Shown here piece after piece: positions 1-64,000 of a DNA stretch of 64,000 nt; positions within the stretch are counted from its first letter, which is position 1; each line of letters begins with the position of its first letter. This DNA is from a virus. The DNA lies in IMG/VR virus record IMGVR_UViG_3300028558_000791, positions 248,001-312,000 of that record. One strand, given 5' to 3'. The notes below the pieces were generated by a model, which worked only from the letters and a program-made list of their open reading frames with translations, searched no databases and was not told where the DNA came from. The position numbers and the translations under genes are program-made.

Positions 1-170
1 ACGTCAAAGAGAAAGACGTCGATCCTGATTTTGCTGAGTTACTTAACTCACCAACGTTTGATCTTGATGCCTCTGACGATGAGTTAATGGGGATTGAAAT
101 TAAAGATGATACTCTAGAAGTCTTTGATAACGATGGCCATATTGAGGATTTTGAAGACGAAAGAGATTAA
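1..170 (+). CDS. C-terminal end of an unidentified acidic protein (5' partial)
   Basis: An open frame enters from the window edge (first full codon at base 3) and stops at TAA 168-170. The visible 55 residues are strongly acidic, with clusters such as DASDDELMG and EDFEDERD. No domain can be named from so short a piece. It is on the same strand as the head genes and 51 bases upstream of the next start, so it is probably part of the head/packaging block. Acidic C-termini occur on phage portal, protease and scaffold proteins, but the choice cannot be made here. Confidence 0.6.
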   Translation, partial: VKEKDVDPDFAELLNSPTFDLDASDDELMGIEIKDDTLEVFDNDGHIEDFEDERD

Positions 171-221
171 TTCAAACGTTATATAGGGTACTAGAGCTGT
201 ATAGGTGAAATAAGGACACTA

Positions 222-911
222 ATGCTAAGACTAGTACAAGTGGGTAACACGTTACCCGTCAGTTTCATTTGCGACCCATCCGCAGAATTTCAACCTGGAC
301 AGGTTGCTGAATTAACCGTTATTGGTAACCAGGTAATGGCTACCGTCAGTAATGGTACCGCACCTATTGGTATTATTGATGATATCAAAACCAAAGCTTT
401 CTCCAACGTTTCTTGGAATGAAACTGTTATTGTTCCCGCTGTAGGCGTACTAGGACCAAATAATACATTAGTTACTCCAGTTGATATTAAAGCCGAACTA
501 AGGAAGCCAAATATTATTCCATCCAGCTTCAATTCTACAGTTAATGTAGTTTTGAATCCTGTGAATGGAATTATTACTTTTGTAGCTGGCACTCCATTAA
601 ATATTGATTTGTCTGGTACTGGACAACCAAATGCTATTAAAGCAATTGTCAATTATACTTATCAAGTAGCTAATATTCCAGGAGATGACAGCACTGCTGG
701 TTCTGGTAGAATGACTGTATGGTTTGAGAGAATGTTTTTCCAAACCGACCAGTACGAAACCAATCAACAGTACCCTGTCCGTGCTAACTTATACGTTTCT
801 GAAGCGGGCTTCTTGACTACTCGTAGGCCAAGTCCGATTCATCCTGCTGTTGGTATGGTTACTGCGCCTCCTACTCCGATGAACCCAATGATCGAAATCT
901 TGTGGTTCTAA
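222..911 (+). CDS. probable capsid-associated structural protein
   Basis: A 229-residue beta-rich protein without signal peptide or membrane segment. An AAGGA ribosome binding site lies just upstream of the ATG. The N-terminal part (FQPGQVAELTVIGNQ, then GTAPIGIIDDIKTKAF) reads as a compact beta domain. The C-terminal half carries the short motif GSGRMTVW, which recurs as GSGKMTCW in the 248-residue protein encoded just before the capsid gene. The two may therefore be related capsid-surface or decoration proteins. This is inferred from motif sharing and position; no named family was recognised. It could instead be a neck or vertex protein. Confidence 0.55.
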   Translation: MLRLVQVGNTLPVSFICDPSAEFQPGQVAELTVIGNQVMATVSNGTAPIGIIDDIKTKAFSNVSWNETVIVPAVGVLGPNNTLVTPVDIKAELRKPNIIPSSFNSTVNVVLNPVNGIITFVAGTPLNIDLSGTGQPNAIKAIVNYTYQVANIPGDDSTAGSGRMTVWFERMFFQTDQYETNQQYPVRANLYVSEAGFLTTRRPSPIHPAVGMVTAPPTPMNPMIEILWF

Positions 912-1000
912 ACCCCTTAGAATAGCTGCATATTCTTTTATTTAGTAGAAGCTTTCTATAATATCGCATATTGTAGACAATCTACTCAATTGAGGCCATA

Positions 1001-2227
1001 ATGACTTTTAAACACATGAAATTCGAGGATTCTCCGACTATGCGTGCCTTAGAGAAGGTCGCTAAGGAAAAGGGCCTAGTCAAACCAGAGACTCTGGAAA
1101 AGAAAGCCTCAGTTACAAAGAAGGCAGACTACTCACCAACGCACGATCTCATGGAGAACATTCTAAAGCTATGTGCCGGTTTGAGAACTCAAGGTCTTGC
1201 TAAAGAAGCTTCTGAAATTGAAACTAACTTCCTAAACTATAAACAAGCGCAAACTCTTTATGAAACTTCTAAGGAGAAGGGCGAAGACTTAGTTGACTCT
1301 GCTCATCCTAAGGGAAGCCACAAGCTAGAGGGTGTCGAAGGTGACGAAGCTACGTTCGAGACTATCGTTGACCAACACTTAAAGAATCTAGAAATGATTA
1401 GCAAGAAGCCAACTGGTAAGTTATCTAATGCTTCTATTTTATCTTCTGTCAAGAAGGCTTTAGGTCAGGTAACTGCTCCTCAAGAATCAGAATCAGATTT
1501 ATACAATACCATGAACCAAAGATTGAATAAGCTTCTTGCCGATCTTGGTGCAGTAATTTCCGTATTGAAATTAGATGGTGGGCCAGATTATGATACTGAA
1601 GGTGCCGATGCTGGTGCCGATGCTCTAAGAGCTGCTGTAGCCGCCAGACCATTTACCAGAGATAAGTATCGTGCCGCTATGGCCGCTCTAAATCAGATTC
1701 AAAATACATCAAAGAGTGGTGCTTATAAAACAAGCGAATGGTTTGGTAGTCCAGATGCAAATGATCCTGGCCTCGCGGCTTGGAACAAGCGTGCAGGCGG
1801 TATGATGGGTAAACTAGTTAATAACTTGCGTTCCATCGAGCCATTAATTTCCAAGATTGAAAACATCAGAGTTCTTAAAGAGCAAGGAACTTATCAAAGC
1901 CCGGAAGATGCGGCTAAGAAAAATACAATCACTCTTCCAGAACAAACTCTAGTTTCTGATCCATTAGTTGTAAAGCTACAAAATTTAGTTAACCAACTCA
2001 AAGCATATATGGGTGTCCTATCTATCGCTCGTGATCCTCAAGCCAAGCAATGGATTGCTGACGAAATCAAAGAGATTTCTGATACACAAGATCGTATTGA
2101 CGACATGTCTGAAAATACGCCAGCACAGAGAAAGCAGTTAGATGCTCGTCTCCAACAAGATGTATCCACTTTTGAACAAGAAGTGAGCCAGTTTGAAAGA
2201 GACTGGGTTAACGCTGCAAAGAAATAA
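1001..2227 (+). CDS. putative internal/core head protein, helical
   Basis: A 408-residue, mostly alpha-helical, Lys/Glu/Gln-rich protein starting after a GAGG ribosome binding site. No enzymatic motif was recognised. The N-terminus contains VAKEKGLV, echoed as IAQERGLV in the protein at 5938-7200. Residues 85-110 contain GEDLVDSAHPKG, echoed there as IIEDAHPDQ. The rest is a series of long helices ending in a probable coiled coil (residues 340-405, rich in D, Q and E). It is the first of five consecutive genes between the upstream head genes and the capsid gene. In T4-like phages that interval holds scaffold and internal core proteins, so a core, scaffold or ejected role is inferred, not shown. 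Confidence 0.5.
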   Translation: MTFKHMKFEDSPTMRALEKVAKEKGLVKPETLEKKASVTKKADYSPTHDLMENILKLCAGLRTQGLAKEASEIETNFLNYKQAQTLYETSKEKGEDLVDSAHPKGSHKLEGVEGDEATFETIVDQHLKNLEMISKKPTGKLSNASILSSVKKALGQVTAPQESESDLYNTMNQRLNKLLADLGAVISVLKLDGGPDYDTEGADAGADALRAAVAARPFTRDKYRAAMAALNQIQNTSKSGAYKTSEWFGSPDANDPGLAAWNKRAGGMMGKLVNNLRSIEPLISKIENIRVLKEQGTYQSPEDAAKKNTITLPEQTLVSDPLVVKLQNLVNQLKAYMGVLSIARDPQAKQWIADEIKEISDTQDRIDDMSENTPAQRKQLDARLQQDVSTFEQEVSQFERDWVNAAKK

Positions 2228-2229
2228 TC

Positions 2230-3312
2230 ATGACCAATAAAAACTTGAGAGAAATCGTCGAACAAATCAAGAAGTTGGCCAAATCACCACCTAGACCTGG
2301 CCAAGGTTATGTTGCTTCTGGTCCAGCATCAAATACTCCTGCGCCTTCTGCCCAAGGAGCGCCAACAGGTCCCCGTACACTACCAGGACATGGTGGCAGA
2401 CAATCGGGCGCTCCTGCTGGCCATGGTGTCGGCAGTGGTGGTGGTAGCAACATTAATATCATAAGCATGCAGCATGCTCTTCAGGATTTGTCACAAACTG
2501 TATCTTCTCAAATCAATTTACAAGAAGCATTCAGTGGCGACCCTAGAAAAGAACAGGAAGCAAAAGCTCGTGATGCTTTCGGTGTGTTCTTAACCAAGAA
2601 CTATATGAGAAACACCAAAGTACAAGGTGTTGAGTTCGATCCAGACAAAAATATCACTGACGTCAATAAAAAGAATCCAAATGATCCTACTCGTATGAGT
2701 ATTGTTATGGATACGATGAATCGCATTGGTAATCCTAAGAAGGGTGAGAACTTTGCTGATGGAGCTTGGGGCCCTCGCACTAATGCCGCGGTACGTGATG
2801 TATATGCATTCGCTTCTGGTCTATTGGATTTCGTAGATGATGTTAACAAGTTTGCTACCAAGAAGATGGCAATCAAATCTTACAATAGAGCCTCACTAAG
2901 TGAATTAGAGAAGGTCGCCACTGTCGATAACTCTTTGACGCCACAACAAAAGATTGCGGCAGCCCCAGTTGTTACTCAGCATGTTAAGGCTATCAAGAAC
3001 ATGTATGAAGAAGTAAAGAACAGTATTTTGCAGCATCCAGCTTATCAACAGTTTATTGAAGACTCGGTTCCATTCAAGTCATATAAATCACCAGTAACTC
3101 AACAACAAGTTGAGTTGGTTAAACAGACTTTTCCTCAAGGTTTTACTGTTGATCTCGGCGCTGGTCCAACGGTAGTACCTGTTGATGGCCTACTCAGTTT
3201 GAATGCTTTGAAGAAACTAATACCACAAGGCTCTAAAGTAACTCCAGAAGAAGTTGTTTATCAAATTTGGAAACAACAAGAGAAACTATTGGGACCGGAC
3301 AGAGGATTTTAA
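2230..3312 (+). CDS. internal protein with peptidoglycan-binding-like motif
   Basis: A 360-residue protein beginning two bases after the preceding stop, so probably translationally coupled. Residues 16-75 are a Pro/Gly/Ala-rich low-complexity linker. Around residues 174-190 the sequence FADGAWGPRTNAAV resembles the core of PG_binding_1 domains (typically DG-x-[FW]-G-P-x-T-x-x-AV). The remainder is helical. A peptidoglycan-binding role during genome or protein delivery is a hypothesis from this single motif; the flanking helices of the domain were not confirmed. The gene sits in the cluster of putative internal virion proteins. Whether it is packaged in the head is unknown. Confidence 0.5.
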   Translation: MTNKNLREIVEQIKKLAKSPPRPGQGYVASGPASNTPAPSAQGAPTGPRTLPGHGGRQSGAPAGHGVGSGGGSNINIISMQHALQDLSQTVSSQINLQEAFSGDPRKEQEAKARDAFGVFLTKNYMRNTKVQGVEFDPDKNITDVNKKNPNDPTRMSIVMDTMNRIGNPKKGENFADGAWGPRTNAAVRDVYAFASGLLDFVDDVNKFATKKMAIKSYNRASLSELEKVATVDNSLTPQQKIAAAPVVTQHVKAIKNMYEEVKNSILQHPAYQQFIEDSVPFKSYKSPVTQQQVELVKQTFPQGFTVDLGAGPTVVPVDGLLSLNALKKLIPQGSKVTPEEVVYQIWKQQEKLLGPDRGF

Positions 3313-3313
3313 C

Positions 3314-4786
3314 ATGCCCCTTATTCACGACAATCCTTGGCTAGTAAATCAGCTTCTGCAAGCAGCATTGGACTCTGAGAAGAAAATCTCAAAGCAAGGT
3401 CAAGCTGCACCTCCCGCAGAACAGCCGGTGGCTGTTGGGCTTAAATCCATTTTGAATAATCTAAGAAATCAAATGTCTACTGGCCCAGATCCTACTGGAA
3501 CCATTTCACATGATTCAAGTAGTGCTGAGGTTTTCAGTCACAACATGGATAGCATGGGAGATTTGGTTCAGCTACTATCAAACAGCGGAACTAAAGTTGG
3601 TGGCAAGACTATTGTGTATCCTGGAACACTTCCTCAACAACCAAGTGAAGAATATGGTTATTTCAAGATTGAACCGGGCACTGAAATCGTAGTTCCAATT
3701 AAAAGAACTGATAGAACGGTAGTTGGATATTGGATTAACCCGGCCGCCTTTAAAGCATACTTAGTTTCTCTTCAGGGAGATGAAAAACTTAAGACTAATG
3801 TTATGTTCCAAGTTCAATTATTGAAATTGATTCAGGATGCCAACACTCAACTAGACTTAGATATCAGCGAACAATACAAAGCACCAGAAAAAGTTCTACC
3901 AGATACTACTGTTGCAGACAGTACGCCAGCAGAACTAAATCCTACGCAATGGTCTACTCAAGGTAGTATTCCATTAACACTTGGTAATCTCAAAGATAGC
4001 ACCACTTTAAATGCTTGGTTGAGTGATAAAAAGATTGGTCTTAACATTGGTGGACACACTGGTGGTATGATGATTAATCATCCAGATTTTGATCATTGCG
4101 CCTTACTCAAGATTCTAAATCAAAGAGCAGCATTTAAAGCTAGTAGGGCCCCAACTGCTGAAGCTAAAGAAATTGCGGCCGCATATGCTCAAAAGGTTAA
4201 GGCTATTGCCGCAGAAATCAAATGTGATCTAGGCGGACAGTCAAAAGATGACCCAAATAAGAAGCCGGGCGATCAATCTGGACAAGGTGGATTGGCTGCT
4301 GCATCACCACAAATTTTGGTACAGCTATCTTCTCTCAGACCCTTCAATAGCCAGTACATTAGTTTCCCAGAGATTACTAAGTTCTTAGAATTATATGGCC
4401 AATACGCTAATGACGCCGATGTATCGAACATGATTAACAGAATCAATACAAACATCAATACATTTAAGACTAATTACTATGCTGGTTCTGATACAATTCA
4501 GTTGTATAATCTAACTACAGATCAATTTAAGGCAACGTTGAAGGATGGCTCTTATGCTACTCTGGCAGCGGATGCTCTTTATGCAATCATCGTATACTCT
4601 GGACAGTTGTATCAGCGTTTAGTTACTTCTCTACAGACGATTGCTCAAGATCCTAAGAGAGCAAAGTACATTGACTATCGTGCTATGCAGCAACAAGTAA
4701 CTCCAGGTGGCCCTCAGTTAACTAACGTTGATACTCTCAATAGACTTAGATTTAACATCAAGCAAGAATGGAATGCTCATAAATGA
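3314..4786 (+). CDS. putative internal head protein, unknown function
   Basis: A 490-residue protein. I chose the ATG at 3314 because AGAGG stands 9 bases upstream; an in-frame start at 3254 would overlap the previous gene by 59 bases. It starts MPLIHDNPWLVNQLLQ. The middle contains a small beta region (residues 90-140, with YFKIEPGTEIVVPI). A Gly/Asp/Lys-rich linker (around residues 305-325) precedes a helical C-terminal domain. No family was recognised. It overlaps the next gene by four bases (ATGA), indicating translational coupling. Position in the cluster before the capsid gene suggests a core or ejected virion protein. Confidence 0.5.
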   Translation: MPLIHDNPWLVNQLLQAALDSEKKISKQGQAAPPAEQPVAVGLKSILNNLRNQMSTGPDPTGTISHDSSSAEVFSHNMDSMGDLVQLLSNSGTKVGGKTIVYPGTLPQQPSEEYGYFKIEPGTEIVVPIKRTDRTVVGYWINPAAFKAYLVSLQGDEKLKTNVMFQVQLLKLIQDANTQLDLDISEQYKAPEKVLPDTTVADSTPAELNPTQWSTQGSIPLTLGNLKDSTTLNAWLSDKKIGLNIGGHTGGMMINHPDFDHCALLKILNQRAAFKASRAPTAEAKEIAAAYAQKVKAIAAEIKCDLGGQSKDDPNKKPGDQSGQGGLAAASPQILVQLSSLRPFNSQYISFPEITKFLELYGQYANDADVSNMINRINTNINTFKTNYYAGSDTIQLYNLTTDQFKATLKDGSYATLAADALYAIIVYSGQLYQRLVTSLQTIAQDPKRAKYIDYRAMQQQVTPGGPQLTNVDTLNRLRFNIKQEWNAHK

Positions 4787-5886
4787 TATCCAATAGTGAA
4801 GTCAGCTTCTGTGTTGATACACTCCTTGTAGAGACCGTGTTAGCGGATCCAAAACTCTACAAGAAGGCTGGTTTCGTGCAGGATTTACTTGCTAAAGTCA
4901 AGGACTATTTCAGTCATCAGATTGATCCAAAGAATCCGGTTAGCAGTGTGCTTAGCGTTCTAGCGCCGGGAGCTTTGTGGTTACTGTTCCAAACTTTGGG
5001 AATTGGTAAATGGGGATTTCTGCTTGGTTTATTGATGGATGTATTCCATGTGGATGTGGGTGGCATGTTATCTTCTTTATACGGTAAAGTTAAAGAAATG
5101 ATCAGTGGTGGTAAAAAAGTATCATCTGCTGAAGTTGATGCGGCTGCCGAGGAAACTACTCAACAATATAATAGAGAGCCAACTCCACAAGAAGAGGCTC
5201 AGGGAATGCAAGATCTAAAAGAGAGACAGCGGGCCCCAACTACCAATCTAGCTGATGATCAGAAAGTTTATAGTTCTCTTGAATTATTGGATGACGCTAG
5301 AATGTTTAGATTAGCTCTAATCGAATATGAAAATCAAGCAATGAGACTTACTAAAGATCCAGTCATTAAGATGGCAGGATTTTTTGGAAGTAGTAAATCA
5401 AAGGGAACTAGTTTACTTGGTAAAGTCTTCGGTTGGATCATTAAGTTAGCATTAGCCTCTGCCGGTTTAATGGTAGCTGGTGACATTGCTAATGAAGTAA
5501 TGGGTCGTCCAAGCGCACTTAGCGGAACTTACCAACGTGGTCAAGAAACTCCAGAAGCTCAACCAGCTCCTGCTGCTCCAAAATCAACTCAAACGAAATT
5601 CCCGTTCAAGGGTGATGCTCCGTTGCCAGCCAGTATGCCAATGGTCAACAACCCTCAAAACATTGAGAATATGATGGTGCAATTTACCAAAGATGTCTAT
5701 GGTGGGCTTGATGGTCAAGATGGTATCATACGTAGTTCTCCGGCTTTTCAAGCGGTCAAAGAGAATATTGTTTGGTACAATACTCATAATACAGGCTCTT
5801 CAATTACACTAATACCAGGATTGTTTACGTCTAAAAAACAATTGGTAGACTACTTTATCGATGATGTGGCTAAAAGTGCTCCTTAA
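4783..5886 (+). CDS. putative internal head protein with hydrophobic segments
   Basis: A 367-residue protein starting in an ATGA overlap with the previous gene. Two hydrophobic stretches stand out: residues about 52-100 (containing APGALWLLFQTLGIG and GFLLGLLMDVF) and about 208-238 (containing WIIKLALASAGLMVAG). These could be membrane-inserting helices. Between and after them lie hydrophilic, Pro/Ala/Gln-rich linkers. Motifs YKKAGFVQDLL near residue 27 and IKMAGFFGSS near residue 197 are similar to each other. A phage head-region protein with such segments may be delivered into the host membrane at infection, as T7 core proteins are. That analogy is functional, not sequence-based. Confidence 0.5.
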   Translation: MISNSEVSFCVDTLLVETVLADPKLYKKAGFVQDLLAKVKDYFSHQIDPKNPVSSVLSVLAPGALWLLFQTLGIGKWGFLLGLLMDVFHVDVGGMLSSLYGKVKEMISGGKKVSSAEVDAAAEETTQQYNREPTPQEEAQGMQDLKERQRAPTTNLADDQKVYSSLELLDDARMFRLALIEYENQAMRLTKDPVIKMAGFFGSSKSKGTSLLGKVFGWIIKLALASAGLMVAGDIANEVMGRPSALSGTYQRGQETPEAQPAPAAPKSTQTKFPFKGDAPLPASMPMVNNPQNIENMMVQFTKDVYGGLDGQDGIIRSSPAFQAVKENIVWYNTHNTGSSITLIPGLFTSKKQLVDYFIDDVAKSAP

Positions 5887-5937
5887 AATCGGGCATATCA
5901 ACACATATCGTTATAATTTCCTTTTAGGTGAAACCAA

Positions 5938-7200
5938 ATGACAAAAAGTGAGATATTTGACAGCTTTGTAAAGATTGCCCAAGAGAGGGGACTCGTGTCT
6001 AAAGCACAAAAAGCTGAACACACCGAGAAGGATTTTTCCGAAACGAATCCAAGATTTGATTCGTTGACCATTGAGCAAATCAGCAAACTATACAATACCA
6101 AACCACAACAGCCAAAAGATATGGAATACAAGCGCAACATCATTGAAGATGCGCATCCAGATCAAGTTGTCATTGCTCCATCTTACGATAAGCTCAACGG
6201 ACTCGTTGAAAACGAGAACGAAGGTCAGAACATTAGAATTCGCATCGTGATGAAGACGCCGGACGGCCATCTCGTCAATCGTAAATATGCCAAGAAGAAT
6301 TTAGTGCTTTCTTTGGTACGTGTTGGTAACGAGCTTGATGCCCGTGACAACGAAGAACTTCGTAAATTGGCTGATGTTTGCTTGTTTCAAGCTAGCGGCC
6401 AAATGGAAAAGAAAGCTTGGATAGTTCCAGCTATTGCTGCCGTTGCGGTAGTAATCGGAGCTGTCTATGCCAAGCAACATTTACGTTTCCATAGTGATGG
6501 ATGGCAAGCTGATTACGCTAAAGCCACAGAAGAGATCGATCAATTATTGACCTCCAATACAAATTTCGAAATGGGTTACTCTTACACCCCAGCATTCATT
6601 CAAACTGTTACTCAATTGAAGGTGGAATTAGGTAAGCTTAACTCCGCTGTTGCGAAAGCAGTTCCAATTCTCGACAAGATGCAGACTCCAAAGAATGCAG
6701 AAGAGTTGAAGAAGATGTTGGAAGAGCCAGAAACTCAAAACGCTGTTAAGGCTGTTCAAGAATTACAAGCTCAAATGGCAAGTTCTTATCCATTCATCAA
6801 TACTGTTATTTCTAGCTTTAGTAACCCAGCTTATAAGCAACGTGCCATTGCTGAAAAAGGAGCAATCACTTCTGTAATTGACTCTGCCGAGTTTCTACAT
6901 GGTGGCAGCGGTTTGATTGCTGACGATTTTGATGACGTTGCTCACGCTCTACAGACACTAAAAGTAGATTTGGGTAACCTTGGTAAGGTTATGCAAGGTG
7001 CAGAGAGCATGAAACAGAAGGCTCAAGCAGATTTAACTGCTAGCCAGTCTGAAGTTTCTCAAAGTTTCACTGCTCCAGCAGAAAAACCAGTCCCAACTGG
7101 TGACTCTCCAGCCCCAGAAGGTGGAGATAAGAAGAAAAGTCCATTTGATGCTCTTGAAGAAGAGAGCAAAGGACTATTTGGCGGTCTTTTCGGCAAATAA
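5938..7200 (+). CDS. putative internal head protein with one membrane helix
   Basis: A 420-residue protein with its own leader of 51 bases. The N-terminal region (FDSFVKIAQERGLV) and a later IIEDAHPDQ resemble motifs in the protein at 1001-2227. Residues about 70-150 form a small alpha/beta region. Residues about 160-178 (WIVPAIAAVAVVIGAVYA) are a likely transmembrane helix, followed by long amphipathic helices. The C-terminus is Pro-rich and ends in DALEEESKGLFGGLFGK, where the final Gly/Phe peptide looks like a distinct tail signal. No catalytic motif was seen. It is the last gene of the putative core cluster and is followed by a weak hairpin. Confidence 0.5.
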   Translation: MTKSEIFDSFVKIAQERGLVSKAQKAEHTEKDFSETNPRFDSLTIEQISKLYNTKPQQPKDMEYKRNIIEDAHPDQVVIAPSYDKLNGLVENENEGQNIRIRIVMKTPDGHLVNRKYAKKNLVLSLVRVGNELDARDNEELRKLADVCLFQASGQMEKKAWIVPAIAAVAVVIGAVYAKQHLRFHSDGWQADYAKATEEIDQLLTSNTNFEMGYSYTPAFIQTVTQLKVELGKLNSAVAKAVPILDKMQTPKNAEELKKMLEEPETQNAVKAVQELQAQMASSYPFINTVISSFSNPAYKQRAIAEKGAITSVIDSAEFLHGGSGLIADDFDDVAHALQTLKVDLGNLGKVMQGAESMKQKAQADLTASQSEVSQSFTAPAEKPVPTGDSPAPEGGDKKKSPFDALEEESKGLFGGLFGK

Positions 7201-7210
7201 TCTGGGCATA

Positions 7211-7240
7211 GCCTGATATCTTTGCAATATAGGCGACTTT
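7211..7240 (+). terminator. weak terminator-like hairpin before the decoration gene
   Basis: GCCT-G-ATAT (7211-7219) can pair with ATATAGGC (7227-7234) across a short loop, leaving one bulged G; GACTTTTA follows. The stem is only eight pairs and AT-rich, so this is a weak candidate, possibly attenuating read-through from the core gene cluster. Confidence 0.3.
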
Positions 7241-7295
7241 TATTGGAAAACATATCAATAAACGAGTATGCTTTATGAATTTTGTAAGTTTAGGT

Positions 7296-7304
7296 GTAAG
7301 TAAC
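7296..7304 (+). promoter_or_regulatory. candidate late-promoter element GTAAGTAAC
   Basis: GTAAGTAAC lies 50 bases before the start of the decoration-like gene. The same or a closely similar element stands 32-50 bases before five other genes (8175, 11145, 12646, 30059, 33814). Recurrence at similar distance suggests a promoter or processing signal. It does not resemble sigma70 -10/-35 boxes or the T4 late TATAAATA. Confidence 0.3.
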
Positions 7305-7345
7305 CGTGCCTTAAAGGGCATTTGAAGATTAAATAGGAAACAACA

Positions 7346-8092
7346 ATGTCTCTAAAACTATTACAACCAGGCTGCCAGCCTTTGGGCCAATTTGATGGTG
7401 TCGATTCCGAAGTTCTCACCTTCAAGGGTGGAGAAGTTTGCACCTTTGCTTATGTAACTACTTCCGGTCAACCAGGCGTAACTACTCCAGGTCTTGATCA
7501 AAGCGCATACGATGGATTTGATGGCTACATCAATGCATCTGGTGTTTTGAAGCGTCCAGCTATCACTAAGACTTTTGCTGCAACCAGCATGACTAAGCGT
7601 CCATTGATGTTAGCAGACGATGGTATCACTGGATACGGTACTCTATTCGGCTCTGTAGTCGGTGGAACTATCGGTCAACAGGTCAACGGACCAAACACCT
7701 TCACTGGTGCAATCCTTGGACCACACACTGCAACCGGCTCTGGCAAGATGACTTGCTGGGATAAGCCAGGTCTCTACGCTGTCTCCCTAGACGCAGTAGA
7801 TACTACCGCTTCTACTGGTTTGCAACCAACCAACACTTCTCTAGTCGGTGGCGATCCACTTGGATTCACTATCGCTGGATTGCTAACCCCATCCGCAACT
7901 GGTTCTCCAGTAACTAACGGTGGTGTTGCAGTTAACGTTGGTCACTTAGTAGAGTTCAACACCAACGGTTCTTTGGTAACCACTCCAAACTACTTAGTTG
8001 CAGCTTTGAACAGCCCATCTGGTAACGTCTCTTCGCAACAGCCAAGAGTCTTCCAGTTCGCAACCATCTACTTTGCACCACAAAGTAACTAA
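7346..8092 (+). CDS. probable capsid decoration protein
   Basis: A 248-residue, Gly/Thr/Val-rich beta protein encoded directly before the capsid gene, with an AGGAAA ribosome binding site. It lacks membrane helices or catalytic motifs. It contains YDGFDGYIN near residue 53 and GSGKMTCWDKPGLYAV near residue 131; the latter is shared in shortened form with the protein at 222-911. Codons are C-ending and GC-richer than in the fibre genes, as in the capsid gene, which fits a high copy number. Adjacency to the capsid gene and composition point to a capsid decoration or stabilising protein. This is inference; no named family was recognised. Confidence 0.55.
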   Translation: MSLKLLQPGCQPLGQFDGVDSEVLTFKGGEVCTFAYVTTSGQPGVTTPGLDQSAYDGFDGYINASGVLKRPAITKTFAATSMTKRPLMLADDGITGYGTLFGSVVGGTIGQQVNGPNTFTGAILGPHTATGSGKMTCWDKPGLYAVSLDAVDTTASTGLQPTNTSLVGGDPLGFTIAGLLTPSATGSPVTNGGVAVNVGHLVEFNTNGSLVTTPNYLVAALNSPSGNVSSQQPRVFQFATIYFAPQSN

Positions 8093-8116
8093 TTAGTTGA
8101 ATAAACTTCTCTGGCC

Positions 8117-8164
8117 GGGAGGCTGGGGGAGACGGAAGTCTCGAAGTCCGCAAGGATTCCTCCC
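8117..8164 (+). ncRNA. three-way-junction structured RNA in the capsid gene leader
   Basis: Between the decoration and capsid genes the transcript can fold into a closed three-way junction. The outer helix is GGGAGG 8117-8122 with CCTCCC 8159-8164, six perfect pairs. Helix A is GAGAC 8129-8133 with GTCTC 8138-8142, capped by GGAA. Helix B is AGTCC 8145-8149 with GGATT 8154-8158 (one G-T wobble), capped by GCAA. Both caps are GNRA tetraloops. ATCTTTT follows the outer helix. The layout and the GAA after helix A resemble a hammerhead ribozyme, but the strand that should read CUGANGA is CTGGGG, so catalysis is unlikely as written. It may act as a stabiliser, processing site or partial terminator. 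Confidence 0.55.
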
Positions 8165-8174
8165 ATCTTTTAAT

Positions 8175-8183
8175 GTAAGTAAC
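8175..8183 (+). promoter_or_regulatory. candidate late-promoter element GTAAGTAAC
   Basis: Identical nine bases to the element at 7296, here 48 bases before the capsid start and just downstream of the structured RNA. The repeat before the two adjacent high-expression head genes is the best support for this element being functional. Confidence 0.35.
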
Positions 8184-8222
8184 TCTAGCTGGTAGAACTG
8201 GCAAATTTTTCTAGGAGAAACT

Positions 8223-9236
8223 ATGAATATGTTTAGCGGTAAAGGCGAAATTAACGCCTCATCTTTCAAGGATGCATTGCAAGCCTTGGTAAAGTACGCA
8301 GCCATTCTCGAAGAGAATGTCCCTGCAAACCAAGGACTAGCTGGTCAACCAGCATTGAGCGATGAGAAGCGTGATGAATTGATCACTCGCGCCATCATGA
8401 CTCAAGACGGAAAGATCGCCCTAGCCCAGGCCATGGCGAACCCAATCCGTAGAAACCTCGATTACCATGGTATCGCTCGTCGTGCCTTGGTTGTTGATCC
8501 ACTACCACAGGGAGCAATTCCAACTTACGATAGAGATATCGACGTTGCCGCTGTTGTTATCTCTTCCAACGGTACTGGTCCAGAGTCTCGTGTCTTCGGT
8601 GACCGTGTCGTTGTTCCAGAATTCGAAATTTACGCGAACCCAACTGTTCGTATCGCTGAAGTCAAGCGTCGTAGATTTAACGTAATTGACCGTGCTGTTC
8701 AAAAGGCACGTCAAGAAATCATGGCTCAGGAAGATGCAAACATCTTCGCAGCCCTTGATGCAGCAGCTTCAGTTGAGAACACTCTCACTGACATCGCAGA
8801 CGCTGGTCTTCTAAAGAGAGACCTCGTTGAAATCAAGCAGCAAATTGATCGTTGGGACTTAGTAACTACTAAGTATTTTATGAACATTAACGAGTTCACT
8901 GACATCCTCAAGTGGGGTTCTGGTGGTGGACAAGGTGTTGGTGGTGGTGACTTCGACCCAGTAACTATGAGAGAAGTTCTACAAACCGGTCTTTACGCCC
9001 ACATCTGGGGTACTGACATCATGGTAAGCAAGATCGTTCCACCTGGAACCATCTACGGTGTAGCTGACCCAGAGTTCGTTGGTGTAATGCCAATCCGTCA
9101 GGACATCGAAGTTCTACCAGCGGACGAGCCAAAGCAATTGAAGCTCGGTTGGGTAGTCTCTGAGATCATCGGTATCGCTATCGTCAACCCACGTGGTTGC
9201 GCAGCCGGCCGTAAGTCTGTTGTAATCGGCGCCTAA
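8223..9236 (+). CDS. major capsid protein (HK97-fold-like)
   Basis: A 337-residue protein with a strong AGGAGAA ribosome binding site. It forms the icosahedral shell. The N-terminal 80 residues are helical and hydrophilic, consistent with a delta/scaffold-like region. Then come motifs typical of large-phage capsid proteins: IRRNLDYHGIARRALVVDPL, a YDRDIDVAAV strand, VPEFEIYANPTVRIAEVKRR and the long helix AVQKARQEIMAQEDANIFAAL (about residues 158-178), matching the HK97 spine-helix arrangement. The C-terminus ends in short hydrophobic strands (GIAIVNPRGCAAG). Codon usage is C-rich and about 48% GC in a sampled line, higher than the fibre genes. A strong terminator follows. The family assignment rests on these motifs, size and context. 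Confidence 0.85.
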   Translation: MNMFSGKGEINASSFKDALQALVKYAAILEENVPANQGLAGQPALSDEKRDELITRAIMTQDGKIALAQAMANPIRRNLDYHGIARRALVVDPLPQGAIPTYDRDIDVAAVVISSNGTGPESRVFGDRVVVPEFEIYANPTVRIAEVKRRRFNVIDRAVQKARQEIMAQEDANIFAALDAAASVENTLTDIADAGLLKRDLVEIKQQIDRWDLVTTKYFMNINEFTDILKWGSGGGQGVGGGDFDPVTMREVLQTGLYAHIWGTDIMVSKIVPPGTIYGVADPEFVGVMPIRQDIEVLPADEPKQLKLGWVVSEIIGIAIVNPRGCAAGRKSVVIGA

Positions 9237-9262
9237 TAAGCCTGATTGAGTAATTTCGAAAT

Positions 9263-9297
9263 GAGCCTCTAGAGAAATCTAGGGGCTCTTTCATTTT
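9263..9297 (+). terminator. Rho-independent terminator after the capsid gene
   Basis: GAGCCTCTAGA (9263-9273) pairs with TCTAGGGGCTC (9278-9288), eleven pairs including one G-T wobble, closed by the tetraloop GAAA. TTTCATTTTC follows. It lies 27 bases after the capsid stop and would close the head operon. Confidence 0.85.
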
Positions 9298-9310
9298 CTG
9301 GCATATAGAT

Positions 9311-9862
9311 ATGGACCCGAAGAAACTTCGAAAACAATACATGCATCTCATGCCTCGTTTGAACAAGGCTATGCAACATGTGCAGTCTCAGCTTGCAGAT
9401 TTGCCACCACATGATTTTCTGTTGGAAACCAACTTAAAGCCATACCTAACTATCAAGAAGAAAATGCTACAAGGATACGATTCCGATCCGAGCGGTTTAC
9501 CTGATTTGGCTAGAGGTAGGCTTTTTTATTCTCAAGACTATAATCCTAAAGAAGTTCTAGATTTACTTAAGAAGGTATTTCCTAACCAAGTCAAAGGGGT
9601 TAAGAAAAAAGATACTAACGATTGTGGATTAGAATATCCTGGAGTAACTGATGTTAATCTAGATGTTGATGGAATTCAATTTGAATTACAATTGATGCCA
9701 TTAGAGTACAAAGATTCGCAAGATTTATCTCATCAAATCTATGAGCAATTACGTAATGATAAAGATAAGCTTTCTGATAAACAGAAAGAGTTCCTAAAGA
9801 GCACGCACAATAAACTCTTTAAGGCTCTAGATGTAAAGTCCAAGGCCCTAAAGAACGATTAA
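9311..9862 (+). CDS. RelA/SpoT-like nucleotidyltransferase-fold protein
   Basis: A 183-residue protein. The arrangement resembles the (p)ppGpp synthetase (RelA/SpoT) fold: a basic stretch TIKKKM (residues 47-52), then DLARGRLFYS with an acidic residue at D65, an alpha/beta segment, and DGIQFELQLMP with E125-L-Q127 in the place of the family ExQ motif. The C-terminus (HQIYEQLRND) is helical as in small alarmone synthetases. The usual YxSxH-type substrate motif is not clear. Small members make alarmones or, as toxSAS enzymes, modify the 3' CCA end of tRNA; activity here is unproven. The gene converges on a CCA-adding enzyme with overlapping stop codons. The ribosome binding site is weak. Confidence 0.5.
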   Translation: MDPKKLRKQYMHLMPRLNKAMQHVQSQLADLPPHDFLLETNLKPYLTIKKKMLQGYDSDPSGLPDLARGRLFYSQDYNPKEVLDLLKKVFPNQVKGVKKKDTNDCGLEYPGVTDVNLDVDGIQFELQLMPLEYKDSQDLSHQIYEQLRNDKDKLSDKQKEFLKSTHNKLFKALDVKSKALKND

Positions 9863-11094
9863 TTGCGTCGAGCTACTTCTAATAAATGAGACTTGGTATT
9901 GTTCTCTGGATGACGAAGAATCTCCAAGTAACATTCATCCAAAGCCTTTTTGATTCGAGGACCAGGTGTCATACCAGCCGTCAACAGATCATCTCCGTTG
10001 ATGGCCATTTCCTTTCGGGATAGGACAACCTGTTCTCGGTATTCGTCCAGTAGTGCTCCAGATGCCAATCCCATGGGCTCAGTCAAGTGTAAAAATTGAC
10101 GGAGCGTATCTTCCCAAGGGTCGGGGCTATGGTTCTTCAAGACCGCCATAAAGCTCTTGTAAGCTAAAGTAGTATTCTTCTCTTCGAACTCATGGAACCT
10201 CTCAACTAATTGTAAAAGAAATGCAACCTTCTTAATCTCCTTATTGGAAAACTTTAGGTTGATAAGTTCCTCTTGAACCTGTTGAGGTGGAAGCCTGTTG
10301 TACAAGAATGCTAGCCTGGTTTCCAAGGTACCAACACATCGATCCTGTTCTACCAGTAGTGGTAATTGCCTTCCTGCCAGAAGCGGGCAAGCAACGTCCA
10401 AAGCCCCCGAATCCCTTAGGATTTGCAGACCATATGAAGCATTAGCACTCATTAGCGTCTTGCTAAGCTCGTCACTAATGCGTTCCTTGGAAACCTTCTT
10501 CAAAGTCTCAAGGCTTTGCTTCATACCTTCGAAAGTGGCCAGATCAACGGTATAACCGAAGCGTGCAGCAAAACGAGCAACTCGCATAATGCGAAGTCCG
10601 TCCTCTCGAAAGCGAATCAATGGGTCACCAACTGCCTTGATCAAATTCTCCTTGAGATGTTGAGTCCCGTTGAATGGGTCAACAAATCTATGAGTAAGCG
10701 GATCATAAGCAATGGCATTGATGGTAAGGTCTCGGCGAGCCAAGTCTTGGGCTACGTCCATGACAAAGAAAACTTCATCGGGCCTTCGTCCATCAGAGTA
10801 TTCTCCCTCGATTCTAAACGTAGTAACTTCAAAGTGGTTTTCGACACCTTCGCCCATAACAACCGTGACCGTACCATGTTGTAGGCCGGTTGGGATGTTC
10901 TTTTGGAAAATTTCCATTACTTTCTTGGGGCTAGCGTCTGTGGTAATATCCCAGTCCTTGGGCTTCTGCCCCAGGAGTAAGTCTCGCACACATCCGCCCA
11001 CAATAAAGGCTTGATATTCGTGTTCATGTAGGATACGACATACCTCCACCGCTAAAGGGTGGATGAGATGCGTAGAAATAGGTCGGTGTTCCAT
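9859..11094 (-). CDS. cca: CCA-adding enzyme (tRNA nucleotidyltransferase)
   Basis: About 411 residues of a class II tRNA nucleotidyltransferase, which adds or repairs the 3' CCA end of tRNAs in the cytoplasm. Motifs appear in order: VGGCVRDLLLG (GG 33-34, RD 37-38), the metal-binding pair D47-W-D49, TTFRIEGEYSDGRRP, RRDLTINAIAYD (RRD 120-122) and EDGLRIMRVARFAARF, followed by the helical body and tail. All catalytic elements look intact and length is normal. RRDLTINA fits CCA enzymes better than poly(A) polymerases. I place the start at ATG 11094, preceded by GAGTGG; a GTG at 11103 is also in frame. The gene opposes its neighbours, and sampled lines are 45-53% GC, suggesting separate acquisition. 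Confidence 0.9.
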   Translation of the reverse strand: MEHRPISTHLIHPLAVEVCRILHEHEYQAFIVGGCVRDLLLGQKPKDWDITTDASPKKVMEIFQKNIPTGLQHGTVTVVMGEGVENHFEVTTFRIEGEYSDGRRPDEVFFVMDVAQDLARRDLTINAIAYDPLTHRFVDPFNGTQHLKENLIKAVGDPLIRFREDGLRIMRVARFAARFGYTVDLATFEGMKQSLETLKKVSKERISDELSKTLMSANASYGLQILRDSGALDVACPLLAGRQLPLLVEQDRCVGTLETRLAFLYNRLPPQQVQEELINLKFSNKEIKKVAFLLQLVERFHEFEEKNTTLAYKSFMAVLKNHSPDPWEDTLRQFLHLTEPMGLASGALLDEYREQVVLSRKEMAINGDDLLTAGMTPGPRIKKALDECYLEILRHPENNTKSHLLEVARRN

Positions 11095-11144
11095 GTCATC
11101 CACTCTAAAACTTAAAAATTACGTGTCAAGCGCTCGGCCGTGTA

Positions 11145-11151
11145 ATAAGTA
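11145..11151 (+). promoter_or_regulatory. candidate late-promoter element ATAAGTA
   Basis: ATAAGTAGGC starts at 11145, 44 bases before the start of the next + strand gene, in the 94-base gap where transcription resumes after the minus-strand CCA gene. A + strand promoter is expected in this divergent gap, which gives this weak match some contextual support. Confidence 0.3.
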
Positions 11152-11188
11152 GGCATTATGATAGAGTTCTATCAAAAGACAGAGGCCA

Positions 11189-11899
11189 ATGAGTTTGTTA
11201 GAGGTTACCGAGCTTTACAATCTAATTTCCAGGGGCTCACAAGATGTGAGTTCTAGGAAGCAATCCAGACAACTTCGAAAAGTTGCTCTGGAGACTACTG
11301 TTTCTGGTCAAGGTTTTAACAAATTAGCCTTTGATACTCGTCGTATTGATCAAGAGACCGAATATAATCCACGTAGAGGATTGCAGAATTACAATCGTAG
11401 TGAAGCATTTCTTTCTGAGGGCCTTGCACACAGAGTTAAGAACTTCGCAAAGCTTCGTAACTCACTCAATGCTCTCAAGAATGTTTATGGTAAAGAACAT
11501 GAGTGGCAAGATAGTAATGCTCGTATCTTATTAACTGCAGTTGATAAAGGTATGCGCACCGGCATTAATGATGGTGATTTTGCAGAACAAAACCAACCAG
11601 GCGTTGGTAGTTTTGACTATTTAGAAGAGCTTTTGAATGTTAGATATCGTTTGACTCAAGATGATTTGACGAGGATGAGTGAAGCTGATTTAACAAGAGT
11701 TATACTTGCTAAGGACGCTGATCTTACCAACAAAGATGTTAAACAGTCATTAGAAATTACTAAAAACGATGTTGCTACTAAGGGATACGACTCGTTAATC
11801 GAAAAGCTATTTGATGGTTGTAAAGCAAGTGCAGACGCTCCAGATGTTGAGAGAACAATTACTATTACCATCAGAGATAGATTCCATAAAGAAAGTTAA
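11189..11899 (+). CDS. unidentified structural-region protein
   Basis: A 236-residue hydrophilic, helical protein preceded by GAGG. There is no signal peptide, membrane helix or recognised motif. The N-terminal third is basic (SSRKQSRQLRKV); the middle contains RVKNFAKLRNSLNALKNVYG; the C-terminus is mixed. It is the first gene of the + strand block that resumes after the CCA gene and is followed three bases later by a probable structural gene. A neck or connector role is possible from position only. Confidence 0.5.
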   Translation: MSLLEVTELYNLISRGSQDVSSRKQSRQLRKVALETTVSGQGFNKLAFDTRRIDQETEYNPRRGLQNYNRSEAFLSEGLAHRVKNFAKLRNSLNALKNVYGKEHEWQDSNARILLTAVDKGMRTGINDGDFAEQNQPGVGSFDYLEELLNVRYRLTQDDLTRMSEADLTRVILAKDADLTNKDVKQSLEITKNDVATKGYDSLIEKLFDGCKASADAPDVERTITITIRDRFHKES

Positions 11900-11902
11900 A
11901 CC

Positions 11903-12628
11903 ATGAGTAGCGAGAGCGAATTTGCGTATTCTCTAAAGTATAATACACATTTCATCGTAAAAAATATTACGGGTACACCCGCCTCTATGCTTCATTTAGC
12001 TGGAGATAATCCGGCCATTCCCCCACCTTATAGAACAGCACCATTCCATGTGTCTTCTAAGAAGACTATCAATATTTTTCACTATCCAATTAATGCTGGC
12101 GAGCAAAGAGATTTGCTACAGATACCAGGAGTGCAAGAGGCTGATATTCGAGCTTCTTTACTCAAGGGAGAAATAAGGCACAAATTTTTGTGTGGGGATA
12201 TTGAATTAGTTTCCAGCAACATTGATCTGCTACAATTTAGCGACAAACAACGTGCTTGGTTACAAAGCTTTGGCTTTACCGAAGGTGTAACAGTTGGATA
12301 TGATGAATTAGACGGATATGTACAATCTCTAATCCAAATAGGTGGTTCTGGAGTATCTTATCTATGGAGAGAGAAGATCCCTCTTATTGGGTTGAGAAAT
12401 GGTACAAATCGTATGTTTTTCACACCAGACAAATTTATCAATGGACTCTATTTTGGTAACGTTTTTTATCTGACAGTCGAACATAACGGTAAAGAACTAT
12501 ATGAAAACATAGATTTTACTATTGGTGAATCTAGCGGCCCTGGCTCCGGCTATGATACCATCAACATAACTTCTTTAACGCCAAATGCCCATAGTTTATT
12601 ATTTGCAACTTATGCTATTAAAGTCTAA
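11903..12628 (+). CDS. probable virion structural protein with C-terminal beta domain
   Basis: A 241-residue protein three bases after the preceding stop. The N-terminal half includes INAGEQRDLLQIPGVQEADI followed by a short helical region. The C-terminal half reads as a beta-sandwich: IGLRNGTNRMFFTPDKFI, then NVFYLTVEHNGKELYE and IDFTIGESSGPGSGYDTI. Such Gly/Asn-rich beta modules are common in phage neck and baseplate appendage proteins, but no named family was recognised. It contains the DGY tripeptide seen across many virion proteins here. Confidence 0.5.
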   Translation: MSSESEFAYSLKYNTHFIVKNITGTPASMLHLAGDNPAIPPPYRTAPFHVSSKKTINIFHYPINAGEQRDLLQIPGVQEADIRASLLKGEIRHKFLCGDIELVSSNIDLLQFSDKQRAWLQSFGFTEGVTVGYDELDGYVQSLIQIGGSGVSYLWREKIPLIGLRNGTNRMFFTPDKFINGLYFGNVFYLTVEHNGKELYENIDFTIGESSGPGSGYDTINITSLTPNAHSLLFATYAIKV

Positions 12629-12645
12629 TAATATTGGGGTATACC

Positions 12646-12654
12646 ATAAGTAAC
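12646..12654 (+). promoter_or_regulatory. candidate late-promoter element ATAAGTAAC
   Basis: ATAAGTAAC differs by one base from the elements at 7296 and 8175 and stands 32 bases before a 504-residue structural gene, in a 49-base gap. Confidence 0.3.
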
Positions 12655-12677
12655 TCGCTTAGTTTGAGGACAACACA

Positions 12678-14192
12678 ATGCCATTTCCAAGACAAAACGC
12701 ACTAGATCAAGCCTTAGATATCGCTGGCTCATTAACACAAACTCAGACTATGATTGAGGTTGAGGAGCCAAGTGGTTTCGGCGCTCCAATTACTGGTCAA
12801 ACTGGCGCGACTGCCAGCATCACCACATTTTCCGCAGGTGTTTCGACACTGACCGGTTTAACTGGTATGACTGCCCAGTCCATTGGACGATTCCTAACAG
12901 TTACTGGAGCGGCCAGCGGTGGTAACAACGGCACTTTCTTGATCGTTGCTTTTAACTCAGCTACCTCTGTAGATATTTCGAATGCAACCGGTGTCGCACC
13001 AGATGCAAATAACGGAGCTATCTCTTGGACTGAAAGAGGCCCTTACACTCTAGAAGATGATGTAAACTACATCCGTACTGATCGTAAGTTAATCAAGGGC
13101 ACTACTAACTGGTACGACCCTATTCCTACTTATGCTAGACCAACTGCAACCAACGTCCAGGTTCCAGCCAATCTAACTAATATTGCCAGCAAGACTACTG
13201 ACGCCGTTGCCTACAACGTTAACCGCGCTTACTTCGGTGAAGCAGTCACCTCTGGTAATACTTTCGTTACAGTAACTTCTGTTGGTAACTTGAAGCATGC
13301 TGATGCGATTAACCTAACTGGTGTTCCAGTATTTGATACTGGTCCATTTGCCGGAGATTATACTTCTTGTTACGTTCATATCGTAGACGGATACTCTGAC
13401 GGATATGCTGGTGGTGAATTGAGCGTATTGCATGGACCATATGTTGGAGAAAGAATTTTCGGTGTTACTTTCAATGGTGCCTCGACTTCTCCAGACTCAG
13501 TAGAAGTTCATTTCTATTCAGCTCCGTACAATGTTAACTATGCGGTATCTCCTCATCCATATACTTGGGAATTTGGTCAGCCAAATACCATCAACTTACT
13601 ATATGGTTACAATGAGAGACTTGATCAACTAGATCAGAATGCATTTAGAACTGTTCCAGCTCTTGGTATTCTAACTGACGCAGCATTAGCTGGTAGCATC
13701 AATAACATTCTACAAAGCATTGGTACTAGCCCAACTGATACAAATATCGGCAGCTTACTAACCAATACTACGACTTTCTTCCCGTTCTTTTATCTAAATG
13801 CTACGCCAACAGTAATAGATGCTTTGAATATTCTAAACCAACAATTTGGTAATGATACATTCACTGGACCTTATTTGGTTAACGGAGCAACTGTTACATT
13901 CAATTTGCAACAGCTATCCAATGCAATTGCTGGAGCCAATGTAACTCGTACTATTGAACGTTTGGGAGCAGATTTACCTGCAAACACACCACATACACTA
14001 CCTGGTGCAATTTCCTATACTCTAGACGGCACCAATAACGGATTACATCTGTGGGTATATACTCGCGGAGTGTTGAGAGATCCAGGGCCTGTTGCAACCG
14101 GCAATGATTATTCTGAAACTAGTACGACATCAGTTACGTTCTATGCTAAGCAGAAAAAAGACGATCACATCAACTATTTCGTTAGAACTTAA
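12678..14192 (+). CDS. probable virion structural protein
   Basis: A 504-residue protein with a GAGGA ribosome binding site. The composition is beta-rich (Thr, Asn, Gly, Val) with no membrane helix. Residues 40-125 form a Thr/Gly/Ala-rich domain (GATASITTFSAGVSTLTGL, then SGGNNGTFLIV) of a type often seen in phage appendage proteins. The middle contains VDGYSDGYAGGELSV. The last 60 residues (YTLDGTNNGLHLWVYTRGVL) look like a further beta domain. It probably belongs to the neck, whiskers or fibre base. The exact part cannot be assigned from sequence alone. Confidence 0.55.
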   Translation: MPFPRQNALDQALDIAGSLTQTQTMIEVEEPSGFGAPITGQTGATASITTFSAGVSTLTGLTGMTAQSIGRFLTVTGAASGGNNGTFLIVAFNSATSVDISNATGVAPDANNGAISWTERGPYTLEDDVNYIRTDRKLIKGTTNWYDPIPTYARPTATNVQVPANLTNIASKTTDAVAYNVNRAYFGEAVTSGNTFVTVTSVGNLKHADAINLTGVPVFDTGPFAGDYTSCYVHIVDGYSDGYAGGELSVLHGPYVGERIFGVTFNGASTSPDSVEVHFYSAPYNVNYAVSPHPYTWEFGQPNTINLLYGYNERLDQLDQNAFRTVPALGILTDAALAGSINNILQSIGTSPTDTNIGSLLTNTTTFFPFFYLNATPTVIDALNILNQQFGNDTFTGPYLVNGATVTFNLQQLSNAIAGANVTRTIERLGADLPANTPHTLPGAISYTLDGTNNGLHLWVYTRGVLRDPGPVATGNDYSETSTTSVTFYAKQKKDDHINYFVRT

Positions 14193-14208
14193 TATATAGG
14201 TAGTTAAG

Positions 14209-14439
14209 ATGATGGAAGCAGATTTGGTTCAGCGTGAGGTAGATCCCCCTCTCAATAGATGGTGCGCCTGTGGGCATGAAGCACCAGCTATGTTTAAAAG
14301 GGGCGGTCCCGACTCATTGCCTGAACCAACTCGTTTTTTCTTGGTTCAAGGGCACGAAGTTAATGCAATTTATTGTGAACTTTGTTTAATTGTAGCTAAT
14401 CATATTAGCGCTCAAAAGAAAAAAGGTTTAGTTAAGTAA
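14209..14439 (+). CDS. small zinc-knuckle-like protein
   Basis: A 76-residue protein. WCACGH near residue 20 and CELC near residue 57 supply four cysteines and a histidine in the spacing of a small zinc-binding fold. The C-terminus is basic (SAQKKKGLVK). It lies between structural genes and is followed by a gene with a good ribosome binding site. Function is unknown: a zinc-stabilised assembly factor or minor virion protein are both possible. Two adjacent ATG codons make the start ambiguous by one residue. Confidence 0.5.
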   Translation: MMEADLVQREVDPPLNRWCACGHEAPAMFKRGGPDSLPEPTRFFLVQGHEVNAIYCELCLIVANHISAQKKKGLVK

Positions 14440-14449
14440 GGGGTAAGTA

Positions 14450-14842
14450 ATGTCATACGCAGAAGATATTCTCAAGTTACGTAAAAGAGTTCAAGACGCA
14501 GTTTCTAAAGGTGTAGTTAGTGATGATGGCAGAGACTTTCTAGAAGCCAGCCTTATTCAAATCATGAATGATGCTGAAAGAAATAGACAAAACTGTCTAA
14601 CTCAAGCCGAAAATCTACGCAAGCAAGCTTCGACATTTGATGGGCAGGCTGGCGCTTTTGCTTCAGTAAGCAGTATCGTATACAATGTTATTAATGGGTT
14701 TGTAGTTGTTGCCGAAAGAGATGAAGCTGAACGCGCAGCAGAAGCCGCTGAAAAGGCCGAAGCTCAGGCCGAAGCAGAAGCTGAAGAATCTGAAGTAAAA
14801 CCTGTTGCTGATAAGAAAAAGTCTGGCAAAAAGAGGGCCTAA
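14450..14842 (+). CDS. small coiled-coil protein with acidic Ala/Glu tail
   Basis: A 130-residue helical protein with an AAGGGGT ribosome binding site. Residues 1-65 form amphipathic helices (ILKLRKRVQDAVSKG). A short hydrophobic patch (FASVSSIVYNVINGFVVVA) is too weak to call a membrane helix. From residue 85 it is an Ala/Glu-rich coiled coil, ending in a lysine-rich tail KKKSGKKRA. No family was recognised. It could be an assembly chaperone or minor structural protein. Confidence 0.5.
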   Translation: MSYAEDILKLRKRVQDAVSKGVVSDDGRDFLEASLIQIMNDAERNRQNCLTQAENLRKQASTFDGQAGAFASVSSIVYNVINGFVVVAERDEAERAAEAAEKAEAQAEAEAEESEVKPVADKKKSGKKRA

Positions 14843-14867
14843 TCAATAATTTAGCATTCTTTGCAGA

Positions 14868-15998
14868 ATGCCAAATCGTATTGGGAAAGAAGATGTAAAA
14901 GACTCAGATTTTGTTGATGCGTATGAGCTTATTTCCGATGGATATAGCGCTAATAGCATCTATCTAGATACTTTTGCAGTCTCTACAACTTTTGCTACCG
15001 GAACCGTTGTCGTCACTTTAGCTAGTGATGGCGGCGGCATTTTGTATTCCATAGACCATCCCGTTCAGCAGAATGATATCGTTTACATTTACGGAACGAC
15101 TGGTGGCGGAGGTGATGGTCACTATACAGTTAATACTGTTTTAACTGATACGTCATTTACAGTTAATGAGCCTATTGGAAACTCTACCGATGGATATGTT
15201 CAGTTTAGATATCCCGCTGGTGCCAAGCTAGTCGGCTATGATAATAGCAATAGCTGTGTTATCACGCATGATACAGTTCAAGGCGCTCTTGACGATTTGG
15301 ATGCTGCCATTTGTGGTGGAACTGGTTCGCTTAATCCTACTGAGCATGCTGAGCTACGCCAGCTAATTCATTTAGCTGATGGTGTAGGCGGTCCATACGA
15401 AGGGTTTCCTACTGGAGCCTATCGTGTGATTAGTCCATTTGGAGCTTTATTTCCAACTAACATTACATGGTATGCTAGTAATGCTATGACGGCTAAAATT
15501 GTGCAAAAGGATATTGCATATACTTCTTTTGGACAACCGCAAACAATTCAATGGAAAGTTTATGATACCAATGGAATTACAATATTAGCTACTGTTACCG
15601 ATACTATTTCTTATTCAGGAATTTTCGAAACAAGTAGATTAAGATCAATTGTAAATGCTCCAATGGGCGGAGTTCTAACTATTGAAACACATAAGACTGT
15701 CCGACAGCTCATTCATTTGGCTGACGGTGTGGGTGGTCCATTTGAAGATTTCCCAACAGGCGCTTATCGTGTTACTATTGGAACTGTATTTCCAACTGAT
15801 ATCATCTGGTATTCAGACATTACAATGACAGCTAAAATAGTTGAAAAGCACATTGTTTACAATGGTATTAAAGAGCCCGTTTCTATTACTTGGAAGGTAT
15901 ATGATACAGATGGTGTAACCGTATTGGCGACTGTGGCAGATAGCATCTCTTACACAAATAACATCTTTGAGACCTCTCGATTAAGGAGTGTTAGCTAA
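14868..15998 (+). CDS. appendage protein with duplicated C-terminal module
   Basis: A 376-residue structural protein. The N-terminal 150 residues are a Thr/Gly/Asp-rich beta region. Then follow two tandem copies of a roughly 95-residue module, each opening with RQLIHLADGVGGP[YF]E and FPTGAYRV, passing through a WKVYDT strand and closing with FETSRLRS. The copies are clearly homologous but diverged at DNA level, so this is an old internal duplication. The stop TAA shares its last base with the ATG of the next fibre gene, so the two are translationally coupled. A fibre-attachment or baseplate-appendage role is likely from context. Confidence 0.6.
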   Translation: MPNRIGKEDVKDSDFVDAYELISDGYSANSIYLDTFAVSTTFATGTVVVTLASDGGGILYSIDHPVQQNDIVYIYGTTGGGGDGHYTVNTVLTDTSFTVNEPIGNSTDGYVQFRYPAGAKLVGYDNSNSCVITHDTVQGALDDLDAAICGGTGSLNPTEHAELRQLIHLADGVGGPYEGFPTGAYRVISPFGALFPTNITWYASNAMTAKIVQKDIAYTSFGQPQTIQWKVYDTNGITILATVTDTISYSGIFETSRLRSIVNAPMGGVLTIETHKTVRQLIHLADGVGGPFEDFPTGAYRVTIGTVFPTDIIWYSDITMTAKIVEKHIVYNGIKEPVSITWKVYDTDGVTVLATVADSISYTNNIFETSRLRSVS

Positions 15999-17701
15999 TG
16001 TCAGGTGAATCCCCAGCTTCAGTTTTATATAGTTCAGACGGTACAGAACTTACCGTTGTAAGTGGAAGTGCAATTCCATCGGGTACTAGAGCTATATTAG
16101 TCTCTGGTCAAACGCCGACTGGTAATGCTGCATATGTGCCAGTCTCCGCCAACGGAGCCTTTGGTGTAACTCAAATGAGCAATAGTTTTGTGGTCAAATC
16201 AAACGCCACAATTACTACTACTGGCTCCCAATTAGTAACCGGAAACTTTTTTGGTACACAACAAATTACGTTAGTAGTCAATATTACTAACGCTCCAACC
16301 GGTACTACCCCAACTATTACCTTTACCATTCAAGAAGTTGATCCTGGTAACGGCACTACAGTTTATGGTCAGACGGCATCAACTACTGCCCTTAATACTA
16401 CCGGTGTTACAACAATTAGCATCTCTGGTACATCCAGCTCTTCTGTTCAAGTTTCTTGGGTTGTAACTGGAACTACACCAAGCTTTACTGGTGTGTATGC
16501 TACTGTTACTACTAAGAGCACTCCAGCTACCCAACCAATTTCTGGTACTATCACTGCAAGCAGCGCTTCTACCGGAACTGATGGTGGTGCCTCTTTAGCA
16601 TCCGATACTCAAGTTGGTGGTATCGTAGCAACTACCGCGCCAACTTTGACTTCTGGTAACTTGAACGCACTATCCTTGACTACTAAGGGTTTGCTCCGTA
16701 TCGATGGCTCTTATCCAACTGGTGCGGCTCCTGGAACTGATGCAGTTTATACTGGTGGTTTAGTTGGAACGACAGCTCCCGCTGTTACCAACGGTAACTT
16801 AAGTGCCTTTTCTCTAACTACCGCAGCTCTACTCCGTATTGATGGTGTTTACCCAACTGGTGCCGCTCCTGGTGCTGATGCTGCTTTGGTTGCTGGTTCA
16901 GTAACCACCGCTGCTCCTACCTATACTACCGGCCAGATGAGCAGCTTGTCTCTCACTACTGTTGGTGGTTTGCGTATCGATGCAGCATACCCAACTGGTA
17001 CCGCTACCGCTTCTGCACCTGATGCAGTTGAATCTGGCGGTATCGTTACAACTGCTGCACCAACCTATACTACTGGCCAGCTAAATGCTCTATCTTTAAC
17101 CACTGTTGGTGGTTTGCGTGTTGATGGTGTTTACCCAACTGGAACTGCTACCGGTTCTGCTGCAAATGCTGTAGTAAATGGCGCATATGTTACAACTGCC
17201 GCACCTACTTATACTACCGCTCAGGTTAACGCCCTATCTCTAACTACTGCTGGCTTACTACGTGTTGATGGTGTCTATCCTATTAACGCAACCACACCAA
17301 CTACTGATGTAACCTTTGTTGGTGGTGCTGTTACAACTAATGCACCAACTTATACAACTGGTCAGTTAAGTGCTCTATCTTTGGATACTAGCGGTAACTT
17401 ACGTGTCAGCGCAATCACTAATAAAGCTAGCACTTCTGCAGTAACTACTGTAGCAGGATCCACTTCAAATACTTCCATCTTGGCTTCTAATGCAAATAGA
17501 ATCTTTGCTTCTATCTACAATGGCACTAACAAGAACATGTATATTTTGTGTAATTCTGGTACTGCAAGCACTTCTAACTTCTCGATCTTGTTAATTACAG
17601 GTTCTTACTGGGAAGTTCCAAACGACTATACTGGAGCAATTAATGCTGTTTGGGCAAGCGGTGTTTCTGGAAATGCGCTTGTAACTGAGTATACTCCATA
17701 A
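15998..17701 (+). CDS. repeat-rich tail fibre protein
   Basis: A 567-residue Thr/Gly/Ala/Ser-rich fibre with an AAGGAG ribosome binding site. The N-terminus (SGESPASVLYSSDGTELTVV) is paralogous to that of the next gene and probably forms the attachment domain. Residues 70-180 resemble a beta-sandwich. Residues about 208-475 hold six tandem units of about 45-48 residues with core TTAAPTYTTGQLNALSLTT followed by GGLRVDGVYPTG. The C-terminal 90 residues form a non-repetitive head (INKASTSAVTTVAG region onward). Such repeats usually build the shaft of trimeric phage fibres. Receptor specificity cannot be read from sequence. Confidence 0.7.
   Translation: MSGESPASVLYSSDGTELTVVSGSAIPSGTRAILVSGQTPTGNAAYVPVSANGAFGVTQMSNSFVVKSNATITTTGSQLVTGNFFGTQQITLVVNITNAPTGTTPTITFTIQEVDPGNGTTVYGQTASTTALNTTGVTTISISGTSSSSVQVSWVVTGTTPSFTGVYATVTTKSTPATQPISGTITASSASTGTDGGASLASDTQVGGIVATTAPTLTSGNLNALSLTTKGLLRIDGSYPTGAAPGTDAVYTGGLVGTTAPAVTNGNLSAFSLTTAALLRIDGVYPTGAAPGADAALVAGSVTTAAPTYTTGQMSSLSLTTVGGLRIDAAYPTGTATASAPDAVESGGIVTTAAPTYTTGQLNALSLTTVGGLRVDGVYPTGTATGSAANAVVNGAYVTTAAPTYTTAQVNALSLTTAGLLRVDGVYPINATTPTTDVTFVGGAVTTNAPTYTTGQLSALSLDTSGNLRVSAITNKASTSAVTTVAGSTSNTSILASNANRIFASIYNGTNKNMYILCNSGTASTSNFSILLITGSYWEVPNDYTGAINAVWASGVSGNALVTEYTP
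16623..17425 (+). repeat. six in-frame repeats of about 140 bp in the fibre gene
   Basis: Six tandem coding units start near 16627, 16764, 16900, 17043, 17188 and 17331, with a spacing of about 136-145 bases. Each encodes the core APTYTTGQ...LSLTT...LR[IV]DG. Related units recur in the following 1755-residue gene, so the repeats could support recombination between the two fibres. Confidence 0.75.
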
Positions 17702-17748
17702 TAGTGCTTGATATATTCACTAGAGAATTTGAAAGATAAGGTATCAAT

Positions 17749-20700
17749 ATGGGCTCAGAGTCACCAAATGTAATTATGTATGATGTGAATGGCGAGGTGA
17801 TGGCCGTATCTAATGGTACGGCTATTCCTGCTGGCACATCAGCATTATTACTCGCCGGTTCTGACGGAACTAATGCCCGTTATTTCTCAGTGGATTCTTC
17901 TGGCCGTCCTGTCTATGTAGGAGCTGGTACTGCCGGATCACCTTCTGGTGGAGTTCTATCTATCCAAGGTGTTTCTGGTGGTGTCGCTATGCCTATCAGC
18001 ATAACAACCGGCACTGTTGACACTACCGCTTCTGGCGCTTTAGGCGCATTAAATGCTACGGTCTCAATTGCTTTGGCTGGAACTTATGGTGTTGGTATGC
18101 AGCTTGCTGCTGGCACTTTAATTGGAACTATCGTTCCTGAAGTTTCTTTTGATGGCGGTACTACTTGGGTAGCTACATTCTTTGATGATCCAACATTGGG
18201 CAATAAAACAACTAATATTGTTTTTGCGTCTAGTAATACTGCCACTGCTCGTAGTCTTTACGTACCTGCTGGCGCCTCTAATGCACGTGTTAGAGTATCT
18301 GCTTTCACATCTGGTACAGCTAGCTGTTCTGTTCGTTCTACTCTTATTGTAGAGCCTCCTGTTTTATTCTCTGGACAAGCTACTGCTGCATTACCTCCAA
18401 CTATGATTCAAATTGGTGCGGCCGTTGCTACTTCTGCCCCAACTTATACTACTGGAACTTTAAACGCTTTATCATTAACTACGGCAGGCGCATTACGTAT
18501 TGATGGTTCTGGTGTTACTCAGCCGGTTTCTGGTACTGTTGCAGCTACGCAATCGGGTACCTGGACTGTTCAGCCGGGCAACACAGCTAATACTACTCCA
18601 TGGCTAACCACAATTAATCAAGGCGGCAATTCTGCTGCTGTAAAAGCAGCATCTACATCTGCAAATGCAACAGATCCTGCCCTTGTAGTTGCTGTTAGCC
18701 CTAATGGTACTGTAAAAGTTGTTGGAGCTACTGCTAGCGGTACCGCCGTAGTTGGTAATCCCGTTTTAATTGGTGGCCAAGATGGAACTAATGCTCGTAC
18801 TTTCTTAACAGATGCTACTGGAAGATTAATTGTTGATGGATCAAGCGTTACTCAACCAATAAGCGGAACAGTTACTGTTGGAAACTTACTAGTAGTTACC
18901 GGAAATGCAACAGATAATACTTCTAACGTTATAACCAAATTACCTGTTATGGCTGCCGTTGCAGCAACATCTGCTCCGACATGGACTAACGGAAATATGG
19001 TTCCGCTATCAGTAGATACTGCTGGTAATTTAAGAACCAATGCTAGTAACCCATCTGTTTCTGCTACTGGCTCAGCGCCACCAGCATCGGCAACATATAT
19101 TGGCGGTTCAGTAACTACTGCTGCCCCAACATATACTACTGGTCAGATGAGTGCTTTGTCACTTACAACTACCGGCGCATTAAGAATTGATGGTTCAAGC
19201 GTAACTCAACCAGTCTCTGGAACTGTAACTGCTAACGCAGGTACCGGCAATTTTAACGTTGTTGGCCCGACTGCTGTTGGAGGCACTCCAGCTACTAACC
19301 CAGTTTTATTTGCTGGTACTGACGGTTCTAATACTGTTAGAATTCTTCGTGTCACCACAGTTGGTGGTATGACTTTAGCCGCAGATCAAACTGTTGGAAG
19401 TGGTGTTCCCGCAACAGCCGTACAGGTTGGAGCTTCTGACGGAACTAATATTCAGTCTCTTAGAGTTACTACAGGAACTCCAACTGGTACTGAAAACGCT
19501 TTGATTGTTAAAAATGTTCCATCTGGAACTCAAACTATTTCCGGAACGGTAACTTCTAATCAAGGAACTGCCAACTCACTAGCTAATGCGTGGTCTACTA
19601 AGATCACAGATGCAACTAACGGTCCTGTTGCGGTTAAACCTGCCTCTACGGCTGCCGTTGCAACTGACCCTGCTCTTGTAGTTGCTATTTCTCCGAACAA
19701 CCCAATTACAACTACAAATGCAGACGTTACCGCTACTGGCGCTTTGGGAGCACTTAACGCAGCAGTTACAGTTACTATTCCAGGTAAATCTTCGGTCGGA
19801 TTTCAACTAGCGGCCGGAACTTTAATTGGAACAATTGTTGCCGAAGTTTCTATAGATGGTGGTACTACCTGGTCTTCTACATATTTTGATCAGACAACTG
19901 GAAATAAAGTTTCTAGTATCGTATTTGCCTCTTCAAACGGAGCTTTAACAAGCACCATTGTTGGAGTTGGCGGTTCTGGACAAGTACGTGTAAGAGTATC
20001 TGCTTATACTTCTGGTACGGCTAATATTACAGTTAGAGCTTCTAACATTTCTGATCCAAGTGTATTATCAGGAGGAACTGCTGGTTCAACACTGCCACCC
20101 GTTATGAATCAAATGGGCGCATCAGTAACTACTGCCGCTCCAACATATACTACCGGAACTCTTAATGCCCTATCGCTAAATACCGCAGGCGCTCTAAGAA
20201 TTGATGGTTCAGGTACCACTCAACCAATTTCTGGAACAGTTACTGTTTCTGGCTTGTCGCTACCATTTAATATCGTTGGTAATGCTGCTAATGGTGCGGC
20301 CACTTCTGGCGCTCCAGTTCTCGTGGCTGGTTATGATGGCACAAATGTTAGAACATTCCTAACTGATAGTTCTGGACGACAAGTAACTACACAGCTAGAT
20401 ACCAGTGTTACTGGAACTCTTACTGCGCTTAATACTACTGTAACAATTACTTCAAGCGGAAAATACACAATCGGTGGAACTATTACAGGAACTTGGGTAG
20501 GTACAATTACTGCTGAAGGAACTGTTGATGGAACTAACTGGTTTACCGTTCGTACGGCCAATAAATCTACTAACGACATCATTCAGAACTATACCGCTAA
20601 TGACTCCTTTGAATTTTACTCAGTTGCAGGATGCATAAGCCTTCGTCTAAGAATGTCCGCATATACTTCTGGTACTGCGACCGTTACATTGGCTGGAACT

Positions 20701-23016
20701 AATTTAGCTACCGATGCACTTCTAAATTATTCAAGTACAGAAGGTGATGCGGCTCCGCCACTTCGTTATTTGAATATGGCCACGTTAACTAACGATGGCA
20801 CTTCACATTCCCTAAGAAATACCAATGTTGCGCCAACTGGTACTGAATATGCTTTGGTTACTCGTAGTATTATGGAAGCTCCAATGGGGTCTTCCTCTTA
20901 TCCAGATCAAAGCAATATAGTAGGTTCTCCAGCCGATTTAAATGTTGATATTTATGGAAACCTTTTAGTTCGTGGTCCTGTTTTTACAGATGAGGGTAGC
21001 TTAAGAGATGACTTTACTGGTGCAGCTCTAACTACAGCTCTAACTGGAACGGTTAACTTCACAAACGCTTCTACCGCTGTAACTGGTACTGGAACTACCT
21101 TTACCACTCAGATTCGTTCTGGACAATATATTAAGAAGACTGCCGACTCTGAAACACTATATGTTCAAGTTGATTCTATTGAATCTAATACTGCTCTTAC
21201 CCTCGTATCAGCTTATGCAGGTACAACGGCAGGTGCTGCTAGCGTAGTTAGCAACTGGCAAACTGTAACTGGAACCGGTTCAACTTTCACTGTTGCAAAT
21301 TCTACATTAACTATTGCCACAGGAACTACAGCTAACGCAACTAGCTCAATTAGAAGCTTGGGAGATTATCTTCCATATAGCGCTCAATTCTATGCATCTA
21401 TTAGCCAAAGAATAGTTAACCAAACTTTCTATATGGGCTTCCAAGATATTGTTGGTCTAACTCCAAATCAACAAGCGACTGTTCAATTCTCTGGAACAAA
21501 CAATACTCAGGTTAGCTTTGTCACTTGCTTCGCTAGTACGGCATCGGATACACAGACTACTACGGCAACTATCCCTAATGGTGGAACTACCGCCACTTTA
21601 CATGTCTACAAAATTGATATTGGTCAAAACCAAGCCACTCTATCTATTGATGGTGTCGTTGTAGCAATTAATACGATACATATTCCATCACCATATACTG
21701 TATTGTATATTACTGCTGGGGAAGTTAATGGAGCTGTTGCTCCAGCAAGCAGCACTAATTTTATTGTGGATTCTATATTCTTCCAAAATGTTGACAGAAT
21801 ACAGCTTGATCATGATTTTAATGGTGAGCCAATGCCAGTTCAAGGTATTACGCCATCTGGTCAGGCAGCACAAGGAAATCCATTTACAGTTGCGGGCTCA
21901 GTAACTACTGCTGCTCCAACCTATACTACTGGAACGATAAACAATTTGTCGCTAGATACTGCTGGCAATTTGAGAATCACGGGAACTGCAACTAATCCTT
22001 CTGTTTCATCTACTGGAGCGGCACCTCCAGCTTCGGCTACTTATATGGGTGGTTCTGTTACAACAGCAGCGCCAGCTTATACTACTGGTCAGATGAGCGC
22101 TCTTTCTTTGACTACAGCGGGGTTATTGCGTATAGATGGTGTTTATCCAGTCAATGCGACCACGCCAACTACCGATATTACATTTATTGGTGGTGCCGTT
22201 ACGACAGCCGCCCCAGCATATACTACTGGACAGCTAAGCGCCCTATCTCTAACTACTGCTGGTTCATTAAGAGTAGCATCTATATCTGAAGGTGCTCCGG
22301 CCGCTACCGCTCCGACTTCTGCTACTTATGTGGCAGGCGCAGTTACAACGGCAGCTCCGGCTTATACTACAGCACAGATGAATCCACTTTCGTTAACTAC
22401 GGCTGGTGATTTAAGATCAGTCAGTAAGATTACGGATGGTACCAATACGTCTGCTGTCAAAGCGGCCTCTACGGCTGCCGTCGCTACCGACCCAGCATTG
22501 GTTGTTTCTCTTTCTCCAAACAGCCATACCAAAGCAACTATTCAACCACTATATGGTACAAGTGGACAGACCATTACTATTACTTTAGCTAGCTTAGGTA
22601 GCGCAGCAGCACGTCAGAGTACAGTCGTATCTAACACTACTAATCTATATGAAGATGCCTTGTTGTTTATTAAGATTACACCCGCTGCCGCTGGTGTTTC
22701 TGCAACTGGTTATGTTAACGTATATGCTTATGGTTCTGCAGATGGTGGAACTAACTATCCTGAAGGTGTTACTGGAACAGATGGCGCTTATACAGTATTA
22801 GGTTCGTCTAACTTAATTCTTCTAGCACAAATTAACGTAGTAGCTAATAGCACGGCCCGTTCTGTTGGTCCTATTAGCTTCTGTCGCTCTTATGGTATAG
22901 ATAGATTGCCTGCTCAGTGGGGCATTGTAGTTGTTAACAATACAGGTGCTGCTTTCAATGCTACCGCCGGTAACTTTACCGTAGTTTACCAAGGTGTAAA
23001 CGGACAGTTGGTGTAA
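17749..23016 (+). CDS. giant modular tail fibre protein
   Basis: A 1755-residue fibre with an AAGG ribosome binding site. The N-terminal domain (GSESPNVIMYDVNGEVMAVS) is paralogous to the preceding fibre. It contains three copies of a roughly 110-residue beta-sandwich: residues about 90-201, 660-770 and 883-987. Copies one and two share LAAGTLIGTIV and DGGTTW; copy three is diverged (DGTNWF). Eight copies of the APTYTTG/LSLTT/LRIDG unit are spread along the shaft, with several DGTNARTFLTD-like and VTQP[VI]SGTV spacers. A GTVNFTNASTAVTGTGTTF module lies near residue 1100, then a lectin-like stretch, then a C-terminal beta head. No enzymatic motif was seen. It is probably a long side-fibre or baseplate fibre. 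Confidence 0.75.
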   Translation: MGSESPNVIMYDVNGEVMAVSNGTAIPAGTSALLLAGSDGTNARYFSVDSSGRPVYVGAGTAGSPSGGVLSIQGVSGGVAMPISITTGTVDTTASGALGALNATVSIALAGTYGVGMQLAAGTLIGTIVPEVSFDGGTTWVATFFDDPTLGNKTTNIVFASSNTATARSLYVPAGASNARVRVSAFTSGTASCSVRSTLIVEPPVLFSGQATAALPPTMIQIGAAVATSAPTYTTGTLNALSLTTAGALRIDGSGVTQPVSGTVAATQSGTWTVQPGNTANTTPWLTTINQGGNSAAVKAASTSANATDPALVVAVSPNGTVKVVGATASGTAVVGNPVLIGGQDGTNARTFLTDATGRLIVDGSSVTQPISGTVTVGNLLVVTGNATDNTSNVITKLPVMAAVAATSAPTWTNGNMVPLSVDTAGNLRTNASNPSVSATGSAPPASATYIGGSVTTAAPTYTTGQMSALSLTTTGALRIDGSSVTQPVSGTVTANAGTGNFNVVGPTAVGGTPATNPVLFAGTDGSNTVRILRVTTVGGMTLAADQTVGSGVPATAVQVGASDGTNIQSLRVTTGTPTGTENALIVKNVPSGTQTISGTVTSNQGTANSLANAWSTKITDATNGPVAVKPASTAAVATDPALVVAISPNNPITTTNADVTATGALGALNAAVTVTIPGKSSVGFQLAAGTLIGTIVAEVSIDGGTTWSSTYFDQTTGNKVSSIVFASSNGALTSTIVGVGGSGQVRVRVSAYTSGTANITVRASNISDPSVLSGGTAGSTLPPVMNQMGASVTTAAPTYTTGTLNALSLNTAGALRIDGSGTTQPISGTVTVSGLSLPFNIVGNAANGAATSGAPVLVAGYDGTNVRTFLTDSSGRQVTTQLDTSVTGTLTALNTTVTITSSGKYTIGGTITGTWVGTITAEGTVDGTNWFTVRTANKSTNDIIQNYTANDSFEFYSVAGCISLRLRMSAYTSGTATVTLAGTNLATDALLNYSSTEGDAAPPLRYLNMATLTNDGTSHSLRNTNVAPTGTEYALVTRSIMEAPMGSSSYPDQSNIVGSPADLNVDIYGNLLVRGPVFTDEGSLRDDFTGAALTTALTGTVNFTNASTAVTGTGTTFTTQIRSGQYIKKTADSETLYVQVDSIESNTALTLVSAYAGTTAGAASVVSNWQTVTGTGSTFTVANSTLTIATGTTANATSSIRSLGDYLPYSAQFYASISQRIVNQTFYMGFQDIVGLTPNQQATVQFSGTNNTQVSFVTCFASTASDTQTTTATIPNGGTTATLHVYKIDIGQNQATLSIDGVVVAINTIHIPSPYTVLYITAGEVNGAVAPASSTNFIVDSIFFQNVDRIQLDHDFNGEPMPVQGITPSGQAAQGNPFTVAGSVTTAAPTYTTGTINNLSLDTAGNLRITGTATNPSVSSTGAAPPASATYMGGSVTTAAPAYTTGQMSALSLTTAGLLRIDGVYPVNATTPTTDITFIGGAVTTAAPAYTTGQLSALSLTTAGSLRVASISEGAPAATAPTSATYVAGAVTTAAPAYTTAQMNPLSLTTAGDLRSVSKITDGTNTSAVKAASTAAVATDPALVVSLSPNSHTKATIQPLYGTSGQTITITLASLGSAAARQSTVVSNTTNLYEDALLFIKITPAAAGVSATGYVNVYAYGSADGGTNYPEGVTGTDGAYTVLGSSNLILLAQINVVANSTARSVGPISFCRSYGIDRLPAQWGIVVVNNTGAAFNATAGNFTVVYQGVNGQLV
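18420..22440 (+). repeat. dispersed fibre repeat units within the giant fibre gene
   Basis: Eight units related to those in the preceding gene start near 18424, 18958, 19111, 20130, 21901, 22057, 22198 and 22342. The last four are nearly tandem (spacing about 140-156 bases); the others are separated by unrelated domains, implying module insertion between shaft repeats. Confidence 0.65.
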
Positions 23017-23017
23017 T

Positions 23018-23686
23018 ATGTCTATCTTTATACCTAATACTACAAACAATACGGCTGTTACAAATACAGCTTATACTGGTCCGGCTACACAAATTATTAC
23101 TGTTATGTGTTGGTTTATGTTACCTACTGCCGGTACGCCAGCAGCTTATCGTGATATCATAGCTTTAGATCCTAATATATATCTACAGACATTTAATGAT
23201 GGAGCAACTATAGACTATGGTACATCTACGGCCGATCATACTGGGCAAGTTTTGCAAAGTGGTGTTTGGTATCATGCCAGTATGATAGTAATACCATCGT
23301 CAACTACCAATAGACAAATATTGGGTTATTTTAATGGTAATTTAACAACTAATGTTACTGATACGGCTACATTTTCTACCTATACTAACGTTTGTATTGG
23401 AAATAGTGTACAGTTTGCTTTTGCAAACCCTTTAGCAGGAAATGTTAGAGACTTGAGAATCTGGACTAGGCAACTTTCGCAACATGAAATTCAAAAAGAA
23501 ATCATATCTAAAGTTCCTATCCACACACAAAGTCTTTTGTTGTGGGCGCCTTTAGAAGATAACACTTATGCAGACAAGAGTGGCAATGGACATACTTTTA
23601 CGGTAGGTTCGGCTGTTACTATCCAAGGTGGAATGAACGCTGCCTCACCAACGTATATCAAAAGCAATATTGCGAGAATGTGGTAA
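23018..23686 (+). CDS. LamG/concanavalin-like lectin protein
   Basis: A 222-residue protein starting one base after the giant fibre stop. The layout matches a LamG-type jelly roll: VMCWFMLP strand, GVWYHASMIVI, LGYFNGNL, then GNVRDLRIWTRQLSQHEIQ, the conserved closing motif of laminin-G-3 lectins. A final LLLWAPLEDNTYADKSGNG strand completes the fold. LamG domains bind carbohydrate or act as passive spacers. Here the protein probably decorates or tips a fibre and could contact host surface sugars; ligand unknown. Confidence 0.75.
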   Translation: MSIFIPNTTNNTAVTNTAYTGPATQIITVMCWFMLPTAGTPAAYRDIIALDPNIYLQTFNDGATIDYGTSTADHTGQVLQSGVWYHASMIVIPSSTTNRQILGYFNGNLTTNVTDTATFSTYTNVCIGNSVQFAFANPLAGNVRDLRIWTRQLSQHEIQKEIISKVPIHTQSLLLWAPLEDNTYADKSGNGHTFTVGSAVTIQGGMNAASPTYIKSNIARMW

Positions 23687-23693
23687 GGTACCT

Positions 23694-24995
23694 ATGGCAT
23701 TACAAATAATCATACTAAATACTAACATTCAGTCAGATGGAAGTTTTTCTGTTTCAGGAGTATTTTGGCTTACCGCTCCAGCCAATCATATCATACCGAT
23801 AATTAATATAAAAAGTCAAATTCCAAATATCACTATTGAGCAGTTATCTTTATTGCAAAACGGAACAATAGTTGAACGTCCTTTTAACACTGGACTTTAT
23901 ACTTCTAATACTACAACAGAAGATATTCAAGCAAATTTGGAGCAATTATTTGCATCCGAACAAACTAAGTTGAATAATTCCTCTATCATTTCTAATGGAT
24001 TTATTGGTAGCGTTTATGATGGTAATAGCTGGGCTCTTTCTAATGAACCAATTAATTTCCAAACTAATCAAGTTATCGTTGAGCAGCCTAAAGATTCTGC
24101 CGGCATTCCGCTTACTGTTCCAGAACCACGTAAAGGTACGGAAGTTATTTATGCTACGCATAACTTCTGCGATCAAGTAAGTTGGTTTGGAGATAGTATT
24201 AGAGTTAATGAAACACTTACTGATTCTGGAGATGGTTATCGTTTTAATAGTGCGCACGTCAATTGGATTGATATGATTTCAGGTAGAGTTCTTGATGATG
24301 ATGGATTGCGTGATGAGCAAGCATCTTTAAACCCAGAAGATCCGCATGGGTATTTAGTTGTTGTAAAAGCAGATGATGTTGTTAAAGATATGCGCGTACC
24401 ATTTGAAACAAGTGGTGGTGATTATGAAGTTTTCTGGGATGATGGATACGTAGTATTCTATGAATCTCAGGCTGGCAAAACAATTAATGCATCCTATTCT
24501 TATGCTAATGGTAGTACTTTTTATGTTAAGCCATTGCCTGGTAAAATTTTGAACATTGAAGCGGCTGAGGCCGATTTCTCAGCAGGTCTTATTCAAAATG
24601 ACACTATTGAATATGCAGTATGGGGTTTTGTAGATGCATTTGCGCCACAATTACTTGATAGTAATGGAGGGCCATATCCATCAGGAACTAAAATTCCAAT
24701 CAAAACTGGATACTACAAAAGATACACACAAATTTTGAGAGAAGCTATTGGGGCGTATCCTACTTTAACTCCTAATGCGGCAGACCCTAATCATTATCCC
24801 TTAAGTTATAAAGAGTTTAGAAGAGTTTCACGAGGAAGTAAAACCGAAACACAATCTACTCCATTTAGATATGCTACTGTTAGAGATTTACATTCAAGTA
24901 GTGGAATGGAATTGCGTGTTAGATTAATTCATAATAGAGAATTTGATGGAGAATCAGCCACTTTAACATTTTACTGCACTTCACAGGATGAATAA
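23694..24995 (+). CDS. probable fibre/baseplate appendage protein
   Basis: A 433-residue beta-rich protein. I chose ATG 23694, which has AAGGT five bases upstream and lies beyond the previous stop; an in-frame TTG at 23670 would overlap the lectin gene. It begins with strands, then contains a helix (residues 75-90, IQANLEQLFASEQTKL). Later come ATHNFCDQVSWFGDSIRV and a DDGYVVFYESQAGKTI strand pair. The final third contains VWGFVDAF and ends in a beta strand LRVRLIHNREFD. No named family was recognised. Being followed immediately by the patatin genes, it may be part of the same operon. Confidence 0.55.
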   Translation: MALQIIILNTNIQSDGSFSVSGVFWLTAPANHIIPIINIKSQIPNITIEQLSLLQNGTIVERPFNTGLYTSNTTTEDIQANLEQLFASEQTKLNNSSIISNGFIGSVYDGNSWALSNEPINFQTNQVIVEQPKDSAGIPLTVPEPRKGTEVIYATHNFCDQVSWFGDSIRVNETLTDSGDGYRFNSAHVNWIDMISGRVLDDDGLRDEQASLNPEDPHGYLVVVKADDVVKDMRVPFETSGGDYEVFWDDGYVVFYESQAGKTINASYSYANGSTFYVKPLPGKILNIEAAEADFSAGLIQNDTIEYAVWGFVDAFAPQLLDSNGGPYPSGTKIPIKTGYYKRYTQILREAIGAYPTLTPNAADPNHYPLSYKEFRRVSRGSKTETQSTPFRYATVRDLHSSSGMELRVRLIHNREFDGESATLTFYCTSQDE

Positions 24996-24996
24996 T

Positions 24997-25857
24997 ATGA
25001 GAGCATTAGTTTTATCAGGTGGTGGAGTAAAAGGTGCTTACCAAGTTGGTGCTCTTAAGAATTTAGTACAAGAACGCGGATACTCTTACGATATTCTTTG
25101 TGGTATTTCTGTTGGTGCTTTAAACTGCTCCTTCTTAAGCTTATTCAATAAAGAACAAGAATCTGAAGCTGTCGATAAGCTATCTAATTTTTGGCAAACA
25201 ATAAATAACAATACCATTTTCAAAAGATGGTTTCCATTTGGTAGAGTTCATGCTTTATGGTTACAAAGTTTATACAATAGCCAGCCATTAATTGATTTGA
25301 TTCGTTCAGAAATAGACGTTAAGAAAGTGCGTGCTACTGAACGTAAGGTTGCGGTCGGGGCCACTTCTTTAACCACTGGTAAATTCAGAGTATTCACTCA
25401 GGATGATGATGCATTTGCTGATGGTGTTCTAGCCTCTTCATCTTTTCCTAGTGGATTGAAGCCAATTATGATTGGTGATGAGTTATACACTGATGGTGGC
25501 GTCAAACACATTACTCCATTAGCTCAAGCGATAAAACTTGGTGCAGATGAAATCGATATGGTTATTTGTTCGCCAGCCATGACAACAGCGAAGTATAATA
25601 ATGGTTCTAATACAATTACCTTAGCTTTGCGAACGATCGATTTAATGACGGATGAAATTATTACCGCTGACTTGAAGTTAGCTCAGCTATATAATAAGTT
25701 AGCTAAGCTAGATCCTTTGTCCAACAAAAAGTTTGTCAAGATTAATTTGATTAGGCCAGACCATGACTTAACAGAAGACTCTTTGAATTTTGATCATGAT
25801 TCTATTATGAGTATGATCAAACAAGGATACGAAGACGCCGTAAAAATCATAATTTAA
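24997..25857 (+). CDS. patatin-like phospholipase (copy 1)
   Basis: A 286-residue patatin-fold lipid acyl hydrolase. The oxyanion loop GGGVKG is at residues 8-13, the nucleophile elbow G36-I-S38-V-G40, and the catalytic Asp in D166-G-G, so the Ser/Asp dyad is complete. I start at ATG 24997, which aligns with the paralogue start and follows AGG; an ATG at 24988 adds three residues. There is no signal peptide or membrane helix. Enzymes of this family cleave membrane phospholipids. In a phage this might aid entry, lysis or membrane remodelling; the target is not deducible. It is followed nine bases later by a close paralogue. Confidence 0.85.
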   Translation: MRALVLSGGGVKGAYQVGALKNLVQERGYSYDILCGISVGALNCSFLSLFNKEQESEAVDKLSNFWQTINNNTIFKRWFPFGRVHALWLQSLYNSQPLIDLIRSEIDVKKVRATERKVAVGATSLTTGKFRVFTQDDDAFADGVLASSSFPSGLKPIMIGDELYTDGGVKHITPLAQAIKLGADEIDMVICSPAMTTAKYNNGSNTITLALRTIDLMTDEIITADLKLAQLYNKLAKLDPLSNKKFVKINLIRPDHDLTEDSLNFDHDSIMSMIKQGYEDAVKIII

Positions 25858-25865
25858 GAGGTAAT

Positions 25866-26726
25866 ATGAGGGCACTGGTCCTGTCCGGTGGCGGATCTAA
25901 AGGGGCGTATCAAGCAGGAGCACTCAAATACATTTTGGGTGAGAAGCGTGTTGCCTATGATGCTCTATGTGGTGTCAGCGTAGGGGCAATTAATGTTGCC
26001 TTTTTAGCCATGTATAAGTTGAGTGAAGAAACAGAATCTGCTGAGAAGCTCGTCAAAATGTGGTCTCAACTAGATAGCTCTTCAATTTACAAACGCTGGT
26101 TTCCTTTTGGACGTTGGCATGCCATTTGGAAGAATAGTTTCTTCGATAGTGCACCACTTCACAATCTTTTGAAGTCAGAGATTAGCCTCGATAAGATTAG
26201 AGAAAGCGGGAAGCAGGTCAATGTAGGCACTGTTTCTCTTAGCTCGGGTAAATATACCATTTTTGATCAGACATCAGACCATTTTATTGATGCTGTCATT
26301 GCTTCAGCTTCGTTCCCCGGTATGTTAACGCCTGTTAATTTTCTAGGTCAGATATGGACTGATGGTGGAGTTAAAGAGATTTCACCCATCAAGAAGGCCG
26401 TAGAGCTGGGTGCTGACATTATTGATATCATCATCACTAGCCCAATGGCCAGAATTAAGAAATTCATTGAGAATCCAACGACGGTTGATATTCTTAAGCG
26501 TAGTATAGACCTATCTACTGATAAAATCATGGCAAACGATATTGAAAAGGTAGAAATGTATAATCTACTTGCTCAGAATGGCCTTTCTCATAAGAAATTC
26601 GTTAAGCTCAATATCATTAGACCGGAAAACAATTTGATTGAAGATCTTTTGGATTTTAGACCCGAGAAAATACAGGAAATGATGGAAAAGGGCTACAAAG
26701 ATGCGGTTACCAATTACATAATGTAA
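25866..26726 (+). CDS. patatin-like phospholipase (copy 2)
   Basis: A 286-residue paralogue of the preceding gene with an AGAGG ribosome binding site. GGGSKG is at residues 8-13, G36-V-S38-V-G40 carries the nucleophile, and D166-G-G completes the dyad. Identical spacing of all three motifs and shared stretches such as KRWFPFGR show tandem duplication; divergence throughout shows it is not recent. Both copies keep their catalytic residues, so both may be active, perhaps on different lipids or at different times. It lies upstream of small beta-rich structural genes in the fibre operon. Confidence 0.85.
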   Translation: MRALVLSGGGSKGAYQAGALKYILGEKRVAYDALCGVSVGAINVAFLAMYKLSEETESAEKLVKMWSQLDSSSIYKRWFPFGRWHAIWKNSFFDSAPLHNLLKSEISLDKIRESGKQVNVGTVSLSSGKYTIFDQTSDHFIDAVIASASFPGMLTPVNFLGQIWTDGGVKEISPIKKAVELGADIIDIIITSPMARIKKFIENPTTVDILKRSIDLSTDKIMANDIEKVEMYNLLAQNGLSHKKFVKLNIIRPENNLIEDLLDFRPEKIQEMMEKGYKDAVTNYIM

Positions 26727-26755
26727 TAATTCTGTATAGTAGGAGAGGTATATCC

Positions 26756-27097
26756 ATGGGTTTTCCTAACGACCGCTCAAATAATCCGCTCGCACCCATT
26801 ACTTGGGGCAAAAGCTTCAATTTTTTCAAGAGTGTTACTCCAGGTTCTGCTACACCAGGTACTTTTGTAACCAATTGTGATGTGGTCATTACATTTCCTA
26901 CTTATACTGTAATGTTCTGGGTTCCAGCCGCCGCTACTAACATCCAATACTCTTTTGACGGAAGTACTGTTCATGGAATTCTTGATGGTAGCTTAGCTAC
27001 TGGTCCAAGAGAGTTAACTTTCCAAAATAGACCAATTAGCAAGATTTGGTTTTCTGGAACTGGTACGGTTCGTGTAGAGGCTTGGGGACTTAGATAA
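26756..27097 (+). CDS. small beta-rich structural protein
   Basis: A 113-residue protein with a strong GGAGAGG ribosome binding site. It is rich in Thr, Ser, Phe and Pro, with alternating strands (TYTVMFWVPAAATNIQYSF, then ISKIWFSGTGTVRVEAWG). It resembles small phage beta-sandwich proteins used as fibre caps or decoration. No named family was recognised; assignment rests on composition and on its place among fibre genes. Confidence 0.5.
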   Translation: MGFPNDRSNNPLAPITWGKSFNFFKSVTPGSATPGTFVTNCDVVITFPTYTVMFWVPAAATNIQYSFDGSTVHGILDGSLATGPRELTFQNRPISKIWFSGTGTVRVEAWGLR

Positions 27098-27106
27098 GGG
27101 GCGATA

Positions 27107-27472
27107 ATGTCAACTGTACTGTCGCATATGCCGGGCCAAACGGTCACCATAGTTCAGCAAGTTCTTAACTCTGACGGTTACAGAGCCGACGGCTATTCTC
27201 CTTATGGTTTTGGAGACCCAGTCATTGCCAGAATAGTTTATCCTGACTTATCATTAGCTGTTGGTTATCCGGCTGCCATGAATAAATTAGATGTTGGTCT
27301 TTTTTACTACTCATTTATATTGCCTACTGGAGCTGCCGCTGTTGGAACTTACATAGTAGACTTATACTGGTATCATCCAACTACATTACAACTACAACAA
27401 GATACTGTCTTGGTTGTTGTTACAGCGCCATTCGGAATCTATAGCGTAACTGTACCCTCGGTGCCACACTAA
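27107..27472 (+). CDS. small Ig-like beta-sandwich structural protein
   Basis: A 121-residue protein with an AAGGGG ribosome binding site. The pattern [18 protein letters not shown], then [13 protein letters not shown] and [21 protein letters not shown], looks like a small Ig-like domain. A related arrangement occurs in the first 110 residues of the protein at 30099-30998. It carries two DGY tripeptides. The stop overlaps the next ATG by one base, so it is coupled to the collagen-like fibre and may form its base. Confidence 0.5.
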
Positions 27473-28185
27473 TGTCACAAATTCTACCTCCACTTATCCT
27501 GCCAACCCATGGTCCTGGTACTCCAACCAATCCTAATATAGGCCCACAAGGCCCAGTTGGCCCTATTGGTCCAGAAGGTCCACCAGGCCCTCCGGGTACT
27601 GATGGTGCTGACGGTGTTGATGGTACACCTGGAATTGATGGGGCACAGGGTGATGTCGGACCGCAGGGACCGACCGGAAACCAAGGGCCGCAAGGTGATG
27701 TTGGTCCGCAGGGACCACCTGGTACACCAGCAACTAGTGATCCAAATATTATGCATGGATACATGGCCGCACAAACCACGGACTTAGGACCAAACCAACA
27801 TCTTAAGTTTGATAGTTTGTATTTTCAAGTGGGCGGAAATATATCTTTAGATGCTTCTTCTGCATATACAACTGTATTTGGTCAGCCTAGTATTGGTCGT
27901 ATAACATTAGCCCCTAACCATACCTATAAAATGACTTTCAACCCCAATCGACTTGGTGGTTCTGGCGATATTACTTTTTGTTGGAGCAAAGCGGATACTA
28001 TTTCCGGTTCTCAACTTGGGCTTCAAACAAATGTACAAACCACAGGATCTTGTGGTGATGTTATAGCTTTCTATCAAACGGGCAGTTCGCCAGGTTTAAT
28101 ACAGCTCCTTATTACTGGAAATAATGGTGTCGATAATATTGGCGGCGATTATTTGCCATGGTTTTGTGTGGAGCAAATTGCATAA
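27472..28185 (+). CDS. collagen-like fibre with C1q-like head
   Basis: A 237-residue trimeric fibre. After a Pro-rich start, residues about 24-87 contain 21 uninterrupted Gly-X-Y triplets, many as GPQ, GPP or GPV, a collagen triple helix of roughly 18 nm by standard geometry. The C-terminal 145 residues ([16 protein letters not shown], then [16 protein letters not shown] and FWCVEQIA-type ending strand) resemble C1q/TNF-like globular heads that trimerise and bind ligands. The Gly-X-Y stretch makes an artefactual Pro-rich frame on the other strand. It is probably a short head or baseplate fibre. Confidence 0.85.
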
Positions 28186-28199
28186 ATAACGAGTAGATA

Positions 28200-28517
28200 A
28201 TGAGTAAGCTAGTTAAGAATAAATGTGAAATCGAATCGTGCAATGTTACCGATCCTAAGCTACTAGAATTGCATCATATTATAGAAAGAACCGAGTTGAA
28301 CACAACTAACCATGATTTCAATCTGGCAATTCTATGTGCTAATTGTCATGGTTTGACCCATACGGGTCGACTTAAAATTATAGGCGTTTATCCATCCACG
28401 CAATTGCCAAACGGCCGCACTCTTATTTATGAGCTAGATGGAAAGAGAAACATTGAAGGCATCGATAAGCCTTATGTAGAATTCAAGAACAAGTCTTTCA
28501 AAATTGGAGTGGTATAA
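28200..28517 (+). CDS. HNH endonuclease-like protein
   Basis: A 105-residue protein with zinc-ribbon cysteines (CEIESC near residue 9 and CANC near residue 47) around an HNH core: LELHHIIER, then NHDFNLAILCANCHGLTH. The His-His, Asn and final His positions fit an active HNH nuclease. Free-standing HNH genes in phages are often homing endonucleases, but some act in packaging or on host DNA. Its place between fibre genes rather than beside terminase favours a mobile origin. The last bases overlap the next start (TAATG). Confidence 0.7.
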   Translation: MSKLVKNKCEIESCNVTDPKLLELHHIIERTELNTTNHDFNLAILCANCHGLTHTGRLKIIGVYPSTQLPNGRTLIYELDGKRNIEGIDKPYVEFKNKSFKIGVV

Positions 28518-28858
28518 TGAGTAAGAATCTTCAAATGGATACAACTAATCCAGATGATCTGAGCAATAAGGTTACTAGCGAGATGGATACTCGCAAAAAA
28601 TTTCTTACGGTTGCAAGATGGGCAGGTAGAGATAAGGATATGTTAACTCTTTTCTACAAGTTTGATAAGCTACAGCGAGAAACTACTGATGATAGTAAGA
28701 AAAGGGATATCGCTAAAATTGGTGCGACAGAAGTATACAAACTATTAGGCGAGTGCTTTGCCTCTTTGAAAAATAGCAATGCTCTAGTCATTCCAGGTTT
28801 GGACTCTCATATGGGAGAACTTTGGGTGGATGGCGAGTTAGTTTATAAGGATAAGTGA
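28517..28858 (+). CDS. unidentified small helical protein
   Basis: A 113-residue hydrophilic protein coupled to the HNH gene by a one-base TAATG overlap, with GGAG upstream. Mostly helical (TRKKFLTVARWAGRDKDML, then KKRDIAKIGATEVYKLLGE), ending with a short strand pair GELWVDGELVY. No known motif. It sits between an HNH protein and a cold-shock protein, so a small accessory rather than structural role is likely. Confidence 0.5.
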   Translation: MSKNLQMDTTNPDDLSNKVTSEMDTRKKFLTVARWAGRDKDMLTLFYKFDKLQRETTDDSKKRDIAKIGATEVYKLLGECFASLKNSNALVIPGLDSHMGELWVDGELVYKDK

Positions 28859-28861
28859 AAT

Positions 28862-29095
28862 ATGACCGACGAAAAGTTTTATGGTGAAGTATTGTGGTTC
28901 GACCCTAAGAGGGGCTTCGGATTTATTGGTTGGGAAAAAGAAGGAGTCAAACAAAAAGATATGTTTGTTCACTTTTCTGACGTCACTTGTGAGGGATTCA
29001 AAACTCTCTACAAGCATCAGAAGGTTTCCTTTGGATTAGGTGTTAACAAACACGGAACTCCAAAAGCAACTAATGTCGAAATTATGAAGAACTAA
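28862..29095 (+). CDS. cold-shock domain nucleic-acid-binding protein
   Basis: A 77-residue CspA-like OB-fold protein. It contains RNP1 (KRGFGFIGW) and RNP2 (DMFVHF) with the aromatic residues that stack on single-stranded RNA or DNA, and closes with GTPKATNVEI. Length is normal for the family. Phage-borne cold-shock proteins may act as RNA chaperones or transcription antiterminators during infection; the role is inferred. It is the last + strand gene before a three-gene minus-strand operon, with two genes meeting tail to tail. Confidence 0.9.
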   Translation: MTDEKFYGEVLWFDPKRGFGFIGWEKEGVKQKDMFVHFSDVTCEGFKTLYKHQKVSFGLGVNKHGTPKATNVEIMKN

Positions 29096-29407
29096 TTACT
29101 TCCTAAAGAAAATTTGAATAATCTGCGCCACTAATGCGAGCAAGCCTGTGACGAATAATACCTGGATTTTGAATAGATCTTTGGCGGTGTCATCGGCTTT
29201 TTCTATTAGCTTGTCCAACTTTTCCTCAATACTTTCTTGAGTACTCTGGTTGTCATTAAGCAAGCCGATGATCTCTTCATTCTGATCAGCAACAGCCGTT
29301 TCAATTTCAACGGCCTTTTTGTTGACTTCTAGAATGATTTCCAGATCTCTTTTCTTGACTTGGTCTGCAAGGAAGGTAGCTCTTTCCTTGTCTCGGTCGA
29401 TAGGCAT
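29096..29407 (-). CDS. tail-anchored coiled-coil membrane protein
   Basis: A 103-residue protein. Residues 10-75 are a charged, heptad-like helix (VNKKAVEIETAVADQNEEI, IEEKLDKLIEKADD). Residues about 79-101 (IQVLFVTGLLALVAQIIQIF) form a single C-terminal membrane helix with a short basic end (RK). This is a tail-anchored layout. A holin, spanin or superinfection role is possible but no family motif supports it. The start overlaps the stop of the upstream gene by one base, so it is coupled within a minus-strand operon. Confidence 0.6.
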   Translation of the reverse strand: MPIDRDKERATFLADQVKKRDLEIILEVNKKAVEIETAVADQNEEIIGLLNDNQSTQESIEEKLDKLIEKADDTAKDLFKIQVLFVTGLLALVAQIIQIFFRK

Positions 29408-29613
29408 TATTCTCCAGATTTTTGAGTATTTTTCTTCACCTTCTTGCTAGTACCCTTACTCTTTCTAGTCTTGATATTAGTGATTGTCGCTTCACATTTG
29501 TCATTCAATTTTTTGTACTCGTCAACAATAGTTGCTTCGACCTCTTCTAATTGTTCCTGTTCGGAAATTAGAATCTGATCAATAACATTAGCGAGCAGTT
29601 TGCGAGAATGCAT
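29407..29613 (-). CDS. small lysine-rich coiled-coil protein
   Basis: A 68-residue protein; residues 1-45 are an acidic amphipathic helix (ILISEQEQLEEVEATIVDEY) and the last 22 are strongly basic (TRKSKGTSKKVKKNTQKSG). No known family. It is the middle gene of the three-gene minus-strand operon, two bases after the first gene and overlapping the third. The basic tail could bind nucleic acid or phospholipid head groups, but this is not supported further. Confidence 0.5.
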   Translation of the reverse strand: MHSRKLLANVIDQILISEQEQLEEVEATIVDEYKKLNDKCEATITNIKTRKSKGTSKKVKKNTQKSGE

Positions 29614-29615
29614 GT

Positions 29616-30050
29616 TTATACCTTCTTAGGTGGATTGATAACGCTTCTCTGCAAATCAATTTCAGCAAGATCGGCGTTCTCTTGAGCGTAGATTTCATCT
29701 TGCTTCTTTTGATCTTCATCTGAAACCTTTAACTCTTCGTATTCTTCTTCATTAACTCTATATAATGATCGAGCCCTATCTGGAATGATGGAGCCGTATA
29801 CGATTTGTATTTTGTTTCTTTCAGGGTCAGGCGGTGGTACGTTACGTACTACTACCTTGTCTCTTTTCTTGAACAAAGAGCCGGATTCCTTGGATTTTAG
29901 AAGCTGCTCTATCGTATACTTGTAATGTCTGTCATCTAGCAAATTGATACTGGAGAAAGCTCTAATATTCAAAGCTAAATCGGCCAATGTGACATTCATT
30001 GGCGACATATTGGTTACCCAAAAAGTACGCTTTGGAGAAGTAGTTTTCAT
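29616..30050 (-). CDS. unidentified protein, first gene of the minus-strand operon
   Basis: A 144-residue protein. It begins MKTTSPKRTFWVTNMSPMNV and continues with LADLALNIRAFSSINLLDD, a beta-type domain that resembles small phage structural modules. A basic stretch LFKKRDKVVVRNVPPPD follows, and the C-terminal 50 residues are acidic and helical. It lies 48 bases from the divergent + strand gene at 30099 and leads the minus-strand operon. Unlike its two partners it could be a minor virion protein; function unknown. Confidence 0.5.
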   Translation of the reverse strand: MKTTSPKRTFWVTNMSPMNVTLADLALNIRAFSSINLLDDRHYKYTIEQLLKSKESGSLFKKRDKVVVRNVPPPDPERNKIQIVYGSIIPDRARSLYRVNEEEYEELKVSDEDQKKQDEIYAQENADLAEIDLQRSVINPPKKV

Positions 30051-30098
30051 ACCATAATGTAAGTATATTCATAATTTGACATAATGCCAGAGGCGTAA
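30051..30098. promoter_or_regulatory. divergent promoter gap with GTAAGTAT element
   Basis: The 48-base gap between divergent genes must drive both directions. It contains GTAAGTAT at 30059-30066, a member of the candidate late element family, 40 bases before the + strand start. It also contains TTCATAATTTGACAT at 30068-30082, a 15-mer that recurs exactly before the gene at 42795. No consensus sigma70 pair with correct spacing was found. Confidence 0.4.
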
Positions 30099-30998
30099 AT
30101 GGTGATAAAAGCACGTGGTGAATTGATTGATGTTACAGATCAAGTCAATCTAACTGTTAAATTCAAGGATGCGATGGGGAACCCGATTGATACGGACTCC
30201 TTCCCAACAATTTCTATCGTTCAGCCAAGCGGGTTAGTCGCCCTTGCTCCGACCTCGGCCGGAGTTACCCACGTGTCGACTGGCCAGTATTCTTTTATAT
30301 TTACTGTTCCAATCAACGGTCCCTATGGAGCCTTCAACGATATCTGGACTGGTTTCGTCAACGGATATCGTATTGAGACTACATTTACTTTTGTAGTTGA
30401 CCATACCCAAATTCCAAGTATTAATTCCGATGGTTATGTTCATTTAGGAGACGACCCTGGATTCAATTACTCCCAGTGCGCCACCATCAATATCAATAAA
30501 CTTATTAAATCCCTAAAAGCCAGACTTAACAGTTCTGGTAAAGCAAAGTCAGCAGACGCCTATGGAAACACAATCTATGTTGACTGTGATATCTTCTCCA
30601 TCTCTATGCTTACAACTTTTCTAGCCACTGCTTTGTGGGACTTCAACCAAGTACCTTATTTTACGTTTTTTACATTTGATGAAGATGACTTCGTCAATCA
30701 GTTCGGTGAAATTTTGGTAGAAGGTGCTACACTATACGCATTGGCATCCAAATCCCTTATCGAACGTGGTCGTGAGTTCCAAATTACGGATAACGGATTG
30801 AGTTTCAATCCTCCAACTGTTTCTGAGCTTATGCAAACTCAATACAGCACACTCCTATCTCACTACTGGGAAAAGCTGAAGTATATTAAGAACAGCTTGC
30901 GTCCATCACCAAGAGGCTTGGGTGTATTCAGCATGAACAGTGCTATCAATCCAGCGTTCGCAAGACTAAGACACTTGCGTGCTCGTAGAATCGTTTAA
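30099..30998 (+). CDS. probable neck or tail-completion structural protein
   Basis: A 299-residue protein with GAGG upstream. Residues 1-110 look like an Ig-like beta domain (VNLTVKFKDAMGNPIDTD, then STGQYSFIFTVP). The rest is helical (INKLIKSLKARLNSSGKA, FATALWDFNQVPYF-type and LVEGATLYALASKSLIERG), ending in basic RHLRARRIV. This two-part layout suits a head-tail connector or baseplate adaptor, but no named family was recognised. It ends convergently with the minus-strand 2H phosphoesterase, overlapping by four bases. Confidence 0.55.
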   Translation: MVIKARGELIDVTDQVNLTVKFKDAMGNPIDTDSFPTISIVQPSGLVALAPTSAGVTHVSTGQYSFIFTVPINGPYGAFNDIWTGFVNGYRIETTFTFVVDHTQIPSINSDGYVHLGDDPGFNYSQCATININKLIKSLKARLNSSGKAKSADAYGNTIYVDCDIFSISMLTTFLATALWDFNQVPYFTFFTFDEDDFVNQFGEILVEGATLYALASKSLIERGREFQITDNGLSFNPPTVSELMQTQYSTLLSHYWEKLKYIKNSLRPSPRGLGVFSMNSAINPAFARLRHLRARRIV

Positions 30999-31612
30999 CG
31001 TTCTTTAGCTCGTCTCTCATAAGAAGGTGTCAAGTAATCCTGTAACGGATTGCCAGCAATCTTCTCGAAGATTTCAGTCTTCTTGATTAAGATGGCATTC
31101 TTATCCATTTTGGGACCTGCTAACGGAAACGTAACAAAGATTCGATCATCACCGTGGTCTCCGCCCCAGAGAACAATCTCTGAAACTACAAACTCAACAG
31201 AGTGAAATTTCTCCTCATCTGGTTTCTCTTCTGAGTACGCTAATGTGATGTGGGGTTTGAAGTCTTTATGGGTCTTAGAGAAGTCAATGTCACTATCATC
31301 AAAGTTCTCGGCTAACTTTTTACGTAGCTTCATTAACTCATCGGAGTTAACCTTGCCAATGACAGGTATCTTGCCTTCTGGATTTTTAGGGAAGGAACTG
31401 ACCTTATTTATTTTGGCTAGGAAAGGGCGAAACTTAGAAACTACCTCATAGGTTGCTTCCAAAGATTTAACCAATTCAGTAATTGGCCATTCCTTCTGAA
31501 AGTGTAGAAGGGTGATGTGCATATCTGATGTGGCGGTTTTTTCGCCAGGCACGTCTATTTGTGCTAGTAAGCGTGCGGTTTCGTGTGGTATTCTGATTCC
31601 TAGAAAGGCCAT
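30995..31612 (-). CDS. 2H phosphoesterase family protein
   Basis: A 205-residue protein with two HxT motifs, H32-I-T34 and H121-I-T123, in the spacing of the 2H phosphoesterase superfamily (LigT, CPDases, phage Acb1). Both histidines and threonines are present, so it is probably active on a 2'-5' or cyclic phosphodiester. The start is supported by GAGGA. Known roles in the family include tRNA splicing-type reactions, RNA end healing and degradation of cyclic oligonucleotide signals in CBASS defence. The substrate cannot be deduced. The final 30 residues (IFEKIAGNPLQDYLTPSY) extend beyond the core fold. Confidence 0.8.
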   Translation of the reverse strand: MAFLGIRIPHETARLLAQIDVPGEKTATSDMHITLLHFQKEWPITELVKSLEATYEVVSKFRPFLAKINKVSSFPKNPEGKIPVIGKVNSDELMKLRKKLAENFDDSDIDFSKTHKDFKPHITLAYSEEKPDEEKFHSVEFVVSEIVLWGGDHGDDRIFVTFPLAGPKMDKNAILIKKTEIFEKIAGNPLQDYLTPSYERRAKER

Positions 31613-31649
31613 GTGTCCTCGATAATATGACTATTTAGCCATAAACAAT

Positions 31650-32174
31650 ATGAGTTCTAAAGACGAAGAGAAGATTCCACTTTCTCAAATCAAAAAACTG
31701 CCCTATAAGTCTCTGAATCGCATGATCAAAAAAATGCGCGAGTATTTGAAGACAAATGAAGTAGTTCAAAAGATGTTCGAAGAGTATGAAGTGGATATTT
31801 CTGAAATTGATTATATTCCAATGATGTTTGGCAACCTAGAAGTGTCTGCCAAGACAGATCACGGCGTTATTATTTTCAATTACAAGTTATTGACCGATGC
31901 TGACTGGTTCAAAGACTTTTCCTATGGTGTTCATGAGATGACTCACTGGTTGCAACAGACAACTGGTACTAAAGCCACTAAGAGTTCCGATGACGGAAGC
32001 TATTTGGATAATCCATATGAGCAAGAAGGCTTTCAGAACCAAGTTCAATATATTGCAGATCAATTTGGCGATCAAGAGGCTGAACAATACGTCGATGACT
32101 TACTAGAACATCATGAAGTGGAAGATAAAAAAGAGGTCAAGGAAAAGAAAGAGACCTTGATGGCAAAAGTATAA
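31650..32174 (+). CDS. HExxH zinc metallopeptidase-like protein
   Basis: A 174-residue protein whose H95-E-M-T-H99 motif (VHEMTHWLQQ) matches the gluzincin/zincin zinc site. A downstream Glu in NPYEQEGFQNQ (residues about 119-124) is a good third ligand. The C-terminus is a charged helix (EVEDKKEVKEKKET). There is no signal peptide. Small cytosolic zincins of this kind are widespread in phages with unknown substrates. It could process a virion protein or a host factor. It lies between the 2H phosphoesterase and a structural gene. Confidence 0.65.
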   Translation: MSSKDEEKIPLSQIKKLPYKSLNRMIKKMREYLKTNEVVQKMFEEYEVDISEIDYIPMMFGNLEVSAKTDHGVIIFNYKLLTDADWFKDFSYGVHEMTHWLQQTTGTKATKSSDDGSYLDNPYEQEGFQNQVQYIADQFGDQEAEQYVDDLLEHHEVEDKKEVKEKKETLMAKV

Positions 32175-32228
32175 TCATTCCGCTGTCACTTGTCCAGCCG
32201 TCGGCTAATAAAATCGAATTAGGGTATA

Positions 32229-33809
32229 ATGGTTCATTACTCTAATCCTATCATGTCCGGTTTGGACGCGGTCGCCTCTCTTGGAGATGGCTATACCATT
32301 AATATGGCTTGGTTCCCGGCCCAGCCTAATGTGTTCACCAACAAAATAGCATATCACCTTTATTATTCCACGGATAAGAGAACCGTCTTTTCAGAAGGCG
32401 TAAAATTTGTCATTGTTGATGGCTCAACGTCCGCTAATATCATCGATCTAACTCCAGGACAAGACTATTGGTTTTCAGTTAGAGCAGTAGAATACAATCC
32501 CACTCAAGTTACCTTCCTTCAGAATCTTCCAGTTGCTCATGACAACGTTAGATTCTACCCAAGCAGTATTCTAAGATCAGATATTGGCCCCAATGACCTA
32601 GTCATTCCTCTAATTGATATTGATGGGTTCCCAAATAGTGGACTTATTAAAATTGGTGTTGAGCTTATTCAATATTTAGCATTAGATACTGTTAATAAGA
32701 ATTTGATTGTTCCAACCATCAATGGTAGAGGCTATAATTTTACTCCTGATACCTTACATACCGTTTCAGGTTTTGATGGTTACAATACCTGGAGTCCAAT
32801 TGTTAGTATGTTTGCTATTGAAGAGAGTGATGGATTCGATGCTATCTTTGCTTGTCAATCTAGGTTTGAATACCCTCATTTTCCATTTACAATCATCGAT
32901 GGATATCACCAAGTTCTCAAAGATCTTTTATCAACTGATTTAAGCGCGGCTGATGCAGCGAACGTTACATTTCCAGCATATGACTACTCAGGTTATCATA
33001 GAACGGATCCGGTTCAGTTATTAGATGGTACTTGTGTAGGTAGTTACATTGGCGGAGAGCAGGGCTGTATTGATGCCTATGGCAACTTCAATATTGTACG
33101 CGGAATGTCTCTACAAGATCAAAACACTCAACGTCAAGACATTCTATTATCTGTGACTGGTCGTCCAGCCGTGCTGATCAGAAGAGTTCAGACTGGAGTT
33201 ACTTGTTCTTGTTATCTAACATCTAGTGAATACCAAGATGACAGATGTCCATTCTGTTATGGTACCAAGTTTGTTTTCGGTTACGAACAATATTTCAATC
33301 CAAGACGTTCGGATGGCAGAATCTTAGTAAGACCAGGCCCAACCGCTGAAAATCTCAAGATGCATGAAGCTGGTTTAGAATCTGAGTATCCACTCGATCT
33401 TTGGACGCTTACTGTACCAACCATTAAGACTAGAGACGTATTGATTCTATTCGATCAGGATGATAATGAAGAGTTTAGATATGAGGTCTCTGATGTAATC
33501 AGAAACAACACTATCAATGGATTAGATGGCGGTCAGCATCTTAAGACCTTCAGAATTCGTAAGACTGATCCTGCGTATCAGATTCGTACCTTTAGGAATA
33601 CGGCTGATTTTCCATCTAAACTCAATACCAGTTTGGGATTCGCTCCAGGACTACCTCCTCATACTCATGAGATTGTCATAAATGAAAAGATTTTGTCAGT
33701 TTCTCAGATAAATCAAACCACTGCCCTATCACAGGGCCATAACCACCCGATTGTAAATGGTCAAGTAATGGAAGTTCTAGGACATACTCATACAATCATC
33801 TTACCGTAA
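32229..33809 (+). CDS. appendage protein with FN3-like, zinc and HxH motifs
   Basis: A 526-residue protein with AGGGT upstream. Residues about 15-105 resemble a fibronectin III domain (KIAYHLYYSTDKRTVF, then DLTPGQDYWFSVRAVEYN). Residues about 325-343 hold CSCYLT...DDRCPFCYGTKF, a CxC plus CxxC zinc site. The last 60 residues carry PPHTHEI, GHNHPI and GHTHTI, three HxH motifs like the metal-binding histidines that knit trimers at the tips of phage fibres such as T4 gp12. Probably a baseplate or short-fibre protein; the combination is unusual. Confidence 0.65.
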   Translation: MVHYSNPIMSGLDAVASLGDGYTINMAWFPAQPNVFTNKIAYHLYYSTDKRTVFSEGVKFVIVDGSTSANIIDLTPGQDYWFSVRAVEYNPTQVTFLQNLPVAHDNVRFYPSSILRSDIGPNDLVIPLIDIDGFPNSGLIKIGVELIQYLALDTVNKNLIVPTINGRGYNFTPDTLHTVSGFDGYNTWSPIVSMFAIEESDGFDAIFACQSRFEYPHFPFTIIDGYHQVLKDLLSTDLSAADAANVTFPAYDYSGYHRTDPVQLLDGTCVGSYIGGEQGCIDAYGNFNIVRGMSLQDQNTQRQDILLSVTGRPAVLIRRVQTGVTCSCYLTSSEYQDDRCPFCYGTKFVFGYEQYFNPRRSDGRILVRPGPTAENLKMHEAGLESEYPLDLWTLTVPTIKTRDVLILFDQDDNEEFRYEVSDVIRNNTINGLDGGQHLKTFRIRKTDPAYQIRTFRNTADFPSKLNTSLGFAPGLPPHTHEIVINEKILSVSQINQTTALSQGHNHPIVNGQVMEVLGHTHTIILP

Positions 33810-33813
33810 TGCA

Positions 33814-33820
33814 ATAAGTC
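33814..33820 (+). promoter_or_regulatory. candidate late-promoter element ATAAGTC
   Basis: GCAATAAGTCTGC lies 36 bases before the next fibre gene and is close to TGTAATAAGTAGGC at 11141-11154. It is the weakest member of the element family. Confidence 0.2.
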
Positions 33821-33849
33821 TGCATAATAGTAGAATTTAAGGCAAATAC

Positions 33850-35823
33850 ATGAGTCCAATAAACCCTAACTTCAAACCTGGCGTAGGCCACCTAGTTACC
33901 GATAGATATGATTTTCAAAATCATATTGATGGTGTAGACTTTAGGCACAAGGCAGGTTCAATCGATTTGCACCCAACTATTATGATTGGGTCAACAGTCA
34001 TTACTGACGTTCAAACGGCTATTGCCGCTTTGGCCGGTAGTATCATTGTGCCTTCAGTACCTGATGCTACTACATCTAGTAAGGGTATTATTCAGTTAAA
34101 TGGCGACTTATTTGGAAATGGAACTACCGCATTAAACCCTAGAGTTAGCGGTTTACAAGGAACTCCAGTTAGCGTCTTCTCTGGACTTACTACCAATCAA
34201 GTTTTGACTTGGAATGGTTCTTCTTGGATTAATCAAGCAGTTCCAGGATCTATCTCAATTGCCGGAGACTTGGCCGGTGTTGGTTCTACTCTTTCAGTAC
34301 CTAGAGTTGGCGGGTTGCAAGGTTTTTCAGTTAGCTCAACAACACCAACTAGCGGACAAGCCCTTGTGTGGAATGGATCTTCATGGACTCCAACTGGTAT
34401 TCCAACTTCTCCAACTGGTACGGGATTCGCAACACTAACAAGCGGTATATATGACGTTGCTGCTACGGCCAACATTCGTTATACTGGTGGTAAATTTCAA
34501 ACAAGCGGTAACATACAATATATTGCTGCCGGTATCACTGGCGATCTAGCTTGGACACCAACTTCTTCCAATAGGACGCTCACTCTACCAAATGCAACTG
34601 ATACATTGGTTGGGCAAGCAACTACTGATACGCTAACTAACAAAAACCTCAACGCTACTAATAATACCATTACAGATACAAGCACTGCAACTGGAGATTT
34701 ATTAGTATCTAATGGAACTAAGTTTCTTCGCTTTGCTAAGGGTGGAAACGGTACTTTCTTGGGAGTTTCTGGTGGAACATTAGGATATTATACCCCATCT
34801 AGCAGCACTCCAACTGGTACTGGTTTTGCGACTATTACCTCTGGAGTATATGATTCTGCCGCCTCTGCTAACGTCAGATATACTGGCGGTAAATTCCAGA
34901 CTGATGTTAACTTGCAGTTCAAAACAGCAGGTCAAACTGGTGATCTTTCTTGGCCTTCAATTACGACTACTAGAACCATAACGTTACCAGATGCATCTGA
35001 TACATTAGTTGGCTTAGCGACAACAGACATTCTGCTTAACAAGACCATTAATGCAACAAACAATACTATTAGTGACAGTAGTATTGCAACCGGAGACATT
35101 CTAAAGAGTAACGGAAGTAAATTCATTCGTTTCGGTATGGGAAGCGCTTTACAAGTATTACGCGTTAATGCTGCCGGAACAGATTTAGAATATGCTAACA
35201 ATTCAGCAGGAAGTTCTACTGGAACATCCGGAACTGTTCAGTTAAGTAACGGAACGGGCGGATTCCTTGCTGCCACTAATGTTATTGGTGGAACTAGCTT
35301 CCTTAGTATTGGAACAACTCCAGCCACAACTGGCTCTTTAAGATTCCCATATGCTGCAACAGATACGATTGTAGCTGTTAAGGATAGTGGTGGTACTGAC
35401 AGAGAGTTGATTTCTAGGCCATCTTCTAACGTTGTCCAATTTGGTCCAAATACCACCAATACGCTTGCTTTGACATTCAATGGTAATACGCTGAACTTTT
35501 TCCCCGCTAGCCAGTTCAATATTACTGCTCCAAGTGGAAGCAGTTCTTCTTTTAAAGTTTCTGGTACTGGACAAGTTCAAATTAATCCAAATGGATTTGC
35601 TGGTCATACCATGGATATCAATACCGGTGCAACTGGCGCAATTGCAACATTCTTTGGTGGCGTAACTGGTGTAGGTACAACTACTTACAGCTACATAGCT
35701 ATCGCAAATTCTGCAGTACCCCCAACTGGAACCCCTACAGGCGGAGGCTATTTATATGTAGAAGCAGGAGCCTTGAAATACAGGGGATCCTCAGGCACTC
35801 TTACAGTCATTGCTCCAGCCTAA
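33850..35823 (+). CDS. tail fibre protein
   Basis: A 657-residue Thr/Ser/Gly/Asn-rich fibre with AAGG upstream. The N-terminus (PNFKPGVGHLVTDRYDFQ) is probably the attachment region. The shaft includes two copies of a module with GTGFAT[LI]TSG[IV]YD, YTGGKFQT, a GDL[AS]W strand, then [LN]ATNNTI[TS]D, a common phage-fibre type. The last 120 residues (GQVQINPNGFAGHTMDINTG, then YLYVEAGALKYRGSSGT) form a C-terminal head typical of trimeric fibres. No enzymatic motif was seen. Probably a receptor-contacting or side fibre. Confidence 0.75.
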   Translation: MSPINPNFKPGVGHLVTDRYDFQNHIDGVDFRHKAGSIDLHPTIMIGSTVITDVQTAIAALAGSIIVPSVPDATTSSKGIIQLNGDLFGNGTTALNPRVSGLQGTPVSVFSGLTTNQVLTWNGSSWINQAVPGSISIAGDLAGVGSTLSVPRVGGLQGFSVSSTTPTSGQALVWNGSSWTPTGIPTSPTGTGFATLTSGIYDVAATANIRYTGGKFQTSGNIQYIAAGITGDLAWTPTSSNRTLTLPNATDTLVGQATTDTLTNKNLNATNNTITDTSTATGDLLVSNGTKFLRFAKGGNGTFLGVSGGTLGYYTPSSSTPTGTGFATITSGVYDSAASANVRYTGGKFQTDVNLQFKTAGQTGDLSWPSITTTRTITLPDASDTLVGLATTDILLNKTINATNNTISDSSIATGDILKSNGSKFIRFGMGSALQVLRVNAAGTDLEYANNSAGSSTGTSGTVQLSNGTGGFLAATNVIGGTSFLSIGTTPATTGSLRFPYAATDTIVAVKDSGGTDRELISRPSSNVVQFGPNTTNTLALTFNGNTLNFFPASQFNITAPSGSSSSFKVSGTGQVQINPNGFAGHTMDINTGATGAIATFFGGVTGVGTTTYSYIAIANSAVPPTGTPTGGGYLYVEAGALKYRGSSGTLTVIAPA

Positions 35824-35906
35824 CGTTATAATGTCAGAAATTTGAGCCAAACAGCAATAGTTTTGCATTATACCAATTCTTTTGCATGTTTGTAAGGAGT
35901 TTAAGT

Positions 35907-36539
35907 ATGGATAGCATTCTTGCAGCGCTTTTAAGTTGGCAGTTTTTATTCTTCTGTCTAGCAATTGGTGCAGTCGTTTTTGTAATTAGAATTATTGTTG
36001 AGTACGCTATGGAAAACTGGTGGCCACTTAAGCAGTGGAGATCAGCCAACAAAGACTCAAAGATTTGGAGAAGTTTAATTCTACCAATTTTGCCAGTCGG
36101 ATTAGGCTTAGCAGCCGGCGTAATAGCTAAGGCATATCCATATCCTGATGGCATCATTTCTACTAGTGGTAGAATGGCATTTGGTTTAGTGGGCGGATTT
36201 ACATCTAGCTTAGTTGTTAGACTATATACGGCCTTCTTGTCTTCTAAAGTTGGCGAGTATAGGGATAAAGTCAATACTATGTTAAATCAACGTGGACCTA
36301 GAGACGAAGTTGCTGACCAAGCAAATATTGCTGCTAAAGATCAGGTTGCGGATGAAAAAGATACTGCTGATGACTTGTTGGACCATGCAAAGGAAGTTGC
36401 AGACAATAAAGTAGCAAGAGCTAAAGTAGTAGCTGATGATAAATTGGCGGATGCTCAAGCGGTTGCTGCTGATAAATTAGCATCAGTTCACCCAGATATT
36501 CCAGATAACCTTACTGTTGGAAGAAACCTCAGAGAGTAA
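35907..36539 (+). CDS. three-helix membrane protein with helical tail
   Basis: A 210-residue protein. I start at ATG 35907, preceded by AAGGAG; an upstream ATG at 35886 lacks such a site. Predicted membrane helices lie at about residues 7-32 (FLFFCLAIGAVVFVIRIIVEY), 57-75 (ILPILPVGLGLAAGV) and 88-110 (AFGLVGGFTSSLVVRLYTAFL). Residues 125-200 form an acidic Ala/Asp-rich helix with repeated VADDK/AKEVADNK-type elements. The layout recalls a holin, but holins rarely have so long a charged tail. It could also be a membrane anchor or superinfection protein. Confidence 0.6.
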   Translation: MDSILAALLSWQFLFFCLAIGAVVFVIRIIVEYAMENWWPLKQWRSANKDSKIWRSLILPILPVGLGLAAGVIAKAYPYPDGIISTSGRMAFGLVGGFTSSLVVRLYTAFLSSKVGEYRDKVNTMLNQRGPRDEVADQANIAAKDQVADEKDTADDLLDHAKEVADNKVARAKVVADDKLADAQAVAADKLASVHPDIPDNLTVGRNLRE

Positions 36540-36601
36540 TAAGAAAAGGGTCAATAATAGAAGTTTCAGTTATATACAATTGAGATTATTAATGGTGAAT
36601 A

Positions 36602-39600
36602 ATGAGTAACTATCCAAACAATATCGATGATGACTCAACCTTACCGGTTGTAAACGACAATCTTACAGAGGTTGGTGGTGATGCCATCAATGCTTTGCGA
36701 GATGCTGTTGTTCAAATTGAAACAGCTTTAGGCACCAACATTGCTGGTTCATCTCCATCATTGGCTGCACGTCTTGGAGTCTTCATTAATCCAGATGGAA
36801 GTCCAAACGCTTCTGTTCTAACTAGTTTAGGATTAGTTACTCTCCCAATCAGAAATGATCAAATTGCTGAAGCTGCTGGCATTCCAGAATCTAAACTACG
36901 TCTAGATTTTAGAACCCAAGACCTATTCAATTACATTAGAGACCTATCACTAGATATCAATACGACTCTTGGATGGATTAATACTGAGGGCATCAAGCTT
37001 GAACCACATTTGATTGGTGCTATCTATCGTCACACGATGGATCAAATTGATGTTAGTAATAATACCAACGATTTCTTGAAGAACAACTTACGTGTTCTAA
37101 GAGATAACACCGAGTCTTACTCTTTAGTTGCAGACATCAACTCAGAACTCCTTGCACATCAATGGGCTGATGGTTCTCCATTCGGACCTCTTAATACAAT
37201 TACTACTAACAACGGCTCTGTTTACACGAGCTACTTCGCTCACGTTGGCAGTGGTATTTTTATCAACCCAAGTAGATTTAATAACATTCCGCAGACTTTG
37301 GACAATCTACAATTATTTGCAGAGTTCATCGATAGCTCTAGCATTTTCTTGCTGGGAACTAGAATCCAGAACTTGTATACTAGTGGTATCTCTAGAGTTT
37401 CTAAGTCATCTAACTTGACAGTAGACGGCTATGGACAGTTCGTTGTTCCACCTACTCCAGCCATTGCTTTCTTGCTCAACATTGGAAACAACAGCAGCCC
37501 ATTTGATGATATCAACTCTGGTGACGACATCGTTGTCTTCAATCCACCTGCTGATATACAGGCCAATAACTATTTCGACTCCCTATTCTCACTTGTTAGA
37601 CCGGGCGACATCATTAGAGTTCATTATGGTGACGGTTACAATATCGAAGTTCCATATATTGTCAAAGAGAAGAAATACAATCCTACAGTTGGTAACAAGA
37701 AATATCTTGTTAGAATTGCTGGTAAGAACCAAGCTTACTCTCCAAATGCTATTGCTAGAATCGATAGGCCACTTGCCAATGGTAATAAGTATGGCGAGCT
37801 ATCTATCTCTCCAGTCAATAATCAATTCAATGCTACTCCAAGCTTGATTATCAACAACCCACGTGGTGCCCAAGCTACTGGTATTGGTTTTGATCCTGAG
37901 CAATTTGACGAAAGTCATTACCTACTCTATCTAGCTTTGTACCCAACGGGTCATGCTGTAGACGGTTATGTTTTCTTACCAGGTATTGACGTAACTGGTA
38001 ACCAAGGTAAAACACCTGGACTATATACTCTTGAATCAATTGTTCAAGCTACCAACAATGCATTCCATGCAGTTGGATTTAACTATAGATTCACTGCTTT
38101 TGCAATAGATGGCGAATTTGGAATCTGTCTCGCGGACTCCTATCATAATAGTGCGTTCTCTATCATTAGCTCTGCAATCGCGCCTAATGGAACAATCGAT
38201 ACGCTAGATAATGGTATCTTCTTCCCTAAGAACGTAATTTCTCTAGTTCCATCGGTAGGCACTGTTGCCCCTGATCCACTAGGATTGGGACCAACTGGTT
38301 CTGGTGTAGCCAGCCCGCCATTCATGACATCCTATGGTTCTTCAGCCGCAGCGTTGAATCCAACCAAACTATTCATTCCTCTCAGAAGAAACAACTACTA
38401 TGTTGATGGTTCTGAAACTGAAAGATTGGCTATTGAAGACTCTCAAGCATTAGATGGCTATGGAGACGGTTATTGGGTAGCAACCCTACAGAACGTTCAA
38501 GTTCAAGTAGGAAGAGTTCAAACAACCTATCGTATTCCACTAAATCTAGACACATCCGGATTGAAAATTGGAAAAACCATTGTTATTCAATCACTTGGAA
38601 GTGGCAGTTTAGTAGATTTTGGTCGTTACATTATTCAAGGGGTAAATTTCAATTGTGCCCCTAATGTGTATACTGATATTACAGTTTACGATTCTGTACA
38701 CGCTAAGGGATTTTCGCCATCAACAACGTTACAACCATTTACTCCTGTTGCAGTATATTTCTGTGCCGACTCTGTATCATTTAATACTGAATCTGCTACC
38801 GATTATGTCTTACCAACACCAACGGGGCTGTTCAAGAGAAACTTCGAAGTTTATGTAGACAATGCTGGAAAAACATTTACTCACGAACGTGGAAGAATGT
38901 CTCAATCTGCCAGTTTGGTTACTGTCAATGATTCTAATCTGCAGGCATCAACTAGCTTAAACAAGTTTGATATCTTAGCCATCTCTCCTAAGTTGAGAGG
39001 TTATCAGTTTGGCTCTGTCAATAAAATTACTCTCAACATGTTTAGCTTCAGCGCTACAACAGGATTGTTTGACGGCTATCTAGCATCTTTTGATGGAACA
39101 TCGCTAACTCATTTTGGCCCTCGCACTCAGGGTAAAAAGGGTGACGTTATCAGATTCTATGATGAGACTAATATTGACTATATTGATCTTGTCATGGATC
39201 CAAATGCCGTTCTTACAGATTTTACTAATCAAAAAATAGACTTCCAGCTATTTCCAACGTTACAGCTTGATACCGAAATCATGTTACTTGGAACTTGCCA
39301 AGTTAACGACTCCAATCAGACTGTTACAAAGATTGTAGATAGGCGCCAGTTCGGAAACACTAGTGAAAAAGATTTAAGTGATTCTGTATTCGATTTCATG
39401 TCGATTCCAGAAAAGCACTTACATTCAAATGGTGTTATCAGAGGGTTTGATATTTTCAATACTTACTCCGGATCTCAGGGCATCATAAACCTAACCGGTG
39501 GAGTTATTTTAGTTGATGGAAATATGATCAGCGTTAATAACGACTCTGTATCCATTCCTATTGTTAAAGAAACGTATCTATCCACATTATACCCTGTAAA

Positions 39601-41125
39601 CTGGGTTGTATGTATCAATACAGATGGTGATTATGTAACAATTCCATTGTTAGATTTTGACTCTACAATCGGTAATCCTTCTACTACCAGTAGAACGTTT
39701 ACAGCCTCAGAGTTTGTAAGTAGCACAACTTACACACTACCCGCTGTAATATTCTCTGACTTGATCAATAAAAGAACCGATCTAACCGTATTGTACATTG
39801 TATCATCTGTAGTAACTGGTATTCCAACGGCTCCAGTTATTACATTAACAACCAAAGATGCCAGAAAGTTCATCTACAAGAAAGATTGGGGTCAGACTCC
39901 AACTTTGGTTGCAGATACTAATATTGGAGAGTTTAGAACTTTTGAGTCACTAGCTTCTTGGTTTAATTTTGATGCGGCTTATACTAACAGCGTCAATATC
40001 AAGGGAACGTTCTCATCTTTCCCAACCACATTTACTTATGGTGGTAGAGTTAGATTTACAGGTGATGGAAACACTATTTTCAATGTAACTAGTGCGTTCT
40101 CTCCAACCAACATTGAGTTCAGTTACCTAACCATCAATGCATCTGCGACTGCAACTTTTACGTCTTCTACTTTAAATAATGCTACGTACAATGCTAATGG
40201 AGTGCAGGTTACATTTACTCAGTCTACAGTAGGCAACTCTACTATATTCGTCAACTCTAGTAGCCAGCTCAACTTTAACAACTCTACCATAAATAACTCC
40301 ATCATAAATATGCAGGGTGGAACTATATTGAGTAGTAACTCTACATTTAATAACTGCACTATCAATTTTACTAGCGCTAATACTGTGAATATTTCTGGAT
40401 TGTCTTCTGTTATGAGAAATTGTACTATCAATTTCAATAGCACAAGTAATACTATGAATATGTCAGGCGCCATTCTTGATAACAAATTCAACTATAGCGT
40501 TATCTTGACTAACTTAATTAACCTAAGTAGTCAGTTTAATGTCAGGGGCAATAGTTTTACACTAAGTAATATCGGTGCGTTTGCACAATTCTTGTCAATA
40601 GCTGATGCTTCTAATGGTATAATTGCAGGAAACTATTTCTTCAGAAGTAGCGTCACCATATCCTCTTACATTTTAGCCCCAGCCTCATTAACTAGTGGAG
40701 TTGTTTCTATCATAAGCAACTTTTTTGACAGCCCAACCATTGATGGTAGCAATCAAAATCTAATCAAGAACTTACCACTATCATGGTTATATACAAATAA
40801 CTTAAACACTCCACCAACTCTAGTAAATAACATAACGGCAACTGGTAACGGATTGATACCTTACAATGTCACCGTATATGATAATGTAATTTCTCTTGTT
40901 CCTAGCGCGGCTATGAACGTCAATTTACCAGCTCTTAGTTTGTCACCACCAGGTAGAACATTAACCATCAAAGATGTCAATGGAGTTTTTGATACTAACC
41001 CAGTTACCCTACATAGAGCCGTCAACACAGAAACTATAGAAGGTATCGCGGCCGATTATGTAATGCTAATTCCTTATGGATCAATTACATTGATAGCTGG
41101 CGCTACTGGTTGGACAATAATATAA
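36602..41125 (+). CDS. long tail fibre/tailspike with Asn/Ser/Thr-rich beta region
   Basis: A 1507-residue protein. The N-terminal 150 residues (PNNIDDDSTLPVVNDNLTEV, INALRDAVVQIETALG) are helical and look like a baseplate attachment domain. Residues about 160-1080 are several beta domains with six DGY motifs. Residues about 1130-1330 are an Asn/Ser/Thr/Ile-rich, beta-helix-like region (NNSIINMQGGTILSS, NNCTINFTSANTVNI). The final 100 residues (YNVTVYDNVISLV, then PGRTLTIKDVNGVF and LIAGATGWTI) match the C-terminal trimerisation knob of many tail fibres. No hydrolase signature was seen, so enzymatic spike activity is uncertain. Confidence 0.7.
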   Translation: MSNYPNNIDDDSTLPVVNDNLTEVGGDAINALRDAVVQIETALGTNIAGSSPSLAARLGVFINPDGSPNASVLTSLGLVTLPIRNDQIAEAAGIPESKLRLDFRTQDLFNYIRDLSLDINTTLGWINTEGIKLEPHLIGAIYRHTMDQIDVSNNTNDFLKNNLRVLRDNTESYSLVADINSELLAHQWADGSPFGPLNTITTNNGSVYTSYFAHVGSGIFINPSRFNNIPQTLDNLQLFAEFIDSSSIFLLGTRIQNLYTSGISRVSKSSNLTVDGYGQFVVPPTPAIAFLLNIGNNSSPFDDINSGDDIVVFNPPADIQANNYFDSLFSLVRPGDIIRVHYGDGYNIEVPYIVKEKKYNPTVGNKKYLVRIAGKNQAYSPNAIARIDRPLANGNKYGELSISPVNNQFNATPSLIINNPRGAQATGIGFDPEQFDESHYLLYLALYPTGHAVDGYVFLPGIDVTGNQGKTPGLYTLESIVQATNNAFHAVGFNYRFTAFAIDGEFGICLADSYHNSAFSIISSAIAPNGTIDTLDNGIFFPKNVISLVPSVGTVAPDPLGLGPTGSGVASPPFMTSYGSSAAALNPTKLFIPLRRNNYYVDGSETERLAIEDSQALDGYGDGYWVATLQNVQVQVGRVQTTYRIPLNLDTSGLKIGKTIVIQSLGSGSLVDFGRYIIQGVNFNCAPNVYTDITVYDSVHAKGFSPSTTLQPFTPVAVYFCADSVSFNTESATDYVLPTPTGLFKRNFEVYVDNAGKTFTHERGRMSQSASLVTVNDSNLQASTSLNKFDILAISPKLRGYQFGSVNKITLNMFSFSATTGLFDGYLASFDGTSLTHFGPRTQGKKGDVIRFYDETNIDYIDLVMDPNAVLTDFTNQKIDFQLFPTLQLDTEIMLLGTCQVNDSNQTVTKIVDRRQFGNTSEKDLSDSVFDFMSIPEKHLHSNGVIRGFDIFNTYSGSQGIINLTGGVILVDGNMISVNNDSVSIPIVKETYLSTLYPVNWVVCINTDGDYVTIPLLDFDSTIGNPSTTSRTFTASEFVSSTTYTLPAVIFSDLINKRTDLTVLYIVSSVVTGIPTAPVITLTTKDARKFIYKKDWGQTPTLVADTNIGEFRTFESLASWFNFDAAYTNSVNIKGTFSSFPTTFTYGGRVRFTGDGNTIFNVTSAFSPTNIEFSYLTINASATATFTSSTLNNATYNANGVQVTFTQSTVGNSTIFVNSSSQLNFNNSTINNSIINMQGGTILSSNSTFNNCTINFTSANTVNISGLSSVMRNCTINFNSTSNTMNMSGAILDNKFNYSVILTNLINLSSQFNVRGNSFTLSNIGAFAQFLSIADASNGIIAGNYFFRSSVTISSYILAPASLTSGVVSIISNFFDSPTIDGSNQNLIKNLPLSWLYTNNLNTPPTLVNNITATGNGLIPYNVTVYDNVISLVPSAAMNVNLPALSLSPPGRTLTIKDVNGVFDTNPVTLHRAVNTETIEGIAADYVMLIPYGSITLIAGATGWTII

Positions 41126-41137
41126 AGGCAATACAAC

Positions 41138-42415
41138 ATGACAGTTTCTAGATTAGTTAAACAGCTTTTTACTTTTAATGGTGGTGCCAACGCACAGACG
41201 ACCATGAATAACAATCCTGATGGTCTTACTTTGCCCGCATCAACTATTACTGTTGCCTCAACTGCTCAATTTACAACTAGTGGTCAGATAAGTTTTTACT
41301 CAGCTACTGGTACTAATTCATATACACTTGTAACGATTACTTATACTGGAAAAACTGCAACAACTTTTACGGGATGCACGGGTGGTAGCGGCACGGTATT
41401 TAATCTAGAAACCTATCCTAGCCCAACCATTGTTACTCAAACCAATGCAACTAATCAAGTACTTACTGGTACTTGGGTTTGTCCTCCTGGTGTAAAATGG
41501 GTATGGGTAACTGGTTCTGGCGGAGGTGGCGGTGGTGGAAGTGGTGCTTCAGTTAGCTCCACCAACAATGCTTATCCTCTATTTATCTGGTGTCTTGCTG
41601 GTGGTGGAGGTGGTGGACAAGCTGCTGTCACAAGCACTCATGTAGTCCCTGTAGTCCCTGGAGTATCCTATCCAATCTCTATTGGACTAGGAGGTCTCGG
41701 AGCTGTTCCTAATCCTGTTTGGAACGGTGCTCCTTATGTAGTTACTGCCCTTTATCCTAATAACTATGGTGGTGCATGTTGGGGCAATCCAGGTTCTAAT
41801 GGACAGAGTAGCGTATTTGGCTCCACTATTTTTGGTGGTGGTCAAGGTGGTAGACGTGGAGAAATATTACAACGTGTTGCTGCCTTCAATGAAATTTCTG
41901 GTTTCGCTGGTGGCGATAATGCGGTGGGCTACACAGAGTATAATAAAACAGATGCTGGTCAAGGTGCGTTCCCAGCTCCATTCCCAAATCCAGTCTTAGG
42001 TGGACAGATTGTTCAAGGAAGAACTTATGGAATTTGGAATCCTCCAGGTATTCAATCATCTCAATTTACTTTAGATCAAGTTATGACTATTGGTCTAATC
42101 AACAACTCTCAATCTCTGGTTGCTAATTCTGCTCCTGCGGGACCTAACGACAACTGGTTGCCAGGCTCTGGTGGAGGTGGTGGCGGTGGCGGTGGTGGTA
42201 CTTCAAACAATGCTTACTCAATTGGTGGCGGTGGTGGAGCAGCTTCATTCGGTAACGCTGGAAATAACTTTCCACAAGGTGGTGCTTTTGGATACTACGG
42301 TGGCGGTGGTGGTGGCGGTGGAGGCGGAGAAGGAGTTGTCTTCAATAACACACATGACGGCGCCCACGGTGGTAATGGTGGTGCAGGCTTCATAGAAATA
42401 TCATGGATACAATAA
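41138..42415 (+). CDS. polyglycine-rich fibre-tip adhesin
   Basis: A 425-residue protein with AAAGG upstream. The N-terminal 120 residues are a beta domain (ASTITVASTAQFTTSGQISF). The rest carries several poly-glycine runs, among them GSGGGGGGGSG near residue 130, GGGGGGGGGT near 350 and GGGGGGGGGGEG near 395, around a domain opened by TWVCPPGVKWVWVTG. Such runs build polyglycine-II helix sandwiches, as in the S16 gp38 adhesin, with variable loops that bind receptor. It is last in the fibre series, as expected for a tip protein. The reverse-strand Pro-rich frame is an artefact of the glycine codons. Confidence 0.75.
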   Translation: MTVSRLVKQLFTFNGGANAQTTMNNNPDGLTLPASTITVASTAQFTTSGQISFYSATGTNSYTLVTITYTGKTATTFTGCTGGSGTVFNLETYPSPTIVTQTNATNQVLTGTWVCPPGVKWVWVTGSGGGGGGGSGASVSSTNNAYPLFIWCLAGGGGGGQAAVTSTHVVPVVPGVSYPISIGLGGLGAVPNPVWNGAPYVVTALYPNNYGGACWGNPGSNGQSSVFGSTIFGGGQGGRRGEILQRVAAFNEISGFAGGDNAVGYTEYNKTDAGQGAFPAPFPNPVLGGQIVQGRTYGIWNPPGIQSSQFTLDQVMTIGLINNSQSLVANSAPAGPNDNWLPGSGGGGGGGGGGTSNNAYSIGGGGGAASFGNAGNNFPQGGAFGYYGGGGGGGGGGEGVVFNNTHDGAHGGNGGAGFIEISWIQ

Positions 42416-42780
42416 TGAAAAATGTAGCTTATAAGACAATGCAAAATAACCCTAATGTACCTAATGGTTTTATCATTGATCATTTTGAAACTGATGAAGA
42501 TGTTGTAGAAGGATATTCAGTTGTTAGTAAAGATGTTTTCTCTCAATTACTACTAAACAATGTAGAGCTTATGAGAGGGCATGAAGATAATAAGGGAGTT
42601 GTAAGTGCTGATCCCAATTTACCAAGTGTTCCTGTAAGGCCAAATGAACACGCCGAGCCAGCTTCTGTCAATATGATGACCGAAAGAAATAAAGCAATAC
42701 AGCAGAATCAAGATGACTTAGCATTATTTCAACAATTTATGGCTTGGAAAAAGACTCAGGGCTCCGGTTCTGGTTCATAA
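42415..42780 (+). CDS. small protein downstream of adhesin, possible fibre chaperone
   Basis: A 121-residue protein. I chose ATG 42415, which shares its A with the adhesin stop codon; an ATG at 42403 adds four residues. The N-terminal half is alpha/beta (NGFIIDHFETDEDVVEGY), the middle is Pro-rich and the last third is a helix with DDLALFQQFMAWKK and a Gly/Ser end. It has no recognised family. Small genes coupled to adhesin genes often encode fibre-assembly chaperones, which is the basis of the suggestion. Confidence 0.45.
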   Translation: MKNVAYKTMQNNPNVPNGFIIDHFETDEDVVEGYSVVSKDVFSQLLLNNVELMRGHEDNKGVVSADPNLPSVPVRPNEHAEPASVNMMTERNKAIQQNQDDLALFQQFMAWKKTQGSGSGS

Positions 42781-42794
42781 TTTGACATTACCAT

Positions 42795-43622
42795 ATGTCC
42801 TCGAATAATTTCTTCAGATCCGATCTATTCGGAATTTACAATATCATTCAAGCTTCAATGATAGTGTATCCGAAAGAAATCATCATTGCTACTTTGCGTG
42901 ATTTTTTTTCGCATGACAGTTATTATCATTTCTCTAAAGATCAATGGGGATTCCCAAATACGACAGATCATACCGATTTGCCACCTGGCGCAGATTTGCC
43001 ACGTGGCCCAGGCGCCCATCCAGAGCTAAATCCAAACCCAATTCTACCAACACGTCTTTTTATTGGAGAAAATTACCGTTACGATGGTATTTTCTACCCT
43101 GCCATTCTAGTTAAAAGTGGTGGTTCACGCTATGTTCCGATTTCTATCAATCGTGATCAAGGCGAAATAAAATACGATAATGTTTTGTTCATTGATGAAT
43201 TTGGTAATGAAACAATCGTAAGAAAACCAGTTTCTTTGGTAACATCAGGGGCCTGGGAAGGCTCGATAGTTATTGATGTAATGAGCCGCAGTTTGAGGGC
43301 AAGAGATGATTTAGCGGAGCTAGTTGCAATGTGCTTTACTGAAGTACATTTCGATACGCTTCACGACATAGGTATCGTAGTTAAACCTATTTCAATAGGC
43401 GCTCCATCAGAAACAGATGATCGAAATGATAAGCTATTTAGGCAATCTTTAACATTAGATATAAGAACAGAGTGGCGCAGAGAAGTACCTATATCTAGCA
43501 CTATCGATGCAATTCTTTTTACAGCTAGCTTCGGGGACCTGTCAAAACCAAGCAGCCCAATTGCAGCAAACCTGACTATCAATACAGAAACTAACACGGC
43601 AGATATGCTACTAAAAATGTAA
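42795..43622 (+). CDS. probable tail completion/terminator protein
   Basis: A 275-residue protein directly upstream of the sheath gene. Residues 1-60 are helical (IIQASMIVYPKEIIIATLRDF); 75-105 contain a Pro-rich loop; the remainder is alpha/beta (YRYDGIFYPAILVKSGGSRY, WEGSIVIDVMSRSLRARDD, then LTLDIRTEWRREV). Tail terminator or tail-sheath stabiliser proteins often lie here in myoviruses, and size and fold agree in general. Not assigned by a specific motif. Confidence 0.45.
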   Translation: MSSNNFFRSDLFGIYNIIQASMIVYPKEIIIATLRDFFSHDSYYHFSKDQWGFPNTTDHTDLPPGADLPRGPGAHPELNPNPILPTRLFIGENYRYDGIFYPAILVKSGGSRYVPISINRDQGEIKYDNVLFIDEFGNETIVRKPVSLVTSGAWEGSIVIDVMSRSLRARDDLAELVAMCFTEVHFDTLHDIGIVVKPISIGAPSETDDRNDKLFRQSLTLDIRTEWRREVPISSTIDAILFTASFGDLSKPSSPIAANLTINTETNTADMLLKM

Positions 43623-43675
43623 GTTACTGTGGCGAATAAAGGCAAATTGAAAAGTTTAAGACCCTGCAAGACAAC

Positions 43676-43721
43676 AAAATGTGGTAATATAGCGCCAAGG
43701 ATAGCAATATTACTACATTTT
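43676..43721. terminator. long inverted repeat upstream of the sheath gene
   Basis: AAAATGTGGTAATAT (43676-43690) and ATATTACTACATTTT (43707-43721) form a 15-pair stem with one G-T wobble and a 16-base loop. The 3' arm ends in TTTT and the 5' arm begins AAAA, giving terminator-like ends in both directions. It could end transcripts from upstream genes or serve as a protein-binding palindrome. It sits 40 bases before the sheath start. Confidence 0.6.
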
Positions 43722-43760
43722 AGTGATACAACCCACAAAACCGAGTGAGAAGGATTTAAC

Positions 43761-46589
43761 ATGGCAGATATACCAGGCGCAACAAATGCCTTACCAGGAG
43801 TATTCACCGACGTAATTACCCAGTCAAGTGGTGTTGCGCTCCCTGGAGGTTCCCGTGTCGTAGCTATGATCGGTCAAGGCTCGACTAATGAAGTTCTAGT
43901 GTCTCAAGCACTAGGCGGTGGTCAAGACGGACTCAATGATACTTACACTTCGAACTCTGGTTCGGACGGCAGACATTTTGCTCTTTCTCACTTCCCTGTA
44001 ATCCAAAACCGTACAACCATTTTCAAGAATGGTGTTCCACTAGTAGGTTTGGAACTAGGACCAATCACCCCATCAACGACCTTCAGTTTCAGCTATGACT
44101 ACCAACTAGACCCAACTACTGGTCACGTTCTATTCCAAGCAGCTCACTTGTTAGATCAAGGCGGCTCTTTCTATACTCCGCTGAACACTAATGTTGGTTT
44201 GGGTAGCCTCAATGGTTTGACATTAGAAGATAATAATGCTCCACCTGAAACTTGGACCATTCGTTGCGTATCTGTTCAAAGAACTGCAATGAACCAACCA
44301 ATCGGCGGAACTGCCAAGTTCTTAGCTTTCGGTTCTGTGTCTGGCGCTAAGTTGGATGCCAATGGTAATCCAATTGTTTGGATTGCTAATGGACAGGTTG
44401 TTTCTAACGGCATTCTAAGCTTCAGCATTACTGAGACTCAAGTTTCTAGCATGGTCGTATCTCCATTCCGTGAAGGCGATGCTTTTACTGTAATGGTTGC
44501 CAGTGGAGTTCTAGTTCGTGGAGACTCTGTCACCGCAACTGATATCCCACTTGCTAATATCAATAACCCAACCCTAACTCAGGGAATCAGCGACATCTTC
44601 AACTTCAGCGGTCCAGCTAGCTTGACTAACAACCTAAGCTTGGGTGGTCAGTTGCTCTACGCCAACGGCGCATCTTCTATGATCGCTGTTCAAGCAGCCC
44701 CTCCACTACCAAGAAGAACATCTTATGTTATGGCCCCAACAGTTAATTCGTTGTCCACTAACCCAGATGAATTTGTCTTCCCCTTCCCACTAGGTGTTGT
44801 ACCAGATTTCAATGCTGAAGTACATGTGTTCGTAACGAACCCAACTACTCAAGTTGAGACTCAGTTGCTACCAAACAAGTATCCTTACTACACGTTAGGT
44901 ACTTCTGGTAATCCAACTAAGAGCCAATTCATCTTCAGCAATTTGCAGCCACCTTCTGGCTACTCCTTCGACTATAGCATTATTAACAGCTTTGAAACTG
45001 TTGTAAGCGGATTCGACGGATATGTTGGTAGACTACCAGCCTTTGGTACTCAAGGTGTCTTCCACGCTGAGAGCGCAAACTTCAATTCCGGATACACTGG
45101 TAAGTTGCTTAAGATCATTGACTCTACCAATGCTGCAAACATTGGAACTTTCAATATCACTGCGGTTTCTAACGGACAATTGAGCATCCAGACTATCACC
45201 TCCGGTGAACCTGGTGATCCAGTTCCATTCCCAAGCCCAAGTGGTTTCCCAGATTTCACTTCACAAGGTTCAGGCGTAGCTTTCGAGCTAGTTCAAATTT
45301 CTACTGGACTACCAGTCTCTGGTAAGTCTGGTACTGATGGAACTTTGGTTGCCTTCTTGAACACTGCTACTGGCGATTTGAACAGCACTGCAGTTAACTT
45401 CAATATCCCAGATTTGGTAGCAGACTACAGACTACAAATCAATGGCTCTACTGTTGGTAATGATGGTCTCTACGATATTATCGCATATAACTCATTCACC
45501 AATACTCTAACCTTGCAGATGACTTTCGTAAGCGAGAGCAATGTTAGATATGAAGTTCTTGATCCAGGTGCAGTCAGCACTTACTTGGTTATGAACCATA
45601 ACGTTGTTCCAAATGGAAATCAACTCAGAGTCACAATCGTAGACACTAGAGATGCAACCTTCTTCGATGCAGGTTGGCTCAATGCTCTATCAGTTCTTGA
45701 AACTGTTGAATGTGATATTTTGGTACCACTACCAAACCAGACTATTTCAGTTATCTTCCAAAACTGCCTAAGCCATTGTATCACAATGAGCAATATCGCG
45801 AATAGAAAAGAACGCGTGTTGTTCATCGGAGCAATCCAAGGCTTACTTCCAGCTAACTTGACTGGTGTATCTCCAGCGGCCGTTGAAAACATCGGTATCC
45901 TTGAAGGTATCCAAGGTGATAACATCACTGACGTCCTAGCTGGTAACGTAGAAGACCTAGCCAACTACTCCGTATCTGATGCTTACGGTTCAACGTTCAG
46001 ATGTGTATACTTCTACCCTGACCAGATTGTTGTTCAGGCAGGCGCAGAGAACATACTAGTTGATGGTTTCTATATCGCAGCAGCCGCAGCCGGTTATGCA
46101 AACGCAGACTTGGCTCTACAGAATCCATTTACCAACAAGGTATTTAGCGGATTCACTATCCTAAGAAACAAGACCTTCTCTCCTCTAGTGCTTGAGCAAT
46201 TGGCAGCAGCCGGTGTAACTACCCTACAGCCAGTAGCAGGTGGCGGTAGAGTTGTATGGGGAATCACTACCAGCCAGTCTGGATTCCCAGAAGAGCAAGA
46301 AATTTCTATCGTCTTCATTAGAGATAGAGTTGCTAAGGTTCTACGTTCTGGATTCTCCGGATTCATCGGAACTCCACAACTACCAACCACTCAGACTTCA
46401 CTAAGTACAGAAGCGGTCATCCTACTCAACTCCTTGATTTCTCAGGGATTGATTACGGCCTTCAAGGGATTGTCGGTACAACAGGACTCAGTAGATCCAC
46501 GTCAATGGAATATTGCAGTAAGTGTTCAACCAGTTTACCCAATCAACTGGATCTATATTAAGGTTACAGTAGCTAATTTGGGAGCTTGA
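43761..46589 (+). CDS. tail sheath protein
   Basis: A 942-residue contractile sheath subunit with an AAGGA ribosome binding site. The N-terminus (PGATNALPGVFTDVITQSSG) matches sheath proteins, where it forms the arm that links subunits. The C-terminal 200 residues (KTFSPLVLEQLAAAGVTTLQ, then GRVVWGITTS, QEISIVFIRDRVAKVLRSGF and NWIYIKVTV) are the conserved contractile core. The middle 600 residues are inserted beta domains, making it longer than the 659-residue T4 gp18. It is followed by the tube gene, as usual. C-ending codons suggest high expression. Confidence 0.9.
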   Translation: MADIPGATNALPGVFTDVITQSSGVALPGGSRVVAMIGQGSTNEVLVSQALGGGQDGLNDTYTSNSGSDGRHFALSHFPVIQNRTTIFKNGVPLVGLELGPITPSTTFSFSYDYQLDPTTGHVLFQAAHLLDQGGSFYTPLNTNVGLGSLNGLTLEDNNAPPETWTIRCVSVQRTAMNQPIGGTAKFLAFGSVSGAKLDANGNPIVWIANGQVVSNGILSFSITETQVSSMVVSPFREGDAFTVMVASGVLVRGDSVTATDIPLANINNPTLTQGISDIFNFSGPASLTNNLSLGGQLLYANGASSMIAVQAAPPLPRRTSYVMAPTVNSLSTNPDEFVFPFPLGVVPDFNAEVHVFVTNPTTQVETQLLPNKYPYYTLGTSGNPTKSQFIFSNLQPPSGYSFDYSIINSFETVVSGFDGYVGRLPAFGTQGVFHAESANFNSGYTGKLLKIIDSTNAANIGTFNITAVSNGQLSIQTITSGEPGDPVPFPSPSGFPDFTSQGSGVAFELVQISTGLPVSGKSGTDGTLVAFLNTATGDLNSTAVNFNIPDLVADYRLQINGSTVGNDGLYDIIAYNSFTNTLTLQMTFVSESNVRYEVLDPGAVSTYLVMNHNVVPNGNQLRVTIVDTRDATFFDAGWLNALSVLETVECDILVPLPNQTISVIFQNCLSHCITMSNIANRKERVLFIGAIQGLLPANLTGVSPAAVENIGILEGIQGDNITDVLAGNVEDLANYSVSDAYGSTFRCVYFYPDQIVVQAGAENILVDGFYIAAAAAGYANADLALQNPFTNKVFSGFTILRNKTFSPLVLEQLAAAGVTTLQPVAGGGRVVWGITTSQSGFPEEQEISIVFIRDRVAKVLRSGFSGFIGTPQLPTTQTSLSTEAVILLNSLISQGLITAFKGLSVQQDSVDPRQWNIAVSVQPVYPINWIYIKVTVANLGA

Positions 46590-46617
46590 TATATATCAAT
46601 CTAGGGAGTATAAATAA

Positions 46618-47301
46618 ATGGTAACAGGCTATCCACAAACAGGTTCACTACTTAATTTAGGTGACGGATTCGGTACTAACACTACCAACACCGCAATTTC
46701 AACTAACATCTTATTGGCTGTAAGAACCCCAAGTGGGTACCAGCCAATTGGAGCTGTTCAATCAATGGCAATCTCTGAGAAGAGATCAATCAAGATGATT
46801 GACGAAGTTGGAACAGATGGTCATATCGACTCTGTACCTAACCAATCAACTAATGTAACTGGCACTTGTCAGAGAGTTAGATTCCAAAAGCTAAGAGTCG
46901 CTGAAGCATTCGATAGAGGCTTCTTACACGTAGCTGCACAGGCTTATCCTTTTGATATTGTTATCTTTGATAAGCAGAAGTTCCAAGTTCAAGCACAGGT
47001 TACTACGATCATTAAGAACGTATGGATTTCTGGTATTGACTATACTTACCAAGTAAGTGATTGGGTTATCACTGACTCAATGACTTGGGAAGCGGAACAC
47101 ATTTTCAGCACAGTTAACGGTGGTCCAGCCGCTGTTGGTGGTCAGAACAACTTGGTCAAGCCATTCGCTGGCGCATCCAATCCAAACTGGATTGAATCTC
47201 AGACTGACATGGGTGGCAGCGGTAGAAGAGGTTCTTTGGATGCTGCTGGTCTTATCGACCTTGGCTCCAGCCAGTACCCAGGTTCTTCCGGAATCTACTA
47301 A
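46618..47301 (+). CDS. tail tube protein
   Basis: A 227-residue protein 28 bases after the sheath, with AGGGAG upstream. It forms the inner tube through which DNA passes. Features fitting the family: GAVQSMAISEKRSIKMIDEV (the beta-hairpin and loop seen in T4 gp19-like tubes), VRFQKLRVAEAFDRGF, and a beta-strand-rich core. The C-terminal Gly/Ser-rich tail (GGSGRRGSLDAAG) is probably flexible. The strong terminator after this gene fits the high copy number of the product. Confidence 0.85.
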   Translation: MVTGYPQTGSLLNLGDGFGTNTTNTAISTNILLAVRTPSGYQPIGAVQSMAISEKRSIKMIDEVGTDGHIDSVPNQSTNVTGTCQRVRFQKLRVAEAFDRGFLHVAAQAYPFDIVIFDKQKFQVQAQVTTIIKNVWISGIDYTYQVSDWVITDSMTWEAEHIFSTVNGGPAAVGGQNNLVKPFAGASNPNWIESQTDMGGSGRRGSLDAAGLIDLGSSQYPGSSGIY

Positions 47302-47327
47302 TCCTTTCTAATAACATAGAATTACTT

Positions 47328-47364
47328 AAAGCGCTTGGCTAAACAGTCAGGCGCTTTTCATTTG
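47328..47364 (+). terminator. Rho-independent terminator after the tube gene
   Basis: AAAGCGCTTG (47328-47337) pairs with CAGGCGCTTT (47348-47357), one G-T wobble; the inner GCT/AGT extend the stem to 13 pairs closed by AAAC. TCATTTG follows. It resembles the capsid terminator in stem length and in its TTTCATTT tail, and separates abundant tube mRNA from chaperone genes. Confidence 0.8.
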
Positions 47365-47390
47365 TTATATATTTGGTTAGGAGTTGTGCA

Positions 47391-48068
47391 ATGCCAAAAT
47401 TTGATAGTCCAATTGGAAGTAAACAGTTTCAGGGTCCACCTATGAAAGAATTCAATGTCCCTGATGATAGTGGTTATGAGCAACCACCACAGAGACAAAT
47501 GCGTACACCGCATGAACCTATTCCAGCTTTTGATGAAAGAGCTATGAGAGAATTTCAGGGTCAAATGCAACCGCCTCAACAAGGTGGTGTAAGAGAAATG
47601 TCAGATATCGAGAAAGAGATTCACGCAGCCAAGAAGGCTAAGCGTGAGGGTAAAGAAAGGCTATCTGACGGCGCTAGACGACGTATAGAAATGCTGATCG
47701 GTATGACCAGACTCTCCAAGGAGATCGATGTTGGCGGACAAATGTATAAGTTGCAGACGCTAACCTCTCAAGAGTTGCGTGATGCTGTTGTTGCTACAGC
47801 CGAGTTTGATGGTTCTGTCCAGTTTATCTTCGAGAATAGAAAGCAGCTTCTTGCTAGGGCTATTGTTGTTGTAGCCGGTGTTCCTATTGATCAATTCCTT
47901 AATTCTAATGAGCTAGATGCTAAGCTAGAGTTTATCGAGTTACTAGACCATGCCTTATTACATAGATTATACGGCGAATACATCTCTCTAACACAAGAGG
48001 CTCAGAATAAGTATAGTCCTAAGACTGAAGAGCAAGCTAAGGAGATCGTTGAAGATCTAAAAAAATAA
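47391..48068 (+). CDS. tail assembly chaperone, short form (gpG-like)
   Basis: A 225-residue protein starting at ATG 47391 with TAGGAG 7 bases upstream; an in-frame TTG at 47373 is less likely. The N-terminal 65 residues are Pro/Gln-rich and probably disordered; the rest is helical (GARRRIEMLIGMTRLSKEID, LTSQELRDAVVATAEFDG, IFENRKQLLARAIVV). It lies between tube and tape measure, the standard place for tail assembly chaperones. The last codons are CTA AAA AAA TAA, a -1 slippery site. Shifting would fuse it to the following frame and give a 344-residue long form. Confidence 0.75.
   Translation: MPKFDSPIGSKQFQGPPMKEFNVPDDSGYEQPPQRQMRTPHEPIPAFDERAMREFQGQMQPPQQGGVREMSDIEKEIHAAKKAKREGKERLSDGARRRIEMLIGMTRLSKEIDVGGQMYKLQTLTSQELRDAVVATAEFDGSVQFIFENRKQLLARAIVVVAGVPIDQFLNSNELDAKLEFIELLDHALLHRLYGEYISLTQEAQNKYSPKTEEQAKEIVEDLKK
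48059..48065 (+). other. programmed -1 frameshift slippery site A AAA AAA
   Basis: Seven adenines are in zero-frame phase A AAA AAA and abut the TAA stop at 48066-48068. A slip of one base reads ATA ATA AAT GAA CCG, then continues without stop into the next frame. The -1 frame is open from 48053. Tail chaperone pairs of lambda and many other phages use this arrangement. The downstream frame has no good ribosome binding site, which supports the shift. Confidence 0.85.
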
Positions 48069-48424
48069 TAAATGAACCGGAACACCGCTTTCATTGGCAT
48101 TTAATGAAGATGAAAAAGACTATTGATGTCGGTGATCCTGAAATTACGGAAATGGACCCGGTTCGTAAAATGTGGCTTTTTGAACAATGGCTAGGAGATC
48201 ACAGAGATGATGCTGAACTAGCTAAAAATCACGCATATCTATTAGGTTCCTTTTGGAATGCTGAGGCTGTTCAACAAATGCTTAATGATAATGTTCATGA
48301 ATCTACTGATGAAGATATGGAAGAATCCATGCGAATGGTCACTGACGGTTTGCCTGGAGTATTTGATATGCCCGAAGAGAAGCCTCTGCCTAAAAGAAAA
48401 CGTAGAGCAATTTTAAAGGAATGA
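48065..48424 (+). CDS. tail assembly chaperone, -1 frame extension (gpT-like)
   Basis: About 119 residues read in the -1 frame after the slip, joined to the 225-residue chaperone. The junction peptide INEPEHRFHWHLMKMKK is well formed, rich in His, Phe and Trp, so it looks like real coding sequence. An ATG at 48104 could start a separate 106-residue protein, but the bases before it lack a Shine-Dalgarno match. The acidic C-terminal part (DPEITEMDPVRKMWLFEQWL, then basic KRKRRAILKE) resembles T domains that bind the tape measure. The stop lies three bases before the tape measure start. Confidence 0.75.
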   Translation: MINEPEHRFHWHLMKMKKTIDVGDPEITEMDPVRKMWLFEQWLGDHRDDAELAKNHAYLLGSFWNAEAVQQMLNDNVHESTDEDMEESMRMVTDGLPGVFDMPEEKPLPKRKRRAILKE

Positions 48425-48427
48425 TAA

Positions 48428-50785
48428 ATGGCCGCCGGTGACCCAACAGATCCAACAGCAACAGACCCAACAGTAGTAGCCCCTAACACCGATCAGTTAG
48501 AGGCTTGGAGGTCATATAACGAATATACTGCACAGTCTGCATCTAATGTAGATAGTCTCAATAATTTGACTGCTATTTCGAATAGAGCTTTTGATACTTT
48601 GAATACGGGTCTCGAAAAATTGAATATGTCATTCAATTCTTTGGACAACATGACATCTCAGCAAGCAGCCGGATTTGGCGCTTTGAGTACAACTATTTTA
48701 GGAAGCAAAGAAGCTTTTACACAATTAGCGAATGTAGACACTACTAAATTGTTGACTTTTACTGGCCAAGTAAAACAGATGCAGGAAATTTTTAATCAGA
48801 GTCCAACTTATAAGTTATTGAAGAAGGAACTTGATGATGTTACTTCTTCAGCGGCTAAAATGACGGATAAAATTGCTGCCCAAGGTTTGGTTAAAGCTGC
48901 GACTGAAAAGTTCAATGAACTGACTAAAGTAGTATCTGATTCTGCCATGGCCATGTTGACTAGTGCAGATAACTCACTCAGATTACAAAATGCAATGTAT
49001 CAACTAACTATGCAGGCTGGTGATTCCAAAGATTTGTTTAATGGTTTTGGCGGAGTATTTGGAGGAATGAGTCAGAATTTCTCAAATGTTGGTGATGTTA
49101 TGGCCCAGTTTAATAAAGTACTAGAGCATGGGTCTGCAGCATTAGGCGGTAATCAAGAATTAGCTGCCAAATATATGGCCGAGATTAATAAGATGCCTGG
49201 TGGATTCAAAGCTCTAATCGGCCCTTTAACAATAGCAGGTACAGAAACAGATGTTTTGGCAGCAAGCATTCAATATGCAACTGGCGCTGGACGCAAGCAA
49301 GAAGAAGTATTCTCAGATATGTCTAAAGCAATGGCAGAATATAGTATTTCTGGTGGTGATGCTTTAAGATTCTCATCTAGAATATCAGAAGTCGCTAATA
49401 GCGTAGGCGGTCAGTTCAAAGACGTGCAATCAGCACTTCATGATGTTATTGGTGAATTCAAAATGTATGTTAACAGCGGTGCTGATGCTTCTAAGATGAC
49501 TCAAGGTATGTCCGATTCTATGAGAGACTATGTATCTCAACTAACTTCTGTTGGTGTGCCAGCTCAAAATGCCATTGAAATGTTCAAGAACTATTCTAAC
49601 CAACTTAAGAGTATGACTATCGGACAACAGTCTTTCGTATCTACTATGAGTGGTGGTCCTGGTGGACTAAGAGGTGCCCTACAGTTTCAAGATGATTTAG
49701 CTAAGGGTAACTTTGAAAAAATTCAAAAGCAAGTCGAACAGACGCTCAAAAGAACTACTGGACCTCTTATTACAAGAGAAGAAGGCATGAAGAGTGAACA
49801 AGGCGCTGCACAGTATGTTCGCCAGCTACAAGTATTGCAGCAAGGACCACTTGGTGGTATGGCTAAGACTCAGGGTGAAGCTGATTCTTTGATCAGAGCG
49901 ATGAAAGAGGGTAAAGTTTTCGAACCTGAAAAGGGAGATACTCCAGAAAAGACTTTGCAAGATACTATGATCAAGGGGCAAGAATGGCAGAAGGGTTCTT
50001 ATACTGAACTTACTAAAATCAATACTAACTTACAAGCCATGATGCTTAGGGGCGGCACTGCCAATTTAGCAACTACTCAGGGGATGTTTACTGCTGCTGG
50101 TGGTCGTTCTATTCCAGGAGGAAGTGGTACGGGAGCGGGAATTTCTCCAGGCTCACAAGAAAATCTATCGGCTTCACAAAGAGCTATAAATATCGCCGCT
50201 CCAAACTCGGAAGTATTCAAACAGACCGCAGATGCAGTTAAAAATCTTCCTAAAACTTTTCAAGACGCCTGGAAGAGCTTCAAAGAAGCTATTAGTGGTG
50301 GCAACAAAGAGTCTATTCAGCAAGCTAATGATAAGCTATTAGCAGCCGTTAAAGATGCAAAAGCTACTGGTAATATGACAGATAAACAAAAGGGTTCTCT
50401 AGATGTTTTGCAAAACAACCTATCTGTTACTAAACAAGATAGGGGAGATGCGGCGCCTACTACTGCTGGTCCAACAAATGCTGCAGATAGAGTTACTACC
50501 CCAAAGATGACTTTTGCACCAATAGAAAATTATGCAAGACCAGGACAAAGAATACCAGCCCCACGTCAGCCGGCTACCGCGGCTGCTGGTGCAAATAATA
50601 CGGCACCAGGACAGCAAGGCGGTCTTCAAGGTCAAGGTGCTCCTGGACAACAAGCAGTACCAGTTATGTTAGCGCCTGGTTCTGCAATTACCGTCAACTT
50701 AACCGGTGTTTGTCCACATTGTGGAAAAGACATCAATCACACGCAAGCAAACCGTGGTGTTTCACAGGGAACATCCGCTCCTTAA
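48428..50785 (+). CDS. tape measure protein
   Basis: A 785-residue protein with AAGGA upstream, directly after the chaperones. The N-terminal 250 residues are long helices (SSAAKMTDKIAAQGLVKAAT), continuing helical to about 500. Hydrophobic patches (TMQAGDSKDLFNGFGGVFGG) suit the pore-forming tip. The C-terminal 250 are Gln/Ala/Pro-rich linkers, closing with a CPHCGKDINHTQ motif, a possible zinc knuckle. At 0.15 nm per residue the full length would set a tail of roughly 118 nm if fully helical. Assigned mainly from position and composition. Confidence 0.75.
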   Translation: MAAGDPTDPTATDPTVVAPNTDQLEAWRSYNEYTAQSASNVDSLNNLTAISNRAFDTLNTGLEKLNMSFNSLDNMTSQQAAGFGALSTTILGSKEAFTQLANVDTTKLLTFTGQVKQMQEIFNQSPTYKLLKKELDDVTSSAAKMTDKIAAQGLVKAATEKFNELTKVVSDSAMAMLTSADNSLRLQNAMYQLTMQAGDSKDLFNGFGGVFGGMSQNFSNVGDVMAQFNKVLEHGSAALGGNQELAAKYMAEINKMPGGFKALIGPLTIAGTETDVLAASIQYATGAGRKQEEVFSDMSKAMAEYSISGGDALRFSSRISEVANSVGGQFKDVQSALHDVIGEFKMYVNSGADASKMTQGMSDSMRDYVSQLTSVGVPAQNAIEMFKNYSNQLKSMTIGQQSFVSTMSGGPGGLRGALQFQDDLAKGNFEKIQKQVEQTLKRTTGPLITREEGMKSEQGAAQYVRQLQVLQQGPLGGMAKTQGEADSLIRAMKEGKVFEPEKGDTPEKTLQDTMIKGQEWQKGSYTELTKINTNLQAMMLRGGTANLATTQGMFTAAGGRSIPGGSGTGAGISPGSQENLSASQRAINIAAPNSEVFKQTADAVKNLPKTFQDAWKSFKEAISGGNKESIQQANDKLLAAVKDAKATGNMTDKQKGSLDVLQNNLSVTKQDRGDAAPTTAGPTNAADRVTTPKMTFAPIENYARPGQRIPAPRQPATAAAGANNTAPGQQGGLQGQGAPGQQAVPVMLAPGSAITVNLTGVCPHCGKDINHTQANRGVSQGTSAP

Positions 50786-50796
50786 GGATAAACTAA

Positions 50797-51753
50797 ATGG
50801 CAAAATTTTCTCTTGATGACGCTATTGGAGGGATTAACAATATTCAATCCACTCTAAATGGAGCCAATCCAATCACACAAAGCAATTTAGCTTCCTTTGA
50901 ATCTAATGGATTTTTGGTCGCCTCCACTCCATCAGCAGATGGAAATGGATTACCATATACTAAGATTCCTGCTGGCGTAACTGGCCAGATTAGTAGAAAC
51001 ATTATCACTTGGTTCGTTCCACAATTTGGAACTGTCAGAATGTTTATTAACCCACAGAATATCACATATACTCATAAGAAGCTTATTAGCAAAGATAGAA
51101 CTAAGGGTGGGTATACTTTGCAGTATTGGGGAGAAGAGTTAAGTCAACTTAACATTACTGGTACTACTGGAAGCTCAGGTATTGAAGGCATTAATATGCT
51201 TTATGAGCTTTATCGTGCAGAACAGTACGCATTCGATGCTACCGGACTAACACTTGCCGCCAATAATGCCTCTGCTGACCTTGCTAATAATTTGATTCAA
51301 GGTATCGGTGGAGCTATTGGAAAAGCAATTGGTGGAAATAGTGTAACGGCCGCTGCCAGCGGAGCCGGATTACTAGGTGGTATTCTTGGTCTAGACTCTC
51401 CGAACAATAACTTATCAGCTAGAAATATTCCATCACTAGCCTCGGTAGCATTTGGTGTTGAGATGTACTACAATGGTTGGATTTATCGTGGATTTTTTGA
51501 TAGCATGACTATTACGGAAAGAGCAGATAATTTCTTACTCGATTACAATATGATTTTCATGGTCACTCAAAGAAGAGGTTACAGAACCAACTATCTACCA
51601 TTCCACAACAACCCAGCCAGCGGTCCAAGTCAGTATACTACTCCGGGTTCCTTCAACGGAAATACACAAATTAATACAAACGCAAGTATTGGAACAGTCG
51701 CAAATCCTGGCAACTCTGGTGGTATAGTAGGAGCACTAGCAGGATTACTATGA
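50797..51753 (+). CDS. baseplate hub-associated structural protein
   Basis: A 318-residue protein with AAGGA upstream. The N-terminal 100 residues are mixed, then FVPQFGTVRMFINPQNITYT and RTKGGYTLQYWGEELSQLNI-type strands. GSSGIEGINMLYELYRAEQ follows. Residues about 165-215 are Gly/Ala-rich and may be a flexible or membrane-interacting loop (GIGGAIGKAIGG). The C-terminal third is beta (VAFGVEMYYNGWIYRGFFDS). It lies between tape measure and hub, the usual place for the tail-tip or gp53-like proteins that bind LysM-type partners. No named family was assigned. Confidence 0.55.
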   Translation: MAKFSLDDAIGGINNIQSTLNGANPITQSNLASFESNGFLVASTPSADGNGLPYTKIPAGVTGQISRNIITWFVPQFGTVRMFINPQNITYTHKKLISKDRTKGGYTLQYWGEELSQLNITGTTGSSGIEGINMLYELYRAEQYAFDATGLTLAANNASADLANNLIQGIGGAIGKAIGGNSVTAAASGAGLLGGILGLDSPNNNLSARNIPSLASVAFGVEMYYNGWIYRGFFDSMTITERADNFLLDYNMIFMVTQRRGYRTNYLPFHNNPASGPSQYTTPGSFNGNTQINTNASIGTVANPGNSGGIVGALAGLL

Positions 51754-54700
51754 GTTTTTTAGGTGACTTAGCAGATCAAATAAGCAGTCAATTTAACTTA
51801 GGAGAAAATACTACTACATCTTTAGATGCCGTCCTTGATGGGCAAAATGTAAAGTATGGCTCTCTAGGAGATTTTGCGTCTCAATTTGACCAATCTGCTG
51901 AAAGAAGGTATGTAGAGGAAGGATATCTAAGAAGAGATCCTTATAATACAGATCCGAAACAATTTGATGTGCTCTGGCAAGAACCAGATGCAACCGTTTT
52001 AATCAAGAAGAGAATGTTCTCATCTATTGCAGAGAACTATCGACCTGACTTTATGGATTCTGATGAAAGACTGTATTACAAAGCTATAAAAGTTCTATTG
52101 CAAAATAAGTGCAATCAAATATCTGCACTTGAGAAGCTTAGTAAGATTCAAAAGGTAACGGCTGCAGTAGGTAATGTTAGCGCTCAATTACTACCACTTA
52201 TTATTACTTTAGGAGATGCTGCCACTGGTGGTACATTTGATAGTGGAAATAATCTATTTGGTTTATTTCCAAGTGGTAATCCATTTACTACACAGGACGC
52301 ATCCAGTTTTATTAAGACGGTAGATAGGCTACGTACCCTACAAGCATTCAATCATACTAACGCGTATACTACTTGGATAACAGATCCAACTAACCTATTT
52401 CAATCCATTTTTGGTTCTGGAACTGGCACTATGGAGATTACTAATTTTACCAGGATTAGTACTACCACCACTACCGATATTAAATCACCTGGTAGATTTT
52501 CTCTTGGCATCACAGACCCTTATGAGTCTATGTTAATTACTGACTATGATATTGAAGTTGCCCTTAGTGATGCGACCAACATGTTCTACAATAATAAGAC
52601 GTATCAATTCGGAGTTACCAGCTCTAATCAAGTCTTGTTAGATCAGCAGAATCAGTTAAATGCTATTAGAAGTGCTAGAAATGCCAGCCCAATTACTTTT
52701 AAAGTAGAACCAGATACTTTACTTGGTAAAAGAGTAAGGGCCATTATTGATCGTTTGGGCGTGGAAATTCAATTCAATTACAATGCACTAGGTGCATTAA
52801 GTTTGGGCGGTACTAGTGGTGTTAATGTAACTGATGACTTTTTAAGAGGCGGAGATATTGCAGGTTATGATGGGCTAGATACTGGACCAGGATTCACCGG
52901 CTACCCTTGGAAGAATAATGCTAAAAGTAAGAGTCATGGTAATTCGGAACTACAAGCATTCCAATCAATCATCAGTACTATTTACTCTCAATTAACATTG
53001 TTAGCTAATGCTGCCGGCAATTTTACTGCAAACAACAAGTCCTATAATTATGCTCGTAGGAAGTTGCGCTTCAATTTTTCTGGTAAACTAATCATCCAAC
53101 CTATGGACGTAGCTCACGTTTATATGAAATCAAAGAGTCAGTTCGATAGTAAGGTGTTATCCGGATTGACACAAATGTTTAGTGGATTTGGTATCTTACA
53201 GAATATCAATAATACGGTTACTGGATTTAAAAACGAACTAAGCACTCTTTTCAACCCAAGTAAAAATACCGCCGTACAAGCAGAGAAAAATATGTTTGTA
53301 GGTCCCGATTTCCCAAGTTATCTTTGGGCCACTGTAAGAGGACAGTTTACTTCTGAAAATGAAGGCACTCATGTTTTTGGTGGTGTAGTAGAGTCAGCAC
53401 TAGATAGCTGGAGTGGCGGTAAGTTTACTATTGATGTGAGTGGTAGTGATAATTCTTTGTACTTTAGACAAGGTAAAGTTAATTTCAAACCTGGAGCTAA
53501 TGCTTTCAACGGAATGATTTTCGATCCATTGACTCCATTCAAATCTAATTTTGATGACGTCTCTACCAATGGTTCTGTGGCAGGCAATACTCCACAATTA
53601 CTAGATGAAAACGTATATCTACTATCACAAACTGGGGCTGGCTCATTAGCTAAATATAAGTTAGGAGCGTTAGCTGGGCAGAAAGCTACGCAAGGTAACT
53701 ATATTCAAGATCAAAGCATCGATCCTACTACCGGAAGATTAACTAGAGTATTTTATGCACCCGATGGTTTAGCTTACAAATGGAAACAGGGCATTGGAAT
53801 TTTTGTGCAGAATGGTTCCATCAATACTATCAATGATCCTAATTTGGTTGGTATCACTAATCCATATCAGCAGCCATTTGCCGGCCTTGATGTTATGAAT
53901 GTTTTGTCATTATTGATTACTGGCATTCCATACAACTACGCCACTTATTTCAAAACCACTCAAAATCTTTACGGTATTAATGGAGATCCTCAAAGTAAAC
54001 AGGATCCATCATACTCATTTATCAATTCACTTAGAAGTAGTTTATCTAAAACAAATACTCTATGGGGTAATTTCATACCTTTCAAAAATTTGATCATGAG
54101 CGATGCAGCTATTGCACAATCTATGCAAGCACAGGCTACTATTACGCAAAAGAATTCCGATTTGGATGGCAAGCTACAGAAGCTTGCAGATTTGCAAAAG
54201 ACGTTGGTTAGCTTAGGAGCAATTAATGCCTTCTCTACAAGCCTACCATCTCAGATTAATGAAGTCTCGGCGTCTAGAGAAAAAGAGCTTCAAGCGCAAA
54301 CTAAGGCACTTAGAAAAGATATTGATGATACCATCTTGTCTTTTCAGTCAGCCACTAAACAGTTTTTCAACCAAGTTAATACTAGTCCTTCTGCCGACAG
54401 CAACTATCTGATTAACGGTAAGAACAACCCATCTGATTCAAAGAGTCGTAAAGAATTACGTAAACAGACTAACTATCTAACTAGGCGCATGTCTTATGAT
54501 GTAAGAGGTAACTCTGACAAAAACCTATTTATAGTAGATGATTACTATGACGTAGACTATGATATTGCAGCTTTCAATAAAGCACTCGCAAAAGGTGTAG
54601 AGACATACTCTACAGAATATAGTGATGTGGCCTCTCAAATCACACATGTGGCCGATCTATTGAATCTAGAAGTATTCTGTGATTCTCAGGGGCATATTCG

Positions 54701-56813
54701 TGTAAGACCGCCACAGTATAATAGAATGCCAAGCTCAGTATTCAATAGAATGCTTTATTTGAAGCATGCGCTAGGCGTTCAAATCTTCCCGGACTTTCTT
54801 AATAGTCTATTCGTAGATCAAATCGATACTATTAAGAATCGTATTGAAGTAATTGAAGACCAAATTAGATTAGACTGCGCAATTTTAGGAGCTTATCCTT
54901 CAGCAGATTTTGAAGGAGATAAAGCGGCCACGGCATTTCTATTCGAGTCTTCTGTAAATGCTGGTACTGGAGCGGTATTCCAGTTTGTTTCAGATTCAAG
55001 CGGCAATATTTCTGATAACAAGAATCTAATTCTTGCTGCCAATCCAAGTACAGCAAGTGCGGCGGCTGACTTAGCGCTTGATAATTTTGGTGCTGTGAAG
55101 AGTGCTGGAACTTCCAATAAAACTCTATTTTCAAGCGCTGAAAAATATTACATCCTTCAGCAAGCATTAGAACAGCAGAATTTAAAGCAAGATGGAAACA
55201 ACACTTCTAGTGCACCATCTACTTCCGTTTTTCAACAGAGTACCGTACAAGTACTAATGACTCGTATTCAAACCAAATCTGGACAATATATTTCCAGTAA
55301 AGACTATTTAATAGACCGCGGGCCTAACCAAGCTGTAGAATTAGATACTGGAAAAACTATTGATGTTTTCAAAGTAACTAATGAACTAGCTGCTTATGTA
55401 CAAGAATGGCAATCGGCAGTTAAACTATTCTATCATGTAATAAAGAATGCTGTAGAATTTAAGTCTTTGGATAATGATGCTACCACTACTAATTCTTTAT
55501 TGAATCCTGGAAATTTTGATAAGGCATATATACCAGAAGTCTTTGAGCATATGATCGAGGATGAGTCATATGATGATTATGGTCCAGGTTCCGGAAATAG
55601 ATATGTCATTAGACGCTCTCAGATTAGAAGCCTAAGAATTGGTGAACGTGCACCTAATTATACTTCTGTAGAGGTTCATGGTACCCTACCATTTTTCTCC
55701 GAGAATGAAGGCGGTGGTGGTCCGCCTGGATTAAACACGTTCCCAGGTGGTGGTAATGGTTTAGTTACGGCCATTGCAATTGACTATGATATGTGGCGTA
55801 ACTATGGATTCAAACAACCATACACAATTAACGTACCATTTCTAACGGACCCATCATCACAGCTTGGCCCGTATGCAGCTATCATACTTTCGCGTGATAG
55901 ACATAGCGTGCTGAGCGGTACACTTACTATTTCCGGTAATGAGTATATGCAGCCAGGAGAAGTTATCTTCTTAGAAGATCGTAACATGCTATTCTATGTT
56001 AGCTCAGTTACACACGCTCTAGATTTAGGAACTGGATTTACCACTACACTAGAATTAACGTATGGACATGGTATCGGAGAATACATTCCGACTGTTATGG
56101 ATAGCATTGGCAAATTGATTTACAAGAATCAAGAAGTTGCTGATATGGTTATCCACAGACAGAACTCCTCAGCTAATGAGGAAAGTCTTGGAGTAATTCA
56201 AGTGTCTGCCGCCAATACGAGTGCCCCACTAATTCCTACGGGACAGACAAGTAATTTACCTAACCCATTTACCACTACTAATACAAAAGTCTACAACAAT
56301 ATCCTATATAATACGCAGTATATTATCAATCTAAATGGGGCGTCTGGAAATAACGTTAAGGCACGTATAGAGCTGAGAATTTACTATGATAATGCCAATC
56401 CAGTTAACAGTCAGTTAATGAAACAAGCTAATGGTATAGCTAATCAACTTACAGACCCATCTGGCGGCGGTCCAACAGCAATAAGTTATCAGAATCAACC
56501 AGTTCAAAATCAAGGTCTACCGCCTGATTCTGTTAAGGTCATTGCTGTAAATATGGATAATCAAAAATCTAGATTATCACCATCTCAACAAGCTATTGAT
56601 GCAGCAAGGGGACAGATGGCCACTACATCAACCAATGTTGGGTCAGCAAGTTCATCCAATCCAATTGGTAATGATGATGGAACTGATGCATCTGCAATCT
56701 CAGCTAACAATAACGCTTTAAGAAAAGCTCTTTTTAGTTATATTATTGATTGCTGGGTTAGTTTTGAGCAGGTTTCTTCTGCAGTAGCTAGTTCAACAAC
56801 AAATGGGTTATAA
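51750..56813 (+). CDS. very large baseplate hub protein
   Basis: A 1687-residue protein, coupled by an ATGA overlap. The N-terminal 450 residues are mixed domains. Residues about 740-900 include long helices with coiled-coil character (LQKLADLQKTLVSLGAINAF). Near residue 1380-1450, LSGTLTISGNEYMQPGEVIF, LEDRNMLFYVSSVTHALDLG and TLELTYGHGIGEY resemble the conserved domain of phage late-control/hub proteins (gpD/gp27-like). The end is Gln/Ser-rich. It probably forms the hub ring on which the spike sits. Its size suggests several fused domains that in other phages are separate proteins. Confidence 0.65.
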   Translation: MSFLGDLADQISSQFNLGENTTTSLDAVLDGQNVKYGSLGDFASQFDQSAERRYVEEGYLRRDPYNTDPKQFDVLWQEPDATVLIKKRMFSSIAENYRPDFMDSDERLYYKAIKVLLQNKCNQISALEKLSKIQKVTAAVGNVSAQLLPLIITLGDAATGGTFDSGNNLFGLFPSGNPFTTQDASSFIKTVDRLRTLQAFNHTNAYTTWITDPTNLFQSIFGSGTGTMEITNFTRISTTTTTDIKSPGRFSLGITDPYESMLITDYDIEVALSDATNMFYNNKTYQFGVTSSNQVLLDQQNQLNAIRSARNASPITFKVEPDTLLGKRVRAIIDRLGVEIQFNYNALGALSLGGTSGVNVTDDFLRGGDIAGYDGLDTGPGFTGYPWKNNAKSKSHGNSELQAFQSIISTIYSQLTLLANAAGNFTANNKSYNYARRKLRFNFSGKLIIQPMDVAHVYMKSKSQFDSKVLSGLTQMFSGFGILQNINNTVTGFKNELSTLFNPSKNTAVQAEKNMFVGPDFPSYLWATVRGQFTSENEGTHVFGGVVESALDSWSGGKFTIDVSGSDNSLYFRQGKVNFKPGANAFNGMIFDPLTPFKSNFDDVSTNGSVAGNTPQLLDENVYLLSQTGAGSLAKYKLGALAGQKATQGNYIQDQSIDPTTGRLTRVFYAPDGLAYKWKQGIGIFVQNGSINTINDPNLVGITNPYQQPFAGLDVMNVLSLLITGIPYNYATYFKTTQNLYGINGDPQSKQDPSYSFINSLRSSLSKTNTLWGNFIPFKNLIMSDAAIAQSMQAQATITQKNSDLDGKLQKLADLQKTLVSLGAINAFSTSLPSQINEVSASREKELQAQTKALRKDIDDTILSFQSATKQFFNQVNTSPSADSNYLINGKNNPSDSKSRKELRKQTNYLTRRMSYDVRGNSDKNLFIVDDYYDVDYDIAAFNKALAKGVETYSTEYSDVASQITHVADLLNLEVFCDSQGHIRVRPPQYNRMPSSVFNRMLYLKHALGVQIFPDFLNSLFVDQIDTIKNRIEVIEDQIRLDCAILGAYPSADFEGDKAATAFLFESSVNAGTGAVFQFVSDSSGNISDNKNLILAANPSTASAAADLALDNFGAVKSAGTSNKTLFSSAEKYYILQQALEQQNLKQDGNNTSSAPSTSVFQQSTVQVLMTRIQTKSGQYISSKDYLIDRGPNQAVELDTGKTIDVFKVTNELAAYVQEWQSAVKLFYHVIKNAVEFKSLDNDATTTNSLLNPGNFDKAYIPEVFEHMIEDESYDDYGPGSGNRYVIRRSQIRSLRIGERAPNYTSVEVHGTLPFFSENEGGGGPPGLNTFPGGGNGLVTAIAIDYDMWRNYGFKQPYTINVPFLTDPSSQLGPYAAIILSRDRHSVLSGTLTISGNEYMQPGEVIFLEDRNMLFYVSSVTHALDLGTGFTTTLELTYGHGIGEYIPTVMDSIGKLIYKNQEVADMVIHRQNSSANEESLGVIQVSAANTSAPLIPTGQTSNLPNPFTTTNTKVYNNILYNTQYIINLNGASGNNVKARIELRIYYDNANPVNSQLMKQANGIANQLTDPSGGGPTAISYQNQPVQNQGLPPDSVKVIAVNMDNQKSRLSPSQQAIDAARGQMATTSTNVGSASSSNPIGNDDGTDASAISANNNALRKALFSYIIDCWVSFEQVSSAVASSTTNGL

Positions 56814-58909
56814 TGGCAGACAATCAGCAGGGCGTTAATATATTCGATCCACCATCTGGCATGTTACGTGCCGGATCTATAGTGGATTCATCTGGCGATG
56901 AATTTCGAGTCCAATTAACCGAAGTTCCCGCTATTAGAGGAAAAGCGCCTTCTGTTCCTATCCCACGTGTCTTTCCATTGATAGACAGTTCGGGTATGTT
57001 TATTGGATCATTGCCAGCCAAAAATACTCCAGTTACAGTCGCTCAAAGTCTAGGTGGACAATACCACTTTGTAAATTATGAGCCAGAAAATCATAACATA
57101 ATCCCTGACCTATTACCAGGTCAGTTACTTATCCGCTCAACGGATACATCTAAAATCCTATTTGATTTAGATAGCAACATTAGAATTGGCTCTGATGTAA
57201 ATAACATCCATGTTTTTGCCGGTAGTCAAAGATACCCTAAAAGTAATCTAATTACATTCAATTTTGAGAACGAAAACCATTTTACACAAGGTTATCGCCA
57301 AATTGGTGGTTTGGTTAAAAGAGATTTACATCCTAATCCACAGGCAGCATCATATAGCGGCAGTACTAAATTAGAAGATGATTCGTATGACTCTATTTAT
57401 TCATTGATTGGATTAGACCCAACTGCAACTGCTAATGATACGAGAGTTGGGCCGACTAAAAATCCTCCTTTTATTGAGCACCGTCAAATCATCTATGAGT
57501 TTCAATTACAATCTAACATAGAAGATTTGAACTCCGAGTCAAACAAATATACTACTACATCACAAGCTAAGACTAGTTTCACTACACCTAATAGGCGTAG
57601 TAGCCGTGCTGATACTATGAGTCTTAGTTCAGTCGCTCCTAATTTTTTGATTGAAGAAGTTAAAGGAACCGTAGTAGATATTTTTGGAAACATACTAGAC
57701 CTAAATAGACTTCCATTGCCAGTCGGACTTACGGCCGCCACTACATTAAGAACTAATGGTACTGTAGCAACGACCAATTCTAAAGAGTCGTATCTTAATA
57801 TTCGTGCTCTTGAGAGGAAGAGTGTTGCTTTCCATTTTGAAATTAACACTCGCAAAGACCCGAAACCAACTAATCAGGGCGTCGCTCTTGGTATCAATGA
57901 TGACAACTACAATGCCAAATTGCAGCGTAGTAGATTCTCATTTGATATTGACAAAGAAGGCCAATTCAAACTTAACGTTCCGTCATCTAGTGAGAGCGGT
58001 AACATTCCATTGCTAGTAAGACCAGAGAACTACTCTACCTTTGGAACTACTGATAGCGGCAACCCTAATCAATTGTGGTTCTTAAAGAGTGGTCAGCCAG
58101 TTAGCCAAGATATCTTCGTTGATTCTTTTGCGGCCCCTATGCTTGCACCTAGTGCGGCAGATGTGGGTTCAGATACTGCATTTCCTCATGGCTCTATTCA
58201 ACTAATAGATGGCACTAATAATAATGATGCTGGCCCACCAGATCGTATTAGTCAGTTCGTTAAAAAGAATATTATCAACATTAGACATGGCACTGTCTAT
58301 CATGATATCTTAAGAACTTGCTCATTGCACCAGGATGGTAGGACCATAGAAAACTATCAATTGCAGACTATGGAAGATCCAATTGATACTTCTTACATCA
58401 AGGATCTAACTGACATAGTAAGTACTAAGATTAAAGTTTCTGGCCAAGGTGCTAATGCTGGCGGTCGTAGCGGCTCTATTAATTTAGATGGTTCTTTAGA
58501 AATGAACATTGGAGCTAATACCATTGATAAGCAGTCACTATGGTTAGATACTGCGGGTGGCATCGTTGCTAATATCGGCAGAGATAGAAACAAAAGAAGT
58601 GCCATGGTTAATTTCGATGGCGATGTTTTTATCCAGGTTGGAGGATTTGGTGTCGCAGCCAGTGACACTAGGTTCAAAGATAAGAATGATGCTTGGATTG
58701 CCACTATGGATTTGAGAGTATTCGCTGGTGGATACGCCCATATGTTTAGGGTAGATCAATTTGGTGTTACCGTCATGACCCCGCAGACACTCAATCTATA
58801 TGGTGCACAGGGAATCAACATGAAGAGTGATGGCCCTATTTATATTGATGCGGATAACCTGTACGTAAATCACAGAATGGTTCTATTACAACCTCAGACA
58901 TCTATGTGA
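56813..58909 (+). CDS. baseplate spike/needle protein (gp5-like)
   Basis: A 698-residue protein overlapping the hub gene by one base. The N-terminal 90 residues (MLRAGSIVDSSGDEFRVQLT, then LIDSSGMFIGSLPAKNTPVTV) suit the OB-fold of spike and hub proteins. The C-terminal 200 residues repeat short strands (INLDGSLEMNIGANTIDK, MVNFDGDVFIQVGGFG) and end in LNLYGAQGINMKSDGPIYID, the beta-helix signature of membrane-piercing spikes. The middle 350 residues hold a further domain. No lysozyme motif was seen. Confidence 0.7.
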   Translation: MADNQQGVNIFDPPSGMLRAGSIVDSSGDEFRVQLTEVPAIRGKAPSVPIPRVFPLIDSSGMFIGSLPAKNTPVTVAQSLGGQYHFVNYEPENHNIIPDLLPGQLLIRSTDTSKILFDLDSNIRIGSDVNNIHVFAGSQRYPKSNLITFNFENENHFTQGYRQIGGLVKRDLHPNPQAASYSGSTKLEDDSYDSIYSLIGLDPTATANDTRVGPTKNPPFIEHRQIIYEFQLQSNIEDLNSESNKYTTTSQAKTSFTTPNRRSSRADTMSLSSVAPNFLIEEVKGTVVDIFGNILDLNRLPLPVGLTAATTLRTNGTVATTNSKESYLNIRALERKSVAFHFEINTRKDPKPTNQGVALGINDDNYNAKLQRSRFSFDIDKEGQFKLNVPSSSESGNIPLLVRPENYSTFGTTDSGNPNQLWFLKSGQPVSQDIFVDSFAAPMLAPSAADVGSDTAFPHGSIQLIDGTNNNDAGPPDRISQFVKKNIINIRHGTVYHDILRTCSLHQDGRTIENYQLQTMEDPIDTSYIKDLTDIVSTKIKVSGQGANAGGRSGSINLDGSLEMNIGANTIDKQSLWLDTAGGIVANIGRDRNKRSAMVNFDGDVFIQVGGFGVAASDTRFKDKNDAWIATMDLRVFAGGYAHMFRVDQFGVTVMTPQTLNLYGAQGINMKSDGPIYIDADNLYVNHRMVLLQPQTSM

Positions 58910-58928
58910 AGGGATATATAAATAGACA

Positions 58929-61118
58929 ATGTGCCCTTGCAGCCCTAACGATGTTTCATTTCCGTCACCTACTGGTCCAAGTGGTCCTTCCATTCCTGGA
59001 TTTGGGCTTCCTTCTGTGTTGCCTACGCCAACTATTCCATATCCAAGTGGTTTTCCAGAAGACTTATTAAACATTATGAATACGCTGCAAATGCTCATTC
59101 CACCTGGAGCATTGAAGCCACAACTAAATCCTAATTTTGGAAAAGATATTTATGATGGAATCATGAAGCTGCTAGATCAGTTCATGCCATTCTTGATGTT
59201 GTATAAGTTCTTCTTACCAATTCTAAATCTTATTATCTGCATTATCGAGGTGCTCTGTGCTCTGATGAATCCATTTGCCCTCATCTCGGCCCTCAACAGA
59301 TTATTTACCCAGTGTATTCCAGAGTTCCTTAACCTATTTCCGATATTTGCCTTAATCTTAATGATTATTTCATTGCTACTATTATTACTAGCTTTGATTC
59401 TATACATCATTGATCAAATTTTGAAGTTCATTAAAGCGATTCTCAGAAACATCAATGCTTTAGTTAAAGCTTTCAATTCAGCCAACGCCGCCAGCGTTCT
59501 TACTATTGCTAAGAAGTTGGGCGCCCTTCTATGTATCTTTCAAAACTTGTTTGTTCTATTGTCTCTATTCACAATCATCATTCAAGTAATCAAAGATATC
59601 CTAAGCCTAATCTTCTCTATCCCACCATGCGAAGGTGGGGGACCTGGTAGTACTGATGGTTGCTGTGCAGCGACTTACTGCCCAACTATCGTTCAAGGAA
59701 ACTTCACCAATGAGACAGGTACATTCCAGTATTTACCAGAAGCCGGATACAAAACTACCATAGCTCTCGGCTCTAATTTCTTAACGTCTGATTTGCGTCA
59801 GGAAAGCTGGCAGTTGTATGATGCTAGCCAGAGTCAGCAACAAGCATTCCAAAACATTGTTAATGCGTTCGATGTTAATAGCAGTGTTGTTCCAAAACCA
59901 ATTTTCTTCCCAACAGATGCTAAGTATGATGCTACTACACCTCCAGGCCAGGCTGCATATACTATGGATTTGAAGATGTTCTATAATCCATCACAATGGA
60001 ATAGGCCGGGCACTCCAAGAAACGTTGTGTTTAAAGATTGTATCGTACTAAAAGTTCCAACTCAAGACCTATCCACTTTCAATAATGGAACGGCGACTGT
60101 ATTTACTGGCGTACTATCAATTGCTGGTGGACTTGGTTATGAAGCTGACGGCTCAACCAAGCTATTTGGATTTAAGGATAATGCTGATGGTACCCAATCT
60201 CAAACTACCGATCAGGCCACACTAAATAACTTTATCCATAAACCGGCACAATTTTCTGCCGATCCAGTGCTACAACCAACTGATGGTTACACTTTCTCTA
60301 ACATGGAATATACATTTAAACCAAACCTACCTGTATTACTACAGAAGAACTTGGTTAATATGAAGTGTATGCCAGCTATTGCTCTAAACTCTGGCTTCTT
60401 GAATAACGTTATGTTCTCTCAAGTAACATTCCAAACTGCCGCCCTATCTGATCAAGTACATGGTAGGAATGGTAGGGTCTTCCCTGATACGGCACAAGCT
60501 CAAGAATGTTTAACAACTGCTATCTCTAATTTGCGCTCTAATATGACAGTACCTGGTGTAGCTGAATTTCAAGCCACCTGTATGCTATGTTTAGATAAGC
60601 TAACTCTTGATACTAAAGATGCTATTTTTGGACTTATTGGAGTTGGATTTAATCCTTGTGAAAGTACACTAAGTATCTCTCCAACTACTCAATTTACCAC
60701 TCAACCTATTACTGTAACAGTTAACCTAAACGAAAGCAATGGACTACCAATTACTAACGGTATCCCAAGTGATGTTGCAGCTAATGTCGCTAAGAACATT
60801 AAAGCAACTCCCACTATAGGAACCATCACTCCATTTATTTATGATGGATACCAGGCATTCACGGCTAATTTATTTAGCCCAGTTCCTGGTGAAGGCCAAA
60901 TCATCGTATCGTTCCAGAATCAGGTTCTGTGTACTAACACATTAGGATCTGTTGATGGAACCGTAGCGCCACTTCACGCACTTCAGACCTTAGATTACAA
61001 TTTCGTATTCTCTCCAAGTGCACCAGACAACATCCCACTCACTGGCGATGGCGATACTACTGGCACTCAGCCACGTCGTGATGCTGGTGATACGCTTAGA
61101 GATAAGGATAGCGGCTAA
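58929..61118 (+). CDS. baseplate protein with long hydrophobic helices
   Basis: A 729-residue protein between spike and wedge genes. It starts MCPCSPNDVSFPSPTGPS, a Pro/Ser-rich leader without signal peptide. Three long hydrophobic blocks follow: about residues 86-112 (FMPFLMLYKFFLPILNLIIC), 131-160 (FALILMIISLLLLLLALILY) and 196-232 (LCIFQNLFVLLSLFTIIIQV), each 20-35 residues. A double-Cys loop (GCCAATYC) precedes a 490-residue beta-rich part with GYTFSNMEYTFKPN-type strands. A structural baseplate protein with such segments could insert into the host membrane during injection. No named family recognised. Confidence 0.6.
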   Translation: MCPCSPNDVSFPSPTGPSGPSIPGFGLPSVLPTPTIPYPSGFPEDLLNIMNTLQMLIPPGALKPQLNPNFGKDIYDGIMKLLDQFMPFLMLYKFFLPILNLIICIIEVLCALMNPFALISALNRLFTQCIPEFLNLFPIFALILMIISLLLLLLALILYIIDQILKFIKAILRNINALVKAFNSANAASVLTIAKKLGALLCIFQNLFVLLSLFTIIIQVIKDILSLIFSIPPCEGGGPGSTDGCCAATYCPTIVQGNFTNETGTFQYLPEAGYKTTIALGSNFLTSDLRQESWQLYDASQSQQQAFQNIVNAFDVNSSVVPKPIFFPTDAKYDATTPPGQAAYTMDLKMFYNPSQWNRPGTPRNVVFKDCIVLKVPTQDLSTFNNGTATVFTGVLSIAGGLGYEADGSTKLFGFKDNADGTQSQTTDQATLNNFIHKPAQFSADPVLQPTDGYTFSNMEYTFKPNLPVLLQKNLVNMKCMPAIALNSGFLNNVMFSQVTFQTAALSDQVHGRNGRVFPDTAQAQECLTTAISNLRSNMTVPGVAEFQATCMLCLDKLTLDTKDAIFGLIGVGFNPCESTLSISPTTQFTTQPITVTVNLNESNGLPITNGIPSDVAANVAKNIKATPTIGTITPFIYDGYQAFTANLFSPVPGEGQIIVSFQNQVLCTNTLGSVDGTVAPLHALQTLDYNFVFSPSAPDNIPLTGDGDTTGTQPRRDAGDTLRDKDSG

Positions 61119-62980
61119 TGGCTGACGACGATACACCACAGGTCAATTTTCAGACCAATCAAAACTTTGACCTTAATATCAAGAAAATGTTCAAGCACTT
61201 TGTTTCTGGCGGTCACACGCCAGATGACAATGAAAATGAACAGAATATAGGTATTGATGATATTAGGGGTCAAATCAGTATTACCATCACTGGTACAAAA
61301 ACTGCAGATTTGATTAAAGCTCTCAACATTGATCCTTCCGCTAAAACAATTGCTGGAACTCCCAATACGACAACTCCATCTCAAACAGCTCCAGAGAGCA
61401 GGTGTCATGCTTTCTATAGGATTATTGGATTTCCAGTAATAAATTCAGACCAAAGTGATTTCTACAATCCGGGCTTTGATATTGTTATCGGTGACGATAT
61501 TGAGCGCACCGTTACTCTAGATAGAAAATTAAGAGTCGCCAAAAATATAGGGCCAAAATTCGAAGAGCTTTCACAAAAAAGAGAATCCTTTGCCGCTCAG
61601 TGCGCTAGCATTTTTTCAGTACCACAATCGGTAGAGGCGGGTGTATTATCTTTAACCTCAGGAACTTTTGGTAACAATGGTCACGTTAACAAACGTCCAT
61701 TCACCGCACCATTTAAGAATACTTCACCATTTGATTTTGATGTTGAGAATCAATCATACTCTTCACCTGGTGATATTACGGCCACTTATTGTTTAGTTGG
61801 TGAAAGAGAATTTTTCCTATCAGATTACCAAGATGTAAACGCTGATCCAGTCAATAATTTCAAGCCTAATCCAGGTTTGGGCGGATATGATATTCTATTT
61901 GGGCACAAGCATATTATAAAGCCATTTATGGTAGATCCTAGAATAGATTTTAGTATCTGGGCTGCTGAATCTAAAACATCCAGTGGTGTATCTAAAAGAA
62001 TTGCCATTCCATTTGTTTATGATGCTAGTTACTTGAAAACAAGCAGTACAGCAAATGCTGAAAGACCTTTGTTAGAGAAAATTATTAGAGACAGGTTGGC
62101 AACACCCAAAGTATCTGATTCTGGTATTTCTGTGGCTGATACGGTTACCTACATACAAGGCAACAAGAACTTACAGGGAATAACCATAGGTGGAACTACT
62201 CTTAGCAGTATTTTCAGCGGCAATGTGTATAAGCTATCCCAGCAACAAGCTTTTGCAGAATATCTATCTACTATCCGTTCATTAATGTTTAAACTAGTTG
62301 ATTCTATGAGAATCATACATGCTCGACAAGGAAGCTATTACTGGCTACCAATTCCCGCAGTGCGCGGTCCTGAGGGCGGCTGTAGTATACGAGACGTACC
62401 ACTCAGCAAGAATATTGACCCGGCTCTATTTACTATCAACGATTTTGACATCATTGAAAAGCAGGCTGGCGTTATTCTATCCAATCTAAACAGCTCATCC
62501 GTTCAGCCATCTGTTACTCCAGACGCTGGAAGTTTTGCCTTTTCTAACTACAAGCTGACCTTTGATTCTAGTACCTCAGACTCCCAGGGTAACCTAAGCA
62601 CTAGGTCACAAGATACCCTAACCAAAATTAGAACCAAGTCTTTAAAAGAGGCTTCTGAGGCTCTACAGATAATTGAAATGATTATGGGAGAGTTCAGCGG
62701 TTTGGGTCTAGCTGATATTATTGCTATTATGGGCGCTCTCTATGTTATGCCGCTCAATGATCCTGATAGCAAAGGCACCGGCAACTTACTGGGATTTTTG
62801 GATGATGATGCTGTTGTAAGAGCGGAAGAGATACTTGAACTCCCTGATAAGAGCCTACAGAACGTAAGGTCTGGAATCACTCCAGCGATGACTACTTTGT
62901 GCAATACTGTCAATGGCTTTTACCAAATTATGGACCAGATTTTCCAAGACTACTTGAACAATGCTGCTCTCAACCTTTAA
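61118..62980 (+). CDS. probable baseplate structural protein
   Basis: A 620-residue protein with its ATG sharing a base with the preceding stop. The N-terminal 100 residues are mixed (QISITITGTKTADLIKALNI). The middle includes FTAPFKNTSPFDFDVENQ and a region with DFSIWAAESKTSSGVSKRIA. A long helical part follows (LSTIRSLMFKLVDSMRII, then EASEALQIIEMIMGEFSG). The C-terminus is helical and acidic. It sits between the membrane-helix protein and the gp25-like wedge, so a wedge or hub adaptor role is likely; no named family. Confidence 0.5.
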   Translation: MADDDTPQVNFQTNQNFDLNIKKMFKHFVSGGHTPDDNENEQNIGIDDIRGQISITITGTKTADLIKALNIDPSAKTIAGTPNTTTPSQTAPESRCHAFYRIIGFPVINSDQSDFYNPGFDIVIGDDIERTVTLDRKLRVAKNIGPKFEELSQKRESFAAQCASIFSVPQSVEAGVLSLTSGTFGNNGHVNKRPFTAPFKNTSPFDFDVENQSYSSPGDITATYCLVGEREFFLSDYQDVNADPVNNFKPNPGLGGYDILFGHKHIIKPFMVDPRIDFSIWAAESKTSSGVSKRIAIPFVYDASYLKTSSTANAERPLLEKIIRDRLATPKVSDSGISVADTVTYIQGNKNLQGITIGGTTLSSIFSGNVYKLSQQQAFAEYLSTIRSLMFKLVDSMRIIHARQGSYYWLPIPAVRGPEGGCSIRDVPLSKNIDPALFTINDFDIIEKQAGVILSNLNSSSVQPSVTPDAGSFAFSNYKLTFDSSTSDSQGNLSTRSQDTLTKIRTKSLKEASEALQIIEMIMGEFSGLGLADIIAIMGALYVMPLNDPDSKGTGNLLGFLDDDAVVRAEEILELPDKSLQNVRSGITPAMTTLCNTVNGFYQIMDQIFQDYLNNAALNL

Positions 62981-63025
62981 TCCATTGGATTGCCTAATAA
63001 TTTTGCATTACAAGGTGGAGCCGGT

Positions 63026-63457
63026 ATGTCTTTTGACCTAAAAATAGTTAACGGGGATTTGGTTGTCAGCCAAAGTGCCCTTCAGACCGTGGAAGATAGC
63101 GAAAAGCTTATCCAAGACATCCTCAAGATTTGCTTGACGGACGTAGGGGGTAATCCCATACATCCGTCATATGGTTCTTTCTTGTCGAGATCAGTAATTG
63201 GGAACGCCCAACAGACTAGTGTAGTTGTGCAAATAGCTAAGTCACAACTCAATACTTGTTTGACGAATTTGCAGTATTTGCAAACCCTACAAATGAAATC
63301 TCTACAAAAAATGACTGCAGATGAGCAACTTGCAGCAATAACAGGTATATCTGTAGTAAGAAGTGCATTTGATCCAAGACTCTTCAACGTTAAAATCAGT
63401 TGTGTGACAAAAGGATTCAAACCAATCACTACTGCTTTTAGTATCTCAACAATTTAA
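63026..63457 (+). CDS. baseplate wedge protein, gp25/W-like
   Basis: A 143-residue protein. I start at ATG 63026 because GGTGGA stands 6 bases upstream; an in-frame TTG at 62990 would add 12 residues. It carries the family pattern DLKIVNGDLVV...LQTVEDSEKLIQDILKICLT, followed by GGNPIHPSYGSFL, typical of the gp25/GPW lysozyme-like wedge family. The end is alpha/beta (VVRSAFDPRLFNVKISC). It forms part of the baseplate wedge. The J-like gene follows within ten bases, which matches the conserved W-J pair order. Confidence 0.85.
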   Translation: MSFDLKIVNGDLVVSQSALQTVEDSEKLIQDILKICLTDVGGNPIHPSYGSFLSRSVIGNAQQTSVVVQIAKSQLNTCLTNLQYLQTLQMKSLQKMTADEQLAAITGISVVRSAFDPRLFNVKISCVTKGFKPITTAFSISTI

Positions 63458-63466
63458 GGATAGCTT

Positions 63467-64000
63467 ATGGTCACAATAAGGTCAGTAAATGAAATTATTG
63501 CCAACCTGATAGACTTTTTCAGAATGGCACAACCTAACCTGGACACTAAACCAGGTACTGTGGCTAGAGATCTGTTTATCGAAGGTCCATCATCTCAATT
63601 ATCCATTCTGTATGATGAGTTACAAGGTGTCTCTAATAAGCAGTCGCTAAGACTATCTATCGGAACAGATTTAGATAAACTGGGCAAAAACTTTGGGTTA
63701 ATTAGAAAGCAGTCTACTCCATCAACAGGTGTGGCTCTATTAACGTTCTCTTCCTTAAATTCCACTATTAATGTCAATAAGGGCTCTTCTATCTTTACAT
63801 CGGGTGGTTTAGGATTCACTGTGGTCAATGGTATTTCTATTGTTCCATCCAATATCAATTTCTATCGCTCAGTCGCCAGTAAGTTCGCTGCCCAACTTGC
63901 TTTCGTAGGAATCACAGACCAATACGCTGTTGAAGTTACGGTTATCGCCTCTGCTCCAGGTTCATCTGGAAACATTGGCCAATATACGCTATCTAAAATC
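63467..64000 (+). CDS. baseplate J-like protein (3' partial)
   Basis: An open frame with AAGGA upstream runs from ATG 63467 to the window edge, 178 residues visible. The opening IRSVNEIIANLIDFFRMAQP, then DTKPGTVARDLFIEGPSSQL and GTDLDKLGKNFGLIRKQS, fits the start of J-like baseplate wedge proteins (gp6/gpJ family), as does placement directly after the gp25/W-like gene. The protein should continue beyond the window. The beta region that follows (ALLTFSSLNSTINVNKGSSI) is also typical. Confidence 0.8.
   Translation, partial: MVTIRSVNEIIANLIDFFRMAQPNLDTKPGTVARDLFIEGPSSQLSILYDELQGVSNKQSLRLSIGTDLDKLGKNFGLIRKQSTPSTGVALLTFSSLNSTINVNKGSSIFTSGGLGFTVVNGISIVPSNINFYRSVASKFAAQLAFVGITDQYAVEVTVIASAPGSSGNIGQYTLSKI

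Follow-up and report, generated by a model that had tools for sequence, protein, structure and literature searches.

The window examined here is a 64,000-nucleotide stretch of DNA, bases 248001-312000 of a 480,838-base virus record. Within the window, the genes for a tail sheath and a likely tail tube protein are followed by two overlapping open reading frames, ORF1 and ORF2, and by a candidate tape measure gene (Table 1); the same gene order is found in Bacillus phage G. The neighbors of the ORF1/ORF2 pair are assigned by position (tail tube) and by a weak PHROG match (tape measure).

An X_XXY_YYZ heptamer lies within the ORF1/ORF2 overlap. The zero-frame codons at 48057-48068 read CTA AAA AAA TAA, which places the heptamer in phase as A_AAA_AAA with the stop codon next. 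The -1 frame is open from 48053, after a TGA at 48050-48052, is closed by a TGA at 48422-48424, and reads ATA ATA AAT GAA and onward (IINEPEHRFHWHLMKMKK) after the slip. A shift at the heptamer would join the 225 residues of ORF1 to an extension of 119 residues, giving a fusion of 344 aa. Retracing the reading frames confirmed the original prediction of an in-phase A7 run abutting TAA, a -1 frame open from 48053 and a 344-residue fusion, and all of its coordinates are correct.

Table 1. Coordinates of features at the ORF1/ORF2 locus, numbered from the first base of the window.
Feature	Position	Strand	Remarks
Tail sheath	43761-46589		PHROG tail sheath, E=2.8e-15; upstream of ORF1
Likely tail tube gene	46618-47301		inferred from position; between sheath and ORF1
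ORF1 ribosome binding site AGGAG	47379-47383	+
ORF1, zero-frame tail assembly chaperone, 225 aa	47391..48068	+	ATG 47391 to TAA 48068; profile homology to phage G gp181
Internal Shine-Dalgarno-like AAGGAG	48039..48044	+	14 nt 5' of heptamer
Slippery heptamer A_AAA_AAA	48059..48065	+	same in 77/77 homologous sites
-1 frame extension, 119 aa, IINEPEHRFHW...LKE then TGA	48065..48424	+	profile homology to phage G gp182 extension
Zero-frame stop TAA, adjoining heptamer	48066..48068	+
5' arm GAACCGG, proposed stimulatory stem	48074..48080	+	8 nt after heptamer
3' arm CCGGTTC, proposed stimulatory stem	48158..48164	+	77-nt loop in window
Tape measure protein candidate, 785 aa, next gene	48428..50785	+	phrog_167 tape measure, E=3.9e-4, weak

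The assignment of ORF1/ORF2 as a tail assembly chaperone pair is supported by the gene order, by PHROG matches to some ORF2 homologues and by profile alignment with phage G. Phage G gp181 and gp182 are annotated as a joined tail assembly chaperone; in the profile comparison, the first aligns with ORF1 at E=7.9e-10 and the -1 portion of the second aligns with the extension at E=8.6e-7. Two ORF2 homologues also match the tail-assembly-chaperone family phrog_25000. Pfam and PHROG matches to the window's own ORF1 are absent or weak. Protein searches with ORF1 and ORF2, tblastn included, gave no match in an annotated phage collection, no homologue was found in bacterial and archaeal genome contigs, and a PDB sequence search returned no significant match. 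The AlphaFold model of ORF1 is of low confidence (pLDDT 66); with this model, Foldseek found no PDB match and one uncharacterised phage protein in BFVD.

Conservation of the slip site and the adjoining stop codon

IMG/VR was searched with ORF1, ORF2 and alignments of each, and the loci found collapsed to 77 distinct sites, with ORF1 identities of 34-100% to the closest query. Since part of this set was retrieved with patterns that lie inside ORF1 only, the set is independent of the slip site. The A7 heptamer is in phase in 77 of the 77 sites (IMG/VR contigs), even though about 41% of the Lys codons elsewhere in ORF1 are AAG, and its conservation is thus far beyond chance. A broken run was sought among the homologues as a possible refutation of frameshifting, and none carries one. 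In all homologues with a closed -1 frame, the -1 ORF has a length of 111-125 aa, and coding in this frame is conserved from its first codon. Among 237 codon columns, the AAA, AAA and ATA codons of the slip site rank with the most constrained, as do CCG and GTT codons of the stem described below. One point against efficient slippage is that A_AAA_AAA slips less than A_AAA_AAG in E. coli (PMC5009743).

The zero-frame stop adjoins A7 in 71 of the 77 sites (63 TAA, 8 TAG) and falls one codon later in the other six. For the first Ile of the -1 frame, 69 of 75 sequences use ATA, the choice that creates the abutting stop, and none uses ATT, the commonest Ile codon, which suggests that the abutting stop is itself under selection. 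This layout had been described as unusually tight. It is tight relative to SEA-PHAGES sites, where the stop averages 26 nt away (PMC10885494), but it is not unique: the stop also directly follows the heptamer in phage G and in Eggerthella phage LE2-3, and the same has been reported for some dnaX genes (PMC5009743).

Three further observations were made on these sequences. At the second Ile position of the -1 frame (48066-48071 region), all 61 homologues that have Ile use ATA; together the two Ile codons produce A7-TAATA, and about half the family carries a tandem TAATAA stop. Elsewhere in the window, A7 runs appear to be avoided, with three occurrences of AAAAAAAT in the whole window compared with 7.9 expected from shuffles. 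Finally, a second stretch of the -1 ORF at 48215-48244 (GAACTAGCTAAAAATCACGCATATCTATTA) has an unusually fixed codon choice at codons 53-60, which encode AKNHAYLL (GCA in 71, GCT in 65 and CAC in 63 of 75 homologues). A search of the window for repeats of 48221-48244, allowing up to three mismatches, found none, and a promoter at this position was rejected on that basis. The GAACT just before the AKNHAYLL stretch can also pair with the 3' arm of the proposed stem.

Sequence elements flanking the slip site

Two conserved elements that were absent from the original prediction flank the heptamer, a Shine-Dalgarno-like motif upstream and a stem downstream. The upstream motif is found 12-14 nt before A7 in 64 of the 77 sites, most commonly as AAGGAGGT at 12 nt, and the GAG codon within the AAGGAG of the window is conserved across homologues. 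These distances, including the 14 nt of the window, fall within the published range of 9-14 nt for such motifs in -1 frameshifting of the dnaX/IS3 type (PMC5009743).

The stem is formed by GAACCGG and CCGGTTC, which enclose a loop of 74-77 nt. Across 76 sequences, all seven pairs are present in 67 and six in another four, while the distal arm is lost in five; overall, 95.4% of the stem cells are paired, and contiguous pairing reaches 8-11 bp in 53 of 71 sequences. All five-base pairings between -75 and about +285 were scanned, which returned this stem and, with weaker conservation, other possible partners for its 3' arm at 48215-48219 and 48323-48327. The codons of the arms (CCG 5, CCG 32 and GTT 33) are the stem codons noted above among the most constrained columns. 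At residue 34, which follows V33, 73 of 76 sequences have Q, L, R or H, with a codon that nearly always begins with C. The pairing requires a C at this position, and nearly all of the codons used for this varied residue fit.

Two double compensatory changes were observed, one giving GAATCGG/CCGATTC (L210, with G-U intermediates in L197 and L224 of the same clade) and the other giving GAACCTG/CAGGTTC (L233). Such double changes were equalled by 14-20 of 500 shuffles. Covariation beyond invariance is modest, and most of the stem signal is invariance. RNAalifold recovers the stem in a set of 34 sequences and predicts no consensus structure from all 76. When the window alone is folded in segments of 40-55 nt, local hairpins form in place of the long stem. 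One of these, at 48071-48095, was considered as a stimulator and rejected; it folds in the window, but its pairs are not kept across the family. An Rfam search gave only sub-threshold matches to Atu_C9, all outside the site.

Published stimulatory hairpins in bacteria measure 17-140 nt and begin with a G-C pair located 4-10 nt past the motif (PMC4066793). The stem described here has an 8-nt spacer, a G-C first pair, seven pairs and, in the window, a size of 91 nt, compared with a published minimum of a G-C pair and at least three more. Based on this agreement and on the spacing of the upstream motif, we infer that the two elements would stimulate slippage at A7.

Among the five sequences that have lost the distal arm, four (L153, L156, L207 and L231) can instead form a local 7-bp stem, in which the same 5' arm pairs with CUGGUUY across a 13-nt loop. 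The local stem is also available in L049, which keeps six distal pairs. L156, L207, L231 and L049 make up one clade, and L153 lies apart from them beside L135, a sequence that has both the distal and the local pairing. The fifth sequence (L175) has neither, and its 5' arm may pair farther downstream. This apparent switching of partners by the 5' arm is suggestive only, since it was noticed post hoc and part of the local partner consists of conserved Trp-Phe codons. Our tentative proposal, to which we give somewhat less than an even chance, is that the stimulator is the long-range stem of 7-11 bp, closing a 74-77-nt loop within the -1 coding region, and that, in two lineages or more, the 5' arm has stayed fixed and exchanged its distal partner for a local one. 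If true, selection would hold one position of the stem in place as its partner shifted, a type of stimulator new to tail-chaperone frameshifting. The long stem and the partner switching are the only part of the signal that could be new.

It is also conceivable, though unlikely, that frameshifting at this site is real and that GAACCGG/CCGGTTC is not its stimulator, the conservation of the arms reflecting another function of the RNA or DNA or, in part, constraint on the protein. Both arms do fall inside conserved protein motifs (EPEHR and MDPV), local pairings compete with the stem in the window, and the stretch at 48221-48244 is likewise constrained and has no assigned role. Against this, the spacer, first G-C pair and size match the published rules for bacterial hairpins (PMC4066793), and the compensatory changes, together with the local hairpin that replaces the stem where the distal arm is lost, point to pairing.

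Proposed frameshift and its rivals

We consider it very probable that the site is a programmed -1 ribosomal frameshift of the lambda G/GT type, which would make two forms of the tail assembly chaperone. The original prediction of a frameshift in a chaperone pair is supported by the conservation of A7, by the lack of a conserved internal start, by the gene position, and by the PHROG and phage G alignments. As proposed, most ribosomes would terminate at the UAA and release the 225-aa chaperone. In a minority, the rRNA would pair with the internal AAGGAG as the ribosome meets the stem that begins 8 nt past A_AAA_AAA. Two Lys-tRNAs would then slip in tandem from AAA AAA, moving back one base to pair with AAA AAA in the -1 frame; this slip would compete with termination at the UAA. 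Slipped ribosomes would read AUA instead of UAA and continue to the 344-aa fusion. By analogy with lambda gpG/gpGT, whose roles are drawn here from PMC5009743, the short form would coat the tape measure protein and the extension would recruit the tail tube protein. Slippage, its frequency, its stimulation by the motif and stem, and these protein roles are proposed; the elements themselves, their conservation and the -1 coding were observed directly.

Transcriptional slippage is a highly improbable alternative, in which RNA polymerase adds or drops an A on A7 so that part of the mRNA carries the fused frame and ribosomes translate it unshifted. All relatives do carry seven As in a row, and such a run can cause indels in the mRNA (PMC4066793). 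However, four conserved features of the site would be superfluous for slippage of the polymerase: the single codon phase of the run, its count of exactly seven As, the Shine-Dalgarno-like motif at 12-14 nt and the stem 8 nt downstream.

The 106-aa frame that opens at 48104 had been predicted to lack a good ribosome binding site, and there is indeed no Shine-Dalgarno upstream of its ATG. A strong internal start, whose presence would have spoken against frameshifting, was sought among the homologues, and none is conserved. Met48104 is kept in 12 of 76 homologues and replaced in the other 64, mostly by Cys, which makes independent translation of this ORF unlikely. It is therefore barely credible that ORF2 is a separate protein made from ATG48104 by coupling or reinitiation, with A7 incidental; the ATG does open a 106-aa frame in the window, but residues 1-13 of the -1 frame, including the IINEPEHRF that lies ahead of it, are among the best conserved, and an in-frame start with a Shine-Dalgarno-like motif occurs within the first 36 codons in only 5 of 77 homologues. 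For annotation, the 106-aa ORF should be entered as part of a 344-aa protein, of which it belongs to the frameshift extension of 119 aa.

Comparison with known frameshift signals

Frameshifting by -1 in tail chaperones is a classic known case, conserved in tail assembly chaperones and exemplified by lambda gpG/gpGT (Xu, Hendrix and Duda 2004, as cited in PMC5009743); the jumbo-phage family here is undescribed. As in lambda, two overlapping ORFs lie upstream of the tape measure gene, a -1 heptamer lies near the end of ORF1, and a minority product is predicted to carry a C-terminal extension. Unlike in lambda, the heptamer is A_AAA_AAA with an abutting stop, in a contractile-tailed jumbo phage. 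The phage G pair aligns over both halves and also has its stop directly after the heptamer, but its own site is A_AAA_AAC followed by TAG, with an ORF1 of 115 aa and an extension of about 252 aa; the GAACCGG/CCGGTTC stem is absent from the stretch of phage G that was read.

The signal also resembles those of E. coli dnaX and the IS3 family, which combine a Shine-Dalgarno-like motif 9-14 nt upstream, an A-rich heptamer and a downstream hairpin (PMC5009743, PMC4066793). It differs from them in the gene concerned and in its 7-11-bp clamp over a 74-77-nt loop, which gives way to a local hairpin in some lineages. Large branched hairpins (PMC4066793) and long-range partners (PMC5009743) are both known from IS elements. 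In stimulators of the IS3411 type, the partner lies 44-104 nt downstream and the structures are apical-loop/internal-loop pseudoknots (Mazauric et al. 2008, as cited in PMC5009743). The present site likewise has its partner tens of nt downstream, but the best conserved of the pairings found there is a simple stem.

A literature search, with most subscription papers outside its coverage, gave no account of the present signal in jumbo phages. Our findings would add a large undescribed jumbo-phage family to those that set the ratio of tail chaperones by frameshifting. With a signal as strongly conserved as this, the family offers a natural set of sequences in which to establish the elements that a bacterial -1 frameshift signal needs, among them the abutting stop, the Shine-Dalgarno-like motif and a stem with a moving partner.

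A related arrangement was found through the sheath in Eggerthella phage LE2-3, a GC-rich phage whose proteins give no convincing alignment with those of the window. There, A_AAA_AAA is directly followed by TAA (L079:7473-7482) between an annotated tail assembly chaperone and a separately annotated "hypothetical protein", and this site is probably an unannotated frameshift.
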